NCBI GenBank assembly: GCA_002110465.1
Contig: NEED01000073.1
Span: 62,001-126,000, forward strand
Origin: an unicellular cyanobacterium SU2
GTDB lineage: Bacteria > Cyanobacteriota > Cyanobacteriia > Cyanobacteriales > Microcystaceae
Direction of reading: 5' to 3'
DNA length: 64,000 nt
Made by a program: the position numbers and the translations under genes. This document shows positions 1 to 64,000 of the stretch, piece by piece; the stretch's first letter is position 1; every line of letters begins with the position of its first letter. The notes beneath the pieces were generated by a model. The model did no database searches. It was not told the origin of the DNA and was given only the letters and a program-made list of their open reading frames with translations.

Positions 1-1364
1 TTATAATTTTTCCTTTTCCAGGCATCATCGGCAATTAACCCCTTAGCCTCTTCTCCTAATTCAATACCAGTTTTTGAGCCAAACCCATAATTACGGGCCC
101 ATTGAATTAAGGTAGGCCCTCCTACTCCCCGACCAATTTGTCCATGAAAGGTGTTACTACTCCAGGCCATCGCCCGAACATACCCCATTGGACCAAATCC
201 AGCCCGGTTCCATTCGCCAAAGGCTGTCCCCCCAACATTCAGGTAAGCAAAAGTACTCAAAATCGTATTGGGGGGATATTTTCCAGATTCCATTCCGGCG
301 GTTGCCGTAACAATTTTAAAGGTGGAGGCGGGAGGAAACCCTCGTAAGGCACGGTTAACAAAGGGATCTCCTTGGCTGCGCCATTTTTCCCAGGTTTTTT
401 GGGTAATTTGACTAGAGAAAACATTGGGGTTAAAGCGAGGATAACTGACCATAGCCAAGACTCCTCCATCTCTGGGGTCTATGGCAACAATAGCCCCTTT
501 GCGTTGTCCTAAAGCAGCTTCTGCGGCTTTTTGTACATCTAAATCTAGGGTTAGGGTGACGTCTTTTCCGGCTTTCCCAATTTTCTGCCCCAAGACTTTC
601 ATCACTTTTCCTGCGCCGTCTACTTCTAACTGTAAACCGCCCCATTCTCCCCGTAATTGCGGTTCGTAGGCTGCTTCTACCCCCATTTTGCCAACAATAT
701 CTCCTAGACGATATCCTTGGGGACGACGTTTAGCTAATTGTTCGGCGTTGAGTTCTCCTGTATACCCTAGGACATGGGCGGCCATGTCTTGGTTAGGATA
801 GTCTCGGACACTTTCAATATCTACTTCAAGTCCGTTCAGTTCGCTTTTAAATTCTTCTAGGGCAGTAATTTGAGCAGGGTTAAGACTGCGAGCAATACGG
901 ATAAGAGTTGGGGAATTATAGCCTGCTTGTTTAATTTTTCGTTCAATATTGTCTTCTGGAATCGATAACAGTTGGGATAAATAGCGTAAATTTTCTTTCC
1001 AGTTAGGTTCTTTGACAACAATTGGCCACAGATAAGCGGCGTGGGTTAAACGAGTTGAGGCTAAGACTCTACCCTTGCGATCAAAAATGTTTCCTCGGAC
1101 AGGAGGTTTAGGAACGATGCGAATTCGGTTATTTTCCGCTTTTTCTCGATAAACTTCTCCCTGGAATAGTTGGAGATACACCAGACGAGACCCAATTCCT
1201 CCAAGCAAGACAAGACTGATTAAAATCATGATTAGCCACGGCTGACGTTGTTGTCCAATGGTGCGATTGGTTTTCTTTTGTCTGGTGTTGTAGAAACCAT
1301 AACTATCGCTAGACATGGGGGGTTGCCATTTGGACTGGGAATGAGAAAGTTGGGTAAGCCGCAT
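1..1364 (-). CDS. mrdA: Penicillin-binding protein 2 (transpeptidase), C-terminus cut by window edge
   Basis: Class B PBP that cross-links peptidoglycan during cell elongation, anchored in the cytoplasmic membrane. About 454 codons are visible, out of roughly 600 usual, and the frame is still open at base 1. A basic N-terminal tail is followed by one membrane helix (WLIMILISLVLLGG), then the pedestal with RGNIFDRKGR. The transpeptidase active-site serine is in PASTFKI (near base 320) and the SSN of the SxN motif is in AWSSNTF (near base 160). The KTGT box lies beyond the window. The ATG at 1364 gives the full tail; an in-frame ATG at 1316 is the alternative. It diverges from the cyclase gene starting at 1469. 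PBP2 rather than FtsI is inferred from the N-terminus and spacing of motifs. Confidence 0.85.
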   Translation of the reverse strand, partial: MRLTQLSHSQSKWQPPMSSDSYGFYNTRQKKTNRTIGQQRQPWLIMILISLVLLGGIGSRLVYLQLFQGEVYREKAENNRIRIVPKPPVRGNIFDRKGRVLASTRLTHAAYLWPIVVKEPNWKENLRYLSQLLSIPEDNIERKIKQAGYNSPTLIRIARSLNPAQITALEEFKSELNGLEVDIESVRDYPNQDMAAHVLGYTGELNAEQLAKRRPQGYRLGDIVGKMGVEAAYEPQLRGEWGGLQLEVDGAGKVMKVLGQKIGKAGKDVTLTLDLDVQKAAEAALGQRKGAIVAIDPRDGGVLAMVSYPRFNPNVFSSQITQKTWEKWRSQGDPFVNRALRGFPPASTFKIVTATAGMESGKYPPNTILSTFAYLNVGGTAFGEWNRAGFGPMGYVRAMAWSSNTFHGQIGRGVGGPTLIQWARNYGFGSKTGIELGEEAKGLIADDAWKRKNY

Positions 1365-1468
1365 ATCGTTTATTAAAGAATTGTTAACGTACTAGGATAG
1401 CTTTTTTAACAGTGTTGTTTTTAGTATAGAAGTGTTTAAATTGATTCAAAATCTCTTAACCATAATCT

Positions 1469-3010
1469 ATGACTGATTCTTACTCCTTACTTTCTTATTT
1501 ACCAGAAGACTCTCGCAAAGGCTTGAAAGTTGCTGATAGTCGTTGGCAAAGCTTACGTCAGAATACCCTGACGGTTCCTAGGGTGATAACCCAAAATAAT
1601 CAGAAGATAGAGACTCTTGACACAGATGTGGTGATTTGTGGGGGAACTTTAGGGATTTTAATGGCTGCCTCTCTACAAAAACAGGGATGGAATGTTACTT
1701 TAATTGAACGGGGAATTTTACGGGGACGGGTCCAAGAATGGAATATTTCTCGTCAGGAATTAGAGGTATTTTTAACATTAGATTTACTCTCTTCAGCAGA
1801 ATTAGAAGAGGCGATCGCAACGGAATATAACCCCGCCCGTGTTGGATTTTATCAAGGCTATGAACTGTGGGTTAGAGACATCCTTAACATTGGAATTGAT
1901 CCTGTTTTTTTACTGGAAAAACTTAAACGTAAGTTTCTTGAAACTGGGGGGATTTTACTAGAAAATACACCATTCAATTCAGCGACTATTCATCCTGATG
2001 GGGTGACAATTCAAGCCGATAAAACCTGTTTAAAAAGTCGATTATTAATTGATGGAATGGGTCATTTTTCTCCGATTGTTCAACAAGCAAGACAAGGACA
2101 AAAACCCGATGGCGTTTGTTTCGTGGCGGGTAGTTGCGCTCAAGGCTATCCTCACAATGAAACAGGGGATTTAATATTTTCTTTTACTCCAATTCTTAAT
2201 CAATGTCAATACTTTTGGGAAGCATTTCCTGCTAAAGATGGTCGAACAACTTATTTATTCACTTATCTAGATGCTAATCCTGAGCGTTTTAGTTTAGAAT
2301 TTTTTATGGAGGAATACTTACGATTATTACCTGAATATCAAAATATTGAATTAGATCAATTAGATTTTAAGCGATTTCTATTCGGTTTTTTTCCTTCCTA
2401 TCGTAAAAGTCCTTTAAAAATGCCTTGGGATCGTATTTTACCCATTGGAGATAGTGCAGGGGGACAATCTCCTGTTAGTTTTGGTGGGTTTGGCGCAATG
2501 GTTAGACATTTGAAACGTCTTACTTTTGGGATTGATGAAGCGTTAAAAGCTGATGTTTTAGATAGTAATGCTTTACATTTACTTCAACCTTATCAACCGA
2601 ATATATCAGTGACTTGGCTATTTCAAAAAACTATGAGTGTCGAAGTTGATCAAAAAATTTCACCGAATCAAATTAATGAGCTAATGAGTGGGGTTTTTAA
2701 AGTAATGGATAAGTTAGGGGAAGATGTTCTTAACCCTTTTCTTCAAGATGTAATTCAGTTTCCTGCTTTAATGAAAACCTTACCCTTAGTTAATCCTAAA
2801 TTAGTCTTTCCCATTCTCCCTCAAGTGGGGATAAATCCTTTATTAGATTGGATGGGTCATTATTTTAATTTAGCTTTATATAGTGGATTGTCTCCTTTAG
2901 GAAAATTAGGTCAACCATTAGTTAATAATTTATCTCCAAAACAACAATATTATTATCATCGTTGGTTGGATGCTTGGAAATATGGATCAGGGGGAGATTA
3001 TCAAGAATAA
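1469..3010 (+). CDS. cruP: CruP-like lycopene cyclase / FAD-dependent oxidoreductase
   Basis: Flavoprotein of the CruA/CruP family, which in cyanobacteria and plants is tied to carotenoid cyclisation or oxidative-stress protection. The 513-residue protein has an FAD-binding Rossmann start (DVVICGGTLGILMAASL, about residues 53-70), followed by an acidic residue in LIERG, and the late FAD motif GDSAGGQSPVSFGGFGAM near residue 330, which is typical of CruA/CruP. The N-terminal LPEDSRKGLKVADSRW segment resembles CruP rather than CruA. It stands alone, divergent from PBP2. The cyclase activity of CruP is debated in the literature, so the biochemical role is inferred. Confidence 0.75.
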   Translation: MTDSYSLLSYLPEDSRKGLKVADSRWQSLRQNTLTVPRVITQNNQKIETLDTDVVICGGTLGILMAASLQKQGWNVTLIERGILRGRVQEWNISRQELEVFLTLDLLSSAELEEAIATEYNPARVGFYQGYELWVRDILNIGIDPVFLLEKLKRKFLETGGILLENTPFNSATIHPDGVTIQADKTCLKSRLLIDGMGHFSPIVQQARQGQKPDGVCFVAGSCAQGYPHNETGDLIFSFTPILNQCQYFWEAFPAKDGRTTYLFTYLDANPERFSLEFFMEEYLRLLPEYQNIELDQLDFKRFLFGFFPSYRKSPLKMPWDRILPIGDSAGGQSPVSFGGFGAMVRHLKRLTFGIDEALKADVLDSNALHLLQPYQPNISVTWLFQKTMSVEVDQKISPNQINELMSGVFKVMDKLGEDVLNPFLQDVIQFPALMKTLPLVNPKLVFPILPQVGINPLLDWMGHYFNLALYSGLSPLGKLGQPLVNNLSPKQQYYYHRWLDAWKYGSGGDYQE

Positions 3011-3082
3011 AAGTTTGTAGTTGGGGCTTTAGCCTTAATAAAACAAAAATTTATAAAGTAAATCTTAAGAGAACTATAGGGT

Positions 3083-3272
3083 GTATTAGGGTAGCGTAAT
3101 ACATAAAAAAAATCATTTTGGTGCGTTACTACAGAAAAAAAAAGGCGAGAAATTACCCTAAAAACTGTAGTTTGCCTAACGCACCTTACTAGATTGTTTT
3201 AAGTAAAATGGTGGGTTACGACGGATTGTTATATTCTTGTTAGAATCAACATTATAGCCGTCTAACCCAACC
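3083..3272. repeat. Cluster of three palindromic repeat units
   Basis: Three consecutive imperfect palindromes lie between two genes: a short GTATTA...TAATAC hairpin (3083-3102); a unit bounded by GGTGCGTTA and CTAACGCACC (about 3120-3184); and a unit bounded by GGTGGGTTACGACGG and CCGTCTAACCCAACC (about 3210-3272). Units of this kind are widespread non-coding repeats in cyanobacteria. Related ends recur at about 28278-28306 and 36250-36266. The last unit ends next to the stop codon of the truncated coiled-coil gene at 3277. Confidence 0.6.
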
Positions 3273-3276
3273 TACT

Positions 3277-3435
3277 TTAATGCACTAATTTTGCCTGTCC
3301 TACCTCTATAGCAGTAAGTCGTTCATCGAACTTGTCTAATTTAGACTCAAACTTCTCATCGAACTTGTCTAATTTGTCCTCAATGCGCTTAAGGATTTCC
3401 TCTAATGAGTAAGTGACTGTTACTGGTTCGCTCAT
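3277..3435 (-). CDS. Small coiled-coil protein, apparently C-terminally truncated
   Basis: A 52-residue ORF starts at ATG 3435 with a good ribosome site (GAGGAGT, 6-8 bases upstream). The protein begins MSEPVTVTYSLEEILKRIED, followed by heptad-like KLDKFDE repeats and ending IEVGQAKLVH. The segment LKRIEDKL is shared with the coiled-coil/TM protein encoded at 42312-42599, whose C-terminus is a membrane helix. Here the frame ends beside a palindromic repeat, and no helix follows, so it looks like the N-terminal half of the same family. Function is unknown; the family is common in cyanobacteria. Confidence 0.6.
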   Translation of the reverse strand: MSEPVTVTYSLEEILKRIEDKLDKFDEKFESKLDKFDERLTAIEVGQAKLVH

Positions 3436-3482
3436 GGGTTATACTCCTCATTAGATTTGATTCATTCTTTCGTTGATCTCCC

Positions 3483-4025
3483 CTAGCTTTCTTGTGGGAG
3501 ATTAACTTTATTATCCGTCAGGTTTAATTCTCTAATTTTCTTAACTTCTTGTATTGATAACTCTAACGCATCAGCAATCTCTTCTACTTTTAAACCAAGT
3601 TTTACTAAGCGAGGAATGATTTTTCTTTTTGTCTTCTTAGTAATAGCATTCATCAAAACTTGATCATCGGTAATAGTATCATCATTATCTTCTTCATCGT
3701 CAGAAGAATTAGAGCATAAATTAATTTTACCAATTTGAATAGGGTTGCCAAAAAGATTAGAATTAGTAGCTGTTATTCTTTCAATAGTTGCCCGAAAGTT
3801 AGATTTACTAATATTTTCATCTAAGGTATCTGAAAGAAGTTGCCAAAGTTTATAAGCTTCATCTTTTACATGACCTGAAGTACAGTTATAATCTTGAGCG
3901 ATATCAGAATATTTTTTACCATTTAAGACTCCTTTTAGGATAGCAAGTTGCAGACTATCAATATGATTTCCTGTTGAAGAACATATTAATTCATCTAGGT
4001 AGTTAATGACTTCTTGTGCATCCAT
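3483..4025 (-). CDS. Stand-alone vMAP-type N-terminal HTH domain protein
   Basis: About 180 residues. Residues 1-85 (MDAQEVINYLDEL... KYSDIAQDYNCTSGHVKDEAYKLWQLL...NFRATIER) match the helix-turn-helix domain that usually forms the N-terminus of large cyanobacterial signalling proteins (vWA-MoxR-associated proteins, NB-ARC/WD40 or AAA ATPases). Here there is no ATPase or repeat domain. A linker follows with an acidic stretch (SSDDEEDNDD), then a second small helical segment (KLGLKVEEIADALELSIQEVKKI), which resembles the tails of Rpn-type or DUF4351 proteins. I chose ATG 4025 because family members begin MDAQEV; a TTG at 4052 would add nine residues. The role is unknown and could be a DNA-binding adaptor. 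Confidence 0.6.
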   Translation of the reverse strand: MDAQEVINYLDELICSSTGNHIDSLQLAILKGVLNGKKYSDIAQDYNCTSGHVKDEAYKLWQLLSDTLDENISKSNFRATIERITATNSNLFGNPIQIGKINLCSNSSDDEEDNDDTITDDQVLMNAITKKTKRKIIPRLVKLGLKVEEIADALELSIQEVKKIRELNLTDNKVNLPQES

Positions 4026-4180
4026 CGTTAATTGTCTAGTATGATGGTTCAATTCTATATCCGCTATTATCCGCTAAAATCAGTCTTTTGTAAATATTCT
4101 TAAGAACACTTCCGTCTTTATCAGTATATTTAGTTTGAGTTAATTTCTACTCTATAATAGATATAAGAATTAGATCACTT

Positions 4181-4429
4181 GTGAAAATGACAAACTATAA
4201 TCAAGTATTGAGTCAAGTTTATTCTCTTAGTCGTCGTGAACAAGTCCAGTTACTAGAAGAACTAAAAAGTTTAGTTAATCAATCCCTAGAAATAGATGAT
4301 GATGAAGAAATTTCCTCCGAAGAACTTGAACAAAGTCAAACTGCTTGGGAAAATTACGTTTCGGGAAACGATAAAGGTATTAGTTCTCAAGATTTAAAGC
4401 ATCAGTTATTAGGAGACAATTTTGCGTGA
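4181..4429 (+). CDS. Antitoxin of a RelE/ParE-type toxin-antitoxin pair
   Basis: An 82-residue acidic protein with a GTG start at 4181 and an alternative ATG at 4187. The N-terminal half is helical (QVLSQVYSLSRREQVQLLEELKSLV) and the C-terminal half is acidic (DDDEEISSEELEQSQ), as in small antitoxins that wrap around RelE/ParE toxins. The stop codon overlaps the toxin start. It probably represses its own operon together with the toxin, as is usual in type II systems; no operator was identified by eye. Confidence 0.7.
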   Translation: MKMTNYNQVLSQVYSLSRREQVQLLEELKSLVNQSLEIDDDEEISSEELEQSQTAWENYVSGNDKGISSQDLKHQLLGDNFA

Positions 4430-4673
4430 CTATATTCTTTTAAGACAAGCTGAACGTTACTTAAGAAGAATGCAAACTAATGATCAGGTAAGAATTTTTA
4501 ATGCTTTGGATTCCTTGATTTCTAATACTTCAAGCTTGGATATTAAAAGCTTAAAAGGTCGTCCTGAATTTCGTTTAAGAGTTGGTAAATATCGAATACT
4601 ATTTAGGGAAGATCGAGAAAATCAAGTTTATGTTATCACAAATATTGGTTCTCGTGGTGATATTTATAAATAA
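4422..4673 (+). CDS. RelE/ParE-family toxin
   Basis: An 83-residue basic protein with the RelE/ParE fold signature: RQAERYLRRM near the N-terminus, LKGRPEFRLRVGKYRILF in the middle strand, and a final VITNIGSRGDIYK strand. RelE-type relatives cut mRNA on the ribosome; ParE-type relatives inhibit gyrase. The start is TTG at 4422, preceded by AGGAGA at 4411-4416. It overlaps the antitoxin stop by eight bases, so the two are translationally coupled. The GTG at 4426 is out of frame, which supports the TTG choice. Confidence 0.8.
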   Translation: MRDYILLRQAERYLRRMQTNDQVRIFNALDSLISNTSSLDIKSLKGRPEFRLRVGKYRILFREDRENQVYVITNIGSRGDIYK

Positions 4674-4863
4674 AATATAGCAGGATAGAAAATTATTATT
4701 TTTACTATTATTTTTTTTTGAAGCTAACTTTTTTGGCTGCCTAGAAAAAATGTAAAAACAGATATTTTTGAACTTTTCTAGTCAGATAATTTATTACAAA
4801 ATTGTGATGAATTTCTTAAATAACATGACTTTTTGATTAGCAAGACAATTAACTCTTAAGCAA

Positions 4864-5133
4864 TCAAACCATGACTTTAATGTAACTAAAAAATTGGTTT
4901 TTAATTGACAATAATGCTGTTTCTATAGGTTTTGGTAATTCGATAGGATAAAATCTAGCAATTGAAAAAGCATAATCTTCACCACTTTCATCAATTACTC
5001 TAATCAGTTCATTAATATTGGCCATTTCATCGGGGATAACACGGTATATTTTCCCAACTTCCAAAGAAGCTTCATAACCTGTATTATTAAGACACACTAC
5101 AAATTGATTACTTGGAGATGAATTTTTTTTCAT
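4864..5133 (-). CDS. Conserved hypothetical small protein
   Basis: 89 residues. The beta-rich middle (QFVVCLNNTGYEASLEVGKIYRVIPDE... ELIRVIDESGEDYAFSIARFYPIELP) looks like a small SH3-like barrel seen in many uncharacterised cyanobacterial proteins. No catalytic motif or signal peptide is visible. It lies 32 bases downstream of the 5166-5372 gene on the same strand, so the two are probably cotranscribed. The function is not known to me. Confidence 0.6.
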   Translation of the reverse strand: MKKNSSPSNQFVVCLNNTGYEASLEVGKIYRVIPDEMANINELIRVIDESGEDYAFSIARFYPIELPKPIETALLSIKNQFFSYIKVMV

Positions 5134-5165
5134 GATTAATCTAGAAATGGTAATTTGAGTTTAGA

Positions 5166-5372
5166 TTATTTTTTGCCAATGCCATGAGCTTCATACCAAT
5201 GGACTTCAGCTAACTTAATCATACCGTTAGGCAATTGAACTTCGGCAATACCTTTTAATTTAGTCCATTTACCTTTTCCATATTTTTTCTGTAATTTTGA
5301 GCGATTACGAATCCCTGTTCCAGTAGCAATAATTTCAATATTCGTAATAGTGCCAATAATTTCAAAGTCCAC
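5166..5372 (-). CDS. Conserved hypothetical small basic protein
   Basis: 68 residues, basic, with the pattern IEIIATGTGIRNRSKLQKKYGKGKWTKLKG followed by AEVHWYEAHGIGKK. I recall this pattern from short uncharacterised cyanobacterial proteins that often accompany toxin-antitoxin and other accessory genes. No membrane segment is visible. It is the first gene of a likely two-gene unit with 4864-5133. The function is unknown. Confidence 0.6.
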   Translation of the reverse strand: MDFEIIGTITNIEIIATGTGIRNRSKLQKKYGKGKWTKLKGIAEVQLPNGMIKLAEVHWYEAHGIGKK

Positions 5373-5490
5373 AATTAATCAATTCTAAATAATAATGCTT
5401 AATCATAATATTCATGTTGTGCTATCTTCTAATTATTGATAAAACCAGATTTTAGGAATACAAATTAAACGGAATGAGGTACTCAAATTC

Positions 5491-6549
5491 ATGTCTCATC
5501 ATCAAACAATACAACAGAATCAACCTGGACTAATTTTAACCCCTGGACCTCAAGGATGGTGGGATTGTGAGCGAGTCTCCTCACCTTGCGTCATTAATTG
5601 TCCCGATGGAACCTGGAAAATGTGGTATTACGGACGCGATCCGAATTTTGATCGGGAAATTAATTTACCTACCGGTCGCTGTGGTCTTGCTATCTCTTCT
5701 GATGGGGTAAATTGGGAAAGAGTTAATGGACCTTTAACCATGGGATCTGTATTAGAACCTCATCAAGATCCTAATCGGTTTGACTCATCCCATATCGGAG
5801 TTAGTGATGTTTATTACCGTGAAGGTCTTTATTGGATGTGGTATTTTGGTGGCGATCAAAAAGTTATTAATACAGGAAATTTTGCAGCTAAAGGAATTTC
5901 AATGCTTCCTGGTTGTGCGATTTCTTATGATGGCATTAATTGGATTAGATTAGAAGGTCCCTATCGCGGTGCATTTCTTGATTGTGGACAACCTGGAGAA
6001 TTTGATGCGTTGTTTTGCGGTTGGCCTCAAGTATTACATGAAAATGGTACTTGGAAAATGTATTATCATACCCTTAATCCAACTCTAGGATTTTTAGTGG
6101 GGTTAGCGGTATCAACTGATGGATTACATTGGGAAAAAATGGGTCAGATTTTAGGTCCAGGTGAAGCCAATTCTTTTGATGAAAGAGGGGTTGGAACTCG
6201 TCATGTCTTGAAAAAAGATAATCAATATATTATGTTTTATGAAGGGGTTAATACCAGTAGCTATCATTCCATTGGCGTTGCTATTTCAGATGACGGAATT
6301 AAGTGGAATAAACAGCCAGGCAACGAAATAGGAGGGGCTATTTTTAGTCATGCACCAAAGGGTTCTGACCGATGGGATGCTCGCGCAGTAGGAACTCCCT
6401 GTGTTGTTCCGATGAATGATGGAAGTTTTCGGATGTATTATATTGGGGCTAATGAAGGGGGTCATGATGAACTATCTAGTCAACATAAAATAGGATTAGC
6501 TGTTAGTAATGGAGCTAATTTTATGGAATGGCATAGATGGGGAGAATAA
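5491..6549 (+). CDS. Five-bladed beta-propeller glycosidase-like protein
   Basis: A 352-residue cytosolic protein without a signal peptide. Five blade-like repeats can be counted from the recurring motif around an aromatic pair: WKMWYYG, YWMWYFGG, WKMYYHT, YIMFYEG and FRMYYIG. Between them recur phrases such as AISSDGVNWERV and AISDDGIKWNK. This is the GH32/43/68/DUF377-like five-bladed propeller fold, and close relatives occur in cyanobacteria and plants. The substrate is unknown. The next gene begins 37 bases downstream on the same strand, so an operon with the SirB1 gene is possible. Confidence 0.75.
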   Translation: MSHHQTIQQNQPGLILTPGPQGWWDCERVSSPCVINCPDGTWKMWYYGRDPNFDREINLPTGRCGLAISSDGVNWERVNGPLTMGSVLEPHQDPNRFDSSHIGVSDVYYREGLYWMWYFGGDQKVINTGNFAAKGISMLPGCAISYDGINWIRLEGPYRGAFLDCGQPGEFDALFCGWPQVLHENGTWKMYYHTLNPTLGFLVGLAVSTDGLHWEKMGQILGPGEANSFDERGVGTRHVLKKDNQYIMFYEGVNTSSYHSIGVAISDDGIKWNKQPGNEIGGAIFSHAPKGSDRWDARAVGTPCVVPMNDGSFRMYYIGANEGGHDELSSQHKIGLAVSNGANFMEWHRWGE

Positions 6550-6586
6550 AAAAAATTCAAAAATTGCAATTAAAAATGATTGAATT

Positions 6587-7384
6587 ATGAACAAATTTTA
6601 TCAAGAAATAAACCAACCAGATGCTCAAATAAACTTAGCAAAAGCTGCTCTATATTTTGCTCAGGTTGAATACCCTAATCTAGAAGTTGATCAATACCTT
6701 AATGCTTTAGATGCTATCGCCAATAAAGTTAAAGAACGTTTGCCCAATACCTTTTATCCCCTAAAAGTAATTAAAACAATTAATCAATATTTATTTGATG
6801 ATTTGGGATTTCAAGGGAATAGTAATAATTATTATGATCCTCGGAATAGTTATCTCAATGAAGTAATTTCTAGAAGAACTGGAATTCCTATTAGTTTATC
6901 GGTGGTTTATTTAGAAATTGCTAAACGCATTAACTTTCCTATGGTAGGAATTGGAATGCCAGGACATTTTATCATTCGTCCTAACTTTGAAGACGCTGGA
7001 ATTTTTGTCGATGTTTTTAACCGAGGAGAAATTTTATTTGAACAAGACTGTGAAGCAAGACTTAGGGAAATTTATTCACAACCAGTCAAGCTAGAACCTC
7101 ATTTTCTAGAACCTGTGAGTCATCGCCAAATTTTAGGAAGAATGCTGACAAATTTGAAATATATTTATATTAATTGTCAAGAATATGCTAAAGTTTTGCC
7201 GATCATTGAATTGATCTTACGGCTGTTTCCCAATCATCCCCTGGAATTACGCGATCGCGGTTTACTCTATTATCAATTTGGACAATGGCAACAAGCCATC
7301 CATGATCTAGAATTATACTTAGCCATGCTCCCTACAGCCCAAGACGCTGAGGCAATTGGTCAACTTTTGGCAAAAATTCGTTAA
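6587..7384 (+). CDS. SirB1-family protein (transglutaminase-like plus TPR)
   Basis: 265 residues. The SirB1 N-terminal transglutaminase-like domain is shown by RNSYLNEVISRRTGIPISLS (about residues 87-106) and VGIGMPGHFIIRP (about 122-134), which carries the family His. The C-terminal third is a TPR-like helical region (LFPNHPLELRDRGLLYYQFG, then QAIHDLELYL). The family was named in E. coli near prfA/prmC, but its biochemical activity is unclear. It follows the propeller gene and precedes a glycosyltransferase on the same strand. Confidence 0.85.
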   Translation: MNKFYQEINQPDAQINLAKAALYFAQVEYPNLEVDQYLNALDAIANKVKERLPNTFYPLKVIKTINQYLFDDLGFQGNSNNYYDPRNSYLNEVISRRTGIPISLSVVYLEIAKRINFPMVGIGMPGHFIIRPNFEDAGIFVDVFNRGEILFEQDCEARLREIYSQPVKLEPHFLEPVSHRQILGRMLTNLKYIYINCQEYAKVLPIIELILRLFPNHPLELRDRGLLYYQFGQWQQAIHDLELYLAMLPTAQDAEAIGQLLAKIR

Positions 7385-7429
7385 GCTATTGACTATTCCC
7401 TACTATTCCCTAATTTCTTAAAAAAAGCT

Positions 7430-8362
7430 GTGTTTTTTAGCGTCGTTATTCCTACCTATAATCGGAAACCTATCCTAGAAAAATGCCTAAGAGCCTTAGA
7501 AAATCAACAATTAACCGATGATAAAGTCAGTAACTATGAAGTTATCTTAGTTGATGACGGCTCAACCGACAATACTCTAGAATGGTTAGCAAAACATCCC
7601 CAAGAATTTCCCCATGTGCGTCCCTTTGTGCAGAACCATCTCGGACCTGCCGCTGCGAGAAACTTAGGGGTAGAAAAAGCTGAAGGTGATACAATTATTT
7701 TTATTGATAGTGATCTAGTTGTCACTGAAAAATTTCTTCAGTCCCATGCGAATGCTTTGGTTAGAGGAGAAAAAGAGTTAGGAAATAATAAATTATTCAC
7801 TTACGGTGCGGTAATTAACACTTGTAACTTTGATAATCCTACCTCAGAACCTTATAAAATCACTGACTTTTCTGCCGCTTATTTTGCTACTGGTAATGTA
7901 GCGATCGCTCGTCAATGGTTAGAAAAAGTAGGAGTTTTTGATACAAGATTTCAACTCTATGGATGGGAAGATTTAGAATTAGGGGTGCGACTCAAACAAC
8001 TGGGATTAAAATTAATTAAATGTCCCGAAGCTGTTGGCTATCATTGGCATCCCCCCTTTAATTTAGACCAAATACCTAGCCTAATTGATAAAGAAATTCA
8101 ACGGGGAAGAATGGGGGTTCTTTTCTATCAAAAACATCCTACATGGGAAGTTAAATTGATGATTCAAATGACATTGTTACATCGTTTATTATGGTGGATT
8201 TTATCCTTAGGAGGAAGTCTTAATGAACGCACTCTTGCACCTGTTTTACAATGGCTAATTGATCGAGGAAAACCTCAACTTGCTTTAGAAATTTCTCGAA
8301 TATTTCTTAATTGGTATAACGTTCGGGGCGTTTATGCTGCTTATCGAGAACTGAAAACTTAG
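7430..8362 (+). CDS. Family 2 glycosyltransferase
   Basis: A 310-residue GT-A glycosyltransferase that transfers a sugar from a nucleotide sugar to an unknown acceptor. Motifs: VVIPTYNRKPILEKCL at the start, VDDGSTDNT near residue 40 (nucleotide binding) and IFIDSDLVV near residue 92 (the DxD equivalent). FGWEDLELG-type residues (YGWEDLELGVRLKQLG) around residue 178 supply the catalytic base region. The start is GTG at 7430; no ATG is available before conserved sequence, and no strong ribosome site is visible. It lies 45 bases after the SirB1 gene, so it is probably in the same transcript. Confidence 0.85.
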   Translation: MFFSVVIPTYNRKPILEKCLRALENQQLTDDKVSNYEVILVDDGSTDNTLEWLAKHPQEFPHVRPFVQNHLGPAAARNLGVEKAEGDTIIFIDSDLVVTEKFLQSHANALVRGEKELGNNKLFTYGAVINTCNFDNPTSEPYKITDFSAAYFATGNVAIARQWLEKVGVFDTRFQLYGWEDLELGVRLKQLGLKLIKCPEAVGYHWHPPFNLDQIPSLIDKEIQRGRMGVLFYQKHPTWEVKLMIQMTLLHRLLWWILSLGGSLNERTLAPVLQWLIDRGKPQLALEISRIFLNWYNVRGVYAAYRELKT

Positions 8363-8924
8363 TATGGTTAAGTCTCTCTCAAAATACCTAAAATTATTGG
8401 TGTTTTTGTTTGTCCTGAAAAGCCAATTATCGGCGTTGCACCATGAAAGGAAAAAGTTGTTTTGATTTATTACAATCATGGTGCTACAGCAATTAGTAAT
8501 CAGTTGTGAGAATTAAGTCTTAAGTCAAAGGGAACATCTGTTCTCAATGAGTGACGAAATCTACACCCGAAAAGATAATAAAAAATAATATTTAATGAAT
8601 CATTACATTAGTGGACAAAAATACAGTTAAATTTATAGTACGTGCTGATAGAGAAGAAAGTTAGTCATAATCGAGGTTAAAGCCCTGACTACGAACTTTT
8701 TCAATTGCACCTACCGACTTAACAGGTGGAAACCATAAGGGAATATGAAAACTTTCGTTACAAAGGGGCTGATGTAAGTACCAGTGTCCGAGATCATAGA
8801 AATAATTGCAGCCATTGTCAGGGTTTGTTGAACCCTCGGCTGTCCCAAAAGCGATCGCTTGTTAATTTAGGTGAAGCTTCTGGGCATATTGAAAATGAAT
8901 TACCCTTACCTTGGAGACAATTCT
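8363..8924. other. Long intergenic region without a convincing gene
   Basis: 562 bases. Short frames here have no family signature or good ribosome sites. Visible structure includes a small hairpin AGGGTTTGTTGAACCCT at about 8820-8836, a HIP1 site at about 8851, and the ribosome site GGAGA (8913-8917) of the next gene. The length and the hairpin leave room for a long 5' leader or a small RNA, but I cannot assign it to a known RNA family. Confidence 0.4.
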
Positions 8925-10793
8925 ATGATTATTGGTATTGTTATTGGTTTAATTATCGGAGCCATTGGTGTTTTTCTGTTTACTTCCTCGAAGCAGCGTA
9001 CTCTTGAAGCTAAATTAGCCAGAACCGAAAAAGCCCTTGGAGAAGCTGAAGCACTCCAGAAACAACAAACCCAAGAAATCCAACAACTACAACAAGTTCC
9101 TTTACAAACCCAAGAGATTGAACAATCCTATCAAGCCAAAATATACGAAATTCAACAATCCTATGAACAGCAATTAGGAGACTATCAAGAGCAATTGGGA
9201 GAATTGTCCCAAGCTAAAGTCCGACTCGCTCAATTAGAACAGCTAGAAGCCGAAATTCAAGCTAAAGAACAATCCTATCAAGAACAACTCAAAGCCACGG
9301 AACAATCGTATCAAACCCAAATTGAAGATATCGAACAATCGTATCAAGCCCAAATTCAAGCTTTACAACAAGCGAAACAGTCCTCGGAGCCTCCAGAGGG
9401 AACCAACCAAGAACGAATTGAACAAATAGAGCAATCATATCAAGCTCAACTTGAAGAGCAAAAACAAGCTCATCAAAATCAGCTTAGAGAAATAGAACAA
9501 GCTCATGAAATCCAACTTCAAGACTTGAAACAATCTCACCAAGAAGAAATTGAAGCCCTACGCACTCAACCCCAAATTATTCCTCAATCTAGTCCAGAGT
9601 CAGTCCCAGAAACTACACCGCCACAACAGAACAACATCCTGGGAGATGTGGCTAAAGTAGGAGCTGGAATCGCAGGAGTTGCTGGATTAGCGGGGTTAGC
9701 CGGATTAGCAGCTAAAGAAGACGAAAATACTTCAGAAACACAAAGCGAACAAAATTCAGAACAAGAGATGAATTTAGGGACACAAACAGACGATAGTTCC
9801 CTAGACTTAGTGCAAGACAACTTGATCCTAGACGAGTCAGACCATCAAACCGGCTCAGATGATCTAGACTTAGGAGCTTTCTCAGAAAATATGACTTCTG
9901 AGGTTCAAAATGAACAATCTCAAACCATTGAAGAACTTCCCGACTTTTCTGACATGGAAGTGACTTCAGAACAACAGATGAATTTAGGGACACAAACAGA
10001 CGACAATTCCCTAGACTTAGCGCAAGACGACTTTATCCTAGACGAGTCAGACCATCAAACCAGCTTAGATGATCTAGACTTAGGAGCTTTCTCAGAAAAT
10101 ATGACTTCTGAGGTTCAAAATGAACAATCTCAAACCATTGAAGAACTTCCCGACTTGTCGGATATAGATACAAACAACTTGTCTGAAGACTTCGGCGATC
10201 GCTCTCCTGAAGTCCTATCATCAGAACATAATCCACAAGAAACTTTTCTAGAACTTTCTGAGATAGACACAACAGCCAATACTTCTAGTGAGGATTCTGA
10301 ATTACTCGAAATATTGAAAACTGAAGAAACTTCAGCCATGGATGTTTCTGTCTCAGATACCAAAAAAGATGCAAAAGACACTGTTTCTGATTTGTTTCAA
10401 GAAGAAGATGAGTCTGAAAGTTTCGACTTTTTGGAGATGTTACCCACCGAGGAAGAAACCACAGCAGACTTATTAAACACTTCCACAACAGATAATCAAG
10501 ATCCCTTTGCCGATTTCTTTGAACCAGAAACCGAAGGAGCAACTAGCAACTCTGATGATCCCTTTGCTGACTTTCTAGATTCAGATGTCAATGACTCTGA
10601 CGAAGACTTGATGAATTTGTTAGAAACAGACAATAAAGGGATCTCTGAACCCACCGAGCCATTTGACAAAACCAAAGATAATGATTGGAATAACCTATTT
10701 GATGATGATCACCCCACCAGCAATGGGAAATTAGATCACAATTCTAATCTTGAAGAAGTTCTGAAAGCATCGAAAACCGACTCAGCTTCTTAA
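8925..10793 (+). CDS. Membrane-anchored hendecad coiled-coil protein with repetitive acidic tail
   Basis: About 622 residues from ATG 8925, chosen because GGAGA lies 7 bases upstream and the first residues (MIIGIVIGLIIGAIGVFLF) form a membrane helix. Residues about 25-230 form a Gln/Glu-rich coiled coil built on 11-residue units around EQSYQxQI. A Gly/Ala-rich hydrophobic patch follows (VGAGIAGVAGLAGLAGLAA, about residue 245). The rest is strongly acidic and looks disordered, with a near-identical 70-residue tandem duplication and short hydrophobic motifs such as DPFADF. The family is unknown to me. A scaffold or tether at the membrane is inferred. The next gene on the same strand, after a terminator, is a GAF-SpoIIE phosphatase. 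Confidence 0.7.
   Translation: MIIGIVIGLIIGAIGVFLFTSSKQRTLEAKLARTEKALGEAEALQKQQTQEIQQLQQVPLQTQEIEQSYQAKIYEIQQSYEQQLGDYQEQLGELSQAKVRLAQLEQLEAEIQAKEQSYQEQLKATEQSYQTQIEDIEQSYQAQIQALQQAKQSSEPPEGTNQERIEQIEQSYQAQLEEQKQAHQNQLREIEQAHEIQLQDLKQSHQEEIEALRTQPQIIPQSSPESVPETTPPQQNNILGDVAKVGAGIAGVAGLAGLAGLAAKEDENTSETQSEQNSEQEMNLGTQTDDSSLDLVQDNLILDESDHQTGSDDLDLGAFSENMTSEVQNEQSQTIEELPDFSDMEVTSEQQMNLGTQTDDNSLDLAQDDFILDESDHQTSLDDLDLGAFSENMTSEVQNEQSQTIEELPDLSDIDTNNLSEDFGDRSPEVLSSEHNPQETFLELSEIDTTANTSSEDSELLEILKTEETSAMDVSVSDTKKDAKDTVSDLFQEEDESESFDFLEMLPTEEETTADLLNTSTTDNQDPFADFFEPETEGATSNSDDPFADFLDSDVNDSDEDLMNLLETDNKGISEPTEPFDKTKDNDWNNLFDDDHPTSNGKLDHNSNLEEVLKASKTDSAS
9754..10170 (+). repeat. Intragenic tandem duplication, 210-bp period
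   Basis: Two adjacent copies of a 210-base unit (70 codons) lie inside the coiled-coil/acidic gene. The unit start ATGAATTTAGGGACACAAAC occurs at 9768 and again at 9978. The copies differ at only a few positions, so the duplication is recent or maintained by gene conversion. The frame is preserved. Confidence 0.9.
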
Positions 10794-10855
10794 TTGTCTA
10801 TGCTGAACCAGCAAGAGAACTGCGGTTACAGCGAAGTTTAACAGGGAGATTTGAA

Positions 10856-10885
10856 AGCTCAAGAGGTTATCTTGGGCTTTTTTGC
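10856..10885 (+). terminator. Intrinsic terminator after the coiled-coil gene
   Basis: Stem AGCTCAAGA / TCTTGGGCT with loop GGTTA, followed directly by TTTTTT. It lies about 60 bases after the stop codon at 10793. Confidence 0.85.
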
Positions 10886-10919
10886 CTAAAAAAAAAACGA
10901 AATAATTTTCAAAAATTCG

Positions 10920-11048
10920 ACTCTACTAGGAATTAACATAAATCCCCTGAGTTCGACATCAGACAAAAAGAATTGAGTGTCTGGCTTGTAGTCATTCAGT
11001 TTTCTTGTACTGCGGCAAAAGGTCAGTAACACCGAACTTAGGTTAATC
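10920..11048. repeat. Imperfect inverted-repeat element (MITE-like)
   Basis: The left end CCTGAGTTCGACATCA (about 10948-10963) and the reverse complement of the right end, AACCTAAGTTCGGTGTTA (11027-11044), are imperfect inverted repeats about 70 bases apart. The right-end sequence GATTAACCTAAGTTCGGTGT recurs almost exactly at 52957-52978, and a shorter form (AACCTGAGTTTG) at 36169-36180. This marks a dispersed element. The spacer from 10886 to 11279 shows no other gene; a short frame across it is explained by the repeat. Confidence 0.45.
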
Positions 11049-11279
11049 AGTCCTGTAAAACCATAAAAATTTTCCAAGCATCTATTGGCATTCTGGCTAA
11101 TTAACGTTAAGATTAACCAACTATATTAATAACCAAAGCTTTTCTCTCTCGAGAAACCAAATATTTCAGGCCTAGTGCGTTTAAGGTAGATGACCGTGTT
11201 AATCGTCACTAGACAATTACTCTTCCTCAACGCTTAGGGTCTAGGATTAAAACAACTAATACCTTCACCGTCTGATGTT

Positions 11280-12695
11280 ATGACTGCTGTGCCTATTCAC
11301 CGCCAGCCTCCTCTCACAAAAAACACACCAACCCGTGGTCTCAAAACTGATGCCACCCCGGTTTTTGCTCTCAAAGAACTCGTTGCCAATCTTTATCGAG
11401 AACAAAATAAAATCCAAAACTTATTAAGTTCTTTGGGGTTTGCTCTACGAAGTTTTAATAATCTCAATCAATTTTTAGAACTGACTCCCCTAATGACAGC
11501 ACGGGTGACTGATGCTGATGGCAGTGCCTTGATTATCTATAAAGGGAATGGCCAAGTTTCCTTAGAGCAGCTACATTGTCAAAATCATCAAATAGAACCA
11601 GAGATTCAGCAGATTCTCACTCACGTCATTCAACAAGTTAATAGTAATTCTATCAGTCGAACTCTGGCGGCTTCCTTAGACGAACAAATTCGCCATGAAC
11701 TGGGAACAAAAATTCGTCTTTACAATACGCCAATTTTGGTAAAAAATGCAGAGCGGGGAAGGCTTTATGTCTTTAGTGCCAATCCCGAATATATTTGGAC
11801 TCAAACCCGACGGAAATTATTGCAATTAGTCGCCGATCAAACGGCTGTTGCGATCGCCAACAATGAGTTAACAGTGGAACTGCGTTCCAAAGAAAGACAA
11901 GATCGGGAATTAGAAATTGCCTCAGAGATTCAATTGCGTTTACTGCCGCGCAAATATCCCCATATTCACGGCGTGGAATTAGCGGCCCGTTGTCAAACCG
12001 CTAACCGAGTCGGAGGAGACTACTACGATTTTATCCCCACCAACTACGATCAACTTCGTCAAGATCAAGGAAATCAAGGGCAAGCGTTAGCCCCTTGTGT
12101 TCCCTGGAGTATCGTTATTGGGGACGTGATGGGAAAAGGGGTTCCGGCTGGATTAATTATGACCATGACGCGAGGAATGCTCAGAGCAGAAGTGCTAAAC
12201 CGCCACTCCCCTGGCCGAATTTTGCAACATCTCAATCGCGTTATGTATGCTGATTTGGAAAATTCCCATCGGTTTGTTACCCTCTTTTATTCAGAGTATG
12301 ATCCCAAAACTCGGATTCTCTCCTTTAGTAATGCAGCCCATAACCCGCCTCTGCGCTGGCACTCAGCAACTCAAGACATTGAACGACTCGATACAGAAGG
12401 GATGTTAATTGGATTAGATCCTGATTCTGACTATGGAGATGGTCAAGTTCAGTTAACCCCAGGAGATATTATTCTGTATTACACCGATGGCTTGACGGAT
12501 GCGGTTAACCAAAAAGGCGATCGCTTTGATGAAGAAAATCTGTTAACAGCCTTTCAAGCCGCTTGTCAACAATGTAGTAGTCCCCAGGCGATCCTCGATT
12601 ATTTATTTGAACAAGTTGAACAATTTATCGGTTCAGGAAATGGTAACAGTGATGATATGACCTTAGTCGTTATGCAGGTAAAATCATCGGAGTAA
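11280..12695 (+). CDS. GAF-domain SpoIIE/RsbU-type serine phosphatase
   Basis: A 471-residue soluble PP2C-like phosphatase of the partner-switching type. A GAF domain spans about residues 60-200 (TPLMTARVTDADGSALIIYKGNG... LLQLVADQTAVAIANNEL). A linker helix (ELEIASEIQLRLLPRKYP) follows. The SpoIIE domain runs from about 230, with metal-binding RVGGDYYDF, IGDVMGKGVPAGLIMT, FSNAAHNPPL, LYYTDGLTDA and GNSDDMTLVV all present, so it should be active. Relatives dephosphorylate anti-sigma-factor antagonists; no partner STAS or kinase gene is in the window. The GAF ligand is unknown. Confidence 0.9.
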   Translation: MTAVPIHRQPPLTKNTPTRGLKTDATPVFALKELVANLYREQNKIQNLLSSLGFALRSFNNLNQFLELTPLMTARVTDADGSALIIYKGNGQVSLEQLHCQNHQIEPEIQQILTHVIQQVNSNSISRTLAASLDEQIRHELGTKIRLYNTPILVKNAERGRLYVFSANPEYIWTQTRRKLLQLVADQTAVAIANNELTVELRSKERQDRELEIASEIQLRLLPRKYPHIHGVELAARCQTANRVGGDYYDFIPTNYDQLRQDQGNQGQALAPCVPWSIVIGDVMGKGVPAGLIMTMTRGMLRAEVLNRHSPGRILQHLNRVMYADLENSHRFVTLFYSEYDPKTRILSFSNAAHNPPLRWHSATQDIERLDTEGMLIGLDPDSDYGDGQVQLTPGDIILYYTDGLTDAVNQKGDRFDEENLLTAFQAACQQCSSPQAILDYLFEQVEQFIGSGNGNSDDMTLVVMQVKSSE

Positions 12696-12719
12696 GCTCT
12701 ATTTACAGGAGATTGTCTC

Positions 12720-12965
12720 ATGTTACTATTTGAACCTACCCTTAGTCTGGGAATTATGGATGTATCTACTTGGCACGATAGTTTATTGGTGGAAATGGGA
12801 CAGCTGTTAAACTTAGGTTATCTTGTCGCTCAAAATATTGAAGACCCTGATATCCTGGGAAAATTCCAAGCCTCTTGGGAAAATTTTATCGAGTCTGGTC
12901 AAGTTTGGGCGTTAGGGATCGGATTCGTTCTAGGATATATGTTTCGTACCTTCACCGGAGGTTAA
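12720..12965 (+). CDS. Small membrane protein, conserved hypothetical
   Basis: 81 residues with a strong ribosome site (CAGGAGAT) ahead of ATG 12720. An amphipathic N-terminal part (TWHDSLLVEMGQLLNLGYLVAQNI) is followed by one C-terminal membrane helix (WALGIGFVLGYMFRTFTGG). It sits 24 bases after the phosphatase and 50 bases before argH on the same strand, so it is probably cotranscribed. The function is unknown. Confidence 0.7.
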   Translation: MLLFEPTLSLGIMDVSTWHDSLLVEMGQLLNLGYLVAQNIEDPDILGKFQASWENFIESGQVWALGIGFVLGYMFRTFTGG

Positions 12966-13014
12966 ATTCTTGGTATTGCCCAATATTAACTTGATAAGCG
13001 TTTAAGGGGTTGTT

Positions 13015-14403
13015 GTGACCAATCAAAAAACATGGAGCGATCGCTTTGAAGGCAGTCTCCATCCTGCCATTGTTCGCTTTAATGCCAGTATTGGCTTTGA
13101 TATCGAATTAATTGAATACGATCTAACGGGTTCTGTTGCCCATGCCAAAATGTTAGCCCAGACAGGGATTATCCCCCACGAGGAAGCCCAACAATTGGTC
13201 CAAGGGTTAGAACAAATTCGCCAAGAATACCGTAAGGGGGAATTTACTCCTGGAATTGACCAAGAAGATGTTCATTTTGCGGTAGAAAGGCGTTTAACCG
13301 AAATTGTGGGGGATGTGGGTAAAAAACTCCACACCGCGCGATCGCGTAATGATCAAGTAGGAACGGATATTCGTCTTTATCTACGGGATCAAATTAATCA
13401 AATTCGGAGTCAATTACGAGACTTTCAACAAGTCTTACTCGATCATGCCCAAAATCATGTAGAAACCCTGATTCCTGGTTATACCCATCTACAACGGGCG
13501 CAACCTATCAGCTTAGCCCATCACCTATTAGCTTATTTCCAAATGGCACAACGGGACTGGGAACGTCTTGGGGAGGTTTACGCCAGAACTAATATTTCTC
13601 CCCTAGGATGCGGTGCTTTGGCAGGAACAACCTTTCCCATTGATCGTCATTACAGTGCCGAATTATTAGAATTTGGCGGGGTTTATGGCAATAGTTTAGA
13701 TGGGGTGAGCGATCGCGATTTTGCGATCGAGTTTCTCAATGCTGCTAGTTTGATTATGGTTCATTTGAGTCGCCTCAGTGAAGAAATGATTCTTTGGGCT
13801 TCCCATGAGTTTAGTTTTATTAGCCTCACCGATAGCTGCGCTACGGGATCGAGTATTATGCCCCAAAAGAAAAATCCTGATGTCCCTGAATTAGTCCGAG
13901 GAAAAGCCGGACGAGTTTTTGGCCATTTACAAGGAATGTTGGTGTTAATGAAAGGGTTGCCTTTGGCCTACAATAAAGATCTTCAAGAAGACAAAGAAGC
14001 CATTTTTGATGGGGTTGCTACGGTTAAAGGCTGTTTAGAAGCTATGACTATTCTCTTAAGAGAAGGGATTCAATTTCGTGAAGAACGTTTAGCCCAAGCA
14101 GTCGCTGAGGACTTTTCTAATGCCACCGATGTAGCCGATTATTTAGCCGCCCGTGGAGTTCCTTTTCGGGAGGCGTATAATTTAGTTGGGAAGGTGGTTA
14201 AAACTAGCCTCGCATCCGGTAAGCTCCTTAAGGATTTATCCTTAGAAGAATGGCAAGCCTTACATCCGACCTTTGAAGCGGATATCTACGAGGCGATCGC
14301 TCCTAAACAAGTAGTAGCCGCCCGTAATAGCTATGGTGGAACGGGTTTTAATCAAATTCATCAAGCCATTACCAGGGCAAAAGCGCAGATAGAGTCTTCC
14401 TAG
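13015..14403 (+). CDS. argH: Argininosuccinate lyase
   Basis: Last step of arginine synthesis: splits argininosuccinate into arginine and fumarate, in the cytosol. The 462-residue length is normal for the family. The fumarase/lyase superfamily signature [12 protein letters not shown] carries the catalytic Ser around residues 279-290. Other family motifs are [25 protein letters not shown]-like [12 protein letters not shown], and SRDFAIEF-like [10 protein letters not shown]. The start is GTG at 13015, since the conserved N-terminus (KTWSDRFEG) begins there. A HIP1 site lies within the first codons. Confidence 0.97.
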
Positions 14404-14437
14404 AGATCATATAACCTTAGTCTTATCTTTTTTTCTT

Positions 14438-14893
14438 ATGGGTCAGTTGTGGCGATATATTAAAACCATAATGGGGGTTATATTTCGTCACCCCATCACC
14501 GGAGCAACCATTATTCCTATTCTTCCTGATGGAAAAATTGTCTTAATGCGACGACGGGATACCCGAAAGTGGGGACTTCCTGGAGGACTGGTAGACTGGG
14601 GAGAAGATATCTTAACAACAGTTAAACGGGAATTGCTAGAAGAAACTGGCTTAGAACTGTTGCAAATTCGTCGTTTAGTGGGAGTCTATTCTTCTCCCCA
14701 TCGTGATCCTAGAATTCATTCAATTTCTATTTTAGTTGAAGCAGATGTATTCGGAACCATAGCCATTAAGGATACCTTAGAAGTTTTAGAAGTTGAAGCC
14801 TTTGATCGGGAAAATCTTCCTTTGGAAAATCTTAGCCACGATCATGATCGCCAATTAAAAGATTATTTGGAAGGGTTGACAATTTTAGCTTAA
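14438..14893 (+). CDS. Nudix hydrolase
   Basis: 151 residues. A complete Nudix box (GLVDWGEDILTTVKRELLEE followed by TG) covers about residues 46-68 and has every metal-binding acidic residue. Nudix enzymes hydrolyse nucleoside diphosphates linked to another group; the substrate here cannot be read from the sequence. It follows argH by 34 bases on the same strand. An in-frame Met at residue 12 is a possible alternative start. Confidence 0.9.
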   Translation: MGQLWRYIKTIMGVIFRHPITGATIIPILPDGKIVLMRRRDTRKWGLPGGLVDWGEDILTTVKRELLEETGLELLQIRRLVGVYSSPHRDPRIHSISILVEADVFGTIAIKDTLEVLEVEAFDRENLPLENLSHDHDRQLKDYLEGLTILA

Positions 14894-15033
14894 AATGTTG
14901 AAATTACTGATTATCATTAAGAGGCGTGAATAATGGTTAATCTTCCTAACTTTAATGAAATCATAAAAATAGATGGAAGAATATTTTTATTATGGGGGCT
15001 TTCTTCTTCAAAAAATCTCTAAAATTTACGAAT

Positions 15034-15888
15034 CTAGCCATGCAAAGGAATCAAAATTAAAGGAACTAAAGTTAATAAAATGTAACTCAACTTCCAAGGA
15101 GTAATAATCGGGCTATCTGACTCATTTAATAAAGCATCAATTCTTTCATTTAAACGACTAGAAAGAACTTTATCATGAAAAGTAACTCCCATAATTCCTG
15201 TTGTCATCTTACCAGAAATTTCATGTATTTTTTGAGCAACAATGACTAATGATTCCGCAATTAATAAGGGATCAACCTGTTGAGAAGCTTGTCGATCAGC
15301 CCGAATTTCTCGTAATAATAATAAATCTTGCCATAGGTTATCAGTATTGGGCAACCAAGGACTAATACGTCCTAGCCAACCTAACATAAAAAACCAAAAT
15401 GTATCTTGATACTTAGCATGAGCTTGTTCGTGGGCAATAACTGCGTTTAAATGGTCTTTATCCAAGGTAGTTAAAAGTCCTTCACTAATCACCAATTCAG
15501 GATTCCAAAACCCTACCTGTGCGCTGTAGGGGAAAGAAGTATCAAGAAGTCTAGCAGTTTTTCCTTCGATAACTTTTTGAGGATAATTATTGATTTTTTG
15601 GAGAGATTGCCAGCCTTGATAAGCTAATTTACCGAGACAAATTGTCGCAAAGAAAAGAAAGCCTATCGCTAATAAATAACCATACCAACTAGACTGCCAC
15701 CCTAACATTTTTCCGTGACATCCCATTATCGTAACAGCAATTGCCGTCATCAATAACAGCAAAGGAGGAAAGACAAAACAAAATAGCGATCGCTGCCAGC
15801 GAGTTCTCAAAGAAATATTAGATAGGGGAGTATAAAGACGAATACTCCAAGCTAAAATCAAGGAAACTACGATCATTAATAAGTGCAT
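15034..15888 (-). CDS. M56-family membrane metallopeptidase (BlaR1-like)
   Basis: 284 residues with several membrane helices and a zinc-protease motif HEQAH in LNAVIAHEQAHAKYQDT near residue 152. It has no C-terminal penicillin-sensor domain, unlike classical BlaR1, so the signal it senses is unknown. It begins three bases after the stop of the BlaI-type repressor gene. The two form a typical BlaI/M56 pair in which the protease is expected to relieve repression by cleaving or inactivating the repressor. Confidence 0.88.
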   Translation of the reverse strand: MHLLMIVVSLILAWSIRLYTPLSNISLRTRWQRSLFCFVFPPLLLLMTAIAVTIMGCHGKMLGWQSSWYGYLLAIGFLFFATICLGKLAYQGWQSLQKINNYPQKVIEGKTARLLDTSFPYSAQVGFWNPELVISEGLLTTLDKDHLNAVIAHEQAHAKYQDTFWFFMLGWLGRISPWLPNTDNLWQDLLLLREIRADRQASQQVDPLLIAESLVIVAQKIHEISGKMTTGIMGVTFHDKVLSSRLNERIDALLNESDSPIITPWKLSYILLTLVPLILIPLHG

Positions 15889-15890
15889 AA

Positions 15891-16310
15891 CTAAGGTTCC
15901 TCCCGTTGACGACGAATAGCTTGTAAACGAGACGCGATCGCATCTAACTGTTCTAGACTAGCAGTATCTAAACTATCGGCAAAGGCCGCCACAATATCAG
16001 GATTACTAATAGCTAAAAATTGTTGTAATTGTTCATAAGCTTGTATGGCCTGCGCTTGTTCACGGGAGACCAGAGGATGCCAAGAAAAAGCCCGTCCTTT
16101 TTTAGAATATTTTAACCATCCTTTCTGGGTGAGACGATGTAAAACAGTCGTAACAGAAGCATAGGCTAATTCCCGTTCAGGATCAGATAAAATGCGATCA
16201 TGAATTTGCTTAACCGTTGCGGTTTCTAAGTCCCAAATAATGTCTAAAATTTCGGCTTCGAGATGACCAAGGGAAAGTTTTTGCGGTCGATAATCAGGTA
16301 AGGGAGGCAT
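15891..16310 (-). CDS. BlaI/MecI/CopY-type transcriptional repressor
   Basis: A 139-residue winged-helix protein: LGHLEAEILDIIWDLETATVKQIHDRIL, then YASVTTVLHRLTQKGWL, the recognition part of the Penicillinase_R fold, with GRAFSWHPLVSREQ after it. It is the promoter-proximal gene of the pair with the M56 protease and probably represses its own operon. The targets in cyanobacteria are not established by this sequence. Confidence 0.92.
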   Translation of the reverse strand: MPPLPDYRPQKLSLGHLEAEILDIIWDLETATVKQIHDRILSDPERELAYASVTTVLHRLTQKGWLKYSKKGRAFSWHPLVSREQAQAIQAYEQLQQFLAISNPDIVAAFADSLDTASLEQLDAIASRLQAIRRQREEP

Positions 16311-16383
16311 GGCTCTATTATTTTCTTCTCAATGAGTTTTTATGCTAACATTCTTAATTTTATTGCACCCTTAAAAATTCCTT

Positions 16384-17223
16384 TTAATAGGTTCCTGTAA
16401 ACACCAGTTGAGCCGGGCCTGTCATATAAAGTCGGTTATCGGCCTCAGACCATTCAATGGTTAGACACCCTCCTGGCAGTTCCACGGTACAGTTGCGATC
16501 GCAGTTTTCGGTCAACACCCCAGCCACTACGGATGCACAGGCCCCTGTTCCACAAGCTAAAGTCGCCCCAGCACCCCGTTCCCAAACCCGCATTTTTAGA
16601 TAATCAGGGCGAACCACCTCGATAAATTCAGTATTAGTCCGTTCAGGAAACACCTGATGGTGTTCAAATTGAGGTCCCAAGGCAGCTAAATCAATTGCTG
16701 AGGCATTCTCAACAAAAGTAATACAGTGAGGGTTGCCCATACTGACGCAGGTGACTAACCAGGATTTTCCAGCTACCGCTAAGGGTTGATTAATCACTTT
16801 TTCGTTAGGATTTCCTAAAGCAGTGGGAATTTCATGGGCAAAGAGATAAGGGGTTCCCATATCCACTCTTACTTGTCCTTCAGCTTCTAAGCGAGGGGAA
16901 ATTATGCCAGCTAAGGTATTAATTGAATAGGTTTTGCCTAGGGTTTCTCCCCCTTCTAGCTGGGCAATAAAACGGGCTAAACAGCGAATTCCATTACCAC
17001 ACATTTGGGGTTCAGAACCATCAGAATTAAAAATCCGCATCCTGTAGTCAGTGTCACCTGTTCCTGGGAGAGCGAAAATTACCCCATCTGCCCCGATTCC
17101 AAAATGGCGATCGCACATTTGAACCGCCTGCTCTGGAGACACCAACGGGGAATCACTTGAACGATTGTCAATCAAAATGAAATCGTTGCCCAATCCATGA
17201 TATTTAGTAAATTCAATAGCCAT
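16384..17223 (-). CDS. dapF: Diaminopimelate epimerase
   Basis: Converts LL- to meso-diaminopimelate for lysine and peptidoglycan synthesis. The 279-residue protein has both catalytic cysteines: Cys75 in [11 protein letters not shown] and the second in [11 protein letters not shown] near residue 225. The N-terminus [15 protein letters not shown] is canonical. It is divergent from hfq at 17335; the dapF-hfq neighbourhood is common in cyanobacteria. Confidence 0.97.
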
Positions 17224-17334
17224 GTTTAATTACTCATCAATACCAATAATTATCAATCAATGAGGGAGAGATCGACAAGGGTTCTCTGAACATCCATAAT
17301 TAAAGAAACTCCAATCATTACCCTCAAAACAATC

Positions 17335-17547
17335 ATGGCTGAATTTGATACAGGGATACCAAGTGTCCGTCTGGTTCAACAGTGGATTAAAGAGAAAAAA
17401 CAAATCGAGGTAAAATTATCAACTGATGAGGTATTGCTGGGCAATATTATTTGGCAAGATCCTCAATGTCTCTATTTAATTGATGACTCTCAACAAAACA
17501 CCTTAATTTGGCGACAAGCTCTTGTTTGTCTTAAACCTCAAGGCTAA
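17335..17547 (+). CDS. hfq: Cyanobacterial Hfq (Sm-like protein)
   Basis: A 70-residue Sm-fold protein. VRLVQQWIKEKKQIEVKLSTDEVLLGNIIWQD covers the Sm1 motif, and the shortened Sm2 (LIWRQALVCLK) is typical of cyanobacterial Hfq, which lacks the usual enterobacterial RNA-binding residues. In Synechocystis, Hfq binds PilB1 and is needed for motility and pili; that role is inferred here by homology. It lies divergently beside dapF and is followed by a terminator. Confidence 0.9.
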   Translation: MAEFDTGIPSVRLVQQWIKEKKQIEVKLSTDEVLLGNIIWQDPQCLYLIDDSQQNTLIWRQALVCLKPQG

Positions 17548-17563
17548 AGTTAAGCCTTTTTTT
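17540..17563 (+). terminator. Intrinsic terminator after hfq
   Basis: Stem AAGGCT / AGCCTT with loop AAAGTTA, followed by a T7 run. It overlaps the hfq stop region. Confidence 0.8.
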
Positions 17564-17750
17564 GGCACAAATAGTTAATACCAACGAGTGTCAAACCATT
17601 AATTAATGTCTCTAGGATTACAAGAATGATGATGGCTTGAGTTCTCCGAATGCTCTTGGAGTGACTCTGGGCAGCCAATGGTACAATATCTGTATCAGCT
17701 AACCACTGAGGAGATTGTGAGTCAAAGAAGGATTAGACTGCTTTTTATCT

Positions 17751-18425
17751 ATGCCGCTACTTATCTTAATAGCTGATGATGATCCAGGGATTCGATTAGC
17801 TGTTAAAGATTTTTTAGAACTTGACGGTTATTCTGTCATAACTGCCCAAAATGGACAAGAGGCATTGTCTTTATTAGAAACTTATCGTCCTCACCTATTA
17901 ATATCTGATATTAAAATGCCGCAAAAGGATGGCTATACTCTCGTGCGTCATTTGCGACAGTGGCCAGAATTTCGGCTTTTACCAGTTATTTTTTTAACGG
18001 AACGAGATACCACAGAAGAACGGATTCAAGGGTATGAGGTGGGATGTGATGTTTATCTTCCCAAACCTTTTGACATGGAGGAACTTAAAGCCGTCGTTCG
18101 TAATCTTTTAGAGCGAACCCAAATCATTCAATCGGAATGGCGTTTCTCAAACCAGGAATCTTTCAAGCAACCTAAACCCCCTCATTTTCAAGAGATAGAG
18201 ATACCCACTTCGTCTGTTTCTAATTCTTTACACTTTACGCCACGGGAAGTCCAAGTTCTGAACTTATTAACCACTGGGTTATCTAATGGAGATATTGGGC
18301 AAAAACTTCATTTAAGTCCCCGAACGGTCGAAAAATATGTTAGTAGTTTACTGCGGAAAACCGAGACCAATAATCGCGCTGAATTAGTAAGATTTGCCCT
18401 CGATCATGGTTTAATTGATTCCTAA
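17751..18425 (+). CDS. NarL/LuxR-type response regulator, Rre1/Ycf29 type
   Basis: 224 residues. A receiver domain (residues 1-118) has the acidic pocket DDD at 9-11, phosphoacceptor Asp53 in LLISDIKMP and Lys in YLPKPF. A linker (119-158) leads to a LuxR-type HTH (FTPREVQVLNLLTTGLSNGDIGQ, then LSPRTVEKYVSSLLRK). The sequence resembles Rre1 (slr1783 in Synechocystis), called Ycf29 in plastids, a stress regulator linked to Hik2/Hik34. No kinase lies beside it, which is usual for Rre1. Orthology is judged from memory. Confidence 0.8.
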   Translation: MPLLILIADDDPGIRLAVKDFLELDGYSVITAQNGQEALSLLETYRPHLLISDIKMPQKDGYTLVRHLRQWPEFRLLPVIFLTERDTTEERIQGYEVGCDVYLPKPFDMEELKAVVRNLLERTQIIQSEWRFSNQESFKQPKPPHFQEIEIPTSSVSNSLHFTPREVQVLNLLTTGLSNGDIGQKLHLSPRTVEKYVSSLLRKTETNNRAELVRFALDHGLIDS

Positions 18426-18550
18426 AAATCTATCGTTTAATTGTTTGACTCAAAAGTCCTATCCTAGAAAATACTAGCATTTTTTATGGTATTTTGACAG
18501 AAGAACTGATGCTAATATTTGTGTCAAAAAAGTTAGGATAATTATTAAAT

Positions 18551-18760
18551 ATGACAATTTGGGTTAATGAACAAATCGATCCTTGCGGCATTGTTTATTC
18601 TTGTATTGCTTGTTGTGATGAAACAGCCGCCCACGAATGTCACCAAACTTGGCTCAATAACTTGAGTGATCAACAAAAACAAGAAGGTTGGATCGCTACC
18701 CTCAGAACGGTAGACTCTTGGGATGACGTTCCCGTTAATGCCCTCAAGCTGAGCGTTTAA
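18551..18760 (+). CDS. Small cysteine-rich conserved hypothetical protein
   Basis: 69 residues with five cysteines in the first third (CGIVYSCIACCDETAAHEC), suggesting a metal-binding or redox site, followed by a soluble HQTWLNNLSDQQKQEGW segment. There is no signal peptide. It sits 50 bases before the SLC12-type transporter on the same strand. I recognise it only as a short cyanobacterial protein of unknown function. Confidence 0.6.
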   Translation: MTIWVNEQIDPCGIVYSCIACCDETAAHECHQTWLNNLSDQQKQEGWIATLRTVDSWDDVPVNALKLSV

Positions 18761-18809
18761 TAAAACTTAGAGTAGTCTAACGACAAACCAGAAAAATTAA
18801 GCAATAGCC

Positions 18810-20987
18810 ATGTCCCCGAAACGATACGGAACCTTTGAGGGGGTCTTTAAACCCACCTTACTGACGATTTTGGGCGCGATTATGTACTTGCGCCTAGGAT
18901 GGGTCATAGGAAATGGGGGCTTATTTGGGGGAGTATTAGTTGTTCTAACCGCAGTAAGTATTACCCTTGCTACCGCCCTATCTATCTCTTCTATTGCCAC
19001 CAATACTAGATTGGGAGAAGGCGGACCCTATGCGATGATTTCTAAGTCCCTAGGGCTAGAAATTGGAGGCAGTGTGGGGGTTCCTCTGTTTGTATCCCAA
19101 GCCTTAGCCGTAGCTATGTATATTTTTGGCTTCCGAGAAGGCTGGTTACATCTATTTCCTAACCATTCTCCCCTAGCCGTCGATTTAACGGTTTTTGTCC
19201 TGGTTTTTGCTATTGCTTATATCAGTGCGCGACTAGCCTTCCAGCTGCAATATTTAGTCATGGCTTCGATTATTTTATCCCTGCTATCTATCTTTGCTAG
19301 TCCTGTTAATTGGCAGTCTACCCAACCCCTAATTGTCTGGGGAGACTTTTCGGGTTCTATTGATAACAATTTTTCGGGAATTACTTTCTGGGGCTTGTTT
19401 GCCGTATTTTTTCCAGCCACCACTGGCATTATGTCGGGGGTGAATATGTCGGGAGAATTAAAAAACAGTCGTCAAAATATTCCCTTGGGAACTTTATCGG
19501 CTGTAGGCGTGAGTACCATTGTTTACCTCATTCTCTGTTGGTGGTTAGTTCGGGCTGCCTCTCCAGAGGAATTAGTCCGTAATTACACCATTATGGTCGA
19601 TCGCGCTCTTTGGGGTCCTTTGGTCTTGTTGGGGTTGTTGGCGGCTACCTTTTCAGCGGCCTTGTCCTCTTTAGTAGGGGCCCCGCGTATTTTAACGGCT
19701 TTGGGGAAAGATGGGGTGATTCCTTCGGGAGTGTGGCTGTCTCAATTATCCTCCAATGGAGAACCACGCCGCGCTTTAGGGGTTAGCGGGGTGATTGTTT
19801 TAATGGCATTATTGCTGCGAAATCTCAATGCGATCGCTCCTTTAATTACCCTCTTTTTTTTGATCACCTACGCCACCATTAATTTAGTGGTTCTGATTGA
19901 GTCGAGTCTCGGGTTAATGAACTTTCGCCCCACCTTAAAATTGCCCTGGATTATCCCCTTTTATGGTTTGGTGGGGTGCATGATGGCGATGTTGGTGATT
20001 AAACCTGTACTCAGTTTAGTGGCTATGGTTATTGTGGGGACAATTTATTTGCGGTTGGTCAGTTTACCCAAAGAACGACGAGGAGCAGATGTCCGCAGTG
20101 GAATTTTTGCGGCGATCGCCCAATGGGCAGCTACTAAAGTCATCGCTCTCGATCTCACTAATGCTCGCGCTTGGAAGCCTAACTTATTGGTTCCTGTCGA
20201 AGATGGCTCTCAATTACTCGGTGAATTTCGTCTGTTATTAGATTTAGCTCAACCGGAAGGCTCTTTACAATTGTTGGGGTTAACCCCTCAAGAACGGGTT
20301 GAACCCCTCTATCAACAACTCCAAGAATTGGCTAGTTCCCTACGCCACCACGAACTTTTTACTACTATTTCCGTGATGAAAGTCACTTCCCAAGCTGAGG
20401 GAATGATCGCGGCCCTTCAAGCCCTTCAAAGTGCTTTTTTTCGCCCCAATATTCTCTTTGTTGGCTTTCCTATCTTACCGAGTTCTTGGCATGAATTAAT
20501 TCCTGTCTTTGAAGAGGCGAGACGGTTGCAGGTAGGGGTGATGTTATTGGGGTTGCATCCTAGTGCCGGGTTAGGACGCATGGAAGTCATTAATCTTTGG
20601 ATTCGTCCCCAATTAGAAGATTTACCTATGGTAGAGCGATTACAAAAAGGAAATATGGATTTAGGGATTTTAATGGCCTTACGATTAATGAGAATTTGGA
20701 AAGGTCAATTAAATATTATTGCGGCGGTTTCTCAACCCGAAGATCAACTCATTACTTACCAATATATTGAAGCATTACAAGATTTGTGTCGTATTCCTCG
20801 GACTGCTCAACCTTTAATTATGGTTGGTGATTTTTATGATTGTATTACCCAAGCTCCCCAAGGAGATATTAATTTTTTTGGGTTACAAACAAAACCGGAT
20901 TTTGAGTTTGTCCAAAAGATTATTGATCTGACGGGAGCATCTTGTTTATTTATGAGTGATTCTGGCAATGAAAGTGCTTTGGCTTGA
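18810..20987 (+). CDS. SLC12-type cation-chloride cotransporter / APC permease
   Basis: 725 residues. About twelve membrane helices occupy residues 1-430, beginning YGTFEGVFKPTLLTILGAIM and LRLGWVIGNGG, the signature of the Na-K-Cl/K-Cl cotransporter family within the APC superfamily. The soluble C-terminal ~290 residues resemble the SLC12 regulatory domain (LLGLTPQERVEPLYQQLQEL... NILFVGFP). It probably moves inorganic cations with chloride at the plasma membrane. It is convergent with the P-ATPase/SLC13 transport operon, so this is an ion-homeostasis neighbourhood. Confidence 0.88.
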   Translation: MSPKRYGTFEGVFKPTLLTILGAIMYLRLGWVIGNGGLFGGVLVVLTAVSITLATALSISSIATNTRLGEGGPYAMISKSLGLEIGGSVGVPLFVSQALAVAMYIFGFREGWLHLFPNHSPLAVDLTVFVLVFAIAYISARLAFQLQYLVMASIILSLLSIFASPVNWQSTQPLIVWGDFSGSIDNNFSGITFWGLFAVFFPATTGIMSGVNMSGELKNSRQNIPLGTLSAVGVSTIVYLILCWWLVRAASPEELVRNYTIMVDRALWGPLVLLGLLAATFSAALSSLVGAPRILTALGKDGVIPSGVWLSQLSSNGEPRRALGVSGVIVLMALLLRNLNAIAPLITLFFLITYATINLVVLIESSLGLMNFRPTLKLPWIIPFYGLVGCMMAMLVIKPVLSLVAMVIVGTIYLRLVSLPKERRGADVRSGIFAAIAQWAATKVIALDLTNARAWKPNLLVPVEDGSQLLGEFRLLLDLAQPEGSLQLLGLTPQERVEPLYQQLQELASSLRHHELFTTISVMKVTSQAEGMIAALQALQSAFFRPNILFVGFPILPSSWHELIPVFEEARRLQVGVMLLGLHPSAGLGRMEVINLWIRPQLEDLPMVERLQKGNMDLGILMALRLMRIWKGQLNIIAAVSQPEDQLITYQYIEALQDLCRIPRTAQPLIMVGDFYDCITQAPQGDINFFGLQTKPDFEFVQKIIDLTGASCLFMSDSGNESALA

Positions 20988-21044
20988 CATTTGTTGCTGC
21001 CAATTTTCAATAAAAATGATTGACTCAATAATTTAGCCATTTTA

Positions 21045-21139
21045 TTAAAGAAAGAAGATTATAACATACACGGCGGAAACGAAAAGTTGCATCGCCATCA
21101 AGGGGAGTCCATATTTTAAAAATGTTTTAAAGGAAATTT
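21045..21139 (-). pseudogene. C-terminal remnant of an SLC13-family transporter
   Basis: On the minus strand the 31 codons before a TAA at 21045-21047 read ISFKTFLKYGLPLMAMQLFV followed by SAVYVIIFFL, the last membrane helix of SLC13/DASS-type Na+-coupled anion permeases. The frame runs straight into the left end of the IS4 relic at 21140. Its N-terminal counterpart is at 22464-22583; the more than 500 residues between are missing. Confidence 0.7.
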
Positions 21140-21174
21140 GCTCACGGGGTGACGACCACGTTAAAAGTCAAGCT

Positions 21175-22442
21175 GTGTCAGGAATGGGACGAATTTATGG
21201 TAAAAAAGATTCGGTCAGTTTACGTGAATCCGACCGAGAAATAAAAATGCTGTTACAATTGTATCGCAATACCATCGAATCCTATTTAACTCCCGACCAA
21301 TTGATCACTCTTGAAATCTTAGTTTGGTTGGTGCAAAATTATCAACAAATTAAGATAGAAAGGCTAGCTGCCTACTTGCCATTACCGATAAAATATGAAA
21401 GTCGTCGCCGTCGTTTGCAAAGATTTTTGAAGTTACCAACCTTGTCCATATCATTACTTTGGTTGCCGATAATTCAAAAAGTAATAGAGAAGAAAATTAA
21501 GAAAAAACAGAGGTTGTATATAGTTTTAGATAGATAGAACCCAATGGCAGGATAAGAATTTGTTCATGGTCGGGGCAATAATGTCAAAAAGAGCTTGGCC
21601 AATTTACGGGCAGTTTTTGAACAAGAAAGGAGCCAGTAATTTAGCTGAACAAAAAGCCATATTACGTCCAGTAATTAAATTATTTAAAGAGTATGAGATA
21701 GTCATTTTGGGAGACCGAGAATTCCACAGCGTAGACTTTGCCAAGTGGCTCACAAGAAAGAAAGTTTACTTTGTTCTCAGACAAAAAAAGAACACAAATA
21801 TCCAAATTAAGGGACAAGATTACTATCGGTTAGATGCTTTAAAAATTGCTCAAGGAAGCCAGCTATTTTTGAGAAACATAAAAATCACAAAAAAATGGCA
21901 AGTAAACCAAATATCAATGGGAGTCTATTGGAAAAGCGCACCGCCCGCGCTGAGGTTTCCTCAGCGTATAGGACGGAGCAAGAAGAAAATACAGAGGAAT
22001 GGGAGAGAAAGAACCTTGGTACTTACTAACGAATTTACCGAATTTAGCAGAGGCAGTCAAAGCTTATCAAAAAAGAGTAGGGATTGAAGCAATGTTTAAA
22101 GATTGTAAGACAGGAGGATATAATTTAGAAGGGTCAAAAGCATCAATTGAAAGATTAACCAGCTTAGTTCTATTAATCGCTATAGCTTATACAAATGCCA
22201 CTTTAAAAGGAAAATTAATTAGAATTAAAGGTCAGTCAAGCTATATCAATCGTTTCCGAAAAATTAAACAAAAGTTAACTTATAACAGTCATTTTTGGAT
22301 AGGAATGTATGGAACAAGCTGGATAATTTCTCATGAAGAAGTCAGAGAATGGGTAGAGGAATTAATGAGACTGAATCTGAATAAGCTTCCTTTTTATCTC
22401 AGGGGTCAACGTGCTATGTCCATCATACAGCAAGCATTCTAG
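21175..22442 (+). pseudogene. IS4-family transposase, frameshifted
   Basis: The coding frame probably began near ATG 21247 (MLLQLYRNTIESYL). It runs to IVLDR at 21537, where a 4-base duplication (GATAGATAGA for GATAGA) breaks it. The second part resumes as TQWQDKNLFMVGAIM and holds the IS4 catalytic Asp in IVILGDREFHS. A 46-base insertion at 21935-21980 breaks it again. The third part (KYRGMGEKEPWYLLTNLPNL... KRVGIEAMFKDCKTGGYNLEG) carries the YREK-like Glu region and runs to 22442. No intact transposase can be made. Confidence 0.88.
21935..21980. repeat. 46-bp GC-rich palindromic insertion inside the transposase
   Basis: Removing these 46 bases restores a continuous transposase reading (YWK joined to RRKYRGMGEKEPWYLL). 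The insert is GC-rich against an A/T-rich context and contains a hairpin CGCTGAGGTTTCCTCAGCG (21948-21966). The exact borders are uncertain by a few bases. Confidence 0.65.
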
Positions 22443-22463
22443 CTTCTTCGTCACCCCGTGAGC

Positions 22464-22583
22464 TAACTTGAATAAAATCAAAATGACGGCTACAGATAGG
22501 GCAGTTAAATCAGCAGATAGCCATTCAAAAGCAAATGCGAGTAAGGCAATGACAATGATCGAAAAGGTTAAGATAATTTCCAT
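22464..22583 (-). pseudogene. N-terminal remnant of an SLC13-family transporter
   Basis: ATG at 22583. About 40 codons encode a typical SLC13 start, MEIILTFSIIVIALLAFAFE then WLSADLTALSVAVILILFKL, two membrane helices, before entering the IS at 22463. It begins 20 bases after the P-ATPase stop on the same strand, so it was the second gene of that operon. The C-terminal remnant is at 21045-21139. Confidence 0.75.
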
Positions 22584-22603
22584 CTATTTAATTAAGCATC
22601 AAC

Positions 22604-25432
22604 CTAAAAAGTTAACTTAGATTTAGATTTTTTAATCCAAACCCAGTGAAAAACTAACTTTTCCAATTCAATCCAAACAAACATTAAGCTACTGAATCCA
22701 AAACAGATCAAAAGTTCCGTGAGACTAAGAATATGAGTTCCAAAAAAGTTTTGGAAAGGAGGAAAATAAATTAACGAAATTTGTAACAATGAGGTCAATG
22801 TCACCGCCCCTAAGATGTAAGGATTAGAAAAAGGATTAAGGTGTAACGTTAATTGGCTATCGGAACGAACCGCCAACCCGTGACCCATCTGAGCTAAACA
22901 AAGGGTAGTAAAAACCATTGTTTTCCAGCGATTGGGATCACCCGATATCTGGGCGTGGTTGTAAGCCCAAACCATTAATATAATGGCTAAAACAGCAAAT
23001 ATAATCCCAATTCTGACCATATATAACCCTAGACCTCTAGAAAAAATACTTTCACGGGGACTATAGGGAGGACGCTGCATGACGTTAGGTTCTGCGGGTT
23101 CCATCGCTAAGGCTAAGGCGGGTAAACCATCGGTAACTAGGTTCATCCAAAGAATTTGTAAGGGGGATAAGGGAACCCCCCCTAAACCAATCAGGGGAGC
23201 CGCTGCAATGACTAAAACTTCCCCGATGTTACTGCCTAAAATGTACTTAATAAAGCGACGAATATTGTCATAAACTACTCGTCCCTCTTCGGTTGCTGCG
23301 ACAATAGTGGCAAAATTATCATCGAGCAAAATAGCGTCACTGGCTTCTTTACTGACATCGGTTCCGGTAATGCCCATCGCAATGCCAATATCGGCTTGTT
23401 TGAGAGCGGGAGCATCATTAACCCCATCCCCTGTCATGGCCACAAACTCTCCTTGATCTTGCAAAGCTTGGACAATTTTTAATTTATGTTCGGGGGTAAC
23501 GCGGGCATAAACACTGACTTGTGAGACCGCTTTTCTTAGTTCTGAGGAACTCATCCCCTGCAAATCTTGACCCGTGAGAATGGGATGATGGGGTTGAGTA
23601 ATGCCTAAGTCAGTGGCGATCGCCTTAGCGGTTAACCGATGATCTCCTGTAATCATAATCGGGCGAATACCAGCTTTTCGGCAGCGTAACACCGCTTCTT
23701 TCACCTCTTTTCGAGGCGCATCAACCATGGCCACTAATCCTAACCAAATTAGTCCGTTTTCTGCTTTTTCTTCCCCATTATCTTCGGGAACCTCCTTGAG
23801 AGGTTTAACAGCCAATCCTAAAACCCGTAATCCTTGGGCTGCCCATCGGTCATTCTGGGCTAAAATTTCTCTCCGTTGTTGATTGTTCAAACAAATTGCT
23901 TGGTTTTCTTGATAAACCGCCGCGCATCTTTCTAAAATGATCTCTGGGGAACCTTTGGTAAACAGGATATAGGGGTTCTGTTCTAAACCGGTGAGGGTTT
24001 TCTCACCAGTCTTCACCACAACAGACATCCGCTTCCGTTCAGAAGAAAAGGGGATTTCGGCAACACGGGGCATTTCTAACCATAAATCTTCTCGATAAAG
24101 TCCCCCTTTGCCAGCTAACGTTAATAAAGCTCCTTCGGTAGGATCGCCCAAAATTCCCCAGTTTTTTGACTTTTTATGCAATAAAGCATCATTACACAAG
24201 ACACAAGCCTTTAAAAGCTGTTTCAGTTCCTCGTTGATTTCGTATTGATCACTATCTTCGATAATAAAATCTCCTTTGGGGGCGTATCCTTCTCCTGTGA
24301 CTTGATAACGATGACTAAAGGTTTGTATCTGCTGAACTACCATTTTGTTTTGGGTTAGGGTTCCGGTTTTGTCAGAACAAATAGTAGTAACAGATCCCAA
24401 GGTTTCTACGGCAGGTAATTTACGAATTAAGGCTTGACGACGGATCATCCGTTGCGTTCCAATGGCTAAGGTTACTGTGACCACGGCGGGCAACCCTTCA
24501 GGAACGACGGCTACGGCCATACTCAAAGAAACTTCTAATAATTCCTCAAAATTTTGCCATCCTGACCGTAAAACTCCCACTGTTACCACTAAAAACACTA
24601 AAATTAGGGAACTACTTACCAAAACATTCCCTAGTTGGGACATTCTTTGTTGTAAGGGGGTGTCTTCGGCTTCGACTCCTTGAATGAGGGTGGCAATATG
24701 ACCGATCTCCGTGTCCATACCCGTTCGCGTGACTACTACTTTGCCTCGTCCCTGGACGACTTCTGTTCCTTGGAATACTAAATGTAAGCGATCGCCCAAG
24801 GGGACATCTTCCCCCAAAATAATGTCAGCTTGTTTATTAACGGTTTCGGCTTCTCCTGTTAAAGCAGACTCTCTTATTTGTAAGTTTTGGGCTTCGATTA
24901 AACGACCATCGGCAGCAATGGATACCCCAGCATCGAGTAACATGATGTCTCCTGGCACTAATTCTTTGGCCGCAATTTCTTCTACTTGGCCGCTACGAAT
25001 TACCCGCACTTTGGGGGAAGAAAGACGTTTTAAGGCAGCTAGGGCTTTTTCTGCTCTACTTTCTTGTAAATAGCCCAATAATCCATTTAAGATGACAATG
25101 GCAAAGATAGCGACAGCATCTTTTGGGAAAGTCCCTTGACGGATATCTAAAATTGCTGAAATGACAGCCACAGCCATCAACATCACCAACATAATATTGG
25201 TGAACTGTTCCCATAAAATAGCAAAGGGAGAACGACCACCAGTTTCTTTGAGTTCATTTAGACCAAAATATTGCTGTCGTTGTTGAATCTGTTGTTGGTT
25301 TAAACCTCTGTTAGCATCGCTTTGCAATTTTTCTAAGGATGCTTGGGGAGAAAGAACTTGCCATGAGGAAGTAGGTTCAGAAAAGGCAGGAGATACTTGA
25401 GTGGAGGTGCTAGGAAAGGTCATAGGAATCAA
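22604..25432 (-). CDS. P2A-type cation-transporting ATPase (calcium-pump-like)
   Basis: A 942-residue P-type ATPase in the plasma membrane. The N-terminal cation-ATPase domain is followed by actuator ALTGEAE, phosphorylation motif [13 protein letters not shown] near residue 355 and hinge [16 protein letters not shown]-like [13 protein letters not shown] near residue 670. Ion-site residues match calcium pumps: PEGLP in M4, SNIGEV in M5 and [12 protein letters not shown] in M6. Calcium is therefore likely, though sodium pumps of this subfamily exist. The remnant of an SLC13 gene follows after 20 bases. Upstream, at 26117-26244, is a c-di-AMP riboswitch on the same strand, implying control by c-di-AMP through a leader of about 685 bases. 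Confidence 0.92.
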
Positions 25433-25792
25433 AGTTAGAAAATTATGGCTAAATTTTGGTAATAGTTAGAAATGTTACCCAGCTAAATAGTTTATGGAAC
25501 TAAAAAACAAGGTATTCAAAAAGGTTATGGCGTAATTTATAGCTATCGGCAGATCATATCTTTCGAGGTTGGGTAGGAGATAAAAGTGTCAAGTAACAAA
25601 AGATTAAGTAAGGTTTCAATATCTTGAAAAAATGGGGATGGCCTCTGCTGAAAGATTAATGATTAATTGTGCTTAAAAATCAAATAATAATTGCTTAAGA
25701 CAGCAACCCAAAAAATCCAAAACCTTCGATTTGATTAACTTTTTTCCCATGAAGAATAGTTCATTTAAAAATTTAAAAATTTAAAAATTATA

Positions 25793-25812
25793 CCCCTTCT
25801 TTTAAGAAGAGG
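25793..25812 (-). terminator. Candidate terminator in the ATPase leader
   Basis: Minus-strand hairpin CCTCTTCTTAAAAGAAGGGG followed by TATAATTTTTAAATTTTT. The T tract is interrupted, so it may be weak. Confidence 0.4.
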
Positions 25813-25917
25813 CTTGAAATGCAGAAAATTATTAGTTTTTTCTTCTAAAATTTACTGCTTATTTTATGATTTAATTTTTAATTAAAAACTGAATCATGGT
25901 TCTAAAGCTAGGTATCA

Positions 25918-25960
25918 GAAAAAGCTTAGCGATACCAAAAATCTTGATACAAACGCTAAG
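25918..25960 (-). terminator. Candidate riboswitch-linked intrinsic terminator
   Basis: Minus-strand stem CTTAGCG / CGCTAAG (25954-25960 and 25925-25931) followed by C and a T5 run. It lies about 155 bases downstream of the c-di-AMP aptamer, so it could be its expression platform. An overlapping alternative hairpin GGTATC / GATACC shares bases with it. Confidence 0.5.
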
Positions 25961-26116
25961 AAATCTTTTCTCCACAAATTGTCTAAAATATAGTCACTGT
26001 TATTTTAATTTCATCTGTACTGCCTCAAATTCCAAACAACAATCCAAGTCAAAGTGCGGTCAAACTCAGAGTTCCTGAATGAAATCAAGACATTTTCTTC
26101 AAATGTTGATTCTCCA

Positions 26117-26244
26117 GTCTTCTCTCACTGCCTACGAAGTTAGCTGACGGGCTAGGACTGAGAGTTGTCCCTTTCTAAGTAGCTGTCCCCTAGAAATACG
26201 CCCCAAGATTGGTTCCTCCGTTCCCTTATGTCTTGATTGAAGAC
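26117..26244 (-). ncRNA. c-di-AMP riboswitch (ydaO/yuaA class)
   Basis: On the minus strand the closing stem is GTCTTC (26239-26244) with GAAGAC (26117-26122). In order it contains the class core elements: GGGAACGGAGGAACCAA, then TTGGGGCG, AACTCTCA, and CCCGTCAGCTAACTTCGTAG with GC, then GTGAGAGA. These match the ydaO consensus as I recall it, in sequence and order. The class binds cyclic di-AMP and usually turns off ion-transport or wall genes. The next gene on this strand is the P-type ATPase at 25432. Confidence 0.92.
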
Positions 26245-26495
26245 AATAAAAAACTAGGCTGACTTAACTTTATTTATTCTTAAACAGATATATTAGCACT
26301 CTTTCGAGTGAAAGGCAAGCCCCTTAATAATATTTTTCAGTTGAGTAGCAATGACTTTTGTGCCGATGTGACATTCTCCCAAGGCTGATTTAGCATAAAA
26401 AATGAATTTTACCCCCAGTCAAAGTGATCATTTTCCTTTACAATAAATAATAAGTAAAGTTTTGTAACAAAAAAGATTAAGCAGGGAAACCATCG

Positions 26496-26969
26496 ATGAC
26501 AGTAGATATTCCAGAACCAATTAAAGTCTGGTCACAATTTGGCCATCCCATTATGATGTGGGTATTATTCGGGTTAACCATTTATGCGTTATATTTAGGC
26601 ATTCAATGGCGGCGAACTCGCACAGCCGACAAAGATCTTAAAAAGGAATTACTGCCAAAAGACTTTAAGACTCGACACTATCAACTAGGATCATTACTAT
26701 TAGCCCTGATGGTAATGGGTAACATTGGTGGAATGGCAATAACCTATATCAATAATGGGAAATTGTTTGTTGGTCCTCACCTATTAGTTGGGTTAAGTAT
26801 GACTGCACTAATTGCTGTTTCTGCTTCCCTTTCTCCCTTGATGCAAAAAGGTAACGAATTAGCCCGTTATACCCATATCACCCTTAATATTTTTATTGTT
26901 GGTTTGTTTGGTTGGCAAGCGGTAAGCGGGATGGACATTGTCACGAAAATTCTCGATAGAATGTCCTAA
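26496..26969 (+). CDS. DUF4079-family membrane protein
   Basis: 157 residues with four predicted membrane helices (IMMWVLFGLTIYALYLGIQW, LGSLLLALMVMGNIGGMAIT, HLLVGLSMTALIAVSASL, ITLNIFIVGLFGWQAV). A conserved family of cyanobacterial and plant integral membrane proteins of unknown function, sometimes compared to cytochrome b561-like folds. It is a single gene, convergent with sqdX, with a strong palindrome between them. Confidence 0.8.
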   Translation: MTVDIPEPIKVWSQFGHPIMMWVLFGLTIYALYLGIQWRRTRTADKDLKKELLPKDFKTRHYQLGSLLLALMVMGNIGGMAITYINNGKLFVGPHLLVGLSMTALIAVSASLSPLMQKGNELARYTHITLNIFIVGLFGWQAVSGMDIVTKILDRMS

Positions 26970-26995
26970 TAAATTTTAAAGTAAATAACTGATGT

Positions 26996-27019
26996 AGAGA
27001 CGTTTGAGCAAACGTCTCT
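26996..27019. terminator. Perfect hairpin between convergent genes
   Basis: AGAGACGTTT GAGC AAACGTCTCT, a 10-bp perfect stem flanked by TGT and ATTGATT. It sits between the convergent DUF4079 and sqdX genes and could end both transcripts. A related GTAGAGA...TCTCTAC palindrome is at 52133-52162, so it also belongs to a dispersed repeat family. Confidence 0.6.
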
Positions 27020-27029
27020 ATTGATTAAT

Positions 27030-28163
27030 CTAAGCTGCTATTGGTAAAGACTCATTATTAAGGATCTTGTGATAATAGTTGCGTAACTGGGTTGTAGCCG
27101 CAGCCCACCCCCAACGTTCGGCTTCAAGACGAGCATTTTCTCGTAATTTTTCCCGTTCGTCTTTCGCTGCTAAAAGCCGTTTGGTAGCTACAATAGCCCC
27201 ATCAGCATCACTTGGCTCAAATAAATACCCATTTACTCCATCGGTGACAATATCAGGGATTCCGCCAGAATTAGCCGCTACGACGGGACAACCTGCCGCC
27301 ATGGCTTCTAATAAGACTAACCCCAGGGTTTCGGTGCGAGAGGGGAAAATAAAGGCATCGGATGAGGCAAAAGCGGAAGCTAATTCTAATCCTCGCAGAT
27401 AACCCACAAAATTCGTCTGAGTCCCTGCAAAATGAGCTTCTAACACCTCTCGATGAGGTCCATCCCCAACAATAGCCAAACGAGCATCAGGAATGGCTTC
27501 TAGCACAGGTTTGATGTTCTCAATTTGCTTTTCAGGGGAAACTCGCCCGACATACAACAATAAAGGACTGTCAGGATGTCCTTCCGATAAGCGCGATCGC
27601 ATCTGTTGAGAGGCTAAATGGGGTTGAAACATTTCTGTATCGACTCCCCGTTGCCATAAGTCTACTCGTTCAATGCCATGGGTAACTAATTCATTCACCA
27701 TAGCCGTTGAGGTACAGAGGTTTAATTGTGCCTGGTTGTGGCCCAATTTTAATAATTCCCAGAGTAATCCTTCTAATGATCCTAATCCGTAATGTTGTAA
27801 ATATTGGGGTAAATGAGTGTGATAAGAAGCAACTAGGGGAATATTCATAGTCTTAGCGTAATAAATTCCCCCTAATCCTAAAACAGCAGGGTTTACCACA
27901 TGGACTAAATCGGGTTTAAATCGTTCTAATGCTTTACCGACGGTGGGGGTGGGAATGGCTAATTTTAATTCTGGGTAGAGGGGGAGAGGCATTCCTTTGA
28001 CTCCATGAACTTTAGCCCCTTTGTGTTCGGTGACACCTCCATCAGGACAGAAGACTAATACTTGATCGCCTTTACGTTGTAAGTGTTCAACGGTATGGCG
28101 CAGACGGGTGACAATTCCGTCAATTTTGGGTAAAAAGGTTTCTGTAAATAAGGCAACTCGCAT
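27030..28163 (-). CDS. sqdX: Sulfoquinovosyltransferase (SQDG synthesis)
   Basis: A 377-residue GT4 (GT-B fold) enzyme that transfers sulfoquinovose from UDP-sulfoquinovose to diacylglycerol, making the thylakoid lipid SQDG. N-terminal MRVALFTETFLPKIDGIVTRL and VASYHTHLPQYLQHYGLG are characteristic of SqdX. The C-terminal domain has LLYVGRVSPEKQIENIKPVL and the GT4 EX7E region FPSRTETLGLVLLEAMAAG near residue 275. It stands alone; sqdB is not in the window. Confidence 0.9.
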   Translation of the reverse strand: MRVALFTETFLPKIDGIVTRLRHTVEHLQRKGDQVLVFCPDGGVTEHKGAKVHGVKGMPLPLYPELKLAIPTPTVGKALERFKPDLVHVVNPAVLGLGGIYYAKTMNIPLVASYHTHLPQYLQHYGLGSLEGLLWELLKLGHNQAQLNLCTSTAMVNELVTHGIERVDLWQRGVDTEMFQPHLASQQMRSRLSEGHPDSPLLLYVGRVSPEKQIENIKPVLEAIPDARLAIVGDGPHREVLEAHFAGTQTNFVGYLRGLELASAFASSDAFIFPSRTETLGLVLLEAMAAGCPVVAANSGGIPDIVTDGVNGYLFEPSDADGAIVATKRLLAAKDEREKLRENARLEAERWGWAAATTQLRNYYHKILNNESLPIAA

Positions 28164-28270
28164 AAGATTTACTATTCGATGATCAATAGTAATATAGGCG
28201 ATTGTGGTACTGATAGGTTAGTTTAATTGAACCGAACCTCAGTAATAAGAGACTGTTCCTAAACAAAATA

Positions 28271-28618
28271 TTAAGTAGAGTGCGTTAGGTAAACTATAGT
28301 TTGTTCTGATTCACCTAAATCTTCAAGTAAAGTTGCATTAACTAATAGGTCAACTTCATAACTGTAAGTCATTGAGTCAAAATCTTATATTGATTTTTGT
28401 CTTGATGGATTTTTATCAGGGTTTAAACGGTAAGTTACATTCCCTGTATTTAAGAAAGTTTCACCTCCATCTAAAGAAATCTCAAAAGGATCAATTACGC
28501 CATTAAATTCATGAAAAAATTGCTCAAAAGTCCCAGATAAGCTAACAGCTCCTGCTGATGCTACTGTAGATATAAGGATACAAAATGATAGAAAGAGAGT
28601 ATTTGTTGGGTATTTCAT
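28271..28618 (-). pseudogene. Secreted protein gene with in-frame stop, ended by a repeat
   Basis: ATG 28618 gives a signal peptide ([20 protein letters not shown], cleaved near ASAGA) and a mature part with SLDGGETFLNTGNVTYRLNP. The frame meets TAA at 28385-28387. The same frame then stays open to 28271 and reads DFDSMTYSYEVDLLVNATLL then EDLGESEQ, with similar composition, before the end of the GTGCGTTAG repeat family. It may therefore be one gene broken by a nonsense change. Alternatively a short intact protein (28385-28618, 77 residues) ends at the first stop. Confidence 0.45.
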
Positions 28619-28698
28619 TGCCACTTAATCTTTTTTTATTTTCTATTTTTTTCCTCGAACAATACCATAGATATTTAACAAAGTCAACATATAATGTA

Positions 28699-29403
28699 AT
28701 GCCACAAACCAATCGGGTTATTGTTCCCCTAGACGTTCCAAATTTAACTGAGGCGATCGCTCTTTTAGATAAGTTACCTCAAGTCAATTTTTGGAAGGTA
28801 GGACTAGAATTATTTGTCTCCACAGGGCCTGATATTCTGACTATCCTCAAAGAACGAGAAAAGCGCATTTTTCTAGACCTAAAATTTCACGATATTCCTA
28901 ATACTATAGCGGGAGCTTGTGGGAGTGCTACTCAGTATGGAGTAGACTTACTCACCCTCCATACTACTGCTGGACGAAACGCCCTAAAAGCAGCCACAAA
29001 AGCCATTAGTGACACGCCATCTCCTCCTAAATTACTAGCTATCACTTTGCTAACCAGTTTGAATTCACGAGAGTTAGCTTTTGATCTCAAAATTCCCCTA
29101 GAGTTACCAGAATATACCCTACAAATGGCAATGTTAGCCCAAGAATGCGGCATCAATGGGGCTGTCTGTTCCCCCCAAGAAGTGAGTCAACTACGGCGGG
29201 TGTGTGGGGATGATTTCTTGCTAGTTTGTCCAGGGATACGACCAAGTTGGTCTGATCAAGGAGATCAGCGGCGGGTAATGACCCCTTCGGAGGCGATGCA
29301 AGCGGGGGCCGATTATTTAGTGATTGGTCGCCCCATTACAATGGCAAATGATCCAGTAGCAGCATGGGGGAAAATTTGCGAAGAATTAGAAACGGTGTCA
29401 TGA
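28699..29403 (+). CDS. pyrF: Orotidine 5'-phosphate decarboxylase
   Basis: Makes UMP from OMP in pyrimidine synthesis. 234 residues from ATG 28699, chosen because the family start ([11 protein letters not shown]) follows directly; an upstream frame extension would overlap the divergent secreted-protein gene. Catalytic signature [13 protein letters not shown] with the Asp-Lys-Asp network is near residue 60; C-terminal [14 protein letters not shown] binds phosphate. The stop overlaps the next gene in an ATGA arrangement, so the two are translationally coupled. Confidence 0.95.
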
Positions 29404-29945
29404 AACGAGGATTGATAGGACTGTTAATGACAGTGGGTTGTTTAAGCCAACTGTCAGGGGTTTATTCTCAGAACACTCGTGAGTCAACTTCTTGTCCGTC
29501 TGATCTCGAAAGGTTAACAGAGTTGATGTTGAAAGATTTACCCAGTTACGCTAACAGGGTCATTCAACGGGAAAGATTACGCGATCGCCCTTTTCCTCCT
29601 TCTCTGTATGTGTTAGTGGCAGGGAGGCCAGAATTTGAGCCTTTACCCCTAACTAACCTACAATATGAACCTGTTCTTAAAGATACAGCCCAACAGGTGT
29701 TTTTTACCACGTTAGAACGTCAGTATGGGGAACAAAGAGTGGTTGAACTAGAAAATTATTATTGGTTATTTCTGACTCAAACTGAGGAAGGGTGGCGATC
29801 AGTGAGCTTATTTTCTCAATTAGCGTCCCTTAATGACGGGGATCTACCCCTACCTCCCAAAGATGCTAGTAATGGGGCGATTGGCCAAGGAATTCGTTTA
29901 TGGTTACGAGATTGCCGTGCAGGAGCGTTGAGAATTGATGATTAA
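29400..29945 (+). CDS. Exported protein of unknown function
   Basis: About 181 residues from ATG 29400, which overlaps the pyrF stop. A signal peptide ([20 protein letters not shown]) is followed by a soluble domain with [19 protein letters not shown] and [16 protein letters not shown]. The Cys at position 14 (VGC) is not in a clear lipobox. It is a conserved cyanobacterial type with no function known to me. Cotranscription with pyrF is expected from the overlap. Confidence 0.7.
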
Positions 29946-30100
29946 AATAAGAAACAAGCTAGGAATATTTGAGTAAAAAATTAGCCTTTTTTCTTAACAG
30001 AAGATCTGTTTAAAAAGTTTTCTCGTTACTACGTCTATCCCTAGAAAGTAATTGTTAAAGGTGTACTTAAGTTCAATCACAATGATTCAAGGAAACTAAT

Positions 30101-31570
30101 ATGAATTTAAAGTCTAATGCTTCACCAGGAAAGGTTTATGATGTTTTAATTGTTGGAGCAGGTCTCGTGGGATTAGCAACAGCTATTAGTTTACGAAAAC
30201 GGGGTGTTAATAATATTTTAGTCATCGACAAAACCCATGAGTTTCGTCAAGTGGGACAAACCCTTGATCTGTTACCTAATGGTTTAAAGGCTATCAAGTC
30301 TATAGAGTCTCTTGCTTATCAAAAAATCAAAGAAATTAGCTTGAATTTGTTAAATTCTTCAATTGAAAAAAACTTAGACGACCAACATAGCAAAACTGAT
30401 CAGAAAAAAAGCTCACTGAAAAAGAGATATTGGTCTCAAAAAAACCTAGACGGAGAAATTATTCGTTCGATTCCGTTAGACTTTAAAACTTGGTTTGATC
30501 AGTATGGGGAAGGTCGCGTTTCTATCCCTTGGTATCAGTTGCAAACCACTTTAAGAAGTTTCTTACCGCCAGAATTAATTAAGATAAATTATCGTTGTGT
30601 AAATTTAGAAAAAAAGCCTGATTATATTAAAAGAAATTGTGTTTCAAACACAGTAAGCGAAAATAATCCTTTTGCCCATTGGGAGATGCAGAGATTTTCT
30701 CTAAAAAATGAGGATAAAACAGAAGAAAACAAGTCTAATCTATTAGAGAATAAAGCGTTTAAAGCAAAGTTAGTGGTAGCGGCTGATGGCATTAATTCAG
30801 CCATTCGTCAGGTTATTTATGAGGATACAAATTTAAGTCAATGGTCAAAACCTCAATATTCTGGTTGGACAGCGATCGCTTGTCGTTCCTTAGATAATGT
30901 TCCTGAGTCTATCACGGAGGAATTGAACACTAAATATTTTCAAGGACAGTCAATAATAACTGTAACTAATGATAAAATCAAAAAAAACTCTACCTTAGAT
31001 GAATCACCACGAGTTATTTTAACTTCCTTTAAACCTCATCATCTTGGTTATCTTATTCATAGTCCTTTCTCCTTAGCGTCTTTGTCCCAGAAATCAGCGA
31101 ATGACCTGATACAATTAATGTTGCAAGTATTAGAAAAATCAGCCTTTCCATCAGTTATTCAACAATTAGTCAGTTTATCTAATCCTGACAACTTAGTAAA
31201 GCGTCCTTATTATATTCATCCAGCTAACATTTCCAATTATAATCACTCAATTTGGAGTCAAGGAAAAGTTGTTTTAGTAGGAGATGCAGCCCACGGAATG
31301 CCGCCTTTTATGGCTCAAGGAGCAAACCAAGGATTAGAAGATGCGGCTGTTATTGCCCCTTTAATTACTAATATTATTCAGAATAATAGGCTCGATGACC
31401 AAGAATTTATCTCTAAACAATGGGCTAAATACGAAACAATTCGCCGTCCGTTTATGGAAAAAATCCAAGAAGCAACGATGGAAAACCATTACTGGTCACA
31501 ACAACAATGGGATGATTATAGTGAGATGGTCTATAGTCGTAATTTAGAACAATTAGCTAACTCTTTATAA
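30101..31570 (+). CDS. FAD-dependent aromatic-ring-type monooxygenase
   Basis: 489 residues, PF01494-like. FAD-binding VLIVGAGLVGLATAISL is near residues 15-31; the DG motif is VVAADGINSAIR near residue 226; the GD motif GDAAHGMPPFMAQGANQG is near residue 400. It resembles zeaxanthin epoxidase and salicylate hydroxylase types, but the substrate is not readable. The middle region has a Lys/Ser-rich insert (about 85-115 and 180-215). The ribosome site is GGAAAC. Confidence 0.82.
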   Translation: MNLKSNASPGKVYDVLIVGAGLVGLATAISLRKRGVNNILVIDKTHEFRQVGQTLDLLPNGLKAIKSIESLAYQKIKEISLNLLNSSIEKNLDDQHSKTDQKKSSLKKRYWSQKNLDGEIIRSIPLDFKTWFDQYGEGRVSIPWYQLQTTLRSFLPPELIKINYRCVNLEKKPDYIKRNCVSNTVSENNPFAHWEMQRFSLKNEDKTEENKSNLLENKAFKAKLVVAADGINSAIRQVIYEDTNLSQWSKPQYSGWTAIACRSLDNVPESITEELNTKYFQGQSIITVTNDKIKKNSTLDESPRVILTSFKPHHLGYLIHSPFSLASLSQKSANDLIQLMLQVLEKSAFPSVIQQLVSLSNPDNLVKRPYYIHPANISNYNHSIWSQGKVVLVGDAAHGMPPFMAQGANQGLEDAAVIAPLITNIIQNNRLDDQEFISKQWAKYETIRRPFMEKIQEATMENHYWSQQQWDDYSEMVYSRNLEQLANSL

Positions 31571-31593
31571 ATCAATTTGAGTCTAACAAGACT

Positions 31594-32697
31594 ATGATAC
31601 CTAAGCGACAAATTTCTATTTCCCTATCTAGTTTGCTACTACTGGTAGGAGCGGGTTTTTTGTTAATCATACTGTGGCAACTGCGGAATCTTTTGGTAAT
31701 TCTGATGATCGCAGTGGTTATTGCTGCGACCCTAGCTCCTTTAGTACAAAGTGCGGAAAAACGAGGGATTCCCCGTTGGTTGGCTGTGATTTTCGTGTAT
31801 TTAGGCTTAGTAACCTTGGTAACTGGGATTAGTTTACTCCTAGGACCAACGATTATTGCCCAAATTCAACGGTTGTTACAAAAATTACCTGGATATTTGG
31901 ATATTTTAGAAACGGAATTCCAAAACTGGGTAACGAGACGAGGTTTTACTCAACCTGAAGTCCTCGATTTCATTAACCAACTGTTAGATCTTCAGTCCCT
32001 AGTATCTTGGACATTGCGCTACAGCCAAAAATTCCTCATCGGCGTGGGTGGAGTGACACGGGGAATTATAGGGGGTGTTTTTAATGTGATTTTAGCAGTT
32101 TTGCTCTCTGGTTATATGTTATCAGGGTCAAAAAAGTTAATTGGGGGAATTGTTAGTTTATTTCCTCACCCTTGGGATGAACGTTTAGAAGCTCAAGTAG
32201 TTCCCATTAGTCAACGGATGGGAGGTTATATTCAAGGGAGACTTTTAGTGTCGTTTATTTTAGGGTTAGCCATTACTTTAGGGCTAAGATTCCTAGGAAT
32301 TTCCGAATTTGCCCTGGGGTTAGGAACTATTGCTGGAATTACTAATTTAATTCCCTTTTTTGGTCCAGTTTTAGGGTCAATTCCCGCGTTAATTGTGGCG
32401 ATCGCCCAAGGAGGTTGGGTATTTCTTTGGGTGTTATTATTATTTGTAATCATTCAAAACGTGGAAACCTATGTCCTTGATCCGCTTTTAGTGGGATCTT
32501 CAGTCAATGTTCCTCCCCTATACCAATTATTAGCGGTGTTGAGTGGGGTACAAATCTTGGGAATTTTAGGAGCATTAATTGTTCCTCCTTGGGTAGCTGG
32601 TGCAGGGGTGTTACTGCAAAATCTTTATTTAATCCCTAAATTGCAAGCTCAAGGACTAGAGAGCAATGTCTCTAATGGAAAATCAACCCCAGATTAA
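31594..32697 (+). CDS. AI-2E family (PerM-like) membrane permease
   Basis: 367 residues with about eight membrane helices. The family pattern is clear: LLVILMIAVVIAATLAPLV near the start, then a periplasmic helical segment (QLLDLQSLVSWTL), and the C-terminal ITNLIPFFGPVLGSIPALIV and NVETYVLDPLLVG. Relatives export autoinducer-2 or act as sodium/proton antiporters; the substrate here is unknown. It lies 24 bases after the monooxygenase. Confidence 0.88.
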   Translation: MIPKRQISISLSSLLLLVGAGFLLIILWQLRNLLVILMIAVVIAATLAPLVQSAEKRGIPRWLAVIFVYLGLVTLVTGISLLLGPTIIAQIQRLLQKLPGYLDILETEFQNWVTRRGFTQPEVLDFINQLLDLQSLVSWTLRYSQKFLIGVGGVTRGIIGGVFNVILAVLLSGYMLSGSKKLIGGIVSLFPHPWDERLEAQVVPISQRMGGYIQGRLLVSFILGLAITLGLRFLGISEFALGLGTIAGITNLIPFFGPVLGSIPALIVAIAQGGWVFLWVLLLFVIIQNVETYVLDPLLVGSSVNVPPLYQLLAVLSGVQILGILGALIVPPWVAGAGVLLQNLYLIPKLQAQGLESNVSNGKSTPD

Positions 32698-32732
32698 TTG
32701 ACAATACTCCAGTTATTTAGGGTGAATTTAGA

Positions 32733-32957
32733 TCACGATGGTTTGATCTCAATCCATTTATTTCGAGAGGAAATTCCCGATTTAATGATGATATTTGATT
32801 TGGCAACCTGGAACTGTTTAGCTAATAGCTTAATTAACTCTTGATTTGCTTTCCCCTCTACCGGGGAAGATTTTAAATGAACTACTAACCCCCCATCAGG
32901 AAAGTCTTCAATTTTTTGTTGCTTACAATTTGGTTTAACTTTAACTTGCACTTTCAT
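32733..32957 (-). CDS. DUF167/YggU-family protein
   Basis: 74 residues, matching the small YggU fold: [20 protein letters not shown], then [21 protein letters not shown] and [12 protein letters not shown]. The function is unknown across bacteria. It begins one base after the previous gene's stop, in the operon rpmG-rpsR-RNB-hypothetical-YggU. Confidence 0.88.
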
Positions 32958-32958
32958 T

Positions 32959-33330
32959 TTAGGGGTTTTTCTCCTTATAATCTTGCCAAAGTTGATGAAT
33001 AAATTGGTGTAGTTGTTGTCGTGCTTTCTGAATTCTTTCGGTCGAATAATCTTGGCTTTCTAAGTGATCTAACCAAGCAATAACTTCTGTATCTAAAGCG
33101 GGTCTAAACATTTTCGTTGGATAGAATAAATCAGAAGTCAGACGAACGTCAATGAGTGTTTTAGATGTAAATAAATAATTTATTTCTGATTCGTTATCAT
33201 CGACAATGACTAAAAATAAGGGACGAAACCAACATACATCACGGTCTTCTAGCAGTTGGATCACTTCCCCATACAGATGGGAAGCATGATGATCTAAACT
33301 AACAATTTGATTCGGATGAAATGGTGCCAT
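32959..33330 (-). CDS. Conserved hypothetical cyanobacterial protein
   Basis: 123 residues, soluble. Features: [33 protein letters not shown] and a C-terminal helical tail ([20 protein letters not shown]). I do not recognise a function. Its position 10 bases after the RNB-domain nuclease and 1 base before YggU shows it is part of that operon. Confidence 0.7.
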
Positions 33331-33340
33331 TTCCGCTATG

Positions 33341-35383
33341 TTAAATCATGCTTGACTGGATTTCATGTTCGAGCATTTCTCGAAAGCGAATTTCATCACG
33401 ATGGGGATCAGCGCGACTTACTTGGACTAAAAGGCGATCGCCAAGAGACACCCCTCTTTCAAAGCGATGAGGTAATTCTAATCCTAATTCTTCAAGTAAT
33501 AATATTCCTAAGTTTTCGTCTTCGCGCAACCAACGCAAAACTACTCCTTGCCAAATCTGATCCGCATTACGCCGCAAAAATTCTAATCCCCAGTAACGGT
33601 TAGTTTGTCGTTCGACTAAGGTTGCTTCTTGGGCAGATAAAGTAACACTATAAAGGATTTGTTGCATCACATCAAGGGCAAATGGTAACGGCTCACCCCG
33701 CAAATGTGCTTTAAGCTGAAAATGGGTTAATAAGTCTGTATAGCGACGAATGGGTGAGGTGACTTGGGTATAAGTATCTAATCCTAAACTGGCGTGACGG
33801 TTGGGTAAGGTTCCAATTTCACTACGGGGCATACAACGGCGCAACGCGCAAGCCCTCACTGGACCCGGTGGCAACAAGAGTAGTTCTTCTTCTGGGGGTA
33901 ATTCTGGTTGAGGCTGTCCTCGAAAGGGAACGGGTAAATTATGTTCTTGACAATAACGCCCTGCGACTTCCCCTGCCAAAATCATCATTTCTGCTACTAA
34001 TTGCCGCGATCGCGAACTATCGAGTAGTTCAATGATAATCTCGTCTTCTGATTTAACTTTAATGACTGCCTCTGGCATTTTAATGCTAATCGATCCCTGA
34101 GACTGTCTCCAGAGATAACGTTGTTTGGAGGCATCAGCTAGGATAGGGATCTCGGGTTCGGCTTTGATGCCCAATTGCAACATCTCATCTACATCATGAT
34201 AGGTGAGGCGATAGGTGGGTTTAATTAAACTGGCATGAATTGAATAATCCAAAACCGCCCCCTGCTCATCTAAGGTTACGCCAAAACTCAATGCTGGACA
34301 GATTTGTCCCTGACGTAGACTCATCGGACCGGTGGCTAATTCCACGGGAAACATGGAAATCATGCCTGTGGGTAAATAGAGAGTGGTGCTTCGTCTGCGC
34401 GCCTCAAGGTCTAATTCATCCCCTGGTCTCACCAGACGAGTGGGGTCAGCAATATGAATCCAGAGTTTGACTTGATCCTCACTTAAGAATTCCACACTTA
34501 ACCCGTCGTCAATTTCTTTGGTACTTTCATCATCGATTGTATAGACTTTGAGATGGGTTAAATCGAAGCGATCGCTGTCTTGATCGGGGGGAGGAGTTTG
34601 TAAATAGGATTTCACCACGTCAAGTACCTTTTTGGGAAATTGTATCGGATAAGAACTACGGCGTAGAAATAGGTTCTCGTGGCGACTCCACCACTTTAAT
34701 TCTATTAATAACTCAAAAGCTGATTCTGGTGTAGATGAACACCCAATTTCACTCAGAATGTCTTGAGCATTTCGATGGGTTTGTTCTGGCTGTAAAATAA
34801 ACCTTTCTAACAGTTCTAAACGGTTACGATCGCTTTCTGTCCAGTCAACCACCTCTCCTGCTAGTGCTTTTTCTATATTTGTAAAGAAGTTTTCTTTTTC
34901 TTGCTGGCGTTGCTGCTCAACCTCTAGTTGATGTTTGATTTCTTCGACTTGACTACTCGTTCTTGGTTCGTAGCTATTTCCTTTTTTCTTAAAATAGATT
35001 TTATCATCGCATAGCAAGCTGTGGGCTGCATAACACTGGGCGGAAGACCCTTCCGAAAACAGTAATTGCGCCATTTCAGCAGGGGTTACACTTTGTCCAT
35101 CTTCTACTAGCAACTCCCAGGCAACCTCTAAACTAGAGGGATCAAGGTAAGGTTGAACCTCTCGCATAAAGTCGGGTATGTCCCCTATTGTGTAGGAACT
35201 TCCGTTGATTTCATATTCTACCCGTTGGGGTCGAATTTTGTGGGACTGACCCCCGACATCTATGACCATCCAATCTTTTTTTCCTTCTGGACGATCAACC
35301 ACTGCAAGACGACGTTCTCCCTGTACCCTAAATTCGATAAGCTTTCCTTTTTCCACCCGCTTTGCTGCCTTGATTATTAACAT
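33341..35383 (-). CDS. RNB-domain exoribonuclease (RNase II/R family)
   Basis: 680 residues. The RNB catalytic domain begins with VYTIDDESTKEIDDGLSVEF near residue 280, holding the metal-binding aspartates. Later ITSPIRRYTDLLTHFQLKAH near residue 555 carries the conserved RNB arginines. The C-terminal S1-like part is short. Cyanobacteria carry one such 3'-5' exonuclease that matures and degrades RNA, so its place after rpsR fits the conserved rpmG-rpsR-rnb cluster. Whether it is functionally RNase II or R is not clear from sequence. Confidence 0.9.
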   Translation of the reverse strand: MLIIKAAKRVEKGKLIEFRVQGERRLAVVDRPEGKKDWMVIDVGGQSHKIRPQRVEYEINGSSYTIGDIPDFMREVQPYLDPSSLEVAWELLVEDGQSVTPAEMAQLLFSEGSSAQCYAAHSLLCDDKIYFKKKGNSYEPRTSSQVEEIKHQLEVEQQRQQEKENFFTNIEKALAGEVVDWTESDRNRLELLERFILQPEQTHRNAQDILSEIGCSSTPESAFELLIELKWWSRHENLFLRRSSYPIQFPKKVLDVVKSYLQTPPPDQDSDRFDLTHLKVYTIDDESTKEIDDGLSVEFLSEDQVKLWIHIADPTRLVRPGDELDLEARRRSTTLYLPTGMISMFPVELATGPMSLRQGQICPALSFGVTLDEQGAVLDYSIHASLIKPTYRLTYHDVDEMLQLGIKAEPEIPILADASKQRYLWRQSQGSISIKMPEAVIKVKSEDEIIIELLDSSRSRQLVAEMMILAGEVAGRYCQEHNLPVPFRGQPQPELPPEEELLLLPPGPVRACALRRCMPRSEIGTLPNRHASLGLDTYTQVTSPIRRYTDLLTHFQLKAHLRGEPLPFALDVMQQILYSVTLSAQEATLVERQTNRYWGLEFLRRNADQIWQGVVLRWLREDENLGILLLEELGLELPHRFERGVSLGDRLLVQVSRADPHRDEIRFREMLEHEIQSSMI

Positions 35384-35610
35384 TGCTCCTTAATTTAGGA
35401 GTCTTATGATTCTACTACTTTCAGTCTAGCTTGAGGGGTTTGAATTTTTACTTTCAATTTCAGTATCGATCTTAATGAAATCCTCAATATTTTTTCTTTT
35501 GTTGTTACTTCTATCAAATTTTAGACAGTTTTTAGGGACAAGGGACTGCCAAACTCTACCCTATCCCTGTTTCCCTCAATTGATGGGATTTTGAGTTGAT
35601 CCCTGAGCCT

Positions 35611-35847
35611 TTAGGCTTCTTTGTTCACAAAGGGTAACAAAGCAATTAGTCTGGCTCGTTTAACCGCAGTGGTTAAGTCCCTTTGTTGCTTAGCGGTTAG
35701 TCCTGTAATCCGCCTCGGCAAAATTTTTCCTCTTTCTGTGATAAATTTCCTGAGAAGTTCTGTATCTTTGTAGTCAATGGGTTGACTTGGAGGAATCGGG
35801 GAAAGACGCTTACGATAGTAACTCATTTTTGACTTGACTTTTGACAA
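35611..35847 (-). CDS. rpsR: Ribosomal protein S18
   Basis: 78 residues. [40 protein letters not shown] and [13 protein letters not shown] are the standard S18 core. It follows rpmG by 19 bases; the same gene pair is kept in plastid genomes. Confidence 0.97.
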
Positions 35848-35866
35848 ATTTTATGGTTTACAAAAA

Positions 35867-36061
35867 CTATTTAATTTCCTTGTGGACTGTGTGAGTATTA
35901 CAGTGAGGACAGAATTTTTTGATTTCCATTCTCCCCGTGGTATTACGGCGGTTCTTGCTGGTAGTGTAGCGAGAAACTCCTGGTGATCGCTTGTTAGTAT
36001 TTGTCCGACACTCAGTACACTCTAGGGTAATAATAATGCGGACTCCTTTTTTGGCAGCCAT
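35867..36061 (-). CDS. rpmG: Ribosomal protein L33
   Basis: 64 residues. [15 protein letters not shown] and a final [16 protein letters not shown] give the zinc-ribbon type L33 with two CxxC pairs (CTEC and CPHC). It is the first gene of the operon with rpsR and the RNB nuclease. Confidence 0.97.
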
Positions 36062-36461
36062 AGTTTATTTTGAACAAATGAGTAGTTAGTTAGATTGAGA
36101 CACAAACAATTATTATCTCATTTTAAGTTTTAGTTGGCAAGGTGATTGAGTCAGAATTATCCCATGATAACCTGAGTTTGAGGGTCAGGTGTGGGGTGTT
36201 GGGTTTCGGGATTATTGGTTTTCAAGGACGCGAGTCATAGTCAAATACAGTTAGGCAAACTACATCTCACGGCTGACGTGCGTGGGCTTTGTTTGCAGTC
36301 CCTTGTAAGCGTCAAACTTATGACGATCGCCTGTTGCCTCCCCTAGCTAATTTTAAACGAGGTGCAAGATCTCAGCTAAAGACGATTATGCGATCAATTT
36401 CAAATCTCGATATCCTAGAAAGGAAATTCTAGAGATCGTTTCTTTTCTTTGATAGCATCAA
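36062..36461. other. Divergent intergenic region, 400 bases
   Basis: It must hold the promoters of rpmG (minus) and the M16 protease (plus). Short repeat fragments occur: AACCTGAGTTTG at 36169 (same family as 11027 and 52957) and GTTAGGCAAACTACA at about 36251 (related to the palindromes at 3120-3184). No gene is supported. Confidence 0.5.
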
Positions 36462-38030
36462 ATGGTTATAAACTCTTTCACGCGATCGCGTCCTATTCGT
36501 TCTTCTTTTGCAACCCTCAGTTTGTTATTTCTGCTGTGGAGTAGTGTTCCAGTTATTGCCCAACCTATCAATACTTCCCCAACTCTAGTAGCCAGTCAAT
36601 CAATTCAACCTTATCTGAATCGGGCGATCGAGCGAGTAACAGAATTTAAACTCGATAATGGCATGAAATTTATTGTCATGGAAAATCATGACGCACCAGT
36701 GGTGTCTTTGGTTACCTATGCGGATGTGGGAGGGGTAGATGAACCCGATGGGAAAACAGGAGTTGCTCACTTTTTAGAACATTTAGCCTTCAAAGGAACT
36801 AAAGACATTGGAACTACTAATTACGCCGCAGAAAAACCCCTTTTAGAAGAATTAGATACCCTGTTTTCCCAGATCAAAGCCGCTAAAGCTGCGGGTAACA
36901 CAGAAGAAGCTGAAAAATTAGCCCAAGAATTCCAAAAAGTTCAAGAAGAAGCGAACCAATACGTCCAACAAAATGCCTTTGGTCAAATTGTGGAAACGGC
37001 TGGCGGAGTGGGGATGAATGCGGCGACTTCGAGTGATTGGACAACCTATTTTTATAGTTTTCCCTCTAATAAACTAGAATTGTGGATGTCGTTGGAGTCA
37101 GAACGATTTCTAGAACCTGTATTCCGAGAATTTTATAAAGAACAGGAAGTTATTTTAGAAGAACGCCGTCTGAGAACTGATAATAGCCCTATTGGTACAA
37201 TGGTGGAGGCGTTTCTCGATACAGCCTTTACAGAACATCCCTATAAACGTCCTGTTATTGGTTATAACCAAGATATTCGTAATCTAACCCGTGAAGATGT
37301 ACGGCAATTTTTTGATACCTATTATGGTCCAAATAATTTAACGTTTGCTATTGTGGGAGATGTCAATCCCGAACAAGTGAAACAGTTTGCTCAAGTTTAT
37401 TTTGGTCGTTATTCGGCTAAACCGGAACCCCCAAAAGTAACTAAGGTAGAACCCCCACAAACCAAAACAAAAGAAGTTACCCTAGAATTACCTTCCCAAC
37501 CTTGGTATCTTGAAGGATATCACCGTCCAGCCATTACGCATCCCGATCACGCTGTTTATGAGGTAATGGCAACTTTATTAAGTTCGGGTCGCACGTCTCG
37601 CCTTTATAAGTCTCTGGTTCAAGAAAAACAGGTAGCGTTAGTTGCTCAGGGATTTAATGGCTTTCCAGGGGATAAATACCCTAATTTAATGTTATTCTAT
37701 GCTCAAACTTCTCCTGGTGCTACGGTAGATCAGGTGGGTGCAGCCTTAGAACAAGAAATTGAACGGTTGAAAACCGAACCGGTTGCTGATGAAGAATTGC
37801 AACGGGTAAAAACTCAACTGAGGGCGGCTTTAGTGCGATCGCTTAATTCTAATTTAGGAATGGCTCGATCTTTGCTCGAATATGAGGTGAAAACCGGAAC
37901 TTGGCGCAATCTTTTTGACCAATTAACGGCTATTGAAGCGGTGAGTGCAGCCGATATTCAACGGGTAGCAACAGAAACATTTACCCCTGAAAATCGGACT
38001 ATTGGCCGAATTTTACCGAAGAGTCAATAA
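36462..38030 (+). CDS. Secreted M16-family zinc protease
   Basis: 522 residues. A signal peptide (residues about 12-34, ending VPVIAQ) sends it out of the cytoplasm. The inverted zinc motif HFLEH is in GVAHFLEHLAFKGT near residue 105, with the distal Glu in EEANQ...; the second M16 C-domain follows (PNNLTFAIVGDVNPEQVKQF, LLSSGRTSRLYKSL). Many cyanobacteria have two M16 genes in tandem; here only one is present. Confidence 0.92.
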   Translation: MVINSFTRSRPIRSSFATLSLLFLLWSSVPVIAQPINTSPTLVASQSIQPYLNRAIERVTEFKLDNGMKFIVMENHDAPVVSLVTYADVGGVDEPDGKTGVAHFLEHLAFKGTKDIGTTNYAAEKPLLEELDTLFSQIKAAKAAGNTEEAEKLAQEFQKVQEEANQYVQQNAFGQIVETAGGVGMNAATSSDWTTYFYSFPSNKLELWMSLESERFLEPVFREFYKEQEVILEERRLRTDNSPIGTMVEAFLDTAFTEHPYKRPVIGYNQDIRNLTREDVRQFFDTYYGPNNLTFAIVGDVNPEQVKQFAQVYFGRYSAKPEPPKVTKVEPPQTKTKEVTLELPSQPWYLEGYHRPAITHPDHAVYEVMATLLSSGRTSRLYKSLVQEKQVALVAQGFNGFPGDKYPNLMLFYAQTSPGATVDQVGAALEQEIERLKTEPVADEELQRVKTQLRAALVRSLNSNLGMARSLLEYEVKTGTWRNLFDQLTAIEAVSAADIQRVATETFTPENRTIGRILPKSQ

Positions 38031-38069
38031 TATTCGTTTCGGGGAATAAAAAGACCATCAATTCCCCAA

Positions 38070-38447
38070 TTATTTTTTTTCAAAGATTTCTTCGGTAATG
38101 ATAACCTGACAATATCCCATGAGTTGTTCTAGGTGATCGCGTACTATCTGTAACCGTTGCTCGGTTGTCCCCTGTTTTCGAGAAGACCGTAAAAACAGGA
38201 GATCAGTTCCCAACAAGCGCAACGTCCGATAAATTTCAGTTTGGATAGACTGATAACGAGAGGCAATTGACGGAGCTAACTCGTCAGTGGTCAACGTCAA
38301 AATCTGCTCTTGGAAAATTCCCTGCACGGCTTGAAAATTTTGGGAGATTTTCCCAATATCTATATTCCTTACGGTGACTTGATCCCCAAGGTTAGTCAAG
38401 GAATCATGAAAATTTTGATAGGATTTTTGATAAGATTTCGGTATCAT
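38070..38447 (-). CDS. PatD-like protein (heterocyst frequency control family)
   Basis: 125 residues, all helical. YQNFHDSLTNL, FQAVQGIFQEQILTL, YRTLRLLGTDLLFLRSSR and HLEQLMGYCQVII resemble my memory of the PatD family, which affects heterocyst frequency in Anabaena. In a unicellular genome the role would differ. A 29-base hairpin (38492-38520) lies upstream of its start. Family assignment is from memory and tentative. Confidence 0.55.
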   Translation of the reverse strand: MIPKSYQKSYQNFHDSLTNLGDQVTVRNIDIGKISQNFQAVQGIFQEQILTLTTDELAPSIASRYQSIQTEIYRTLRLLGTDLLFLRSSRKQGTTEQRLQIVRDHLEQLMGYCQVIITEEIFEKK

Positions 38448-38491
38448 AGATAACTATATCGCGCTAAAATATATTAACTAATATTAAACTT

Positions 38492-38520
38492 AGAGGTTGT
38501 TAGATCGGATCTAAACCTCT
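38492..38520. other. Strong hairpin in the divergent spacer
   Basis: AGAGGTT GT TAGATC G GATCTA A AACCTCT forms an almost perfect stem-loop between the divergent PatD-like and rel genes. A regulatory or terminator role is not determined; no long T run follows on either strand. Confidence 0.5.
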
Positions 38521-38743
38521 TCTTAAACTGGAATTGTTAAGACAAGCATTTATTTTTTCGAGTTAATCCCTCTGCCAATGGTACAAAAAAGAAATACACA
38601 TTAGTACCTTGGGGGTTATTACTACTCAATTTCATATTAATTTCTTCATAAAAGAGTCATTAATCGTCTTTTAAAGAGTGAATCTCCCTAGATCTATCAT
38701 AGCTAACCTTTATCGTACTCATCATTGTCCTATCAACCCCTCT

Positions 38744-40984
38744 ATGAACGTAGTTACCTATCCTGACCCCAAACCGGTAGAATTGCCCCTTCCTGATTGG
38801 CTAAACGAATGTCTAATCGCCTATCAATCGAATCAAGACAGTGAAGATCTGAGCCTAATCTGTCGAGCATTTAATTTTGCCTACCAACTACACGAAGGAC
38901 AATCTCGTAAATCAGGAGAACCTTATATTGCCCATCCCATCGCTGTAGCAGGATTATTGCGAGATTTGGGCGGAGATAAGGCTATGATCGCTGCCGGATT
39001 TCTCCACGACGTGGTAGAAGACACGGAGGTGACACCAGAAGAGATTGAGGAAAAATTTGGGGCAGAAGTACGACACTTAGTCGAAGGGGTGACTAAGCTA
39101 TCTAAATTTAATTTTTCGAGTAAGACTGAACATCAAGCTGAGAATTTTCGGCGAATGTTCTTAGCCATGGCCCAAGATATTCGGGTAATTGTGGTGAAAT
39201 TGGCGGATCGTCTCCACAATATGCGAACCTTAGAACACCTCAAACCGGAAAAACAAGAAAGAATAGCCCTAGAAACGAGAGAAATTTTTGCCCCCTTAGC
39301 CAACCGTCTGGGAATATGGCGGGTTAAGTGGGAATTAGAAGATTTATCTTTTAAATATTTAGAAGCAGAAGCCTATAGAGAAATACAGACCCTAGTCGCC
39401 GAAAAAAGGAGCGATCGCGAAACCCGTTTAGAAAATATTAAAGAAACCCTACGGCAACGTTTAGAAAGCATTGGGGTTCAAGTGTTGGAGTTACAAGCCC
39501 GCCCCAAACACCTGTACGGAATTTATAGCAAAATGCAGCGACAGCAAAAAGAATTTCATCAAATTTATGATATCGCTGCTCTGAGAATTATTGTTCAAAA
39601 TAATGAAGAGTGTTACCGCGCCTTGGCGGTGGTTCATGATGCCTTTAAACCGATCCCTGGACGTTTTAAAGATTACATTGGGCTCCCCAAACCGAACCGC
39701 TATCAATCCCTCCATACGACCGTTGTTGGGTTAACAGGTCGTCCCCTAGAAGTGCAAATTCGCACCCTAGAAATGCACCATATCGCTGAATATGGGATCG
39801 CTGCCCATTGGAAATATAAAGAAACAGGGGGATCTTACCATACAACCCTGTCAGAAGAGGATGAGAAGTTTACCTGGTTGCGTCAACTCCTTGAATGGCA
39901 AAAAGATCTCCAAGATGCCCAAGAGTATGTCGATACTCTCAAAGATAACCTCTTTGATGATGATGTTTATGTCTTTACCCCCCAAGGGGATGTGGTCGCC
40001 CTAGCGCGGGGGGCTACTCCTGTTGACTTTGCCTATCGCATCCATACCGAAGTCGGGAATCATATGAAAGGGGCAAGGATTAATGAAAAATGGTCAGTGT
40101 TAGATACGCCCCTCAATAATGGGGATATTGTGGAGATTATTACCCAGAAAAATGCCCACCCTAGCGTAGACTGGCTGAACTTTGTCGTCACGCCTAGTGC
40201 GCGAAACCGTATTCGCCAATGGTTCAAGCGATCGCATCGAGACGAAAATGTAGCCCGAGGACGGGAGATGTTAGAGAAGGAATTAGGCAAAAGTGGCTTA
40301 GAAGCCTTACTTAAGTCTGATCCGATGCAAAGTGTGGCTGAAAGGTTGAATTACCAGTGTGTGGAGGACTTACTAGCCGCCTTGGGGTATGGAGAAGTCA
40401 CCCTCAATCAGATTGTTAACCGACTCAGGGAAATTACCGTTAAGACCCAAGAAGAAGAAATTCCAGCGGAGAAGACTCGATTTTCTAACCCTTGTCCTCC
40501 GGCTTCTTGTCCAGCCAAACAAAGTAAATCACCGATTATGGGGGTTGAAGGGCTAGTCTACAACATCGCAGGTTGTTGTCACCCTCTCCCTGGAGAACCC
40601 ATTATTGGGATAGTAACCAGAGGGGCTAGAGGAATTTCCATTCATCGTCAAGGGTGTTCTAATATAGAAAATGTACCAGGGGAACGATTGATTCCGGTGC
40701 GTTGGAATCCGACCGAAGAAAATGGCAATAATAAAACCTATCCCGTGGATATTGCGATTGAAGCCCTTGATCGTGTGGGAATTCTTAAAGATATCTTGTC
40801 TCGTCTGAGTGATAATAACATCAATGTTCGGAATGCGGGGGTAAAAACCAGTCGTAATAAACCAGCGATGATTAATTTACGAATTGATATCCGCGATCGC
40901 CAACAACTAGAATGTGTTATTAGTCAAATTAGAAATCTGAGTGACATTCTTAATATTCACCGTGTTAATAGTGTGGAATCATAG
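38744..40984 (+). CDS. Bifunctional (p)ppGpp synthetase/hydrolase
   Basis: RSH enzyme of the stringent response. About 746 residues from ATG 38744 (an upstream GTG at 38678 would add 22 residues without family similarity). HD hydrolase: GFLHDVVEDT near residue 85. Synthetase: GRFKDYIGLPKPNRYQSLHT near residue 310 with RFKD, the RxKD form of bifunctional enzymes. TGS domain: DVYVFTPQGDVVALARGATP near residue 410. C-terminal zinc-finger region has AGCCHPLPGEPIIG, and an ACT domain ends the protein. All parts appear intact. Confidence 0.95.
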   Translation: MNVVTYPDPKPVELPLPDWLNECLIAYQSNQDSEDLSLICRAFNFAYQLHEGQSRKSGEPYIAHPIAVAGLLRDLGGDKAMIAAGFLHDVVEDTEVTPEEIEEKFGAEVRHLVEGVTKLSKFNFSSKTEHQAENFRRMFLAMAQDIRVIVVKLADRLHNMRTLEHLKPEKQERIALETREIFAPLANRLGIWRVKWELEDLSFKYLEAEAYREIQTLVAEKRSDRETRLENIKETLRQRLESIGVQVLELQARPKHLYGIYSKMQRQQKEFHQIYDIAALRIIVQNNEECYRALAVVHDAFKPIPGRFKDYIGLPKPNRYQSLHTTVVGLTGRPLEVQIRTLEMHHIAEYGIAAHWKYKETGGSYHTTLSEEDEKFTWLRQLLEWQKDLQDAQEYVDTLKDNLFDDDVYVFTPQGDVVALARGATPVDFAYRIHTEVGNHMKGARINEKWSVLDTPLNNGDIVEIITQKNAHPSVDWLNFVVTPSARNRIRQWFKRSHRDENVARGREMLEKELGKSGLEALLKSDPMQSVAERLNYQCVEDLLAALGYGEVTLNQIVNRLREITVKTQEEEIPAEKTRFSNPCPPASCPAKQSKSPIMGVEGLVYNIAGCCHPLPGEPIIGIVTRGARGISIHRQGCSNIENVPGERLIPVRWNPTEENGNNKTYPVDIAIEALDRVGILKDILSRLSDNNINVRNAGVKTSRNKPAMINLRIDIRDRQQLECVISQIRNLSDILNIHRVNSVES

Positions 40985-41027
40985 TCCAAAGACCTTAACG
41001 ATTGTTAAGATTGGGAATTGACAAACA

Positions 41028-41411
41028 ATGCAATTCTTACAATTTTTGATGGTATTCTTAGGGGGTGGCTTAGGAAGTTGCTCCCGATATTTTGTAAGTC
41101 AAGTGATTAGTAATGAATTAGAATTAAAATCAACCTTTCCTTTGGCTACATTGACAGTTAATCTTGTAGGCTGTTTTATTATTGGGATTTTTATCGGACT
41201 AATAGAACGGTTTCAATTACATCCTAATTGGACATTATTATTAGCAACAGGGTTTTGTGGTGGGTTTACTACATTCTCTTCTTTTTCTTATGAAAATCAT
41301 TTATTGCTAAAAAACAACGAATATTTATTAGGATTAAGTTACACACTGATTAGTTTATTTTGGGGATTTGCTGCGACTTTTTTGGCTATTTTTATGGTTA
41401 GAAGATTTTAA
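41028..41411 (+). CDS. crcB: CrcB/Fluc fluoride channel
   Basis: 127 residues with four membrane helices. GGGLGSCSRYFVSQ, TLTVNLVGCFIIGIFIG and GFCGGFTTFSSFSYE are the signature segments. It exports fluoride as a dual-topology dimer. It begins 44 bases after the rel stop and has no room for a fluoride riboswitch of its own, so it is probably cotranscribed with rel. Confidence 0.95.
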   Translation: MQFLQFLMVFLGGGLGSCSRYFVSQVISNELELKSTFPLATLTVNLVGCFIIGIFIGLIERFQLHPNWTLLLATGFCGGFTTFSSFSYENHLLLKNNEYLLGLSYTLISLFWGFAATFLAIFMVRRF

Positions 41412-41506
41412 GTCTTAGAGAGTGTTTGTAAACAAAAAATTAAGTTTATTTTGGTCGTCTTATCGGTTGCTGATCGACCCTTTAGGGTTGATTGTAGGGG
41501 GTAAAT

Positions 41507-41782
41507 CTGAACTTCCCCCCATATTTATATACTACTTTTACCCCAAAACCTTCTATAGATAGGCTTTTGGGGCATATCTCTTTTGTGTCCATGTATGGAT
41601 ACAAAAGAGATATGTTGACAAAATTTTGGCGATCGCTGTACTGTAGAAACACATAGGTGCAGTTCCCTCAAACCCACTTCATAGACGCTTCGGAGAGATT
41701 GTACCCAGTAACGGGTAGGACAAAAATCGCTATAACTACCTCTAGGTAAGGGTTTTATCATTTTTTGTGGGGGGAAGTTCAG
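41507..41782. mobile_element. 276-bp element with 15-bp perfect inverted ends
   Basis: CTGAACTTCCCCCCA at 41507-41521 and its exact complement at 41768-41782. Inside are a hairpin CCCCAAAACC...GGCTTTTGGGG (about 41541-41572) and a very strong one at 41573-41614 (arms of 19 bases with one mismatch). A 78-codon frame on the minus strand fills it but has no recognisable domain. No target duplication is clear. It looks like a non-autonomous element. Confidence 0.6.
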
Positions 41783-41802
41783 CTATATTGGTTGGGAGGA
41801 TG

Positions 41803-41982
41803 AACGTGGAAATTACGCAAGGAAAAACCCCTCAAAAGGCTTTTGAGGGGTTCGTCAGTGTGATCAAGGCTAAATATCGAGAGGCTTCAAATTGTCCTGA
41901 GTGTGAGAGTTATGCTTTACCTGGAGAGATAAAGCGTTGGGGCTGTTGTTCGATGTGCTCCTACAAGTCGGTATCCTTTTGA
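41803..41982 (+). CDS. Possible small zinc-ribbon protein
   Basis: A frame of about 59 codons after the inverted-repeat element. It has two cysteine pairs (CPEC and, after SYALPGEIKRWG, CCSMC), a zinc-ribbon pattern. The ribosome-like GGGAGG lies directly before ATG 41803, and a GTG six bases later is an alternative start. A perfect palindrome (41826-41852) lies inside the frame, which lowers the chance that it is a real gene. Confidence 0.3.
   Translation, partial: NVEITQGKTPQKAFEGFVSVIKAKYREASNCPECESYALPGEIKRWGCCSMCSYKSVSF
41826..41852. terminator. Terminator-like palindrome
   Basis: AACCCCTCAAAAG GC TTTTGAGGGGTT is a near-perfect 12-bp-arm palindrome, a shape typical of strong hairpins. 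No long T run follows; a terminator role is tentative. Confidence 0.4.
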
Positions 41983-42311
41983 TGGTCAAACTTTTTCAGG
42001 GTTTCCTTGAATACTTCTGGATAATGTTTGTTGGCAAAAATTCATCCCGTCAGCATAGCTGAGGGTCTTCGTTTTTGCATTTTAGAAATAAATAGTGTAA
42101 AGGTGGGGCTGGTTTTTTGTGAAAATATTTTCACCAACTAGCAAATCAGTAAGCTTGTATCAATAATAGTGTACTTGTACTTTTTTGTCCAGTGGAGCCG
42201 ATTTGTGGGAAAAGTAGAATAAAAATACTATCGAATGAACCGACGGAATTCGTGGAAGCCTTGGCAAATCAGGTGTCGGTTTTAAACGACGATCCCTCAA
42301 CCACGCGGCTT
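41983..42311. other. Gene-free spacer with an IS605-like hairpin
   Basis: About 330 bases without a supported gene. On the minus strand CCCTCAGCTATGCTGACGGG (about 42045-42065) makes a hairpin followed by ATGAATTTTTGCC, a layout that resembles the right end of IS200/IS605-type elements. No transposase or TnpB is present here. Confidence 0.35.
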
Positions 42312-42660
42312 TTACCGAGAAATAGTTGGCAGAATGCGAAACAGCAAGGTTAACAATGCGGTGGAAACGGCCACGACAATGGGAATAACTAGAGACTTAA
42401 CCCCTTTCAGGTCTGATACTTCAGTGACTAAGGTATTTTGAACCGTTTTAATATCCCTAACGGTTTCCTTGAGGTTGCTGACTTCTGTTTTGAGTTCAGC
42501 GAGTTCTATTTTGATCGTCCCAATATCTTCGGATTGCTTATCCATTTTTTGGGACAAGTCCTTCAATTTCTCGTTAGTCTCTTTTTGATTCCCTTCCAAT
42601 TTATCCTCAATCCGCTTGAGAACTTCTGCTATTCAATTGTTTCCCAAGTTTCGGTGTTCT
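42312..42660 (-). pseudogene. Coiled-coil/TM protein gene with damaged N-terminus
   Basis: An open frame of 95 codons (start Met at 42599, MEGNQKETNEKLKDLSQKMD) encodes a coiled coil and a C-terminal membrane helix (VKSLVIPIVVAVSTALLTLLF). In the same frame upstream, IAEVLKRIEDKL is coded without a start and is blocked by TGA. The preceding residues ETWETI are in another frame, consistent with a 5-base insertion (GAATA) at about 42631-42635. A palindromic repeat (42667-42697) replaces the expected start. The C-terminal part could still be made from the internal Met. It is a paralogue of the truncated gene at 3277-3435. Confidence 0.6.
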
Positions 42661-42666
42661 TACTTC

Positions 42667-42697
42667 CCCCTAACCCCCCTTTATTAAGGGGGGAACT
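42667..42697. repeat. CCCCCCTTTATTAAGGGGGG palindromic repeat
   Basis: A palindrome with CCCCCC / GGGGGG arms around TTTATTAA, next to a CCCCCTAA tract. This type recurs widely in cyanobacterial genomes. It lies at the lost start of the coiled-coil pseudogene and ahead of the end of the PfkB gene. Confidence 0.65.
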
Positions 42698-42707
42698 CAA
42701 TCGTAAT

Positions 42708-43697
42708 TTAGGATGTCACTAAAGATTTTAATTCTTTCGTGGTTAAACGAGGACCATAATTGGTAACAATGCGAGAAGACGCTCGTGAAGCGAGATCCCC
42801 TGCTTGGCTATAGGTCATCCCGTGGGTGATCCCATACAGGAATGCCCCCGCATACATATCTCCTGCACCCACAGTATCAACAGCCTCTACAAGGTAAGGA
42901 GAAATTTCAAGTAATTCCTGACCGTCAAAAATTAACGATCCCTTTGAGCCACGGGTGATCGCAAAGCCTTGGGCTAAGGTTTTGAAATAGGCGATCGCCT
43001 CCGAGAAATCCTCAGTATCAGAGATTTTTAGGGCTTCTGCTTCATTAGCAAAAATAAAATCTAACCCCGATCCAATAATCTTTAACAAACCATCCTTAAA
43101 AAACTCGGCCATATTAGGATCAGATAAAGAAAAAGTTGTTTTAACTCCCGCACCTTGGGCAATTTCCCTAGCTTTAATAGCTGCTGCTTTAGCCGTTGGG
43201 GAAGTCACTAAATACCCCTCTAAGTAAAGATATTCAGAGTCGGCGATCGCTTCGGGGACTAATTCTTGTTCAGATAAATTACCTGTAATTCCCAAAAACG
43301 TATTCATCGTGCGATCAGCATCGGGGGTAACCATCACTAAACATTTTCCCGTGGTTCCTTCTTCCCCATCGCCGTTGTGTTCATTGGTATCTAACCCACA
43401 CTGACGCAAGTCGTCTAAATAAAACCGTCCTGCTTCATCATTGGCAACTTTACACGAATAAAACCCTTGACCACCGAGTTGGCTAATGGCAACCATGGTA
43501 TTAGCCGCAGATCCCCCACCACTTTGCTTACATAGTTGTCCATTTAGCTTTTGGACTAACTCCCCTTGACGAACTTCATCAACGAGAGTCATCACTCCTT
43601 TATCGATGTTTAATTCTTGAAGTAATACTGGTGAAACTTCAAACTCCATATCTACTAAAGCATTACCAACACCGTAAACGTGATACTTTTTACCCAT
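42708..43697 (-). CDS. PfkB-family carbohydrate/nucleoside kinase
   Basis: About 329 residues from ATG 43697, chosen for its GGGAGT ribosome site and the family start [18 protein letters not shown]; a longer frame to 43742 has no support. PfkB signature 1 includes [20 protein letters not shown]. Signature 2 is [18 protein letters not shown] near residue 280 with the catalytic Asp. Often annotated as adenosine or ribokinase-like; the substrate cannot be fixed from sequence. Confidence 0.9.
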
Positions 43698-43869
43698 GAA
43701 TACTCCCTGGTTTAACAATAACCCTATTTTGTTTAATTGCATTTTAGGGTAACAGAAGCATTCATATCATAGCTTTGGTGAATTTGGCAATTAATCAGAC
43801 CTAAAATTAATTATTAATAGTGGTTTAAAAACATTCATGTCTCACGTATAAACTCTATCCTCATCATCA

Positions 43870-43906
43870 AAAAAGTTGGAGAATGAATAAAAATCCCCCA
43901 ACTTTT
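43870..43906. terminator. Hairpin with A and T flanks, bidirectional terminator shape
   Basis: AAAAAGTTGG ... CCCAACTTTTT, with a spacer of about 15 bases. It lies just after the stop of the YiaAB-like gene (minus strand) and could end that transcript. Confidence 0.65.
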
Positions 43907-43925
43907 TACAAGTTAGAGGGAACAG

Positions 43926-44204
43926 TTAAATTGTATTATGTTCACTGAGAAGTTTTTCAACCCTAGCTTCTTCAACACGGGAGGTTAATTTAGTCCCTTC
44001 GTATATATCCCGTTGGGTTTTTACTAAACTAATGGTGGAACCGATGGTAAAGGTTAAACCCATTCCCATAAAACCCTTGATCCATGTGTCAACTGGTAAA
44101 TAAATGATCCCCATTGAGGTTGCAGAAACTGCAACAATAAATGATAACCAGGTTTGAATAATCCAAGCTGGACTATGATCTTGGTTACGATTAGATTTCG
44201 CCAT
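43926..44204 (-). CDS. YiaA/YiaB-family inner-membrane protein
   Basis: 92 residues with two membrane helices (WIIQTWLSFIVAVSATSMGI and WIKGFMGMGLTFTIGSTISL) and a basic loop after the second (VKTQRDIYEGTKL). The YiaAB two-helix domain is of unknown function. It is followed by a terminator hairpin. Confidence 0.8.
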   Translation of the reverse strand: MAKSNRNQDHSPAWIIQTWLSFIVAVSATSMGIIYLPVDTWIKGFMGMGLTFTIGSTISLVKTQRDIYEGTKLTSRVEEARVEKLLSEHNTI

Positions 44205-44348
44205 TAATCTTCTTCCCTTGCTGTAACAAACATCAAAATAGTCTTAGCTTTCAGTTTAATACTATTACTTTAGGTAAGAATCGGGGATAAATGACAGTTT
44301 TTTAATTGGCTCTTTTTAAAAAAAATATAGATGATAAAAATATTGTAT

Positions 44349-45248
44349 TTAATTTACATCACTTTTTTCTGTGTTGACCAAATAGTCATTAAACTCTTGT
44401 TGATCAAAATGATAAACAGTACGAATAGGGTAAGGAATCGTAATATCTTCTTGATCAAAGGCTTGTTTAATTGCGATTATCACCTTACTTTGAATTCGTC
44501 TTACTATTGCTTGAGAAGGGTTTGTCCAGTAGCGTACAACTAAATCTATTGAACTGTCTCCAAAACTGATTAAATCAACTTCAGGTTCGGGAGTTTTTAA
44601 AATTTCTTCGATACTGTCAACAGTTTTTAATAAAATTGCTTTTGCATGAGGTAACGGGGTATTGTAATCGACTCCAACTCCTAAATCTGTTCGTCGAGAA
44701 TTAAACGCTGTTCGCACTTGTACTGCACTGGTAAATACAGTTGAATTAGGCAATAAAATACGTTCACCTTGATACGTCCGAATTTGAGTTGTCCGAATAT
44801 TGATCGTCTCAACGGTTCCTTCGTATTCACCAACAATAATCTGATCCCCCATATTAAAAGGTTCTTGAATTAATAAAAGGACTCCCGCTAAAAAGTTTTT
44901 AAAAATATCTTGAAAAGCAAAACCAATGGCTACTGAACTTATTCCCAAAGTAGCAACAACATCCCCTAAACGTAACCCTGGAAAGGCGATAATACTTGCT
45001 AAGATAACTCCTACTACCCAGGATAAAATGTAAGCACTTTTGCTAAATAATAAACGCAGAGACTGACTACGAATGGTTTTTTGACCTACCCTAGTGGCTA
45101 CTTTTTCAATAAACTTGGCTAAAAAGCGAGTTAACAATACAATAATGATAGCAAACAATAGGGCTGGGATCGCCTTGATAGCATTACCAATAAGTTCACT
45201 AACACTCTCTACCACTGTTGACATAATGATGCTCATTTTTTTCGACAA
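44349..45248 (-). CDS. MscS-family mechanosensitive ion channel
   Basis: 299 residues. Three N-terminal membrane segments; the pore-lining TM3 and start of the beta domain are LGISSVAIGFAFQDIFKNFL then LIQEPFNMGDQIIV near residues 100-135. The cytoplasmic vestibule domain follows (RTTQIRTYQGERILLPNS, then VDYNTPLPHAKAIL). It releases solutes when turgor is high. A single gene, divergent from nothing nearby. Confidence 0.93.
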   Translation of the reverse strand: MSKKMSIIMSTVVESVSELIGNAIKAIPALLFAIIIVLLTRFLAKFIEKVATRVGQKTIRSQSLRLLFSKSAYILSWVVGVILASIIAFPGLRLGDVVATLGISSVAIGFAFQDIFKNFLAGVLLLIQEPFNMGDQIIVGEYEGTVETINIRTTQIRTYQGERILLPNSTVFTSAVQVRTAFNSRRTDLGVGVDYNTPLPHAKAILLKTVDSIEEILKTPEPEVDLISFGDSSIDLVVRYWTNPSQAIVRRIQSKVIIAIKQAFDQEDITIPYPIRTVYHFDQQEFNDYLVNTEKSDVN

Positions 45249-45487
45249 TACTATTTCTATTGGCTCTAAAATTTTGATCTCTTGGGATTATAACACTTTA
45301 TGAAGAAACGTGATGTTATGTTAATTTGATCTATTCATAGAGAGACACGAATTAGGACAAACAATTAAGAGATAGTAGTCCCCCTTAAGATTAGAACAAA
45401 TTAAATCGCTAAAACTCAATCTATAATAAGGCTTTTAATTCTACATTCTGCATTCTGCTATGGTTGATAAGAAAAATAGTATCGATA
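45249..45487. other. Spacer without a gene
   Basis: About 240 bases between the MscS start and the terminator of the coiled-coil gene. It is A/T-rich and presumably holds the mscS promoter on the minus strand. Nothing else is seen, apart from a CTACATTCTGCATTCTGC direct near-repeat at about 45443-45460. Confidence 0.4.
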
Positions 45488-45514
45488 AGAAAAATGCGAG
45501 ACTAAAATCTCGCA
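45488..45514 (-). terminator. Intrinsic terminator of the stress coiled-coil gene
   Basis: Minus strand TGCGAGATTTTAGTCTCGCA hairpin (45495-45514) followed by TTTTTCTT. It lies about 65 bases after the stop at 45579. Confidence 0.85.
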
Positions 45515-45578
45515 AGTGGGGTTAGTCAACAAAATTAAGTTTTTTATTTTCTCAGTAAACTATTGAACCAAGAAACTT

Positions 45579-45896
45579 CTATTGAAACTTTTTCCCAGCT
45601 TTATCAAACGCTTGAATTAAATCATTCCAAGCTTTCTCAAAACCGGCTTGAATTTCTGTCCAAGCATCTTCTCCTGCTTTTTGCAGTTCTTCTAATTTGT
45701 GACGGGCTGCATCGCGTTTGGCATATAATTCTTCTAAGTTACCATGATACTCGGCGGCCGCATCTGCTTTGGCTTGCTCCGCTTTGGCTTTTAGTTCATC
45801 GATCTGAGCGTTTAATTTGTCTAATTGTGCTTCAACCTTAGCCTCGTAAGCTTGTTTTTGTTCAGTTTTAGGATTAGTAGGTGTTTGAGTAGACAT
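45579..45896 (-). CDS. Sll1863-like stress coiled-coil protein
   Basis: 105 residues, one long charged helix: QAYEAKVEAQLDKLNAQIDE, LKAKAEQAKADAAAEYHGNL, EELYAKRDAARHKLEELQKA, then FEKAWNDLIQAFDKAGKKF. This matches the family named after Synechocystis sll1863, which is strongly induced by light and salt stress. The function is unknown. It has its own terminator, and a GGAGG-type ribosome site precedes the ATG. Confidence 0.78.
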   Translation of the reverse strand: MSTQTPTNPKTEQKQAYEAKVEAQLDKLNAQIDELKAKAEQAKADAAAEYHGNLEELYAKRDAARHKLEELQKAGEDAWTEIQAGFEKAWNDLIQAFDKAGKKFQ

Positions 45897-45950
45897 AAAG
45901 GATACCTCCTATCAGATTTTCAACAATATTTCAATATTTTTGCTTTAAGA

Positions 45951-46280
45951 TTAGCTGACACTAAAAGCAATAAGGATTAAAGTCCCAACAAAGGTGGCAG
46001 CTAATCCTCCCAAAATTAGGTAAGTGAATTTCTCGTTAGGAGTTGGATATCTAGCTCCTGTCATTGGGGGGGTGACAGGATAATTATTAACTAACCCCTC
46101 TTGAGAAACTGTGTAACCCCCTGTAGTTGTTGGGTTATCATCATTCTCTTGACGAGTTTGAGGAATGGGTTTATTGGGGGGTTCGTTTCCTTCGCGCCTC
46201 TCTCTGGCGGCTACTTCTGCTGGAATTAATTCACTCCCATCACTACGGTTAGATTCTAAATGATTAATGGCTGTTTTCAT
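45951..46280 (-). CDS. Pro-rich single-pass membrane protein
   Basis: 109 residues. The N-terminal 75 residues are polar and Pro/Asn-rich (EPPNKPIPQTRQENDDNPTT), likely disordered, with SELIPAEVAARERR near the start. One C-terminal membrane helix follows (YLILGGLAATFVGTLILIAF). The function is unknown. It diverges from the RHH regulator at 46464, and the spacer carries TAGTAC operator-like sites. Confidence 0.65.
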   Translation of the reverse strand: MKTAINHLESNRSDGSELIPAEVAARERREGNEPPNKPIPQTRQENDDNPTTTGGYTVSQEGLVNNYPVTPPMTGARYPTPNEKFTYLILGGLAATFVGTLILIAFSVS

Positions 46281-46295
46281 ATTCTTGCTGTTTTT

Positions 46296-46456
46296 TAGTA
46301 CGATGTCATTTCGTTGTTACTACAATAACATTATTTTCATACATTGTCAAGCTTTAGTACACATTTTGTACTAACAACATGATATCAGATGTGTTAGCCA
46401 TCCTCCATCTGAAGTGATAGAATATTGTTATAACAATTAAAGTACAGTGTTAGTAC
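46296..46456. promoter_or_regulatory. TAGTAC repeat array, likely operator of the RHH regulator
   Basis: TAGTAC half-sites at 46296-46301, 46355-46360, 46368-46373 (inverted) and 46451-46456, plus AAGTAC at 46440-46445. The central pair forms the palindrome TTAGTACA CATTT TGTACTAA (46354-46374). They sit between the divergent membrane-protein and RHH genes, and the last is 8 bases before the RHH start. Self-binding by the RHH protein is inferred. Confidence 0.6.
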
Positions 46457-46463
46457 AAAAATC

Positions 46464-46631
46464 ATGGCTAGAACCAAACCTAAATCCGATAAGGTGTTAA
46501 CCATCCGTCTTCCTGAGAAAGACTTATTGCATCTAGAGGCTTATTGTATGGACTGTGGCAAAACCAAAACAGAAATTATTCGTTCTTTGATTCAAAGTTT
46601 ACCCGTTACAGGAACTACCGTTATTCAATAG
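46464..46631 (+). CDS. Ribbon-helix-helix (CopG/Arc-type) regulator
   Basis: 55 residues. The RHH strand is KVLTIRLPEKDLLHLEAYC and the second helix is KTKTEIIRSLIQSLP, a standard MetJ/Arc DNA-binding fold that works as a dimer. TAGTAC repeats crowd the upstream region. No toxin gene follows, so this is more likely a stand-alone regulator than an antitoxin. It is followed by a hairpin at 46668-46708. Confidence 0.8.
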   Translation: MARTKPKSDKVLTIRLPEKDLLHLEAYCMDCGKTKTEIIRSLIQSLPVTGTTVIQ

Positions 46632-46667
46632 ATTGCCTAATGGGTTTTTCTATAATCCAAACAAAAA

Positions 46668-46708
46668 GGAGAGAAAAAACAAAACAGTTAAGTCTGTACT
46701 TTCTCTCC
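46668..46708. terminator. Stem-loop after the RHH gene
   Basis: GGAGAGAAA / TTTCTCTCC with an inner ACAG / CTGT pair. No long T run follows on the plus strand; it could end either transcript weakly. Confidence 0.5.
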
Positions 46709-46723
46709 CTATTTCAGTATTAG

Positions 46724-46819
46724 ATATAGTCATTTCAATTAAAAGTGAGACACCTGCTGCTTGTAATAATAGTCTTCATAGCTCAATTTTTGTATCATTC
46801 TTATTTGAAATGACTATAT
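46724..46819. repeat. Short inverted-repeat element (MITE-like)
   Basis: ATATAGTCATTTCAA (46724-46738) and its exact complement (46805-46819) bound a 96-base unit. TA dinucleotides flank a 90-base core (46727-46816), as left by Tc1/mariner/IS630-type transposition. It ends 15 bases before the stop of the Ctp protease gene. Confidence 0.6.
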
Positions 46820-46834
46820 ATTCAATTTTTTAGA

Positions 46835-48145
46835 CTATTGGCTGATTGCCTGGGTGTTGTTTCCTTTGGAGTCGGCGATTTGTTGTTTAAGCACTTCAAA
46901 GGCTTTATCAAACTGGGGATCGCCAAAGGTTCCGATGCGATCACGATCAAGTTGAAGAGCTTTACGTTCGTCGTCACTTAATTCGAGAATAATATCAGGC
47001 TTAATTCCTTCTTTATTAATGTCTCGACCATTAGGGGTGAGGTACTTAGCGATGGTAACAGCTAACCCTGAGCCATCTCCTAAACCTCGAACGGACTGCA
47101 CTAAGCCCTTGCCAAAGGTCTGAGTTCCCACAATCATGGCGCGTTCATGATCTTGTAACGCTCCTGAGAGAATTTCACTAGCACTGGCTGAGCCACCATC
47201 GACTAATACGACTAGGGGTTTGTCTGTCAAGGCACGGTTACTAGCTCGTTGTTGTTCTTCTTCGCCACCCCGATTAACGGTTGAGACAATTTTCCCTTCA
47301 TCAAGCCACATCCGAGCAATTTCGATGCTGGAATAGAGCAATCCTCCAGGATTAGAACGAAGATCTAAAATATAGCCGTTAACCTGTTTGGTTTCTAATT
47401 CTTTAATAGCCTCTCGCATTTCTTGACCGGCTTGGCTACTAAATTGAGTCAGACGAATATAGCCAATCGAGCCGATGGGGGTTTCTTGAGAACGAGCGCG
47501 AACAGGGTGTAGTTCAATACGCGCCCTAACAATAGGGTAGTCAATTTCTTTGGCACTGCGGCGAATCGTTAGGGTAACTTTGCTTCCTGGTTTACCCCGA
47601 ATTAATTTAACCGCATCTTCTACTTCCATCCCTTCAGTGGTTTTGCCATCAATTTTTACAATGACATCTTTAGATAAAATTCCAGCGTCAAACGCTGGGG
47701 TATCTTCAATAGGAGCAACCACAACCAATTCATTAGTTTCGTCATCCTTAGTAATTTGGATACCAACCCCAGTTAATTCTCCTGAAGTATCAATTTGCAT
47801 ATTTTTAAATTCTTCAGGATCCATAAAACGAGTGTAGGGATCTTCGAGGGTTTCGAGCATTTCCCGAATCGCTGTATAAGCCTCTTCCTTATTGGCATAG
47901 GGACGCTTTAAATATTCTTGACGAATAGCTCGCCAATCAATTTGGTTAAACGTCGCATCTACATAAGTGCGGTTAATAATTTGCCAGACTTCATCGACTA
48001 ATTCTTTGGGATTATCCTGAAAAAAAGCTTGACTTTGGGAGAAACGAAGTCCCCCTCCTGTTACTGCCACTGCGGTTAAGACTGCTGCTGTTGCGCCTAG
48101 AATGAGACCACGTTTTTGATTAACCATAAGCCTAAATTTATGCAA
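46835..48145 (-). CDS. Carboxyl-terminal processing protease (S41), CtpB/CtpC type
   Basis: 436 residues. An N-terminal signal/anchor (GLILGATAAVLTAVAVTGGG) sends it to lumen or periplasm. The N-terminal helical part has LVDEVWQIINRTYVDATFNQ; PDZ follows (GELTGVGIQI near residue 115). The catalytic Ser is in DGGSASASEI near residue 320, and the Lys is in FGKGLVQS near residue 345. It is one of the three cyanobacterial Ctp proteases; I cannot separate CtpB from CtpC with confidence. CtpA, which matures D1, has a different N-terminus. Confidence 0.92.
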   Translation of the reverse strand: MHKFRLMVNQKRGLILGATAAVLTAVAVTGGGLRFSQSQAFFQDNPKELVDEVWQIINRTYVDATFNQIDWRAIRQEYLKRPYANKEEAYTAIREMLETLEDPYTRFMDPEEFKNMQIDTSGELTGVGIQITKDDETNELVVVAPIEDTPAFDAGILSKDVIVKIDGKTTEGMEVEDAVKLIRGKPGSKVTLTIRRSAKEIDYPIVRARIELHPVRARSQETPIGSIGYIRLTQFSSQAGQEMREAIKELETKQVNGYILDLRSNPGGLLYSSIEIARMWLDEGKIVSTVNRGGEEEQQRASNRALTDKPLVVLVDGGSASASEILSGALQDHERAMIVGTQTFGKGLVQSVRGLGDGSGLAVTIAKYLTPNGRDINKEGIKPDIILELSDDERKALQLDRDRIGTFGDPQFDKAFEVLKQQIADSKGNNTQAISQ

Positions 48146-48334
48146 AGATGAAACGGTAAGGAGTTTGTTTGCTAATTACGTGCTAACTGTAACACTGGAA
48201 CTTATATGAAAGATCTAACTCAGTAGATCTTGTACTTAAGTTGTTGAATGAGTAGAAATAGACAGTGAGTTATTGTTTCGGTAGAGTTGTTCACCTCAGT
48301 TATAACATTTTTTGAAGGTAGGTAAAGTAATTCC

Positions 48335-49114
48335 ATGACAAATAGTACATTGGTTAATATTGATTCCTTAAAAAGTCAGCGTGAAGCCTTACGCACTCAG
48401 CGACGATTAAAAGCATGGCAGGGAGTGTGGCGTTTTTTAGCTCTGTCAGGGATGCTAGGAGGATTAATGTGGATGGTCACTTGGCCTCATTGGTTAATTC
48501 GGGATCAATCACAAATCAAAATTGCCGGAAACTATTTACTTTCTCAACAACAAATTCGAGAACTTCTACAAGTATCCTATCCTCAGCCGATCTGGGAACT
48601 GCCCCTTCATCAGTTGACAGAAGAACTTAAGGCTGAACCTCCTCTAAAAGATGTTTATCTAACCCGTCAGCTTCTCCCGACTCAGGTAACCATTACGGTT
48701 AAAGAACGACAACCGATTGCTAAGGCGACCTCTTCTCAAGGAGCGGGTTATCTAGATGCTAATGGCGTTTGGATTCCAGCGCAATTCTATCACGAAGACA
48801 CCCAACTAGAGAAAGCCCAAGACCTCACCGTCCTTGGTTTTGAACCTCAGTATCGTTCTCACTGGCTTGAAGTCTATCAGCTAATTCTTCAATCACCTAT
48901 CAAAATTAAGACAGTAGATTGGCGAAATCCCAGTAATCTGATCTTAAAAACTGACTTGGGAACCGTTCATTGTGGTCCTTATAGCGATCGCTTTCCCCAA
49001 CAATTGCAAGCGTTAGCCAAAATGAAACAACTTCCTTCTCGCGTCTCTGCACAGCGAATTGTTTATTTCGATTTAACTAATCCCCAATCTCCTTTTGTTC
49101 GTCTAAAACCTTAG
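48335..49114 (+). CDS. ftsQ: Cell division protein FtsQ
   Basis: 259 residues. A short cytoplasmic N-terminus leads to one membrane helix (WRFLALSGMLGGLMWMVTWP), then a POTRA domain (IKIAGNYLLSQQQIRELLQV) and the FtsQ core (TRQLLPTQVTITVKERQPIA). It recruits FtsB/FtsL-type partners to the septum. It lies just before ftsZ on the same strand, separated by about 290 bases. Confidence 0.93.
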   Translation: MTNSTLVNIDSLKSQREALRTQRRLKAWQGVWRFLALSGMLGGLMWMVTWPHWLIRDQSQIKIAGNYLLSQQQIRELLQVSYPQPIWELPLHQLTEELKAEPPLKDVYLTRQLLPTQVTITVKERQPIAKATSSQGAGYLDANGVWIPAQFYHEDTQLEKAQDLTVLGFEPQYRSHWLEVYQLILQSPIKIKTVDWRNPSNLILKTDLGTVHCGPYSDRFPQQLQALAKMKQLPSRVSAQRIVYFDLTNPQSPFVRLKP

Positions 49115-49405
49115 CTGATCTCCCGATTTTCCCCCAAATAATTTAGTATTTTTATACCATTGTCTAAGTGGACTTTTAATTGATATTGTTGACTAACATA
49201 AAGATATTATTGACAAACCCTGACTAGATTCTTAGTCTATAAGGTGAAATGGTTCTATATAAATAGTAAGCTTTTAACATATGGTAATGTTTTAATTTGC
49301 GGTATGAGCTTAGCTAATCAAAAATTAATTCACCATATCTTAAACTAATTGTCTAAACCACTCCCCAAATCTCGGTAACCTTTTCTCAAGCAATCGTGAA
49401 TTACA

Positions 49406-50665
49406 ATGACCTCCAATGAAAAGTTGAACTTAAACTATTCTATCGCTGGTGATACTGAATCTCCTGAGTCGTTGAATGCGATGGACAATTATCATGTTCA
49501 TAATAACAATTTATTTTTACCTCAATTTAATGAGTCCTCACAAAGCCCTAGAGAAGACATCAGGAGAAACCAGATAGTGCCAAATAACGTTGCCAAAATC
49601 AAAGTCATTGGCGTTGGTGGCGGTGGATGTAATGCAGTTAATCGGATGATAGAAAGTTCCTTAACTGGCATTGAGTTTTGGGCAATCAATACGGATGCTC
49701 AAGCCCTCGCCCAGTCGGCAGCCCCCCAACGTTTACAAATCGGACAGAAATTAACCAGGGGTCTGGGAGCTGGAGGAAATCCCTCTATTGGCACTCAAGC
49801 GGCTGAAGAGTCTCGAGATGAAATTGCTCATGCTCTAGAAAACACCGATCTGGTATTTATCACGGCAGGAATGGGAGGAGGAACGGGGACAGGAGCCGCC
49901 CCGATCGTCGCTGAAGTAGCTAAGGAAATTGGCTGTCTAACGGTGGGAGTTGTTACTCGTCCTTTTACCTTTGAGGGACGACGACGCACCTCTCAAGCAG
50001 CAGAAGGGGTTAATAATCTGCAAAATAATGTTGACACCCTAATTGTTATTCCTAATAATCAATTATTACAGGTCATTCCCCCAGACACCCCCCTACAACA
50101 AGCGTTTCTAACGGCTGATAATATTCTGCGGCAGGGGGTACAAGGGATTTCAGATATTATTACCATTCCTGGATTGGTGAATGTGGACTTTGCTGATGTG
50201 CGAGCAGTGATGGCTGATGCGGGATCGGCATTAATGGGGCTAGGAACAGGCTCAGGTAAATCCCGTGCCAATGATGCGGCAGTGCAGGCAATTTCTTCTC
50301 CCCTGCTAGAACATTCGATTAAAGGGGCAAAAGGCGTTGTTTTTAATATCACGGGTGGAGATGATCTGACCCTCCATGAAGTGACAACTGCGGCTGAAAC
50401 CATTTTTGAGGTGGTTGATCCCGATGCCAATATTATTTTTGGGGCAGTAATTGATTCAGGGTTGCAAGGGGAAGTGATCATTACGGTTATTGCAACAGGT
50501 TTTAGTGGAGAATCTGAAGGCACGTCCTCAAAAAAAGCGACGACCAGTCCAACCCGTAAAGTTCCTGATGCCTCTACCCCAAAATCTCCTGACCCCACTC
50601 CCCCTAAACCCGCCGGGTTAGATATTCCAGACTTTTTGCAAAAACGTCGTTTTCCAAGACGCTAG
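49406..50665 (+). CDS. ftsZ: Cell division protein FtsZ
   Basis: 419 residues. The N-terminal 60 residues are a cyanobacterial extension. The GTPase core begins [18 protein letters not shown], with the tubulin signature [10 protein letters not shown] near residue 156. The C-terminal linker is Pro/Thr-rich, and the tail [12 protein letters not shown] is the peptide that binds FtsA/ZipN-type partners. Intact. Confidence 0.98.
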
Positions 50666-50951
50666 TTAGAGATTGCTGAATAATTCACCCCCTCACTGTC
50701 AAATCAGAGATTCTGACGGAATATTCTCCTATATATAAACAAAATCAAAGCAGATACATAGCACTACGGATTAAGGTTAGGACGTTTTTCTGTTGTCTTC
50801 TGTCTTCTGCATAAATCTAAAAATCTAATTACGATTAAGGCCAGGGTAACTGATACATTGGTTAAAGAGTTGATGGGTGCTAATTGCTGTAAAGAATCCC
50901 ATAAATATTTATCCTCCCTCTGAAAACAAAATGATAGGAACGATTCAAGTG

Positions 50952-52103
50952 ATGAAACCCACACAGAGTGTTTGGTCTAATATCGTGAGCAAAATCCGTC
51001 TTTGGTGGAAAACCAGTACCCTGACCCTAGTATTAGTTGCCCTTTCGGTGAGTCTGTCTGGGGCAGGATGGAACACCACGACCTCTGAACCAATGTTAAT
51101 CAGCGTTTTGGCCAGAGGTAACGCGATTACTGACCCTAATGCTATCCTACGCTACGCCTTACCTATTGATAATGAACCTATTCGCAAAATTCAAGGAGCG
51201 ATCGAAGATATCTCCAATCATTTGCGAGGAAAACGTTGGCCTCCCATTGTTAAAGATGTCAAAGAGGCTTCATTTGTCTTGACATTAAAAAGCAACCAAA
51301 TTTTGGATAGTATTCCTGACGATCGCAAATCCCAAGGAGGAACCCTCTTAGAAGAAATCAAAGAAGGGGTGACTCAACTGCGAGAAGCGGTAGACAACAA
51401 GGATAAGGAACAAGTTTACCTAAAACGGCGAGATTTGCTCAGCAAAATTACTGATATTGAAGAATTGATGGTCACGGGATTTCCGTTTGAAGTTCCCCAA
51501 GAATATGCTAACTTACCCCAACTTAAAGGACGGGCTACCGTAGAAATCGAAACCACTAAAGGAAATTTAACAGTGGTGGTTGATGGCTATAGTGCGCCGG
51601 TTAATGGGGGAAATTTCGTTGATTTAGTCCAACGAGGGTTTTATGATGGCTTACCTTTCCTAGATTCTGAGGATGATTTTGCCCTACAAACTGGAGATCC
51701 CCCAGGTTCTGATGCCGGATTTATTGACCCTGAAACGGGAGAATATCGGGCAATTCCCATTGAGGTTTTGGTCAAAGGGGATAAAGAACCTATCTATGAA
51801 TTTACCTTAGAAGATGTAGGAATTTATTTGCCGGATCTTGCCCTGCCGTTTAATGCCTATGGTGCGGTTGCTTTAGCCCGTCCCAGTCTTGATCCTAATG
51901 GCGGTTCGTCTCAATTCTTTTTCTTTAAATTTGATAGTGAATTAACGCCCCCTGGATTTAATTTGATGGATGGTCGTTATTCTGTTTTCGGCTATTTGGT
52001 TGATGGAAAAGAAGTCTTAGAAAAGCTCACTGATAAGGATAAGATTATCTCAGCTTCTGTTATTGATGGCTTAGATAATTTAGTGGAACCTCAGCAGAGT
52101 TAA
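50952..52103 (+). CDS. Thylakoid-lumen-type cyclophilin (CYP38/TLP38-like)
   Basis: About 383 residues from ATG 50952; an in-frame ATG at 50931 and a GTG at 50877 are alternatives. The signal helix (STLTLVLVALSVSLSGAGW) targets it to the lumen. A helical domain (about residues 60-180, PIRKIQGAIEDISNHLRGKR) precedes the cyclophilin domain, with ATVEIETTKGNLTVVVDGYS and GSSQFFFFKFDSELTPPGFN. Plant CYP38 assists photosystem II assembly; the same role is inferred. Key PPIase residues vary in this group, so isomerase activity is uncertain. Confidence 0.88.
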   Translation: MKPTQSVWSNIVSKIRLWWKTSTLTLVLVALSVSLSGAGWNTTTSEPMLISVLARGNAITDPNAILRYALPIDNEPIRKIQGAIEDISNHLRGKRWPPIVKDVKEASFVLTLKSNQILDSIPDDRKSQGGTLLEEIKEGVTQLREAVDNKDKEQVYLKRRDLLSKITDIEELMVTGFPFEVPQEYANLPQLKGRATVEIETTKGNLTVVVDGYSAPVNGGNFVDLVQRGFYDGLPFLDSEDDFALQTGDPPGSDAGFIDPETGEYRAIPIEVLVKGDKEPIYEFTLEDVGIYLPDLALPFNAYGAVALARPSLDPNGGSSQFFFFKFDSELTPPGFNLMDGRYSVFGYLVDGKEVLEKLTDKDKIISASVIDGLDNLVEPQQS

Positions 52104-52132
52104 CACTAAACCCAGTGTAGTTAGATGTTTAA

Positions 52133-52162
52133 TGTAGAGATGTTGTCTATCACGTCTCTACA
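52133..52162. repeat. TGTAGAGA...TCTCTACA palindrome
   Basis: TGTAGAGATG TTGTCTATCA CGTCTCTACA, a second member of the GTAGAGACG family, the other being at 26996-27019. It lies 30 bases after the cyclophilin stop and may act as a terminator. Confidence 0.55.
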
Positions 52163-52288
52163 AATTTCTATTAATTATAATTTTTTCTGAATCTTCTCTG
52201 AGAAAAGTCTCAGAAATCTCCCAGCCCCTTTTAAGATCGGATGTTAATAATAATAATCAAGCAACCAATCACATTAGAAAGAATTCCT

Positions 52289-52765
52289 ATGAAACTTCAT
52301 CAATTAGCTACTGCTGCAACAACTTCTGTTTTGTTACTTAGCACTCTGGCAGCATCCTTAATCAAAGCGGATATAACTTTTGCCAATGAATCTCTATCTG
52401 ACCGCAATTCTAGCGTTCAATTAGTTGCTAAGAATGTCCTTCGTTCAGGATCTTTTGTCACCACTGAACAAGATCATCCTACCACAGGAAAAGCTAGTAT
52501 TGTTAATGAAAGAGGACAACGTTATCTAGAATTTGATGCTGCATTTGGAACCGCTAGTGGTCCCGATGTTCAGGTTATTCTCCATCGTAATAAACCTGTT
52601 CCTGTTAATCTTTCTAAAGCAGATTATATCACCCTTGCTCCCTTAAAGAGTACCGAAGGAACACAACGTTATGCTATTCCTGATAATATTCAAATTAATA
52701 ATTTTGAATCTGTTGCCATATGGTGTCGTAAGTTTAATGTTACCTTTGGTTATGCTGGATTCTAA
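52289..52765 (+). CDS. Exported DM13-domain protein
   Basis: 158 residues from ATG 52289 (an upstream frame to 52241 has no signal-peptide logic). Signal peptide: MKLHQLATAATTSVLLLSTL. DM13 domain: SGSFVTTEQDHPTTGKASIV, DVQVILHRNKPVP, then AIWCRKFNVTFGYA with the conserved Cys thought to act in electron transfer. Secreted or lumenal. Followed by a terminator. Confidence 0.9.
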   Translation: MKLHQLATAATTSVLLLSTLAASLIKADITFANESLSDRNSSVQLVAKNVLRSGSFVTTEQDHPTTGKASIVNERGQRYLEFDAAFGTASGPDVQVILHRNKPVPVNLSKADYITLAPLKSTEGTQRYAIPDNIQINNFESVAIWCRKFNVTFGYAGF

Positions 52766-52806
52766 TCAAGATTAAAACTAACATATAACAGTTAAATAAA
52801 TGTAAG

Positions 52807-52842
52807 AGTTGGGGCTAAGAGATATCTAAGTCCCACTTTTTT
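52807..52842 (+). terminator. Intrinsic terminator after the DM13 gene
   Basis: AGTTGGGGCTAAGA GATA TCTAAGTCCCACT, followed by TTTTTTATC. It lies about 42 bases after the stop. Confidence 0.75.
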
Positions 52843-53490
52843 ATCTTTCACTTTTTTCAGGATAAAAATTAATAATGTATAGCCCCAAAAAAAAGTAAAA
52901 CTTTTCTTGAGTTGATAAAAAATAAACTATTTAAACTTTGGTTAGGGCGATTGCGTGATTAACCTGAGTTCGGTGTTAGGAGTTAGGAGTTGGGAAATCT
53001 TCAACGAAGGAATAATGAAGCAACAAAAAACGGCTCTAAATCATGCTCAAGCAAAAAGCCTATATCTCCCAATGAGATAAACAGTAAAATACTTATTCGA
53101 ACTGATAATTATTATTTCTCTTTATTACCAAATTTAGGAAACTTAGTTTGAATATCAAGTTGGTTAAATTTATAAAAAACATCAAATATTTAAAGGTATT
53201 TAGTTTGATTATTTATAAGAACCCAAAGTTTTATTACGAATATTTAAAAAATATCTCTCATCCTATGGATATATTTTATGGAGATCGTCTTAGTGATGAT
53301 TTGTTTGAATGTAAAGTTAAATGGGCTTTACTTAGATAACTGTTAACTTATCCGTCTTCTAAGAGACTTTTCCTAAAATAAATCTTAAGATGAGATTTTA
53401 GGGTTACAGAAAAAATAACTCGTGAGGGCTAGGAATCCCTCGCGTTCAGTAATGGGAAAATTCCAAAAAAGCGAGTTTAAAGGATGCCTA
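52843..53490. other. A/T-rich spacer with repeat and a doubtful short frame
   Basis: Contains the GATTAACCTGAGTTCGGTGT repeat (52957-52978), followed by a TTAGGAGTTAGGAGTT direct repeat. A 63-codon frame with a TTG start (53148-53339; NISHPMDIFYGDRL near its end) has no ribosome site or family that I know; it could be a gene remnant. A hairpin CGTGAGGG ctaggaat CCCTCGCG lies at about 53421-53444. Confidence 0.4.
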
Positions 53491-54333
53491 ATGTCACAAA
53501 TTAATTGGATAAATCGAGGTTCAAATGATGGTTTTGATGAGTCTTATGGTTCTAAGGCAACTATTGCACGCCAATTAGTAGACTTAGCTATTAATAACTG
53601 GTCTTCAGTGATTCAAGATTTTAATTATTCGGATTCTACTCATCCTAATGAATATCAACTGACTATAATTGCAGAAAATCTTGGAAGCGATCCACGATCC
53701 CAAGGATTCGGAGGATACGTTAATCCTGCTTCTATAGAAGTTGACGTAAATGGTAAGCCATTTGCAGCCATAATTAAGATGGATGATGATGCTGCTGATA
53801 GTGTTGAGGGTCCTTGGTTTTTTGCACACGAATGGATCAATAACTTTTCCTCAAGGGAAAATGACTACTATGGCTACTCTTCAGAGATAATTGGAATTGA
53901 TTTTTATACCGTAATTCACCATGAATTAGGCCATGCCCTCGGTTTCTCATTTCCATTTCCTACCGCCTTAGCTATCGGTCAACATTTGACACCAGTTGAT
54001 TCAGACAATCCTAATCCAGCAATTGTTGCACTTCAAAACTTTGTAGAAGTTTCTCATGAAAACTCCACTAGAGCAACCTTTAATGGCGGTCATCTTTGGC
54101 CTGGATATAACCCTACATTACCATCAAATCTAGTTGCATATCCTCAGCCTTTTGATCTAATGAGTGGTACTCCACTAACAACAAGTATACGCCAAATGAT
54201 TTCGCCGCTCGATGCCCAAATCTTAAGAGATGCGTATGGTTATACTATCTGTAATTTGAATGATATACCGACTCTTGATAAACCTGAAATAAACTGTACT
54301 ACTCAACCCGAACCATCACCTCAATCATTGTGA
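53491..54333 (+). CDS. Metzincin-like zinc protease
   Basis: 280 residues from ATG 53491, chosen for AAAGGA upstream. The N-terminus INWINRGSNDGFDESYG and the zinc motif HHELGHALGF near residue 150 fit secreted metzincin-like proteases of cyanobacteria; FDLMSG near residue 235 may be the Met-turn. The usual third zinc His (HExxHxxGxxH) is replaced by Phe, so the third ligand must lie elsewhere or be absent. No signal peptide is present, although relatives have one; the upstream hairpin may mark a lost N-terminus. Confidence 0.65.
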   Translation: MSQINWINRGSNDGFDESYGSKATIARQLVDLAINNWSSVIQDFNYSDSTHPNEYQLTIIAENLGSDPRSQGFGGYVNPASIEVDVNGKPFAAIIKMDDDAADSVEGPWFFAHEWINNFSSRENDYYGYSSEIIGIDFYTVIHHELGHALGFSFPFPTALAIGQHLTPVDSDNPNPAIVALQNFVEVSHENSTRATFNGGHLWPGYNPTLPSNLVAYPQPFDLMSGTPLTTSIRQMISPLDAQILRDAYGYTICNLNDIPTLDKPEINCTTQPEPSPQSL

Positions 54334-54423
54334 TTAGAAACTATCCTAAGTATTCTATGTTAATTACTACAAAAACTTAAATTTTAAAGTTAAAGCGTGA
54401 AAACAAAAAGCAGGAGTTTAAAA

Positions 54424-54675
54424 ATGGCAGAAGAAAATTTCGCATCTGGAAAAATTCAAAAACTTCGTACTCGAAGAAGTGCTAGTAGTCATATATTATG
54501 GATTGAAGATAGAGATTACTATATACAAATGAATCCTGACAATATCGATGAGCGTGATAAACATATATTCGCTGTTGCTCTTGCAGCAAAACTAAATAAT
54601 CGATCAGTAGAAATCGCATACAGACCCAATCAAGGAGGTTATCGAATTGTTTATCATATTGAATTAGTAAATTAA
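54424..54675 (+). CDS. Small hypothetical protein
   Basis: 83 residues from ATG 54424, with AGGAG eight bases upstream. Basic N-terminus (SGKIQKLRTRRSASSHILWI), then DYYIQMNPDNIDERDKHIFA, and beta-strands near the end (VEIAYRPNQGGYRIVYHIEL). No signal peptide or known motif. It follows the protease gene by 90 bases and may be cotranscribed. The function is unknown. Confidence 0.6.
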   Translation: MAEENFASGKIQKLRTRRSASSHILWIEDRDYYIQMNPDNIDERDKHIFAVALAAKLNNRSVEIAYRPNQGGYRIVYHIELVN

Positions 54676-54830
54676 AACCTTGAGTTAACATTGAATTCGC
54701 TGTAACCCCCTTATTTAGAGATACTCATAGGACGATAACTCTGTAGAATATGAATTAAACTGGTTTTAACTTTATGAACAAAATAGACTAAATATTCTAC
54801 CCCTTTTTTTCCCCTTTTACCTTTTCGATA

Positions 54831-55160
54831 TCAACAGACTATTCCCAGTTGAAAGGTAACAGATTTACCTTTTTGACTGGACATCGTGTTAAGATTATTG
54901 ATGTTTTTTCCATCAATACAAGCAATCGCGATCGCCTTAAATTCCCTTTCACCATTGGCAATAGCATGGGCAAATTCAGCCCTTTCTGCACATAAAATTA
55001 AGCCAAAACTAGCATTTTCAATATTGGTTCCCACATAAATTTTTTGCCCTCCTAAAATAGCTGCTCCTACCCTAAACTTAGAATAGGGAGAATAAGCTGA
55101 TTTAGCCGCATTTTCAGCAGCTTGACACAAGGTTTGTTGTTCTTGTTGAGATAAGGTCAT
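54831..55160 (-). pseudogene. cdd: Cytidine deaminase, C-terminally truncated
   Basis: From ATG 55160 (MTLSQQEQQTLCQAAENAAK) the first 75 residues are typical: SPYSKFRVGAAIL, GTNIENASFGL and CAERAEFAHAI, which holds the first zinc Cys and the catalytic Glu. After IACIDGKNINN the sequence departs from the family (LNTMSSQKGKSVTFQL) and stops. The second zinc motif (PCxxC) is missing in all frames checked nearby. The enzyme cannot bind catalytic zinc normally, so it is probably inactive. Confidence 0.75.
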
Positions 55161-55300
55161 TACTAAAGCAAAAGGTAAAATTTTAAAAAGGAACATTAGT
55201 AGGTAAAATACAATAGTAACTTCCAAGAACTAGAAAAGTTTACTATTCTTTACTTCTTAATCTAAACCTGACTGTTAATAGCTACAAGAGGGCTGCTAAG

Positions 55301-55783
55301 ATGAACATTCGCATTGGTAATGGGTATGATATCCACCGTTTAGTTGAAGGTCGTCCCTTAATTTTAGGAGGAATTGAGATTTCCCATACCGTCGGTTTGT
55401 TGGGACACAGTGATGCTGATGTGCTAACCCATGCCATTATGGATGCTATGTTAGGGGCATTAAGTTTAGGGGATATTGGTCATTATTTTCCCCCTTCTGA
55501 TCCCCAATGGAAAGGGGCAAATAGTATTACATTACTTGAACAAGTTAATCAATTAGTGCGATCGCAAGGTTGGCAAATTGGGAATATTGACTCGGTTATT
55601 ATTGCTGAACGTCCGAAAATGAAACCTCACATCTCAGACATGAGGGAAAAGTTAGCCCAAACTTTAGAGATTGAACCTGATAAAATTGGTATTAAAGCAA
55701 CGACAAATGAAAAATTAGGACCTACTGGAAGAGAAGAAGGAATCTCCGTTTATGCAGTGGCTTTATTAGTAAAAGAGGCATAA
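55301..55783 (+). CDS. ispF: 2-C-methyl-D-erythritol 2,4-cyclodiphosphate synthase
   Basis: 160 residues. MEP pathway enzyme for isoprenoids (carotenoids, phytol, quinones). Zinc site: Asp10 and His12 in GYDIHRL, and His in [21 protein letters not shown]-terminal [15 protein letters not shown] is the standard signature. Complete. Confidence 0.97.
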
Positions 55784-55907
55784 AATTAATCCTTATTCTG
55801 TGAGTTTATCGGGTATTTTAATCTGATCTCGGAGAAATCAACCCACTCAAAATACATATAGTGTTAATATTAGAGACATTTGCTCCCAACAAACCCTAAG
55901 ACAAGAT

Positions 55908-57299
55908 ATGCCCACGCAACGCATTAGAGACATCTTACGCAATGGTCAACCCGATGATACTGTTACAGTTCAAGGTTGGGTACGCACCAAGCGAGAATTG
56001 AAAGAATTCGCCTTTATGGAGGTTAATGATGGTTCCTCTATGGCGAGTATTCAAGTGGTTCTCGATGCTACCATTGCCAACTATGAAGATGTTCTCAAAT
56101 GCTTGAATACGGGGGCTTCTGTTGAAGTGGTAGGAACCTTAGTTTCCTCCCCAGGAAAAGGACAACGCATCGAAGTTAAAGCATCCTCTGTTCAAGTTTA
56201 TGGGGAGTCTAATCCTGAAACCTATCCCCTCCAGAAAAAACGCCATTCTTTTGAATTTTTGCGGACTATTGGACATCTGCGATCGCGGACTAATACCCTA
56301 GGGGCTGTTATGCGGGTTCGTAACGCTTGTTCAAGTGCAATCCATCGTTTTTTCCAAGAAAGAGACTTTCTCTGGGTTCATACTCCTATTATTACCGCTA
56401 GTGACTGCGAAGGGGCGGGGGAATTATTTACGGTAACGAATTTAGACCTAAATAAAGTTCCCCAAAATAAAGAAAAAAATGTCGATTATAGTCAAGATTT
56501 TTTTGGAAAACGGGCTTATTTAACCGTCAGTGGTCAATTAGAAGCCGAAGTGATGGCCATGGCATTTCAAAATGTCTATACCTTTGGTCCAACCTTTCGG
56601 GCGGAAAATTCCAATACCTCCCGCCATTTAGCTGAGTTTTGGATGGTGGAACCGGAAATGGCTTTTTGTGATCTTCAAGGAGACCAAGACTTAGCTGAAG
56701 CGTTCCTAAAATATATTTTTAAATCGGTTTTAGAAGCCTGTCCAGAAGATATGGAATTTTTCAATAAACGTATTGATAAAACAGTCTTAGAAACAGCTAA
56801 TAACATTATCGATAATGACTTTGAAAGAATCACCTATACTGAAGCGATTAAACTATTAGAAAAGGCTAAACGTAAGTTTGAATATCCCGTAGAATGGGGA
56901 ATTGATCTACAATCAGAACATGAACGATATTTAGCTGAAGAATTGTTTAAAAAACCCTTGATTGTTACTAATTATCCGGCGGGCATTAAAGCCTTTTATA
57001 TGCGCTTAAATGATGATGGAAAAACCGTAGCAGCAATGGATGTTTTAGCCCCTAAAATTGGTGAAATTATTGGCGGTTCCCAACGGGAAGAAAGGTTAGA
57101 TGTATTGCAAAAAAGAATAGAAGCATTAGAGATTTTAGAAGAGGATATCTGGTGGTATTTAGATTTACGCCGCTATGGAACTGTTCCTCATGCAGGGTTT
57201 GGTTTAGGGTTTGAACGGTTAGTGCAATTTATGACAGGAATGGGCAATATTCGGGATGTTATTCCATTCCCAAGAACCCCTTTGAGTGCTGAGTTTTAG
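55908..57299 (+). CDS. asnS: Asparaginyl-tRNA synthetase
   Basis: 463 residues. An N-terminal OB-fold anticodon-binding domain ([20 protein letters not shown]) is followed by a class II catalytic core. Motif 2: [20 protein letters not shown] near residue 225, whose ENSNTSRH is characteristic of AsnRS rather than AspRS. Motif 3: [10 protein letters not shown] near residue 440. Its presence means Asn-tRNA can be charged directly. Confidence 0.97.
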
Positions 57300-57381
57300 T
57301 TTTATCTTTTTACATAGAAACATCGAGATTTTCAGGTTATCCATTATCTAAATCTAGTATCTAAATCTAGAAAATAGAGGA

Positions 57382-58634
57382 TTATTTATTTTGAAAAAAA
57401 TCAATACCTTGATTAATGCTAACTAACAACTCTTGTCCAATTTTTGGGTTAAATTGATTAATAATGATAGCTTTCTCTGAGGATAGGATAACAATTTCTG
57501 GGAAAGGATGACTAAAAAATAAAGTAAGTTTAACATCCTGCATTTTAAGCTTAGTGATGATCTTATTATTAATAGCAAACTTAATATAGTTTTGATTAAG
57601 ATAAATATGTTTAACTAGACTTATATGAAAGGTTTGATAGATGACAAAACCGATAATAAATAATAATTCAACTGTATTTGTCCCATTCCAATTGGGGATC
57701 AGCCATTCAGATGGTGAAGGTAAATAGATTATATCTGTTTTTCCTTGAAAACACTGAATAATATTATCTAATAATTGCCCTAATTCAATCATTACTTTAG
57801 ATATAAAAATTAGAAAAACAAAAAATCCAGATTGATGAAAGACTTGCTTAAGAAGTTGCCAAGAATCTCTCAGATCCCATTGAGTATAAAGATGCCATTT
57901 GTTTGGACTTTTTTTAGATTTAATACTTGTTTCTTGATCAAATTTTATTAATTTCAATTTCTTATTATCGAGTTTTTTATAGGCATAATTGTTATTCCCT
58001 TGACTATCTAAAAATAAAATAGATGTATTAAGTTTACTTCCTATAGCGTGGGCTGATTTTAATGCTTTATTAATCGTCTGTGTTTCATTAATAATCAAAA
58101 TATTGCTATTTGACAAATTGATTTGAACTTGCCAAACTACTCCTAAAACTTCTTTGAATGCACCGCCGAAAACAGTTTTTTTTTGATTGAAATATGATCG
58201 ACTTCTGTGACTAAAAATCTATATTCTTGTGTTTTTAGGGAATTCTTTAAGGTCAATAAAATTTTATCTTTAGCCACGGAATAAAGGGTAACATTTATTT
58301 TATTGTTCCCTTGATAATATTGATGACGAGAAATTAGTTGATCTAGATACCAAATAATCAAAGAACCGATCAGAATTATTTCAGAATATGCTTCAGCATG
58401 ATAAACTAAAATAGAAATACAACAAAAGACGATAAAAGCGATTAAACTAGCAATTTCACTATCTACTTTTTTACCTTGAATTAACTCTTGCCAAATCAAA
58501 TGTAATAAAAAATTATAGATGCTTTGAAATAAGTTTTTGACTAAAACAAGAGGATAAATCAACTGAGAATACCAACTTGATCTAAGATAAATTATTTGTC
58601 CCTGAAAAATTTTTGTTTTATACATATTTCTCAA
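57382..58634 (-). pseudogene. Membrane protein gene split by a frameshift at an A9 tract
   Basis: Two adjacent frames look like one gene. The upstream part (58143-58634) starts at 58634 with a basic region, two membrane helices (LIAFIVFCCISILVYHAEAY, EIILIGSLIIWYLDQLI) and ends DHISIKKK before leaving frame. The downstream part (57382-58116 from a TTG) has two more hydrophobic segments (FFVFLIFISKVMIELG and VELLFIIGFVIYQTFHISLV). At 58171-58179 nine A's (minus strand) lie exactly where the frame changes, and the alternative frame there reads TVFGGAFKEVLGVVWQVQIN directly into the downstream part. One added A (or loss of two) gives a single protein of about 416 residues. The function is unknown. 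Confidence 0.65.
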
Positions 58635-58639
58635 TAGTT

Positions 58640-58861
58640 TTATTGGAATACTTGATAAATAGTTTGAGGAAAGCTAATAACTTGATTCCATACTTCTTGA
58701 GGAGAAATCCCTAAAGTAATTTGTAAAATCATAACAATTATAACAATAATAATAGCAGTATTAACACTGGTTTTTATAACTTTAATTAGCCAGTTAAAAA
58801 TCAATAAAGCGATTAATAATGAGGCAATGAATACGAGCAGATTAATTGGCATTTTAAACAA
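58640..58861 (-). CDS. Small two-helix membrane protein
   Basis: 73 residues. Two membrane helices (NLLVFIASLLIALLIFNWLI and SVNTAIIIVIIVMILQITLG) and a short soluble tail (SPQEVWNQVISFPQTIYQVF). I recognise the style as a conserved cyanobacterial small protein of unknown role. It is 5 bases upstream of the split gene at 57382-58634 on the same strand, so it shares a transcript with it. Confidence 0.65.
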   Translation of the reverse strand: MFKMPINLLVFIASLLIALLIFNWLIKVIKTSVNTAIIIVIIVMILQITLGISPQEVWNQVISFPQTIYQVFQ

Positions 58862-58969
58862 CCAAAGTTTCTAACAAATGTATCTAATATTCTTGAGCTT
58901 TATTAAGTTGAGAAAATGGGTCTTTTTTTATAGATTATCGATTGATAACGGTTTCAAAAATACAATAAA

Positions 58970-60133
58970 TTAAGTTAACCCTGACATAGGATAATTACGG
59001 GAGTGATTAGTTTCAACCTCTTGGTGAATCGCAGCATTATAAGTATCTACCACGTGATTAGGCATAAAATCTTTCTGGTGAGATAAAAACGACCATTCTT
59101 GTCCTACATGAACATAGGTTCCTACTGATTGAGTTGGAGGCATTAAGGTAATGATATCTGCTAAATTAAAAACTCGGTAGCTATTAGGGACAGACTGTGC
59201 ATGGAGTTTCGCAAAAGTCGGATCACCGACACGGGGACTCGCATAGGTATAAAGTTGAATTTGTTCCTTTAATTGAGGAACATTAAGGACAATATCTAAC
59301 GCGCCTAAAACCGCTAAAGAAGCCCCTAAACTATGGCCAGTCACGTAACAGGGAACCGTGGAATCAAGTGTTCGGGCTATTTTTCGAGGAATTGGTTCAA
59401 CAATCCTGAGATAATTTTTGATAAATCCATCGTGAATCTTACCAAAATATTGACCTGAAATGGGATCAGTATAGTCTTTTTGAATCGCCGTAAAATTATT
59501 AATCCATTCCACTCTGGTTTGGGTTCCCCGAAAAACAATAATGTTGTTTTCTGGAGAAGAGAGGACAAACCCCAAATAAACGGGGATTTCTTTGCGCAAT
59601 TTCACCATTTTCTGAATCGCTTGTCCGACTTGATCTTCAGTGGTATCTAGACTTTCCTGGAGAGGATCTGAGAAATTACCTGGATTATTAGCTAATAAAT
59701 TAACAGCAACGGTTTCTGATATTTGAGCTTCTTTACCTTTAAAAGAGGCAATTTGAGTATAGGAATCAAGCTTGGATGTGTAAGCAGGAAGTTTTTTAAT
59801 CGAACCATCATAGGTAGGGATAGTTTTTCCTGTTAAATATTGTTGCGTTGCTATTTTACTGCACTCAATTAACAGTTTAGACAAGTCTCGATCATAGGGA
59901 AGAGTTGGCGGTGTTAACTGCAACGAATCAATAATTTGCTGTCCTTCATAAATTTTGTCAGCATCAGCTTGAAAAGCCGCTTCTAAAAGACTTTCTTGAT
60001 CTTGAGGCAATTGTTGTTTAGCTAATGCTTGTAACTGCTTTTGTTTTCGGTGAAATTGATAATCTTTAGCGGTTGTAGCAGCCATTCCAGCAACCACACC
60101 ACCGATTAACATTTGTCTACGGTTAAATCTCAC
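58970..60133 (-). CDS. Exported class 3 lipase with Tat-type signal
   Basis: 387 residues. N-terminus MRFNRRQMLIGGVVAGMAAT is a twin-arginine-like export signal. The alpha/beta hydrolase nucleophile is in YVTGHSLGASLAVLGALDI near residue 269; ENNIIVFRGTQTRVEWINNF near 200 gives the oxyanion region; the Asp is in RVFNLADIITLMPP and the His in HVGQEWSF or later. Substrate probably a lipid ester. The GTG start at 60133 overlaps the end of the upstream membrane-protein gene by 11 bases, so they are coupled. Confidence 0.88.
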   Translation of the reverse strand: MRFNRRQMLIGGVVAGMAATTAKDYQFHRKQKQLQALAKQQLPQDQESLLEAAFQADADKIYEGQQIIDSLQLTPPTLPYDRDLSKLLIECSKIATQQYLTGKTIPTYDGSIKKLPAYTSKLDSYTQIASFKGKEAQISETVAVNLLANNPGNFSDPLQESLDTTEDQVGQAIQKMVKLRKEIPVYLGFVLSSPENNIIVFRGTQTRVEWINNFTAIQKDYTDPISGQYFGKIHDGFIKNYLRIVEPIPRKIARTLDSTVPCYVTGHSLGASLAVLGALDIVLNVPQLKEQIQLYTYASPRVGDPTFAKLHAQSVPNSYRVFNLADIITLMPPTQSVGTYVHVGQEWSFLSHQKDFMPNHVVDTYNAAIHQEVETNHSRNYPMSGLT

Positions 60134-60533
60134 GAGACGGTCTCCTTGTTGTTAATCTACTTCGACCAATAGCATAGAATTGATTGGTACTTTGTCCGAG
60201 CATCCACGTTAAGGTAAATAAAGCAGCAGCCACTCTAAAACTACTAATATAGGGAACAAATAGGCCTATACCGAGTAAGCTTAACCAAGCCATAAACGCC
60301 ATGGCAAAGGCACCAAGCCAACTAAAGAGATAACCAGCGATCGCTAGGATATCTTGTCCTTTGACAAATCTCCATTTAACGCCAATATCCCACAGCATTT
60401 TGACAATTAAACTGATAGCAACCAACAATTTTAATGTTAGCAGACCAGAAATGGGAATCAGCCCTAAAATAGAGACCCCGAGAGCATAATCTAAGACTAA
60501 ATTTCGACTCTCCTTTTCTTGAGGTACTTCCAT
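60123..60533 (-). CDS. Integral membrane protein of unknown function
   Basis: 136 residues with about four hydrophobic segments (YALGVSILGLIPISGLLTLK, LLVAISLIVKMLWDIGV, ILAIAGYLFSWLGAFAMAFM, LLGIGLFVPYISSFRVAAAL). Basic C-terminus (GRSRLTTRRPSREI). It is first in a two-gene unit with the lipase. Confidence 0.7.
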   Translation of the reverse strand: MEVPQEKESRNLVLDYALGVSILGLIPISGLLTLKLLVAISLIVKMLWDIGVKWRFVKGQDILAIAGYLFSWLGAFAMAFMAWLSLLGIGLFVPYISSFRVAAALFTLTWMLGQSTNQFYAIGRSRLTTRRPSREI

Positions 60534-60796
60534 TGAGGGTTTCCTTGATAAGTCGTCTGTCTAAAATTTAAAGTATTTTACCTTAAGGATCATTTAGAGG
60601 GATCACTCTTATTGTTTTCATTAAGTTTTACTCTCATCTTACTCCGGTACAATCAAACTCAAATAAACTCTAAAGTTCTTTTCAAGAATCGATGAATTGT
60701 TCAAGATTCTCAATTCTCTTTGTTGCTTCAGTCTTCTTCTTGGCGATTTAAAATAAAGACTAACCCCTACAGTAAAATTTTGAGAGTTAAAAATCA

Positions 60797-61120
60797 ATGA
60801 TTGCACAAGTAGAAAAGCAAAGCTACGTTAGCCCAGAAGAATATCTCGAATTAGAAATTAATTCAGAAGAACGTCATGAATACATCAATGGAGAGATTAT
60901 CACCGTGTCAGGAGGAACCCCTAACCATAATACAATTACGGGGAATTTCTATGCTGCTTTAAATTTTGCCCTTAAACGTCTTGACCATTATTATAAAACT
61001 GAACCGAACAAGTGGATTTTCTCAGAATATGAACAAGAAAATCATATTTTATCTTTGAAATCTATTGATTTTGAAATTGAACTATTAGATATTTATGACA
61101 AGGTTGATTTTGTTAGTTAA
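60797..61120 (+). pseudogene. Uma2-family nuclease with internal in-frame deletion
   Basis: 107 residues against about 190 for the family. The N-terminus (YVSPEEYLELEINSEERHEY, INGEIITVSGGTPNHNTITG) is normal up to LKRLD. It then jumps to HYYKTEPNKWIFSEY and the normal C-terminus. The missing middle (about 75-80 residues) holds the PD-(D/E)xK active-site Asp and the E-x-K segment. The frame is kept, so a stable but catalytically dead protein may be made. Confidence 0.75.
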
Positions 61121-61272
61121 AAAAGATTAGTTGGATGGATGGCGATCGCCTTTAAACCCGTCTTTTCTCAGGAAAACTTCCTGAAACTGAGACAAATCCC
61201 CATTACCCCTATGTCGCTTATCTCTGTAAGCTTTACAATAAACGAACATTAAAAACGAGTATCAATGATCCG

Positions 61273-63237
61273 ATGAACAAGACCGAAACAGTCCAAAACA
61301 GCTTACTGAGTGAATTTGACCTCTATTTATTTGGGGAAGGAAACCATCACCAGATTTACGAAAAACTCGGGGCGCATCCTGTTGAATTTGACTCTGTCTC
61401 AGGGGTATACTTTGCTGTATGGGCCCCCAACGCTCATGAGGTCGCTGTTGTGGGAGACTTTAACCAATGGAACCCGGATAGTCACCTAATGAAACCCAAC
61501 CAAATGGGTATTTGGGAACTCTTTATTGACAATCTTACGGTTGGGGAAAAATACAAATTTGCCATCAAAAATATTCATAAGCACTGCACTTATAAAACTG
61601 ATCCCTACGGATATCAACAGGAATTACGTCCTGACACAGCTTCTATCGTCACTGATTTAGCCTACACTTGGAACGATCAAGATTGGTTAGATAAACGATC
61701 GCAAACTAACCCCCATGATATCCCCGTTTCCATTTATGAAGTTCATTTAGGGTCATGGTTGCACACCAGTTATGATCCTGTCCCTGAAACCAGTTCGGCG
61801 GTTCCGGTTCCCCACAAGTCAGGGGCGCGTTTTCTCACGTATCGTGAATTAGCTGATAAATTAATTCCCTATGTCAAGGAAATGGGCTATACCCATATTG
61901 AATTCCTTCCTGTAGCTGAACATCCATTTGACGGATCTTGGGGCTATCAAGTGGTGGGCTATTATGCCCCTACGTCTCGCTATGGGACTCCCAATGATTT
62001 TATGTATTTTGTCGATCAATGCCATCAAAACGGCATAGGGGTCATTGTAGACTGGGTTCCAGGGCATTTTCCTAAAGACCTTCACGGGTTAGCCATGTTT
62101 GATGGAACTCCCTTGTATGAATATGATGATCCCCGCAAAGGAGAACATAAGGGATGGGGAACTTTGGTTTTTAACTATGGACGCAATGAAGTCCGCAATT
62201 TCTTGATTGCTAATGCCCTATTTTGGTTTGATAAGTATCACATTGATGGAATTCGAGTCGATGCAGTGGCTTCGATGTTGTACCTTGATTATGACCGAGA
62301 ACCTGGTCAATGGATTCCTAACCAACATGGGGGACACGATAATATCGAAGCAGTGGCTTTTATTCGTCAATTAAACGAGACATTGTTTGGGAAGTACCCA
62401 GGGATTTTGTCTATTGCTGAAGAATCTACTGCTTGGGCTAATGTATCCCGTCCGACAGATATGGGGGGATTGGGATTTAACTTTAAATGGAATATGGGTT
62501 GGATGAATGATACCTTGCGGTATTTCCAAATTAATCCCTCAGATCGCTCCAACTATCATGGGCAAATTACCTTTAGTCTTTGGTATGCTTTTAATGAAAA
62601 TTTTATGTTGGCACTCTCCCATGATGAAGTGGTGCATGGAAAAGGCCATCTCTTTCAAAAAATGCCTGGCAATGATGAGCAGAAGTTAGCTAACTTACGC
62701 TTGTTATTCACCTATATGTTTACCCATCCAGGGAAGAAAACCTTATTTATGGGGATGGAATTCGGTCAAACCCATGAATGGAATGTCAATGTGGATCTTG
62801 ATTGGGGATTACTTAATGCTGAACCTTTTCAAAAACTGAAAAAATTGGTGCAAGACCTCAATAAGATTTATCAAGAAGAACCGGCACTTTATACCGATGA
62901 TTTTACCCAAAATGGATTTCAATGGATCGACTGTCATGATGTCGCCCGTGGCTTAATTTCTTATATTCGTAAAGATAAAAATTCTGATGAAATGATCACC
63001 ACGGTTTGCAACTTTAAACCCAACACCTATCAAAACTATTGGGTCGGGGTGCACCAACCTGGATCTTATGTGGAATTAATCAACACTGATTCTGACGTTT
63101 ATGGTGGTTATGGAACCATCAATCCGCCAGTTATTGAGACCCATCAATGGAATTCTAATCCTTGGCCTTACGCTCTAGAAGTGACGGTTCCTGCGTTAAG
63201 TGCCGTGGTCTTTAAATTGAATAAAAAAGATAATTAA
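61273..63237 (+). CDS. glgB: 1,4-alpha-glucan branching enzyme
   Basis: 654 residues; GH13 enzyme that makes alpha-1,6 branches in glycogen or semi-amylopectin. N-terminal CBM48 (YFAVWAPNAHEVAVVGDFNQ, about residues 46-65), then the GH13 barrel: nucleophile Asp near residue 329 in IDGIRVDAVASM, acid Glu near 383 in SIAEES, stabilising Asp near 451 in LSHDEVVHG. It is shorter than the ~770-residue GlgB with an extended N-terminus; unicellular Cyanothece strains carry several isoforms. A hairpin follows (63262-63285). Confidence 0.93.
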   Translation: MNKTETVQNSLLSEFDLYLFGEGNHHQIYEKLGAHPVEFDSVSGVYFAVWAPNAHEVAVVGDFNQWNPDSHLMKPNQMGIWELFIDNLTVGEKYKFAIKNIHKHCTYKTDPYGYQQELRPDTASIVTDLAYTWNDQDWLDKRSQTNPHDIPVSIYEVHLGSWLHTSYDPVPETSSAVPVPHKSGARFLTYRELADKLIPYVKEMGYTHIEFLPVAEHPFDGSWGYQVVGYYAPTSRYGTPNDFMYFVDQCHQNGIGVIVDWVPGHFPKDLHGLAMFDGTPLYEYDDPRKGEHKGWGTLVFNYGRNEVRNFLIANALFWFDKYHIDGIRVDAVASMLYLDYDREPGQWIPNQHGGHDNIEAVAFIRQLNETLFGKYPGILSIAEESTAWANVSRPTDMGGLGFNFKWNMGWMNDTLRYFQINPSDRSNYHGQITFSLWYAFNENFMLALSHDEVVHGKGHLFQKMPGNDEQKLANLRLLFTYMFTHPGKKTLFMGMEFGQTHEWNVNVDLDWGLLNAEPFQKLKKLVQDLNKIYQEEPALYTDDFTQNGFQWIDCHDVARGLISYIRKDKNSDEMITTVCNFKPNTYQNYWVGVHQPGSYVELINTDSDVYGGYGTINPPVIETHQWNSNPWPYALEVTVPALSAVVFKLNKKDN

Positions 63238-63261
63238 AGTCAATTTTTGGTCACTATGCTC

Positions 63262-63285
63262 AGGGTGGATGATTGAACCCACCCT
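63262..63285. terminator. Hairpin between convergent glgB and gmk
   Basis: AGGGTGG ATGATTGAAC CCACCCT, a 7-bp GC-rich stem. No long T run follows on the plus strand. It could be shared by both genes. Confidence 0.55.
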
Positions 63286-63305
63286 CAATAGGTTAACCCT
63301 CTCTA

Positions 63306-63860
63306 CTAAATAGGAAAAATGAGAGTTTCAAGCTGTTGTAATGCCTGTTTAAAGTCATCATTAACAATAGTGTGGTTAAATTCTCCACTAGCTGCCAACT
63401 CTTCTTTTGCCTTTTCTAGACGGCGAGTAATAGCCTCGGGTGAATCTTTCCCTCGTCCCTTCAGACGATTTTCTAATTCTTCTATAGATGGGGGCAGAAT
63501 AAAAATTCTGAGGGCATCAGCAAAAGTTTCTTTAATACTCCTTGCTCCTACCACCTCAATCTCTAATAAAACTTTGAGTCCCAAGTTAATTTTTTCTTCT
63601 AGGTCAAGACGAGGGGTTCCATAATAATTATCAGCATATTCAGCCCATTCGAGCAATTCTCCTTGATTAATCATCTCCTCAAATTGGGGGCGTGTGACAA
63701 AGTGATAATCTTTACCATCAACTTCCCCCCGACGAGGAGAACGAGTGGTAGCGGAGGTAGACAAGTAAAGGTCATTATGGCGAGCAAGCAAGGAACGAAC
63801 AAGCGTCCCTTTACCAACCCCACTGGGCCCCGTCAGTACGATAAGCTGTCCTGATGACAT
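63306..63860 (-). CDS. gmk: Guanylate kinase
   Basis: 184 residues. Phosphorylates GMP to GDP. P-loop GPSGVGKG at residues 11-18, GMP-binding TSATTRSPRRGEVDGKDYHF, and LLEIEVVGARSI. It follows the RemA-family gene by 15 bases, a gene order also found in Firmicutes (remA-gmk). Confidence 0.97.
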   Translation of the reverse strand: MSSGQLIVLTGPSGVGKGTLVRSLLARHNDLYLSTSATTRSPRRGEVDGKDYHFVTRPQFEEMINQGELLEWAEYADNYYGTPRLDLEEKINLGLKVLLEIEVVGARSIKETFADALRIFILPPSIEELENRLKGRGKDSPEAITRRLEKAKEELAASGEFNHTIVNDDFKQALQQLETLIFPI

Positions 63861-63875
63861 GGGGGAGTTTTACCT

Positions 63876-64000
63876 TTAATTACCGTTAGCATGGGTATCT
63901 TTGCTGACGACAAATCGATGGGCGACGGTTTCTGGCTGAATGGCTGACAGAACCACATGACTTGAATCTGTCATAATTACTGCGCGAGTTCGTCGGCCAT
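63876..64000 (-). CDS. RemA-family (DUF370) DNA-binding protein, C-terminal part
   Basis: The last 41 codons of a gene entering from the right edge: [20 protein letters not shown] then [19 protein letters not shown] and TAA. This is the C-terminal signature of RemA/YlzA-type regulators, which in Bacillus control biofilm matrix and osmoprotection genes and form DNA-binding rings. It lies 15 bases ahead of gmk. The cyanobacterial role is inferred. Confidence 0.85.

Follow-up and report, generated by a model that had tools for sequence, protein, structure and literature searches.

What does a c-di-AMP riboswitch control when the next gene on its strand is a calcium-type ion pump that starts several hundred bases downstream? 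The question is raised by the 64,000-nucleotide stretch from the unicellular cyanobacterium SU2 analyzed here (the window), for which the original prediction had proposed a ydaO/yuaA aptamer and a long leader ahead of a P2A-type ATPase. Comparison with other cyanobacterial copies suggests, at the level of sequence, that the riboswitch opens and closes the start of a four-codon mini-gene and does not act on the ion pump directly. The locus is probably a translational c-di-AMP switch on this mini-ORF, placed at the head of a decayed ion-transport operon. Its features are summarized in Table 1.

Table 1. Features of the riboswitch locus, with positions counted from the first base of the window.
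Feature	Position	Strand	Basis
c-di-AMP (ydaO/yuaA) aptamer, RF00379	26115-26255	-	cmscan, full length
Switch hairpin H1 (aptamer 3' tail with the stretch ending ATTCAG)	26075-26119	-	folding and covariation
3' arm of H1, anti-Shine-Dalgarno stretch	26080-26092	-	8+3 pairs with GGAATTTGAGGCA
Alternative hairpin H2, predicted to sequester the Shine-Dalgarno	26021-26092	-	MFE of the isolated platform
Shine-Dalgarno core GAGG	26023-26026	-	sequence; 8 b ahead of ATG
Mini-ORF ATG AAA TTA AAA TAA (MKLK)	26000-26014	-	sequence and comparison
Terminator-like hairpin T1	25918-25960	-	-11.9 kcal/mol, tail CTTTTTCT
Terminator-like hairpin T2	25792-25813	-	-12.0 kcal/mol, z -3.9
exoD remnant, N-terminal part (FFQDIETLLNLLLL)	25591-25632	-	tblastn and nucleotide match
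exoD remnant, C-terminal part	25481-25567	-	tblastn, nucleotide matches, shuffle control
P2A-type (Ca-pump-like) P-ATPase	22604-25432; likely start ATG 25423	-	Pfam domains, SERCA alignment
SLC13/CitMHS-type gene, N-terminal remnant	22464-22583	-	72.5% over 40 aa to a G129 protein
Insertion sequence, transposase fragmented	21123-22480	+	inverted ends; PF01609 in one of three ORFs
slr0753-like transporter, C-terminal remnant	21063-21143	-	59% over 27 aa, E 5e-5

The aptamer was searched for with cmscan, following the Infernal check proposed along with it, and was confirmed by a match to the full RF00379 model (1-134) with 71.7 bits (gathering threshold 38) and an E-value of 1.1e-14; it is thus a full-length member of its class, far above threshold. 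The pairs of the predicted closing stem (GTCTTC/GAAGAC) are readable in the sequence. No other Rfam match in the window reached its gathering threshold, and the aptamer is the only copy in the 5.24 Mb genome (considering matches at E up to 0.001), which also encodes a diadenylate cyclase domain (PF02457, 136.7 bits; predicted activity). RF00379 is common in the order (179 of 291 genomes).

Regarding the gene behind the aptamer, the next minus-strand ORF of at least 80 aa is the P2A ATPase, as originally proposed. It is an intact P-type cation ATPase frame (942 aa counted from TTG) with the domains PF00689, PF00122, PF13246, PF00702 and PF00690. Because of the comparison with genome G591, the ATG is the likelier start, and the distance between riboswitch and ATPase is therefore 691 b. 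The residues aligned to SERCA N768, E771, N796, T799 and D800, positions which we take to form the Ca-binding site, are all identical. The marks of a P2A Ca2+-ATPase are presumably PEGLP in TM4, N/E in TM5 and N/T/D in TM6; PEGLP was found in the translation and the TM5 and TM6 residues in the SERCA alignment. The protein is alike to the P2A calcium ATPases lmo0841 (the best PDB match), SPCA1 and SERCA over nearly its whole length, but has Gln in the C-terminal membrane part where lmo0841 has Arg. Among the NCBIfam Ca2+-ATPase models, the equivalog cut-offs of TIGR01522 (PMR1; 702 vs 798.3) and TIGR01116 (SERCA; 658.9 vs 703.4) were missed, whereas that of TIGR01517 (PMCA) was just passed (512.2 vs 507.05). 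The conserved Ca-site residues thus support the calcium-type designation; the enzyme is Ca-pump-like by residues, with putative Ca transport.

The description of the intervening DNA as a 685-base leader holds insofar as the ATPase is the next long ORF, but the leader is not a single regulatory unit, because its last third (from about +420 on) is exoD debris; its first 115 b are the conserved switch region. The N-terminal exoD remnant was recognized by tblastn (71% over 14 aa, E 2e-4) and by a nucleotide match to exoD of genome G592 (E 3e-8). The C-terminal remnant (tblastn 48% over 29 aa, E 5e-7) has nucleotide matches to G129, G592 and G591 (E 2e-13 to 1e-14) that extend into the ATPase start. 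The best ExoD score of the leader was 29.6 bits, which none of 300 shuffles reached (shuffle maximum 22.3). Behind the ATPase, the SLC13 gene postulated to have stood there has left its N-terminal part (E 6e-11), separated from the slr0753-like stump by an insertion sequence whose inverted ends (21123-21176 and 22427-22480) are 70% complementary; the best match to the slr0753-like remnant elsewhere in the same genome has only 25% identity. The order riboswitch-exoD-ATPase is intact in five relatives (G129, G592, G086, G103 and G244, with a split ATPase in the last), and SLC13 and slr0753 follow the ATPase in G129 and G592. The gene orders compared make it likely that the ancestral operon was riboswitch-exoD-ATPase-SLC13-slr0753 and that the ATPase is its sole survivor here. 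The ATPase as the surviving target is in keeping with a riboswitch-ATPase linkage in at least nine genomes of seven genera (loci L151-L153 being left out as duplicates of G592, G591 and G244), a minority arrangement.

The decay of exoD, SLC13 and slr0753 in the window would also be expected if the riboswitch had lost its own gene, so that mini-ORF and leader were debris, the ATPase used its own promoter and c-di-AMP control had been lost here. ABC-permease-like stumps in other leaders point the same way, as does the rarity of the linkage (known in at least seven of the 199 genomes of the order sample that have the ATPase). We nevertheless regard such a complete loss as unlikely: the aptamer scores on par with those of relatives, the ATPase frame is intact, and the Shine-Dalgarno, ATG and TAA of the mini-ORF are kept while the codons between them vary.

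The switch region itself is predicted to form two alternative hairpins. H1 of the window has an MFE of -10.7 kcal/mol and a z of -1.5, the weakest z among the five H1 folded. The anti-Shine-Dalgarno arm of H1 and the Shine-Dalgarno lie about 90 b apart, with the latter downstream, and their pairing would form H2 (isolated-platform MFE -24.2 kcal/mol, probability of an unpaired Shine-Dalgarno 0.07). Folded without the aptamer, the platform of the window adopts H2 whether the aptamer tail is free or masked; over 46 loci treated in the same way, the mean probability of an unpaired Shine-Dalgarno was 0.20 with the tail free and 0.09 with the tail masked.

Support for this pairing comes from a permutation test across loci with a GAGG core and a start at +70..+112, in which each group of similar sequences was represented once (46; 42 or 38 loci) and the loci were taken as independent once similar ones were removed. 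At the 42 GAGG-core loci, the Shine-Dalgarno paired better with its own H1 arm than with permuted ones (-12.35 vs -9.76 kcal/mol, p 0.0002, the lowest value that 5000 permutations allow), whereas four other region pairs used as controls gave p 0.64 to 0.89. The effect was significant separately in the 27 ABC loci and in the 19 others (p 0.0001 in both). The base of H1, i.e., aptamer tail against 3' base, also covaries (-11.13 vs -9.86, p 0.0002, n=110 loci), as do its inner arms (p 0.008). A Shine-Dalgarno covarying with an upstream arm, as expected of a translational riboswitch, was therefore found across the loci, whereas in the window alone the pairing (-10.2) is no better than the mean of the cross-pairs (-10.3). 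A stem between the 5' flank of the aptamer and its tail was considered as a link to the ligand and rejected as marginal (p 0.047).

Among 49 long leaders of exoD/ATPase/slr0753 operons, 30 have a Shine-Dalgarno with an ATG at +85..+112 (1.25 expected from shuffles) and 19 do not; neighboring 28-b windows of the same leaders contained 2, 1, 6 and 0. In this leader survey the class of five loci was assigned by hand, consistent with tblastn. Near-identical genomes within one genus contribute 11 of the 30, and after removal of similar leaders the counts were 17/35 and 15/28. In 23 of the 30 the start belongs to a mini-ORF of 4-13 codons. A comparison of five species of three genera showed invariant ATG and TAA but variable codons 3 and 4; judged by eye, the Shine-Dalgarno of the corresponding mini-ORF is weaker in genome G036, which is of the same family. 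ORF length was dropped as a sign of a selected mini-ORF because frame 0 was not shorter than frame +2 (17 deduplicated leaders). Among cyanobacterial copies, the commonest class has the start of an ABC-importer permease at the switched site, and in genomes G601 and G602 a permease-like stump of 71 codons occupies the mini-ORF position; judged from these stumps, the mini-ORF may be what is left of a permease start that was lost.

The mini-ORF of the window has a Shine-Dalgarno core, unlike the exoD and ATPase starts inspected, which lack one within the preceding 22 b in eight genomes (window included). The switched Shine-Dalgarno could accordingly be imagined to load 30S subunits for a distant start, the mini-ORF staying untranslated, and the SAM-II/metA leader of Sinorhizobium is reported as a precedent (PMC9373788, in the part available). 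We consider this very improbable, given a spacing that is about 170 to 590 b in the window but 74 b in the metA leader, and a mini-ORF stop that is kept throughout the five-species set.

The reading that we favor, a switch on translation of the mini-ORF, would operate as follows. The conserved 3' tail of the aptamer would serve as the 5' strand of H1; when H1 opens, its 3' arm would be free to pair with the Shine-Dalgarno of the start codon about 100 b downstream, closing that start through H2. In many copies ahead of exoD/ATPase/slr0753 operons the switched start would be that of a mini-ORF (MKLK here). c-di-AMP would choose between H1 and H2, the mini-ORF would be translated, and its translation would influence the ATPase about 600 b away, by changing the stability or the processing of the transcript or by acting on termination at T1. 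Characterized members of the c-di-AMP riboswitch class are OFF with ligand. The model would agree with this sign if ligand binding drew the tail into the aptamer, thereby opening H1 and closing the Shine-Dalgarno. The aptamer, H1, the Shine-Dalgarno pairing, the position of the start and the operon history are supported by the comparisons made here. Points that weigh against the reading are the 19 long leaders lacking such a start, the weak H1 and unexceptional Shine-Dalgarno pairing of the window, and the isolated platform, in which the Shine-Dalgarno is mostly closed. That a shared translational platform moved from ABC permeases to ion-efflux operons, leaving a mini-ORF of 4-13 codons whose translation lets c-di-AMP control the pump from hundreds of bases upstream, is put forward more tentatively.

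Two candidate terminators had also been predicted in the leader, and both hairpins exist; as a regulatory platform they are doubtful. T1 folds at -13.0 kcal/mol (z -1.8), with 8 of 200 shuffles equally good; in the leader scan (-11.9) none of six shuffles attained -7. T2 is the single terminator-like site found by the terminator scan (0.8 expected by chance); the promoter scan found 2 sites (3.8 expected by chance). By eye, the 5' arm of T1 could pair with AGCTAA of the aptamer core. These hairpins would permit transcription attenuation of the type found at Bacillus kdp and Streptomyces rpfA: bound c-di-AMP would favor termination at T1 or T2, and the mini-ORF would be incidental. T1 makes a reasonable hairpin followed by a U tail, and G129 has a similar one (z -4.3). 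Excerpts of published work report that known riboswitches for c-di-AMP act by terminating transcription (PMC6488665, PMC10117811), that a transcriptome survey finds termination at ydaO-yuaA loci (PMC12121620), and that Ncr1680, the leader RNA of Synechocystis slr0753, is catalogued as a separate sRNA showing read-through (PMC5386190). Of 36 comparable leaders, 10 have terminator-like hairpins at or below -7 kcal/mol (4.0 expected from six shuffles of each leader; the scan covered +105..+330 at most), but 26 leaders have none within that range, an unsystematic inspection noticed no conserved antiterminator, and the element that covaries is the Shine-Dalgarno pairing. Because the excess is only mild, and no conserved feature emerged, terminators were kept as a rival and not adopted as the general platform; attenuation seems to us somewhat unlikely.

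Control of a calcium-type pump by c-di-AMP had been called unusual for a cyanobacterium. This needs qualification, since a c-di-AMP riboswitch is reported, in the accessible text, to regulate the cyanobacterial ion-efflux gene slr0753 (PMC10117731), and the ATPase therefore extends a known regulon. The parts available of the accounts of the slr0753 leader, the Ncr1680 'actuaton' of Synechocystis 6803 (PMC10117731, PMC5386190), contain no mention of exoD or ATPase, although relatives with an intact operon have an slr0753-like gene at its end. In the available part of a salt-stress study, the proteome data do not include slr0753 (PMC8670252). Whereas characterized RF00379 members are described in the excerpts cited above as ending transcription, the covarying platform element here is Shine-Dalgarno sequestration. 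The literature searches made here found no published description of a cyanobacterial c-di-AMP riboswitch platform; Nelson 2013, Block 2010 and Mantovani 2022 may already name the ATPase or the platform in their gene lists.

Partial parallels exist, as far as the available texts go. The B12 riboswitch leaders of Mycobacterium tuberculosis likewise combine a riboswitch with a short ORF, which there is translated and affects the next gene (PMC11260477), but with another ligand and, at ppe2, mainly by termination-reinitiation, whereas hundreds of bases separate the ORFs in the window. SAM-II/metA (PMC9373788) shares a switched Shine-Dalgarno with AUG upstream of the used start, an intervening terminator and a leader sRNA, but differs in ligand and spacing, and its AUG1 is not used. 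The Mn2+ riboswitch also precedes cation P-type ATPases; its ligand is the exported metal, in contrast to the second messenger here (PMC11477304).

If the proposed arrangement is true, a single operon would connect c-di-AMP with a Ca-type pump, an ExoD protein and an SLC13 transporter that has TrkA_C (RCK_C) domains, and the role of the signal in cyanobacteria would be wider than potassium and osmolytes. The platform would provide a concrete, testable model for cyanobacterial c-di-AMP riboswitch action, and an example of a riboswitch that swapped its target gene yet retained the switched start codon.

The window contains a single match to the c-di-AMP riboswitch family RF00379, on the minus strand and scoring 71.7 bits (gathering score 38), in agreement with the original prediction; it is also the only match in the whole genome, in which a DAC domain is encoded. 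The aptamer class, its occurrence in cyanobacteria and its osmolyte-related targets are in print (PMC5986932, citing Nelson 2013), as is the regulation of the ion-efflux gene slr0753 by such a riboswitch (PMC10117731, citing Mantovani 2022 and others), and characterised members are described as shutting expression off (PMC6488665, PMC10117811). The nearest same-strand gene had been given as a calcium-type P-ATPase. The first ORF of 80 aa or more to follow on the riboswitch strand is indeed a P-type ATPase, which more likely starts at ATG 25423 than at TTG 25432, because the ORF of strain SU3 (G591) begins MTFPTTSTP. 'Calcium-type' is a fair label for its residues (those aligned to SERCA N768, E771, N796, T799 and D800 are all identical, and a PEGLP motif is present), but these do not demonstrate the substrate; the score falls short of the curated thresholds for the PMR1 and SERCA equivalogs and narrowly passes the one for PMCA. 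A riboswitch before a P-type ATPase has a precedent for Mn2+ (PMC11477304).

Much of the approximately 100 bases past the aptamer is recognisably alike among the loci listed. Hairpin H1 arises from pairing of the aptamer tail with bases some 40 positions further on (e.g., AAGGAGUACCUGUGG with UCGCAGGUAUCCCU in G067), and in 110 loci the own pairs reached -11.13 vs -9.86 kcal/mol for permuted pairs (p 0.0002). The 3' arm of H1 is complementary to the Shine-Dalgarno (SD) region of a start codon about 98 bases downstream of the aptamer (+98); here own pairs gave -12.35 vs -9.76 for permuted pairs (p 0.0002, n=42), and four control region pairs gave p 0.64 to 0.89 in the same test. Under stricter redundancy removal (n=38) the values were p 0.0002 and 0.54 to 0.90, respectively. 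The signal is present when the 27 ABC loci and the 19 others are taken separately, with 12 pairs in G591, 9 in G023 and an average 8+3 (including wobbles, -10.2 kcal/mol) in the window. When the isolated platform was folded, the window, G591 and G592 formed the alternative hairpin H2, which closes the SD, and G129, G278 and G267 formed H1; averaged over 46 loci, the probability of an unpaired SD was 0.20 without masking and 0.09 when the tail was masked. Because the same arm is common to both folds, H1 and H2 are predicted to be mutually exclusive, the layout of a translational switch, and c-di-AMP would choose between them.

Among the 63 loci with an ABC importer as first recognised gene, 35 have an SD with ATG at +70 to +112 (starts typically fall between +94 and +100), and 34 of these open at least 200 codons. 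There are 49 long leaders, in which the first recognised gene does not start until after +170; this gene is slr0753 in 40, exoD in 6 and the ATPase in 3. An SD with ATG is found at +85 to +112 in 30 of them vs 1.25 by dinucleotide shuffles; neighbouring intervals yielded 2, 1, 6 and 0, and dropping similar leaders left 17/35 or 15/28. Of the 30 resulting ORFs, 23 are 4 to 13 codons long (11 being near-identical 13-codon copies from genus g3) and seven are 37 to 75 codons long. These mini-ORFs read MKLK in the window, MKLT in G129, MRST in G592, MKIA in G591 and MKVT in G169, and are six codons long in G086 and two G244 loci. Across five species from three genera, the ATG and the TAA are invariant and codons 3 and 4 vary at each of their six positions; a selected length is unsupported, frame +2 being equally short. 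The 71-codon ORF at the switched start of G601 and G602 begins like an ABC permease, which suggests that this start was inherited from a permease gene. The own start of slr0753 lies within 170 bases in nine slr0753-first loci. No SD core was found at exoD or ATPase starts in eight genomes inspected; the slr0753 starts of G036 and G169 do have one. Leaders combining a riboswitch with an uORF are known elsewhere for B12 (PMC11260477).

Any downstream effect would have to bridge the spacing from the mini-ORF to the ATPase start. Of the 685-base leader originally proposed, roughly +420 to +690 turned out to be exoD remains, and +115 to +420, which holds the hairpins T1 and T2, is not accounted for by exoD. 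The gene is intact between riboswitch and ATPase in G129 (PF06055, 196 bits), G592 (Cyanothece sp. BG0011), G244 (Pleurocapsales LEGE 06147), G086 and G103, and broken in G591. The two traces in the window are in the correct order, the best ExoD score within the leader (29.6 bits) was reached by none of 300 shuffles, and the leader aligns at nucleotide level with G129 and G592 (E 2e-13 and 3e-14) into the ATPase start. An intact ExoD gene is present elsewhere in the genome. In Synechocystis, Ncr1680, ahead of slr0753, is catalogued as a discrete sRNA with read-through into slr0753 (PMC5386190), a pattern consistent with attenuation or processing within the leader. No published account of the platform, of the mini-ORF or of a link to the ATPase was found in a literature search not reaching the primary papers.

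Features of the window around the riboswitch and the ATPase
Feature	Position	Strand	Remark
RF00379 aptamer	26255-26115	minus	
Mini-ORF	26014-26000	minus	
T1	25918-25960	minus	candidate terminator
T2	25792-25813	minus	terminator-like hairpin
exoD N-terminal trace	25632-25591	minus	leader
exoD C-terminal trace	25567-25481	minus	leader
P-type ATPase ORF	22604-25432	minus	
SLC13-like remnant	22583-22464	minus	first 40 residues
Insertion sequence	inverted ends 21123-21176 and 22427-22480		between SLC13-like and slr0753-like remnants
slr0753-like remnant	21143-21063	minus	C-terminal piece
Prokaryotic cation-chloride cotransporter (PF21555, PF21554)	18810-20987	plus	convergent to the decayed operon, past the insertion sequence

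The first recognised gene in 156 riboswitch loci, our choice among the matches listed, was most commonly an ABC importer (63; e.g., L072, +86 to +3226), followed by slr0753-like (49), USP (11), ExoD (6), DUF937 (4), ATPase (3), GT (3), PMT2 (2), other (12) and none (3). The ABC proteins of G086 match NMT1_2 and also the nitrate permease model TIGR01183, the latter with a score above the cut-off. Tandem riboswitches about 0.5 kb apart precede one ABC operon at L071 (G103), L072 (G086) and L080 (G175); in G103 and G086 the first copy is followed by a 78-codon ORF. At L079, L087, L088 and L105 the riboswitch is followed by an ORF of 66-74 codons (such as MKNYYKQWILLAKQELNGIV) and a gene of weak, below cut-off DUF937 likeness (E 1e-4). 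In G590 (L239) it precedes a kdp-like operon with KdpA (PF03814, 769.8 bits) and a 689-aa P-ATPase, 35% to the window ATPase and read as KdpB; G589 (L238) has the same layout, judged on size.

A P2A ATPase starts no more than 4.5 kb downstream on the same strand in nine genomes of seven genera and two families (G000, G129, G007, G591, G592, G086, G103, G244, G249), a share that is not an unbiased rate because the loci were hand-chosen and two (G103, G244) were added for their neighbouring ATPase. The ATPase is in two ORFs in G244 and comes after ABC genes and exoD in G249. Within the order, ATPase matches (E up to 1e-300) occur in 199 of 291 genomes, at least 7 of the 199 with riboswitch linkage. 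Twelve of 32 named ATPase loci found were scanned (11 titled cyanobacteria, one Chloroflexaceae): three (G592, G591, G244) have a riboswitch upstream, and nine have none in the DNA scanned (up to 5 kb; much less in two cases). exoD and the ATPase are neighbours at 13 of the 39 ATPase loci, including some with no riboswitch nearby, such as those of G266 and G169. Riboswitch linkage of the exoD-ATPase pair recurs, but in a minority of cases. Four small genomes of the same genus (G182, G192, G230, G252; 2.5-3.1 Mb, one contig) yielded no match to the riboswitch and none to the ATPase at 1e-300, as if both were lost through genome reduction; no riboswitch was seen in G607 either (4.6 Mb, 87% complete).

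The SLC13 gene predicted to have once stood behind the ATPase survives as a remnant. In G129 and G592 the ATPase is followed by SLC13 and then slr0753 (split over two frames in G592), and slr0753-like matches elsewhere in the window genome do not exceed 25% identity. The remnants and this gene order together point to a likely ancestral operon riboswitch-exoD-ATPase-SLC13-slr0753, here decayed to the ATPase alone. The SLC13/CitMHS transporter of G129 (594 aa) has two stretches of TrkA_C, which we take to be the same domain as RCK_C. Since RCK_C domains bind c-di-AMP in other systems (PMC10117811), this transporter may be a second c-di-AMP target within the same operon.
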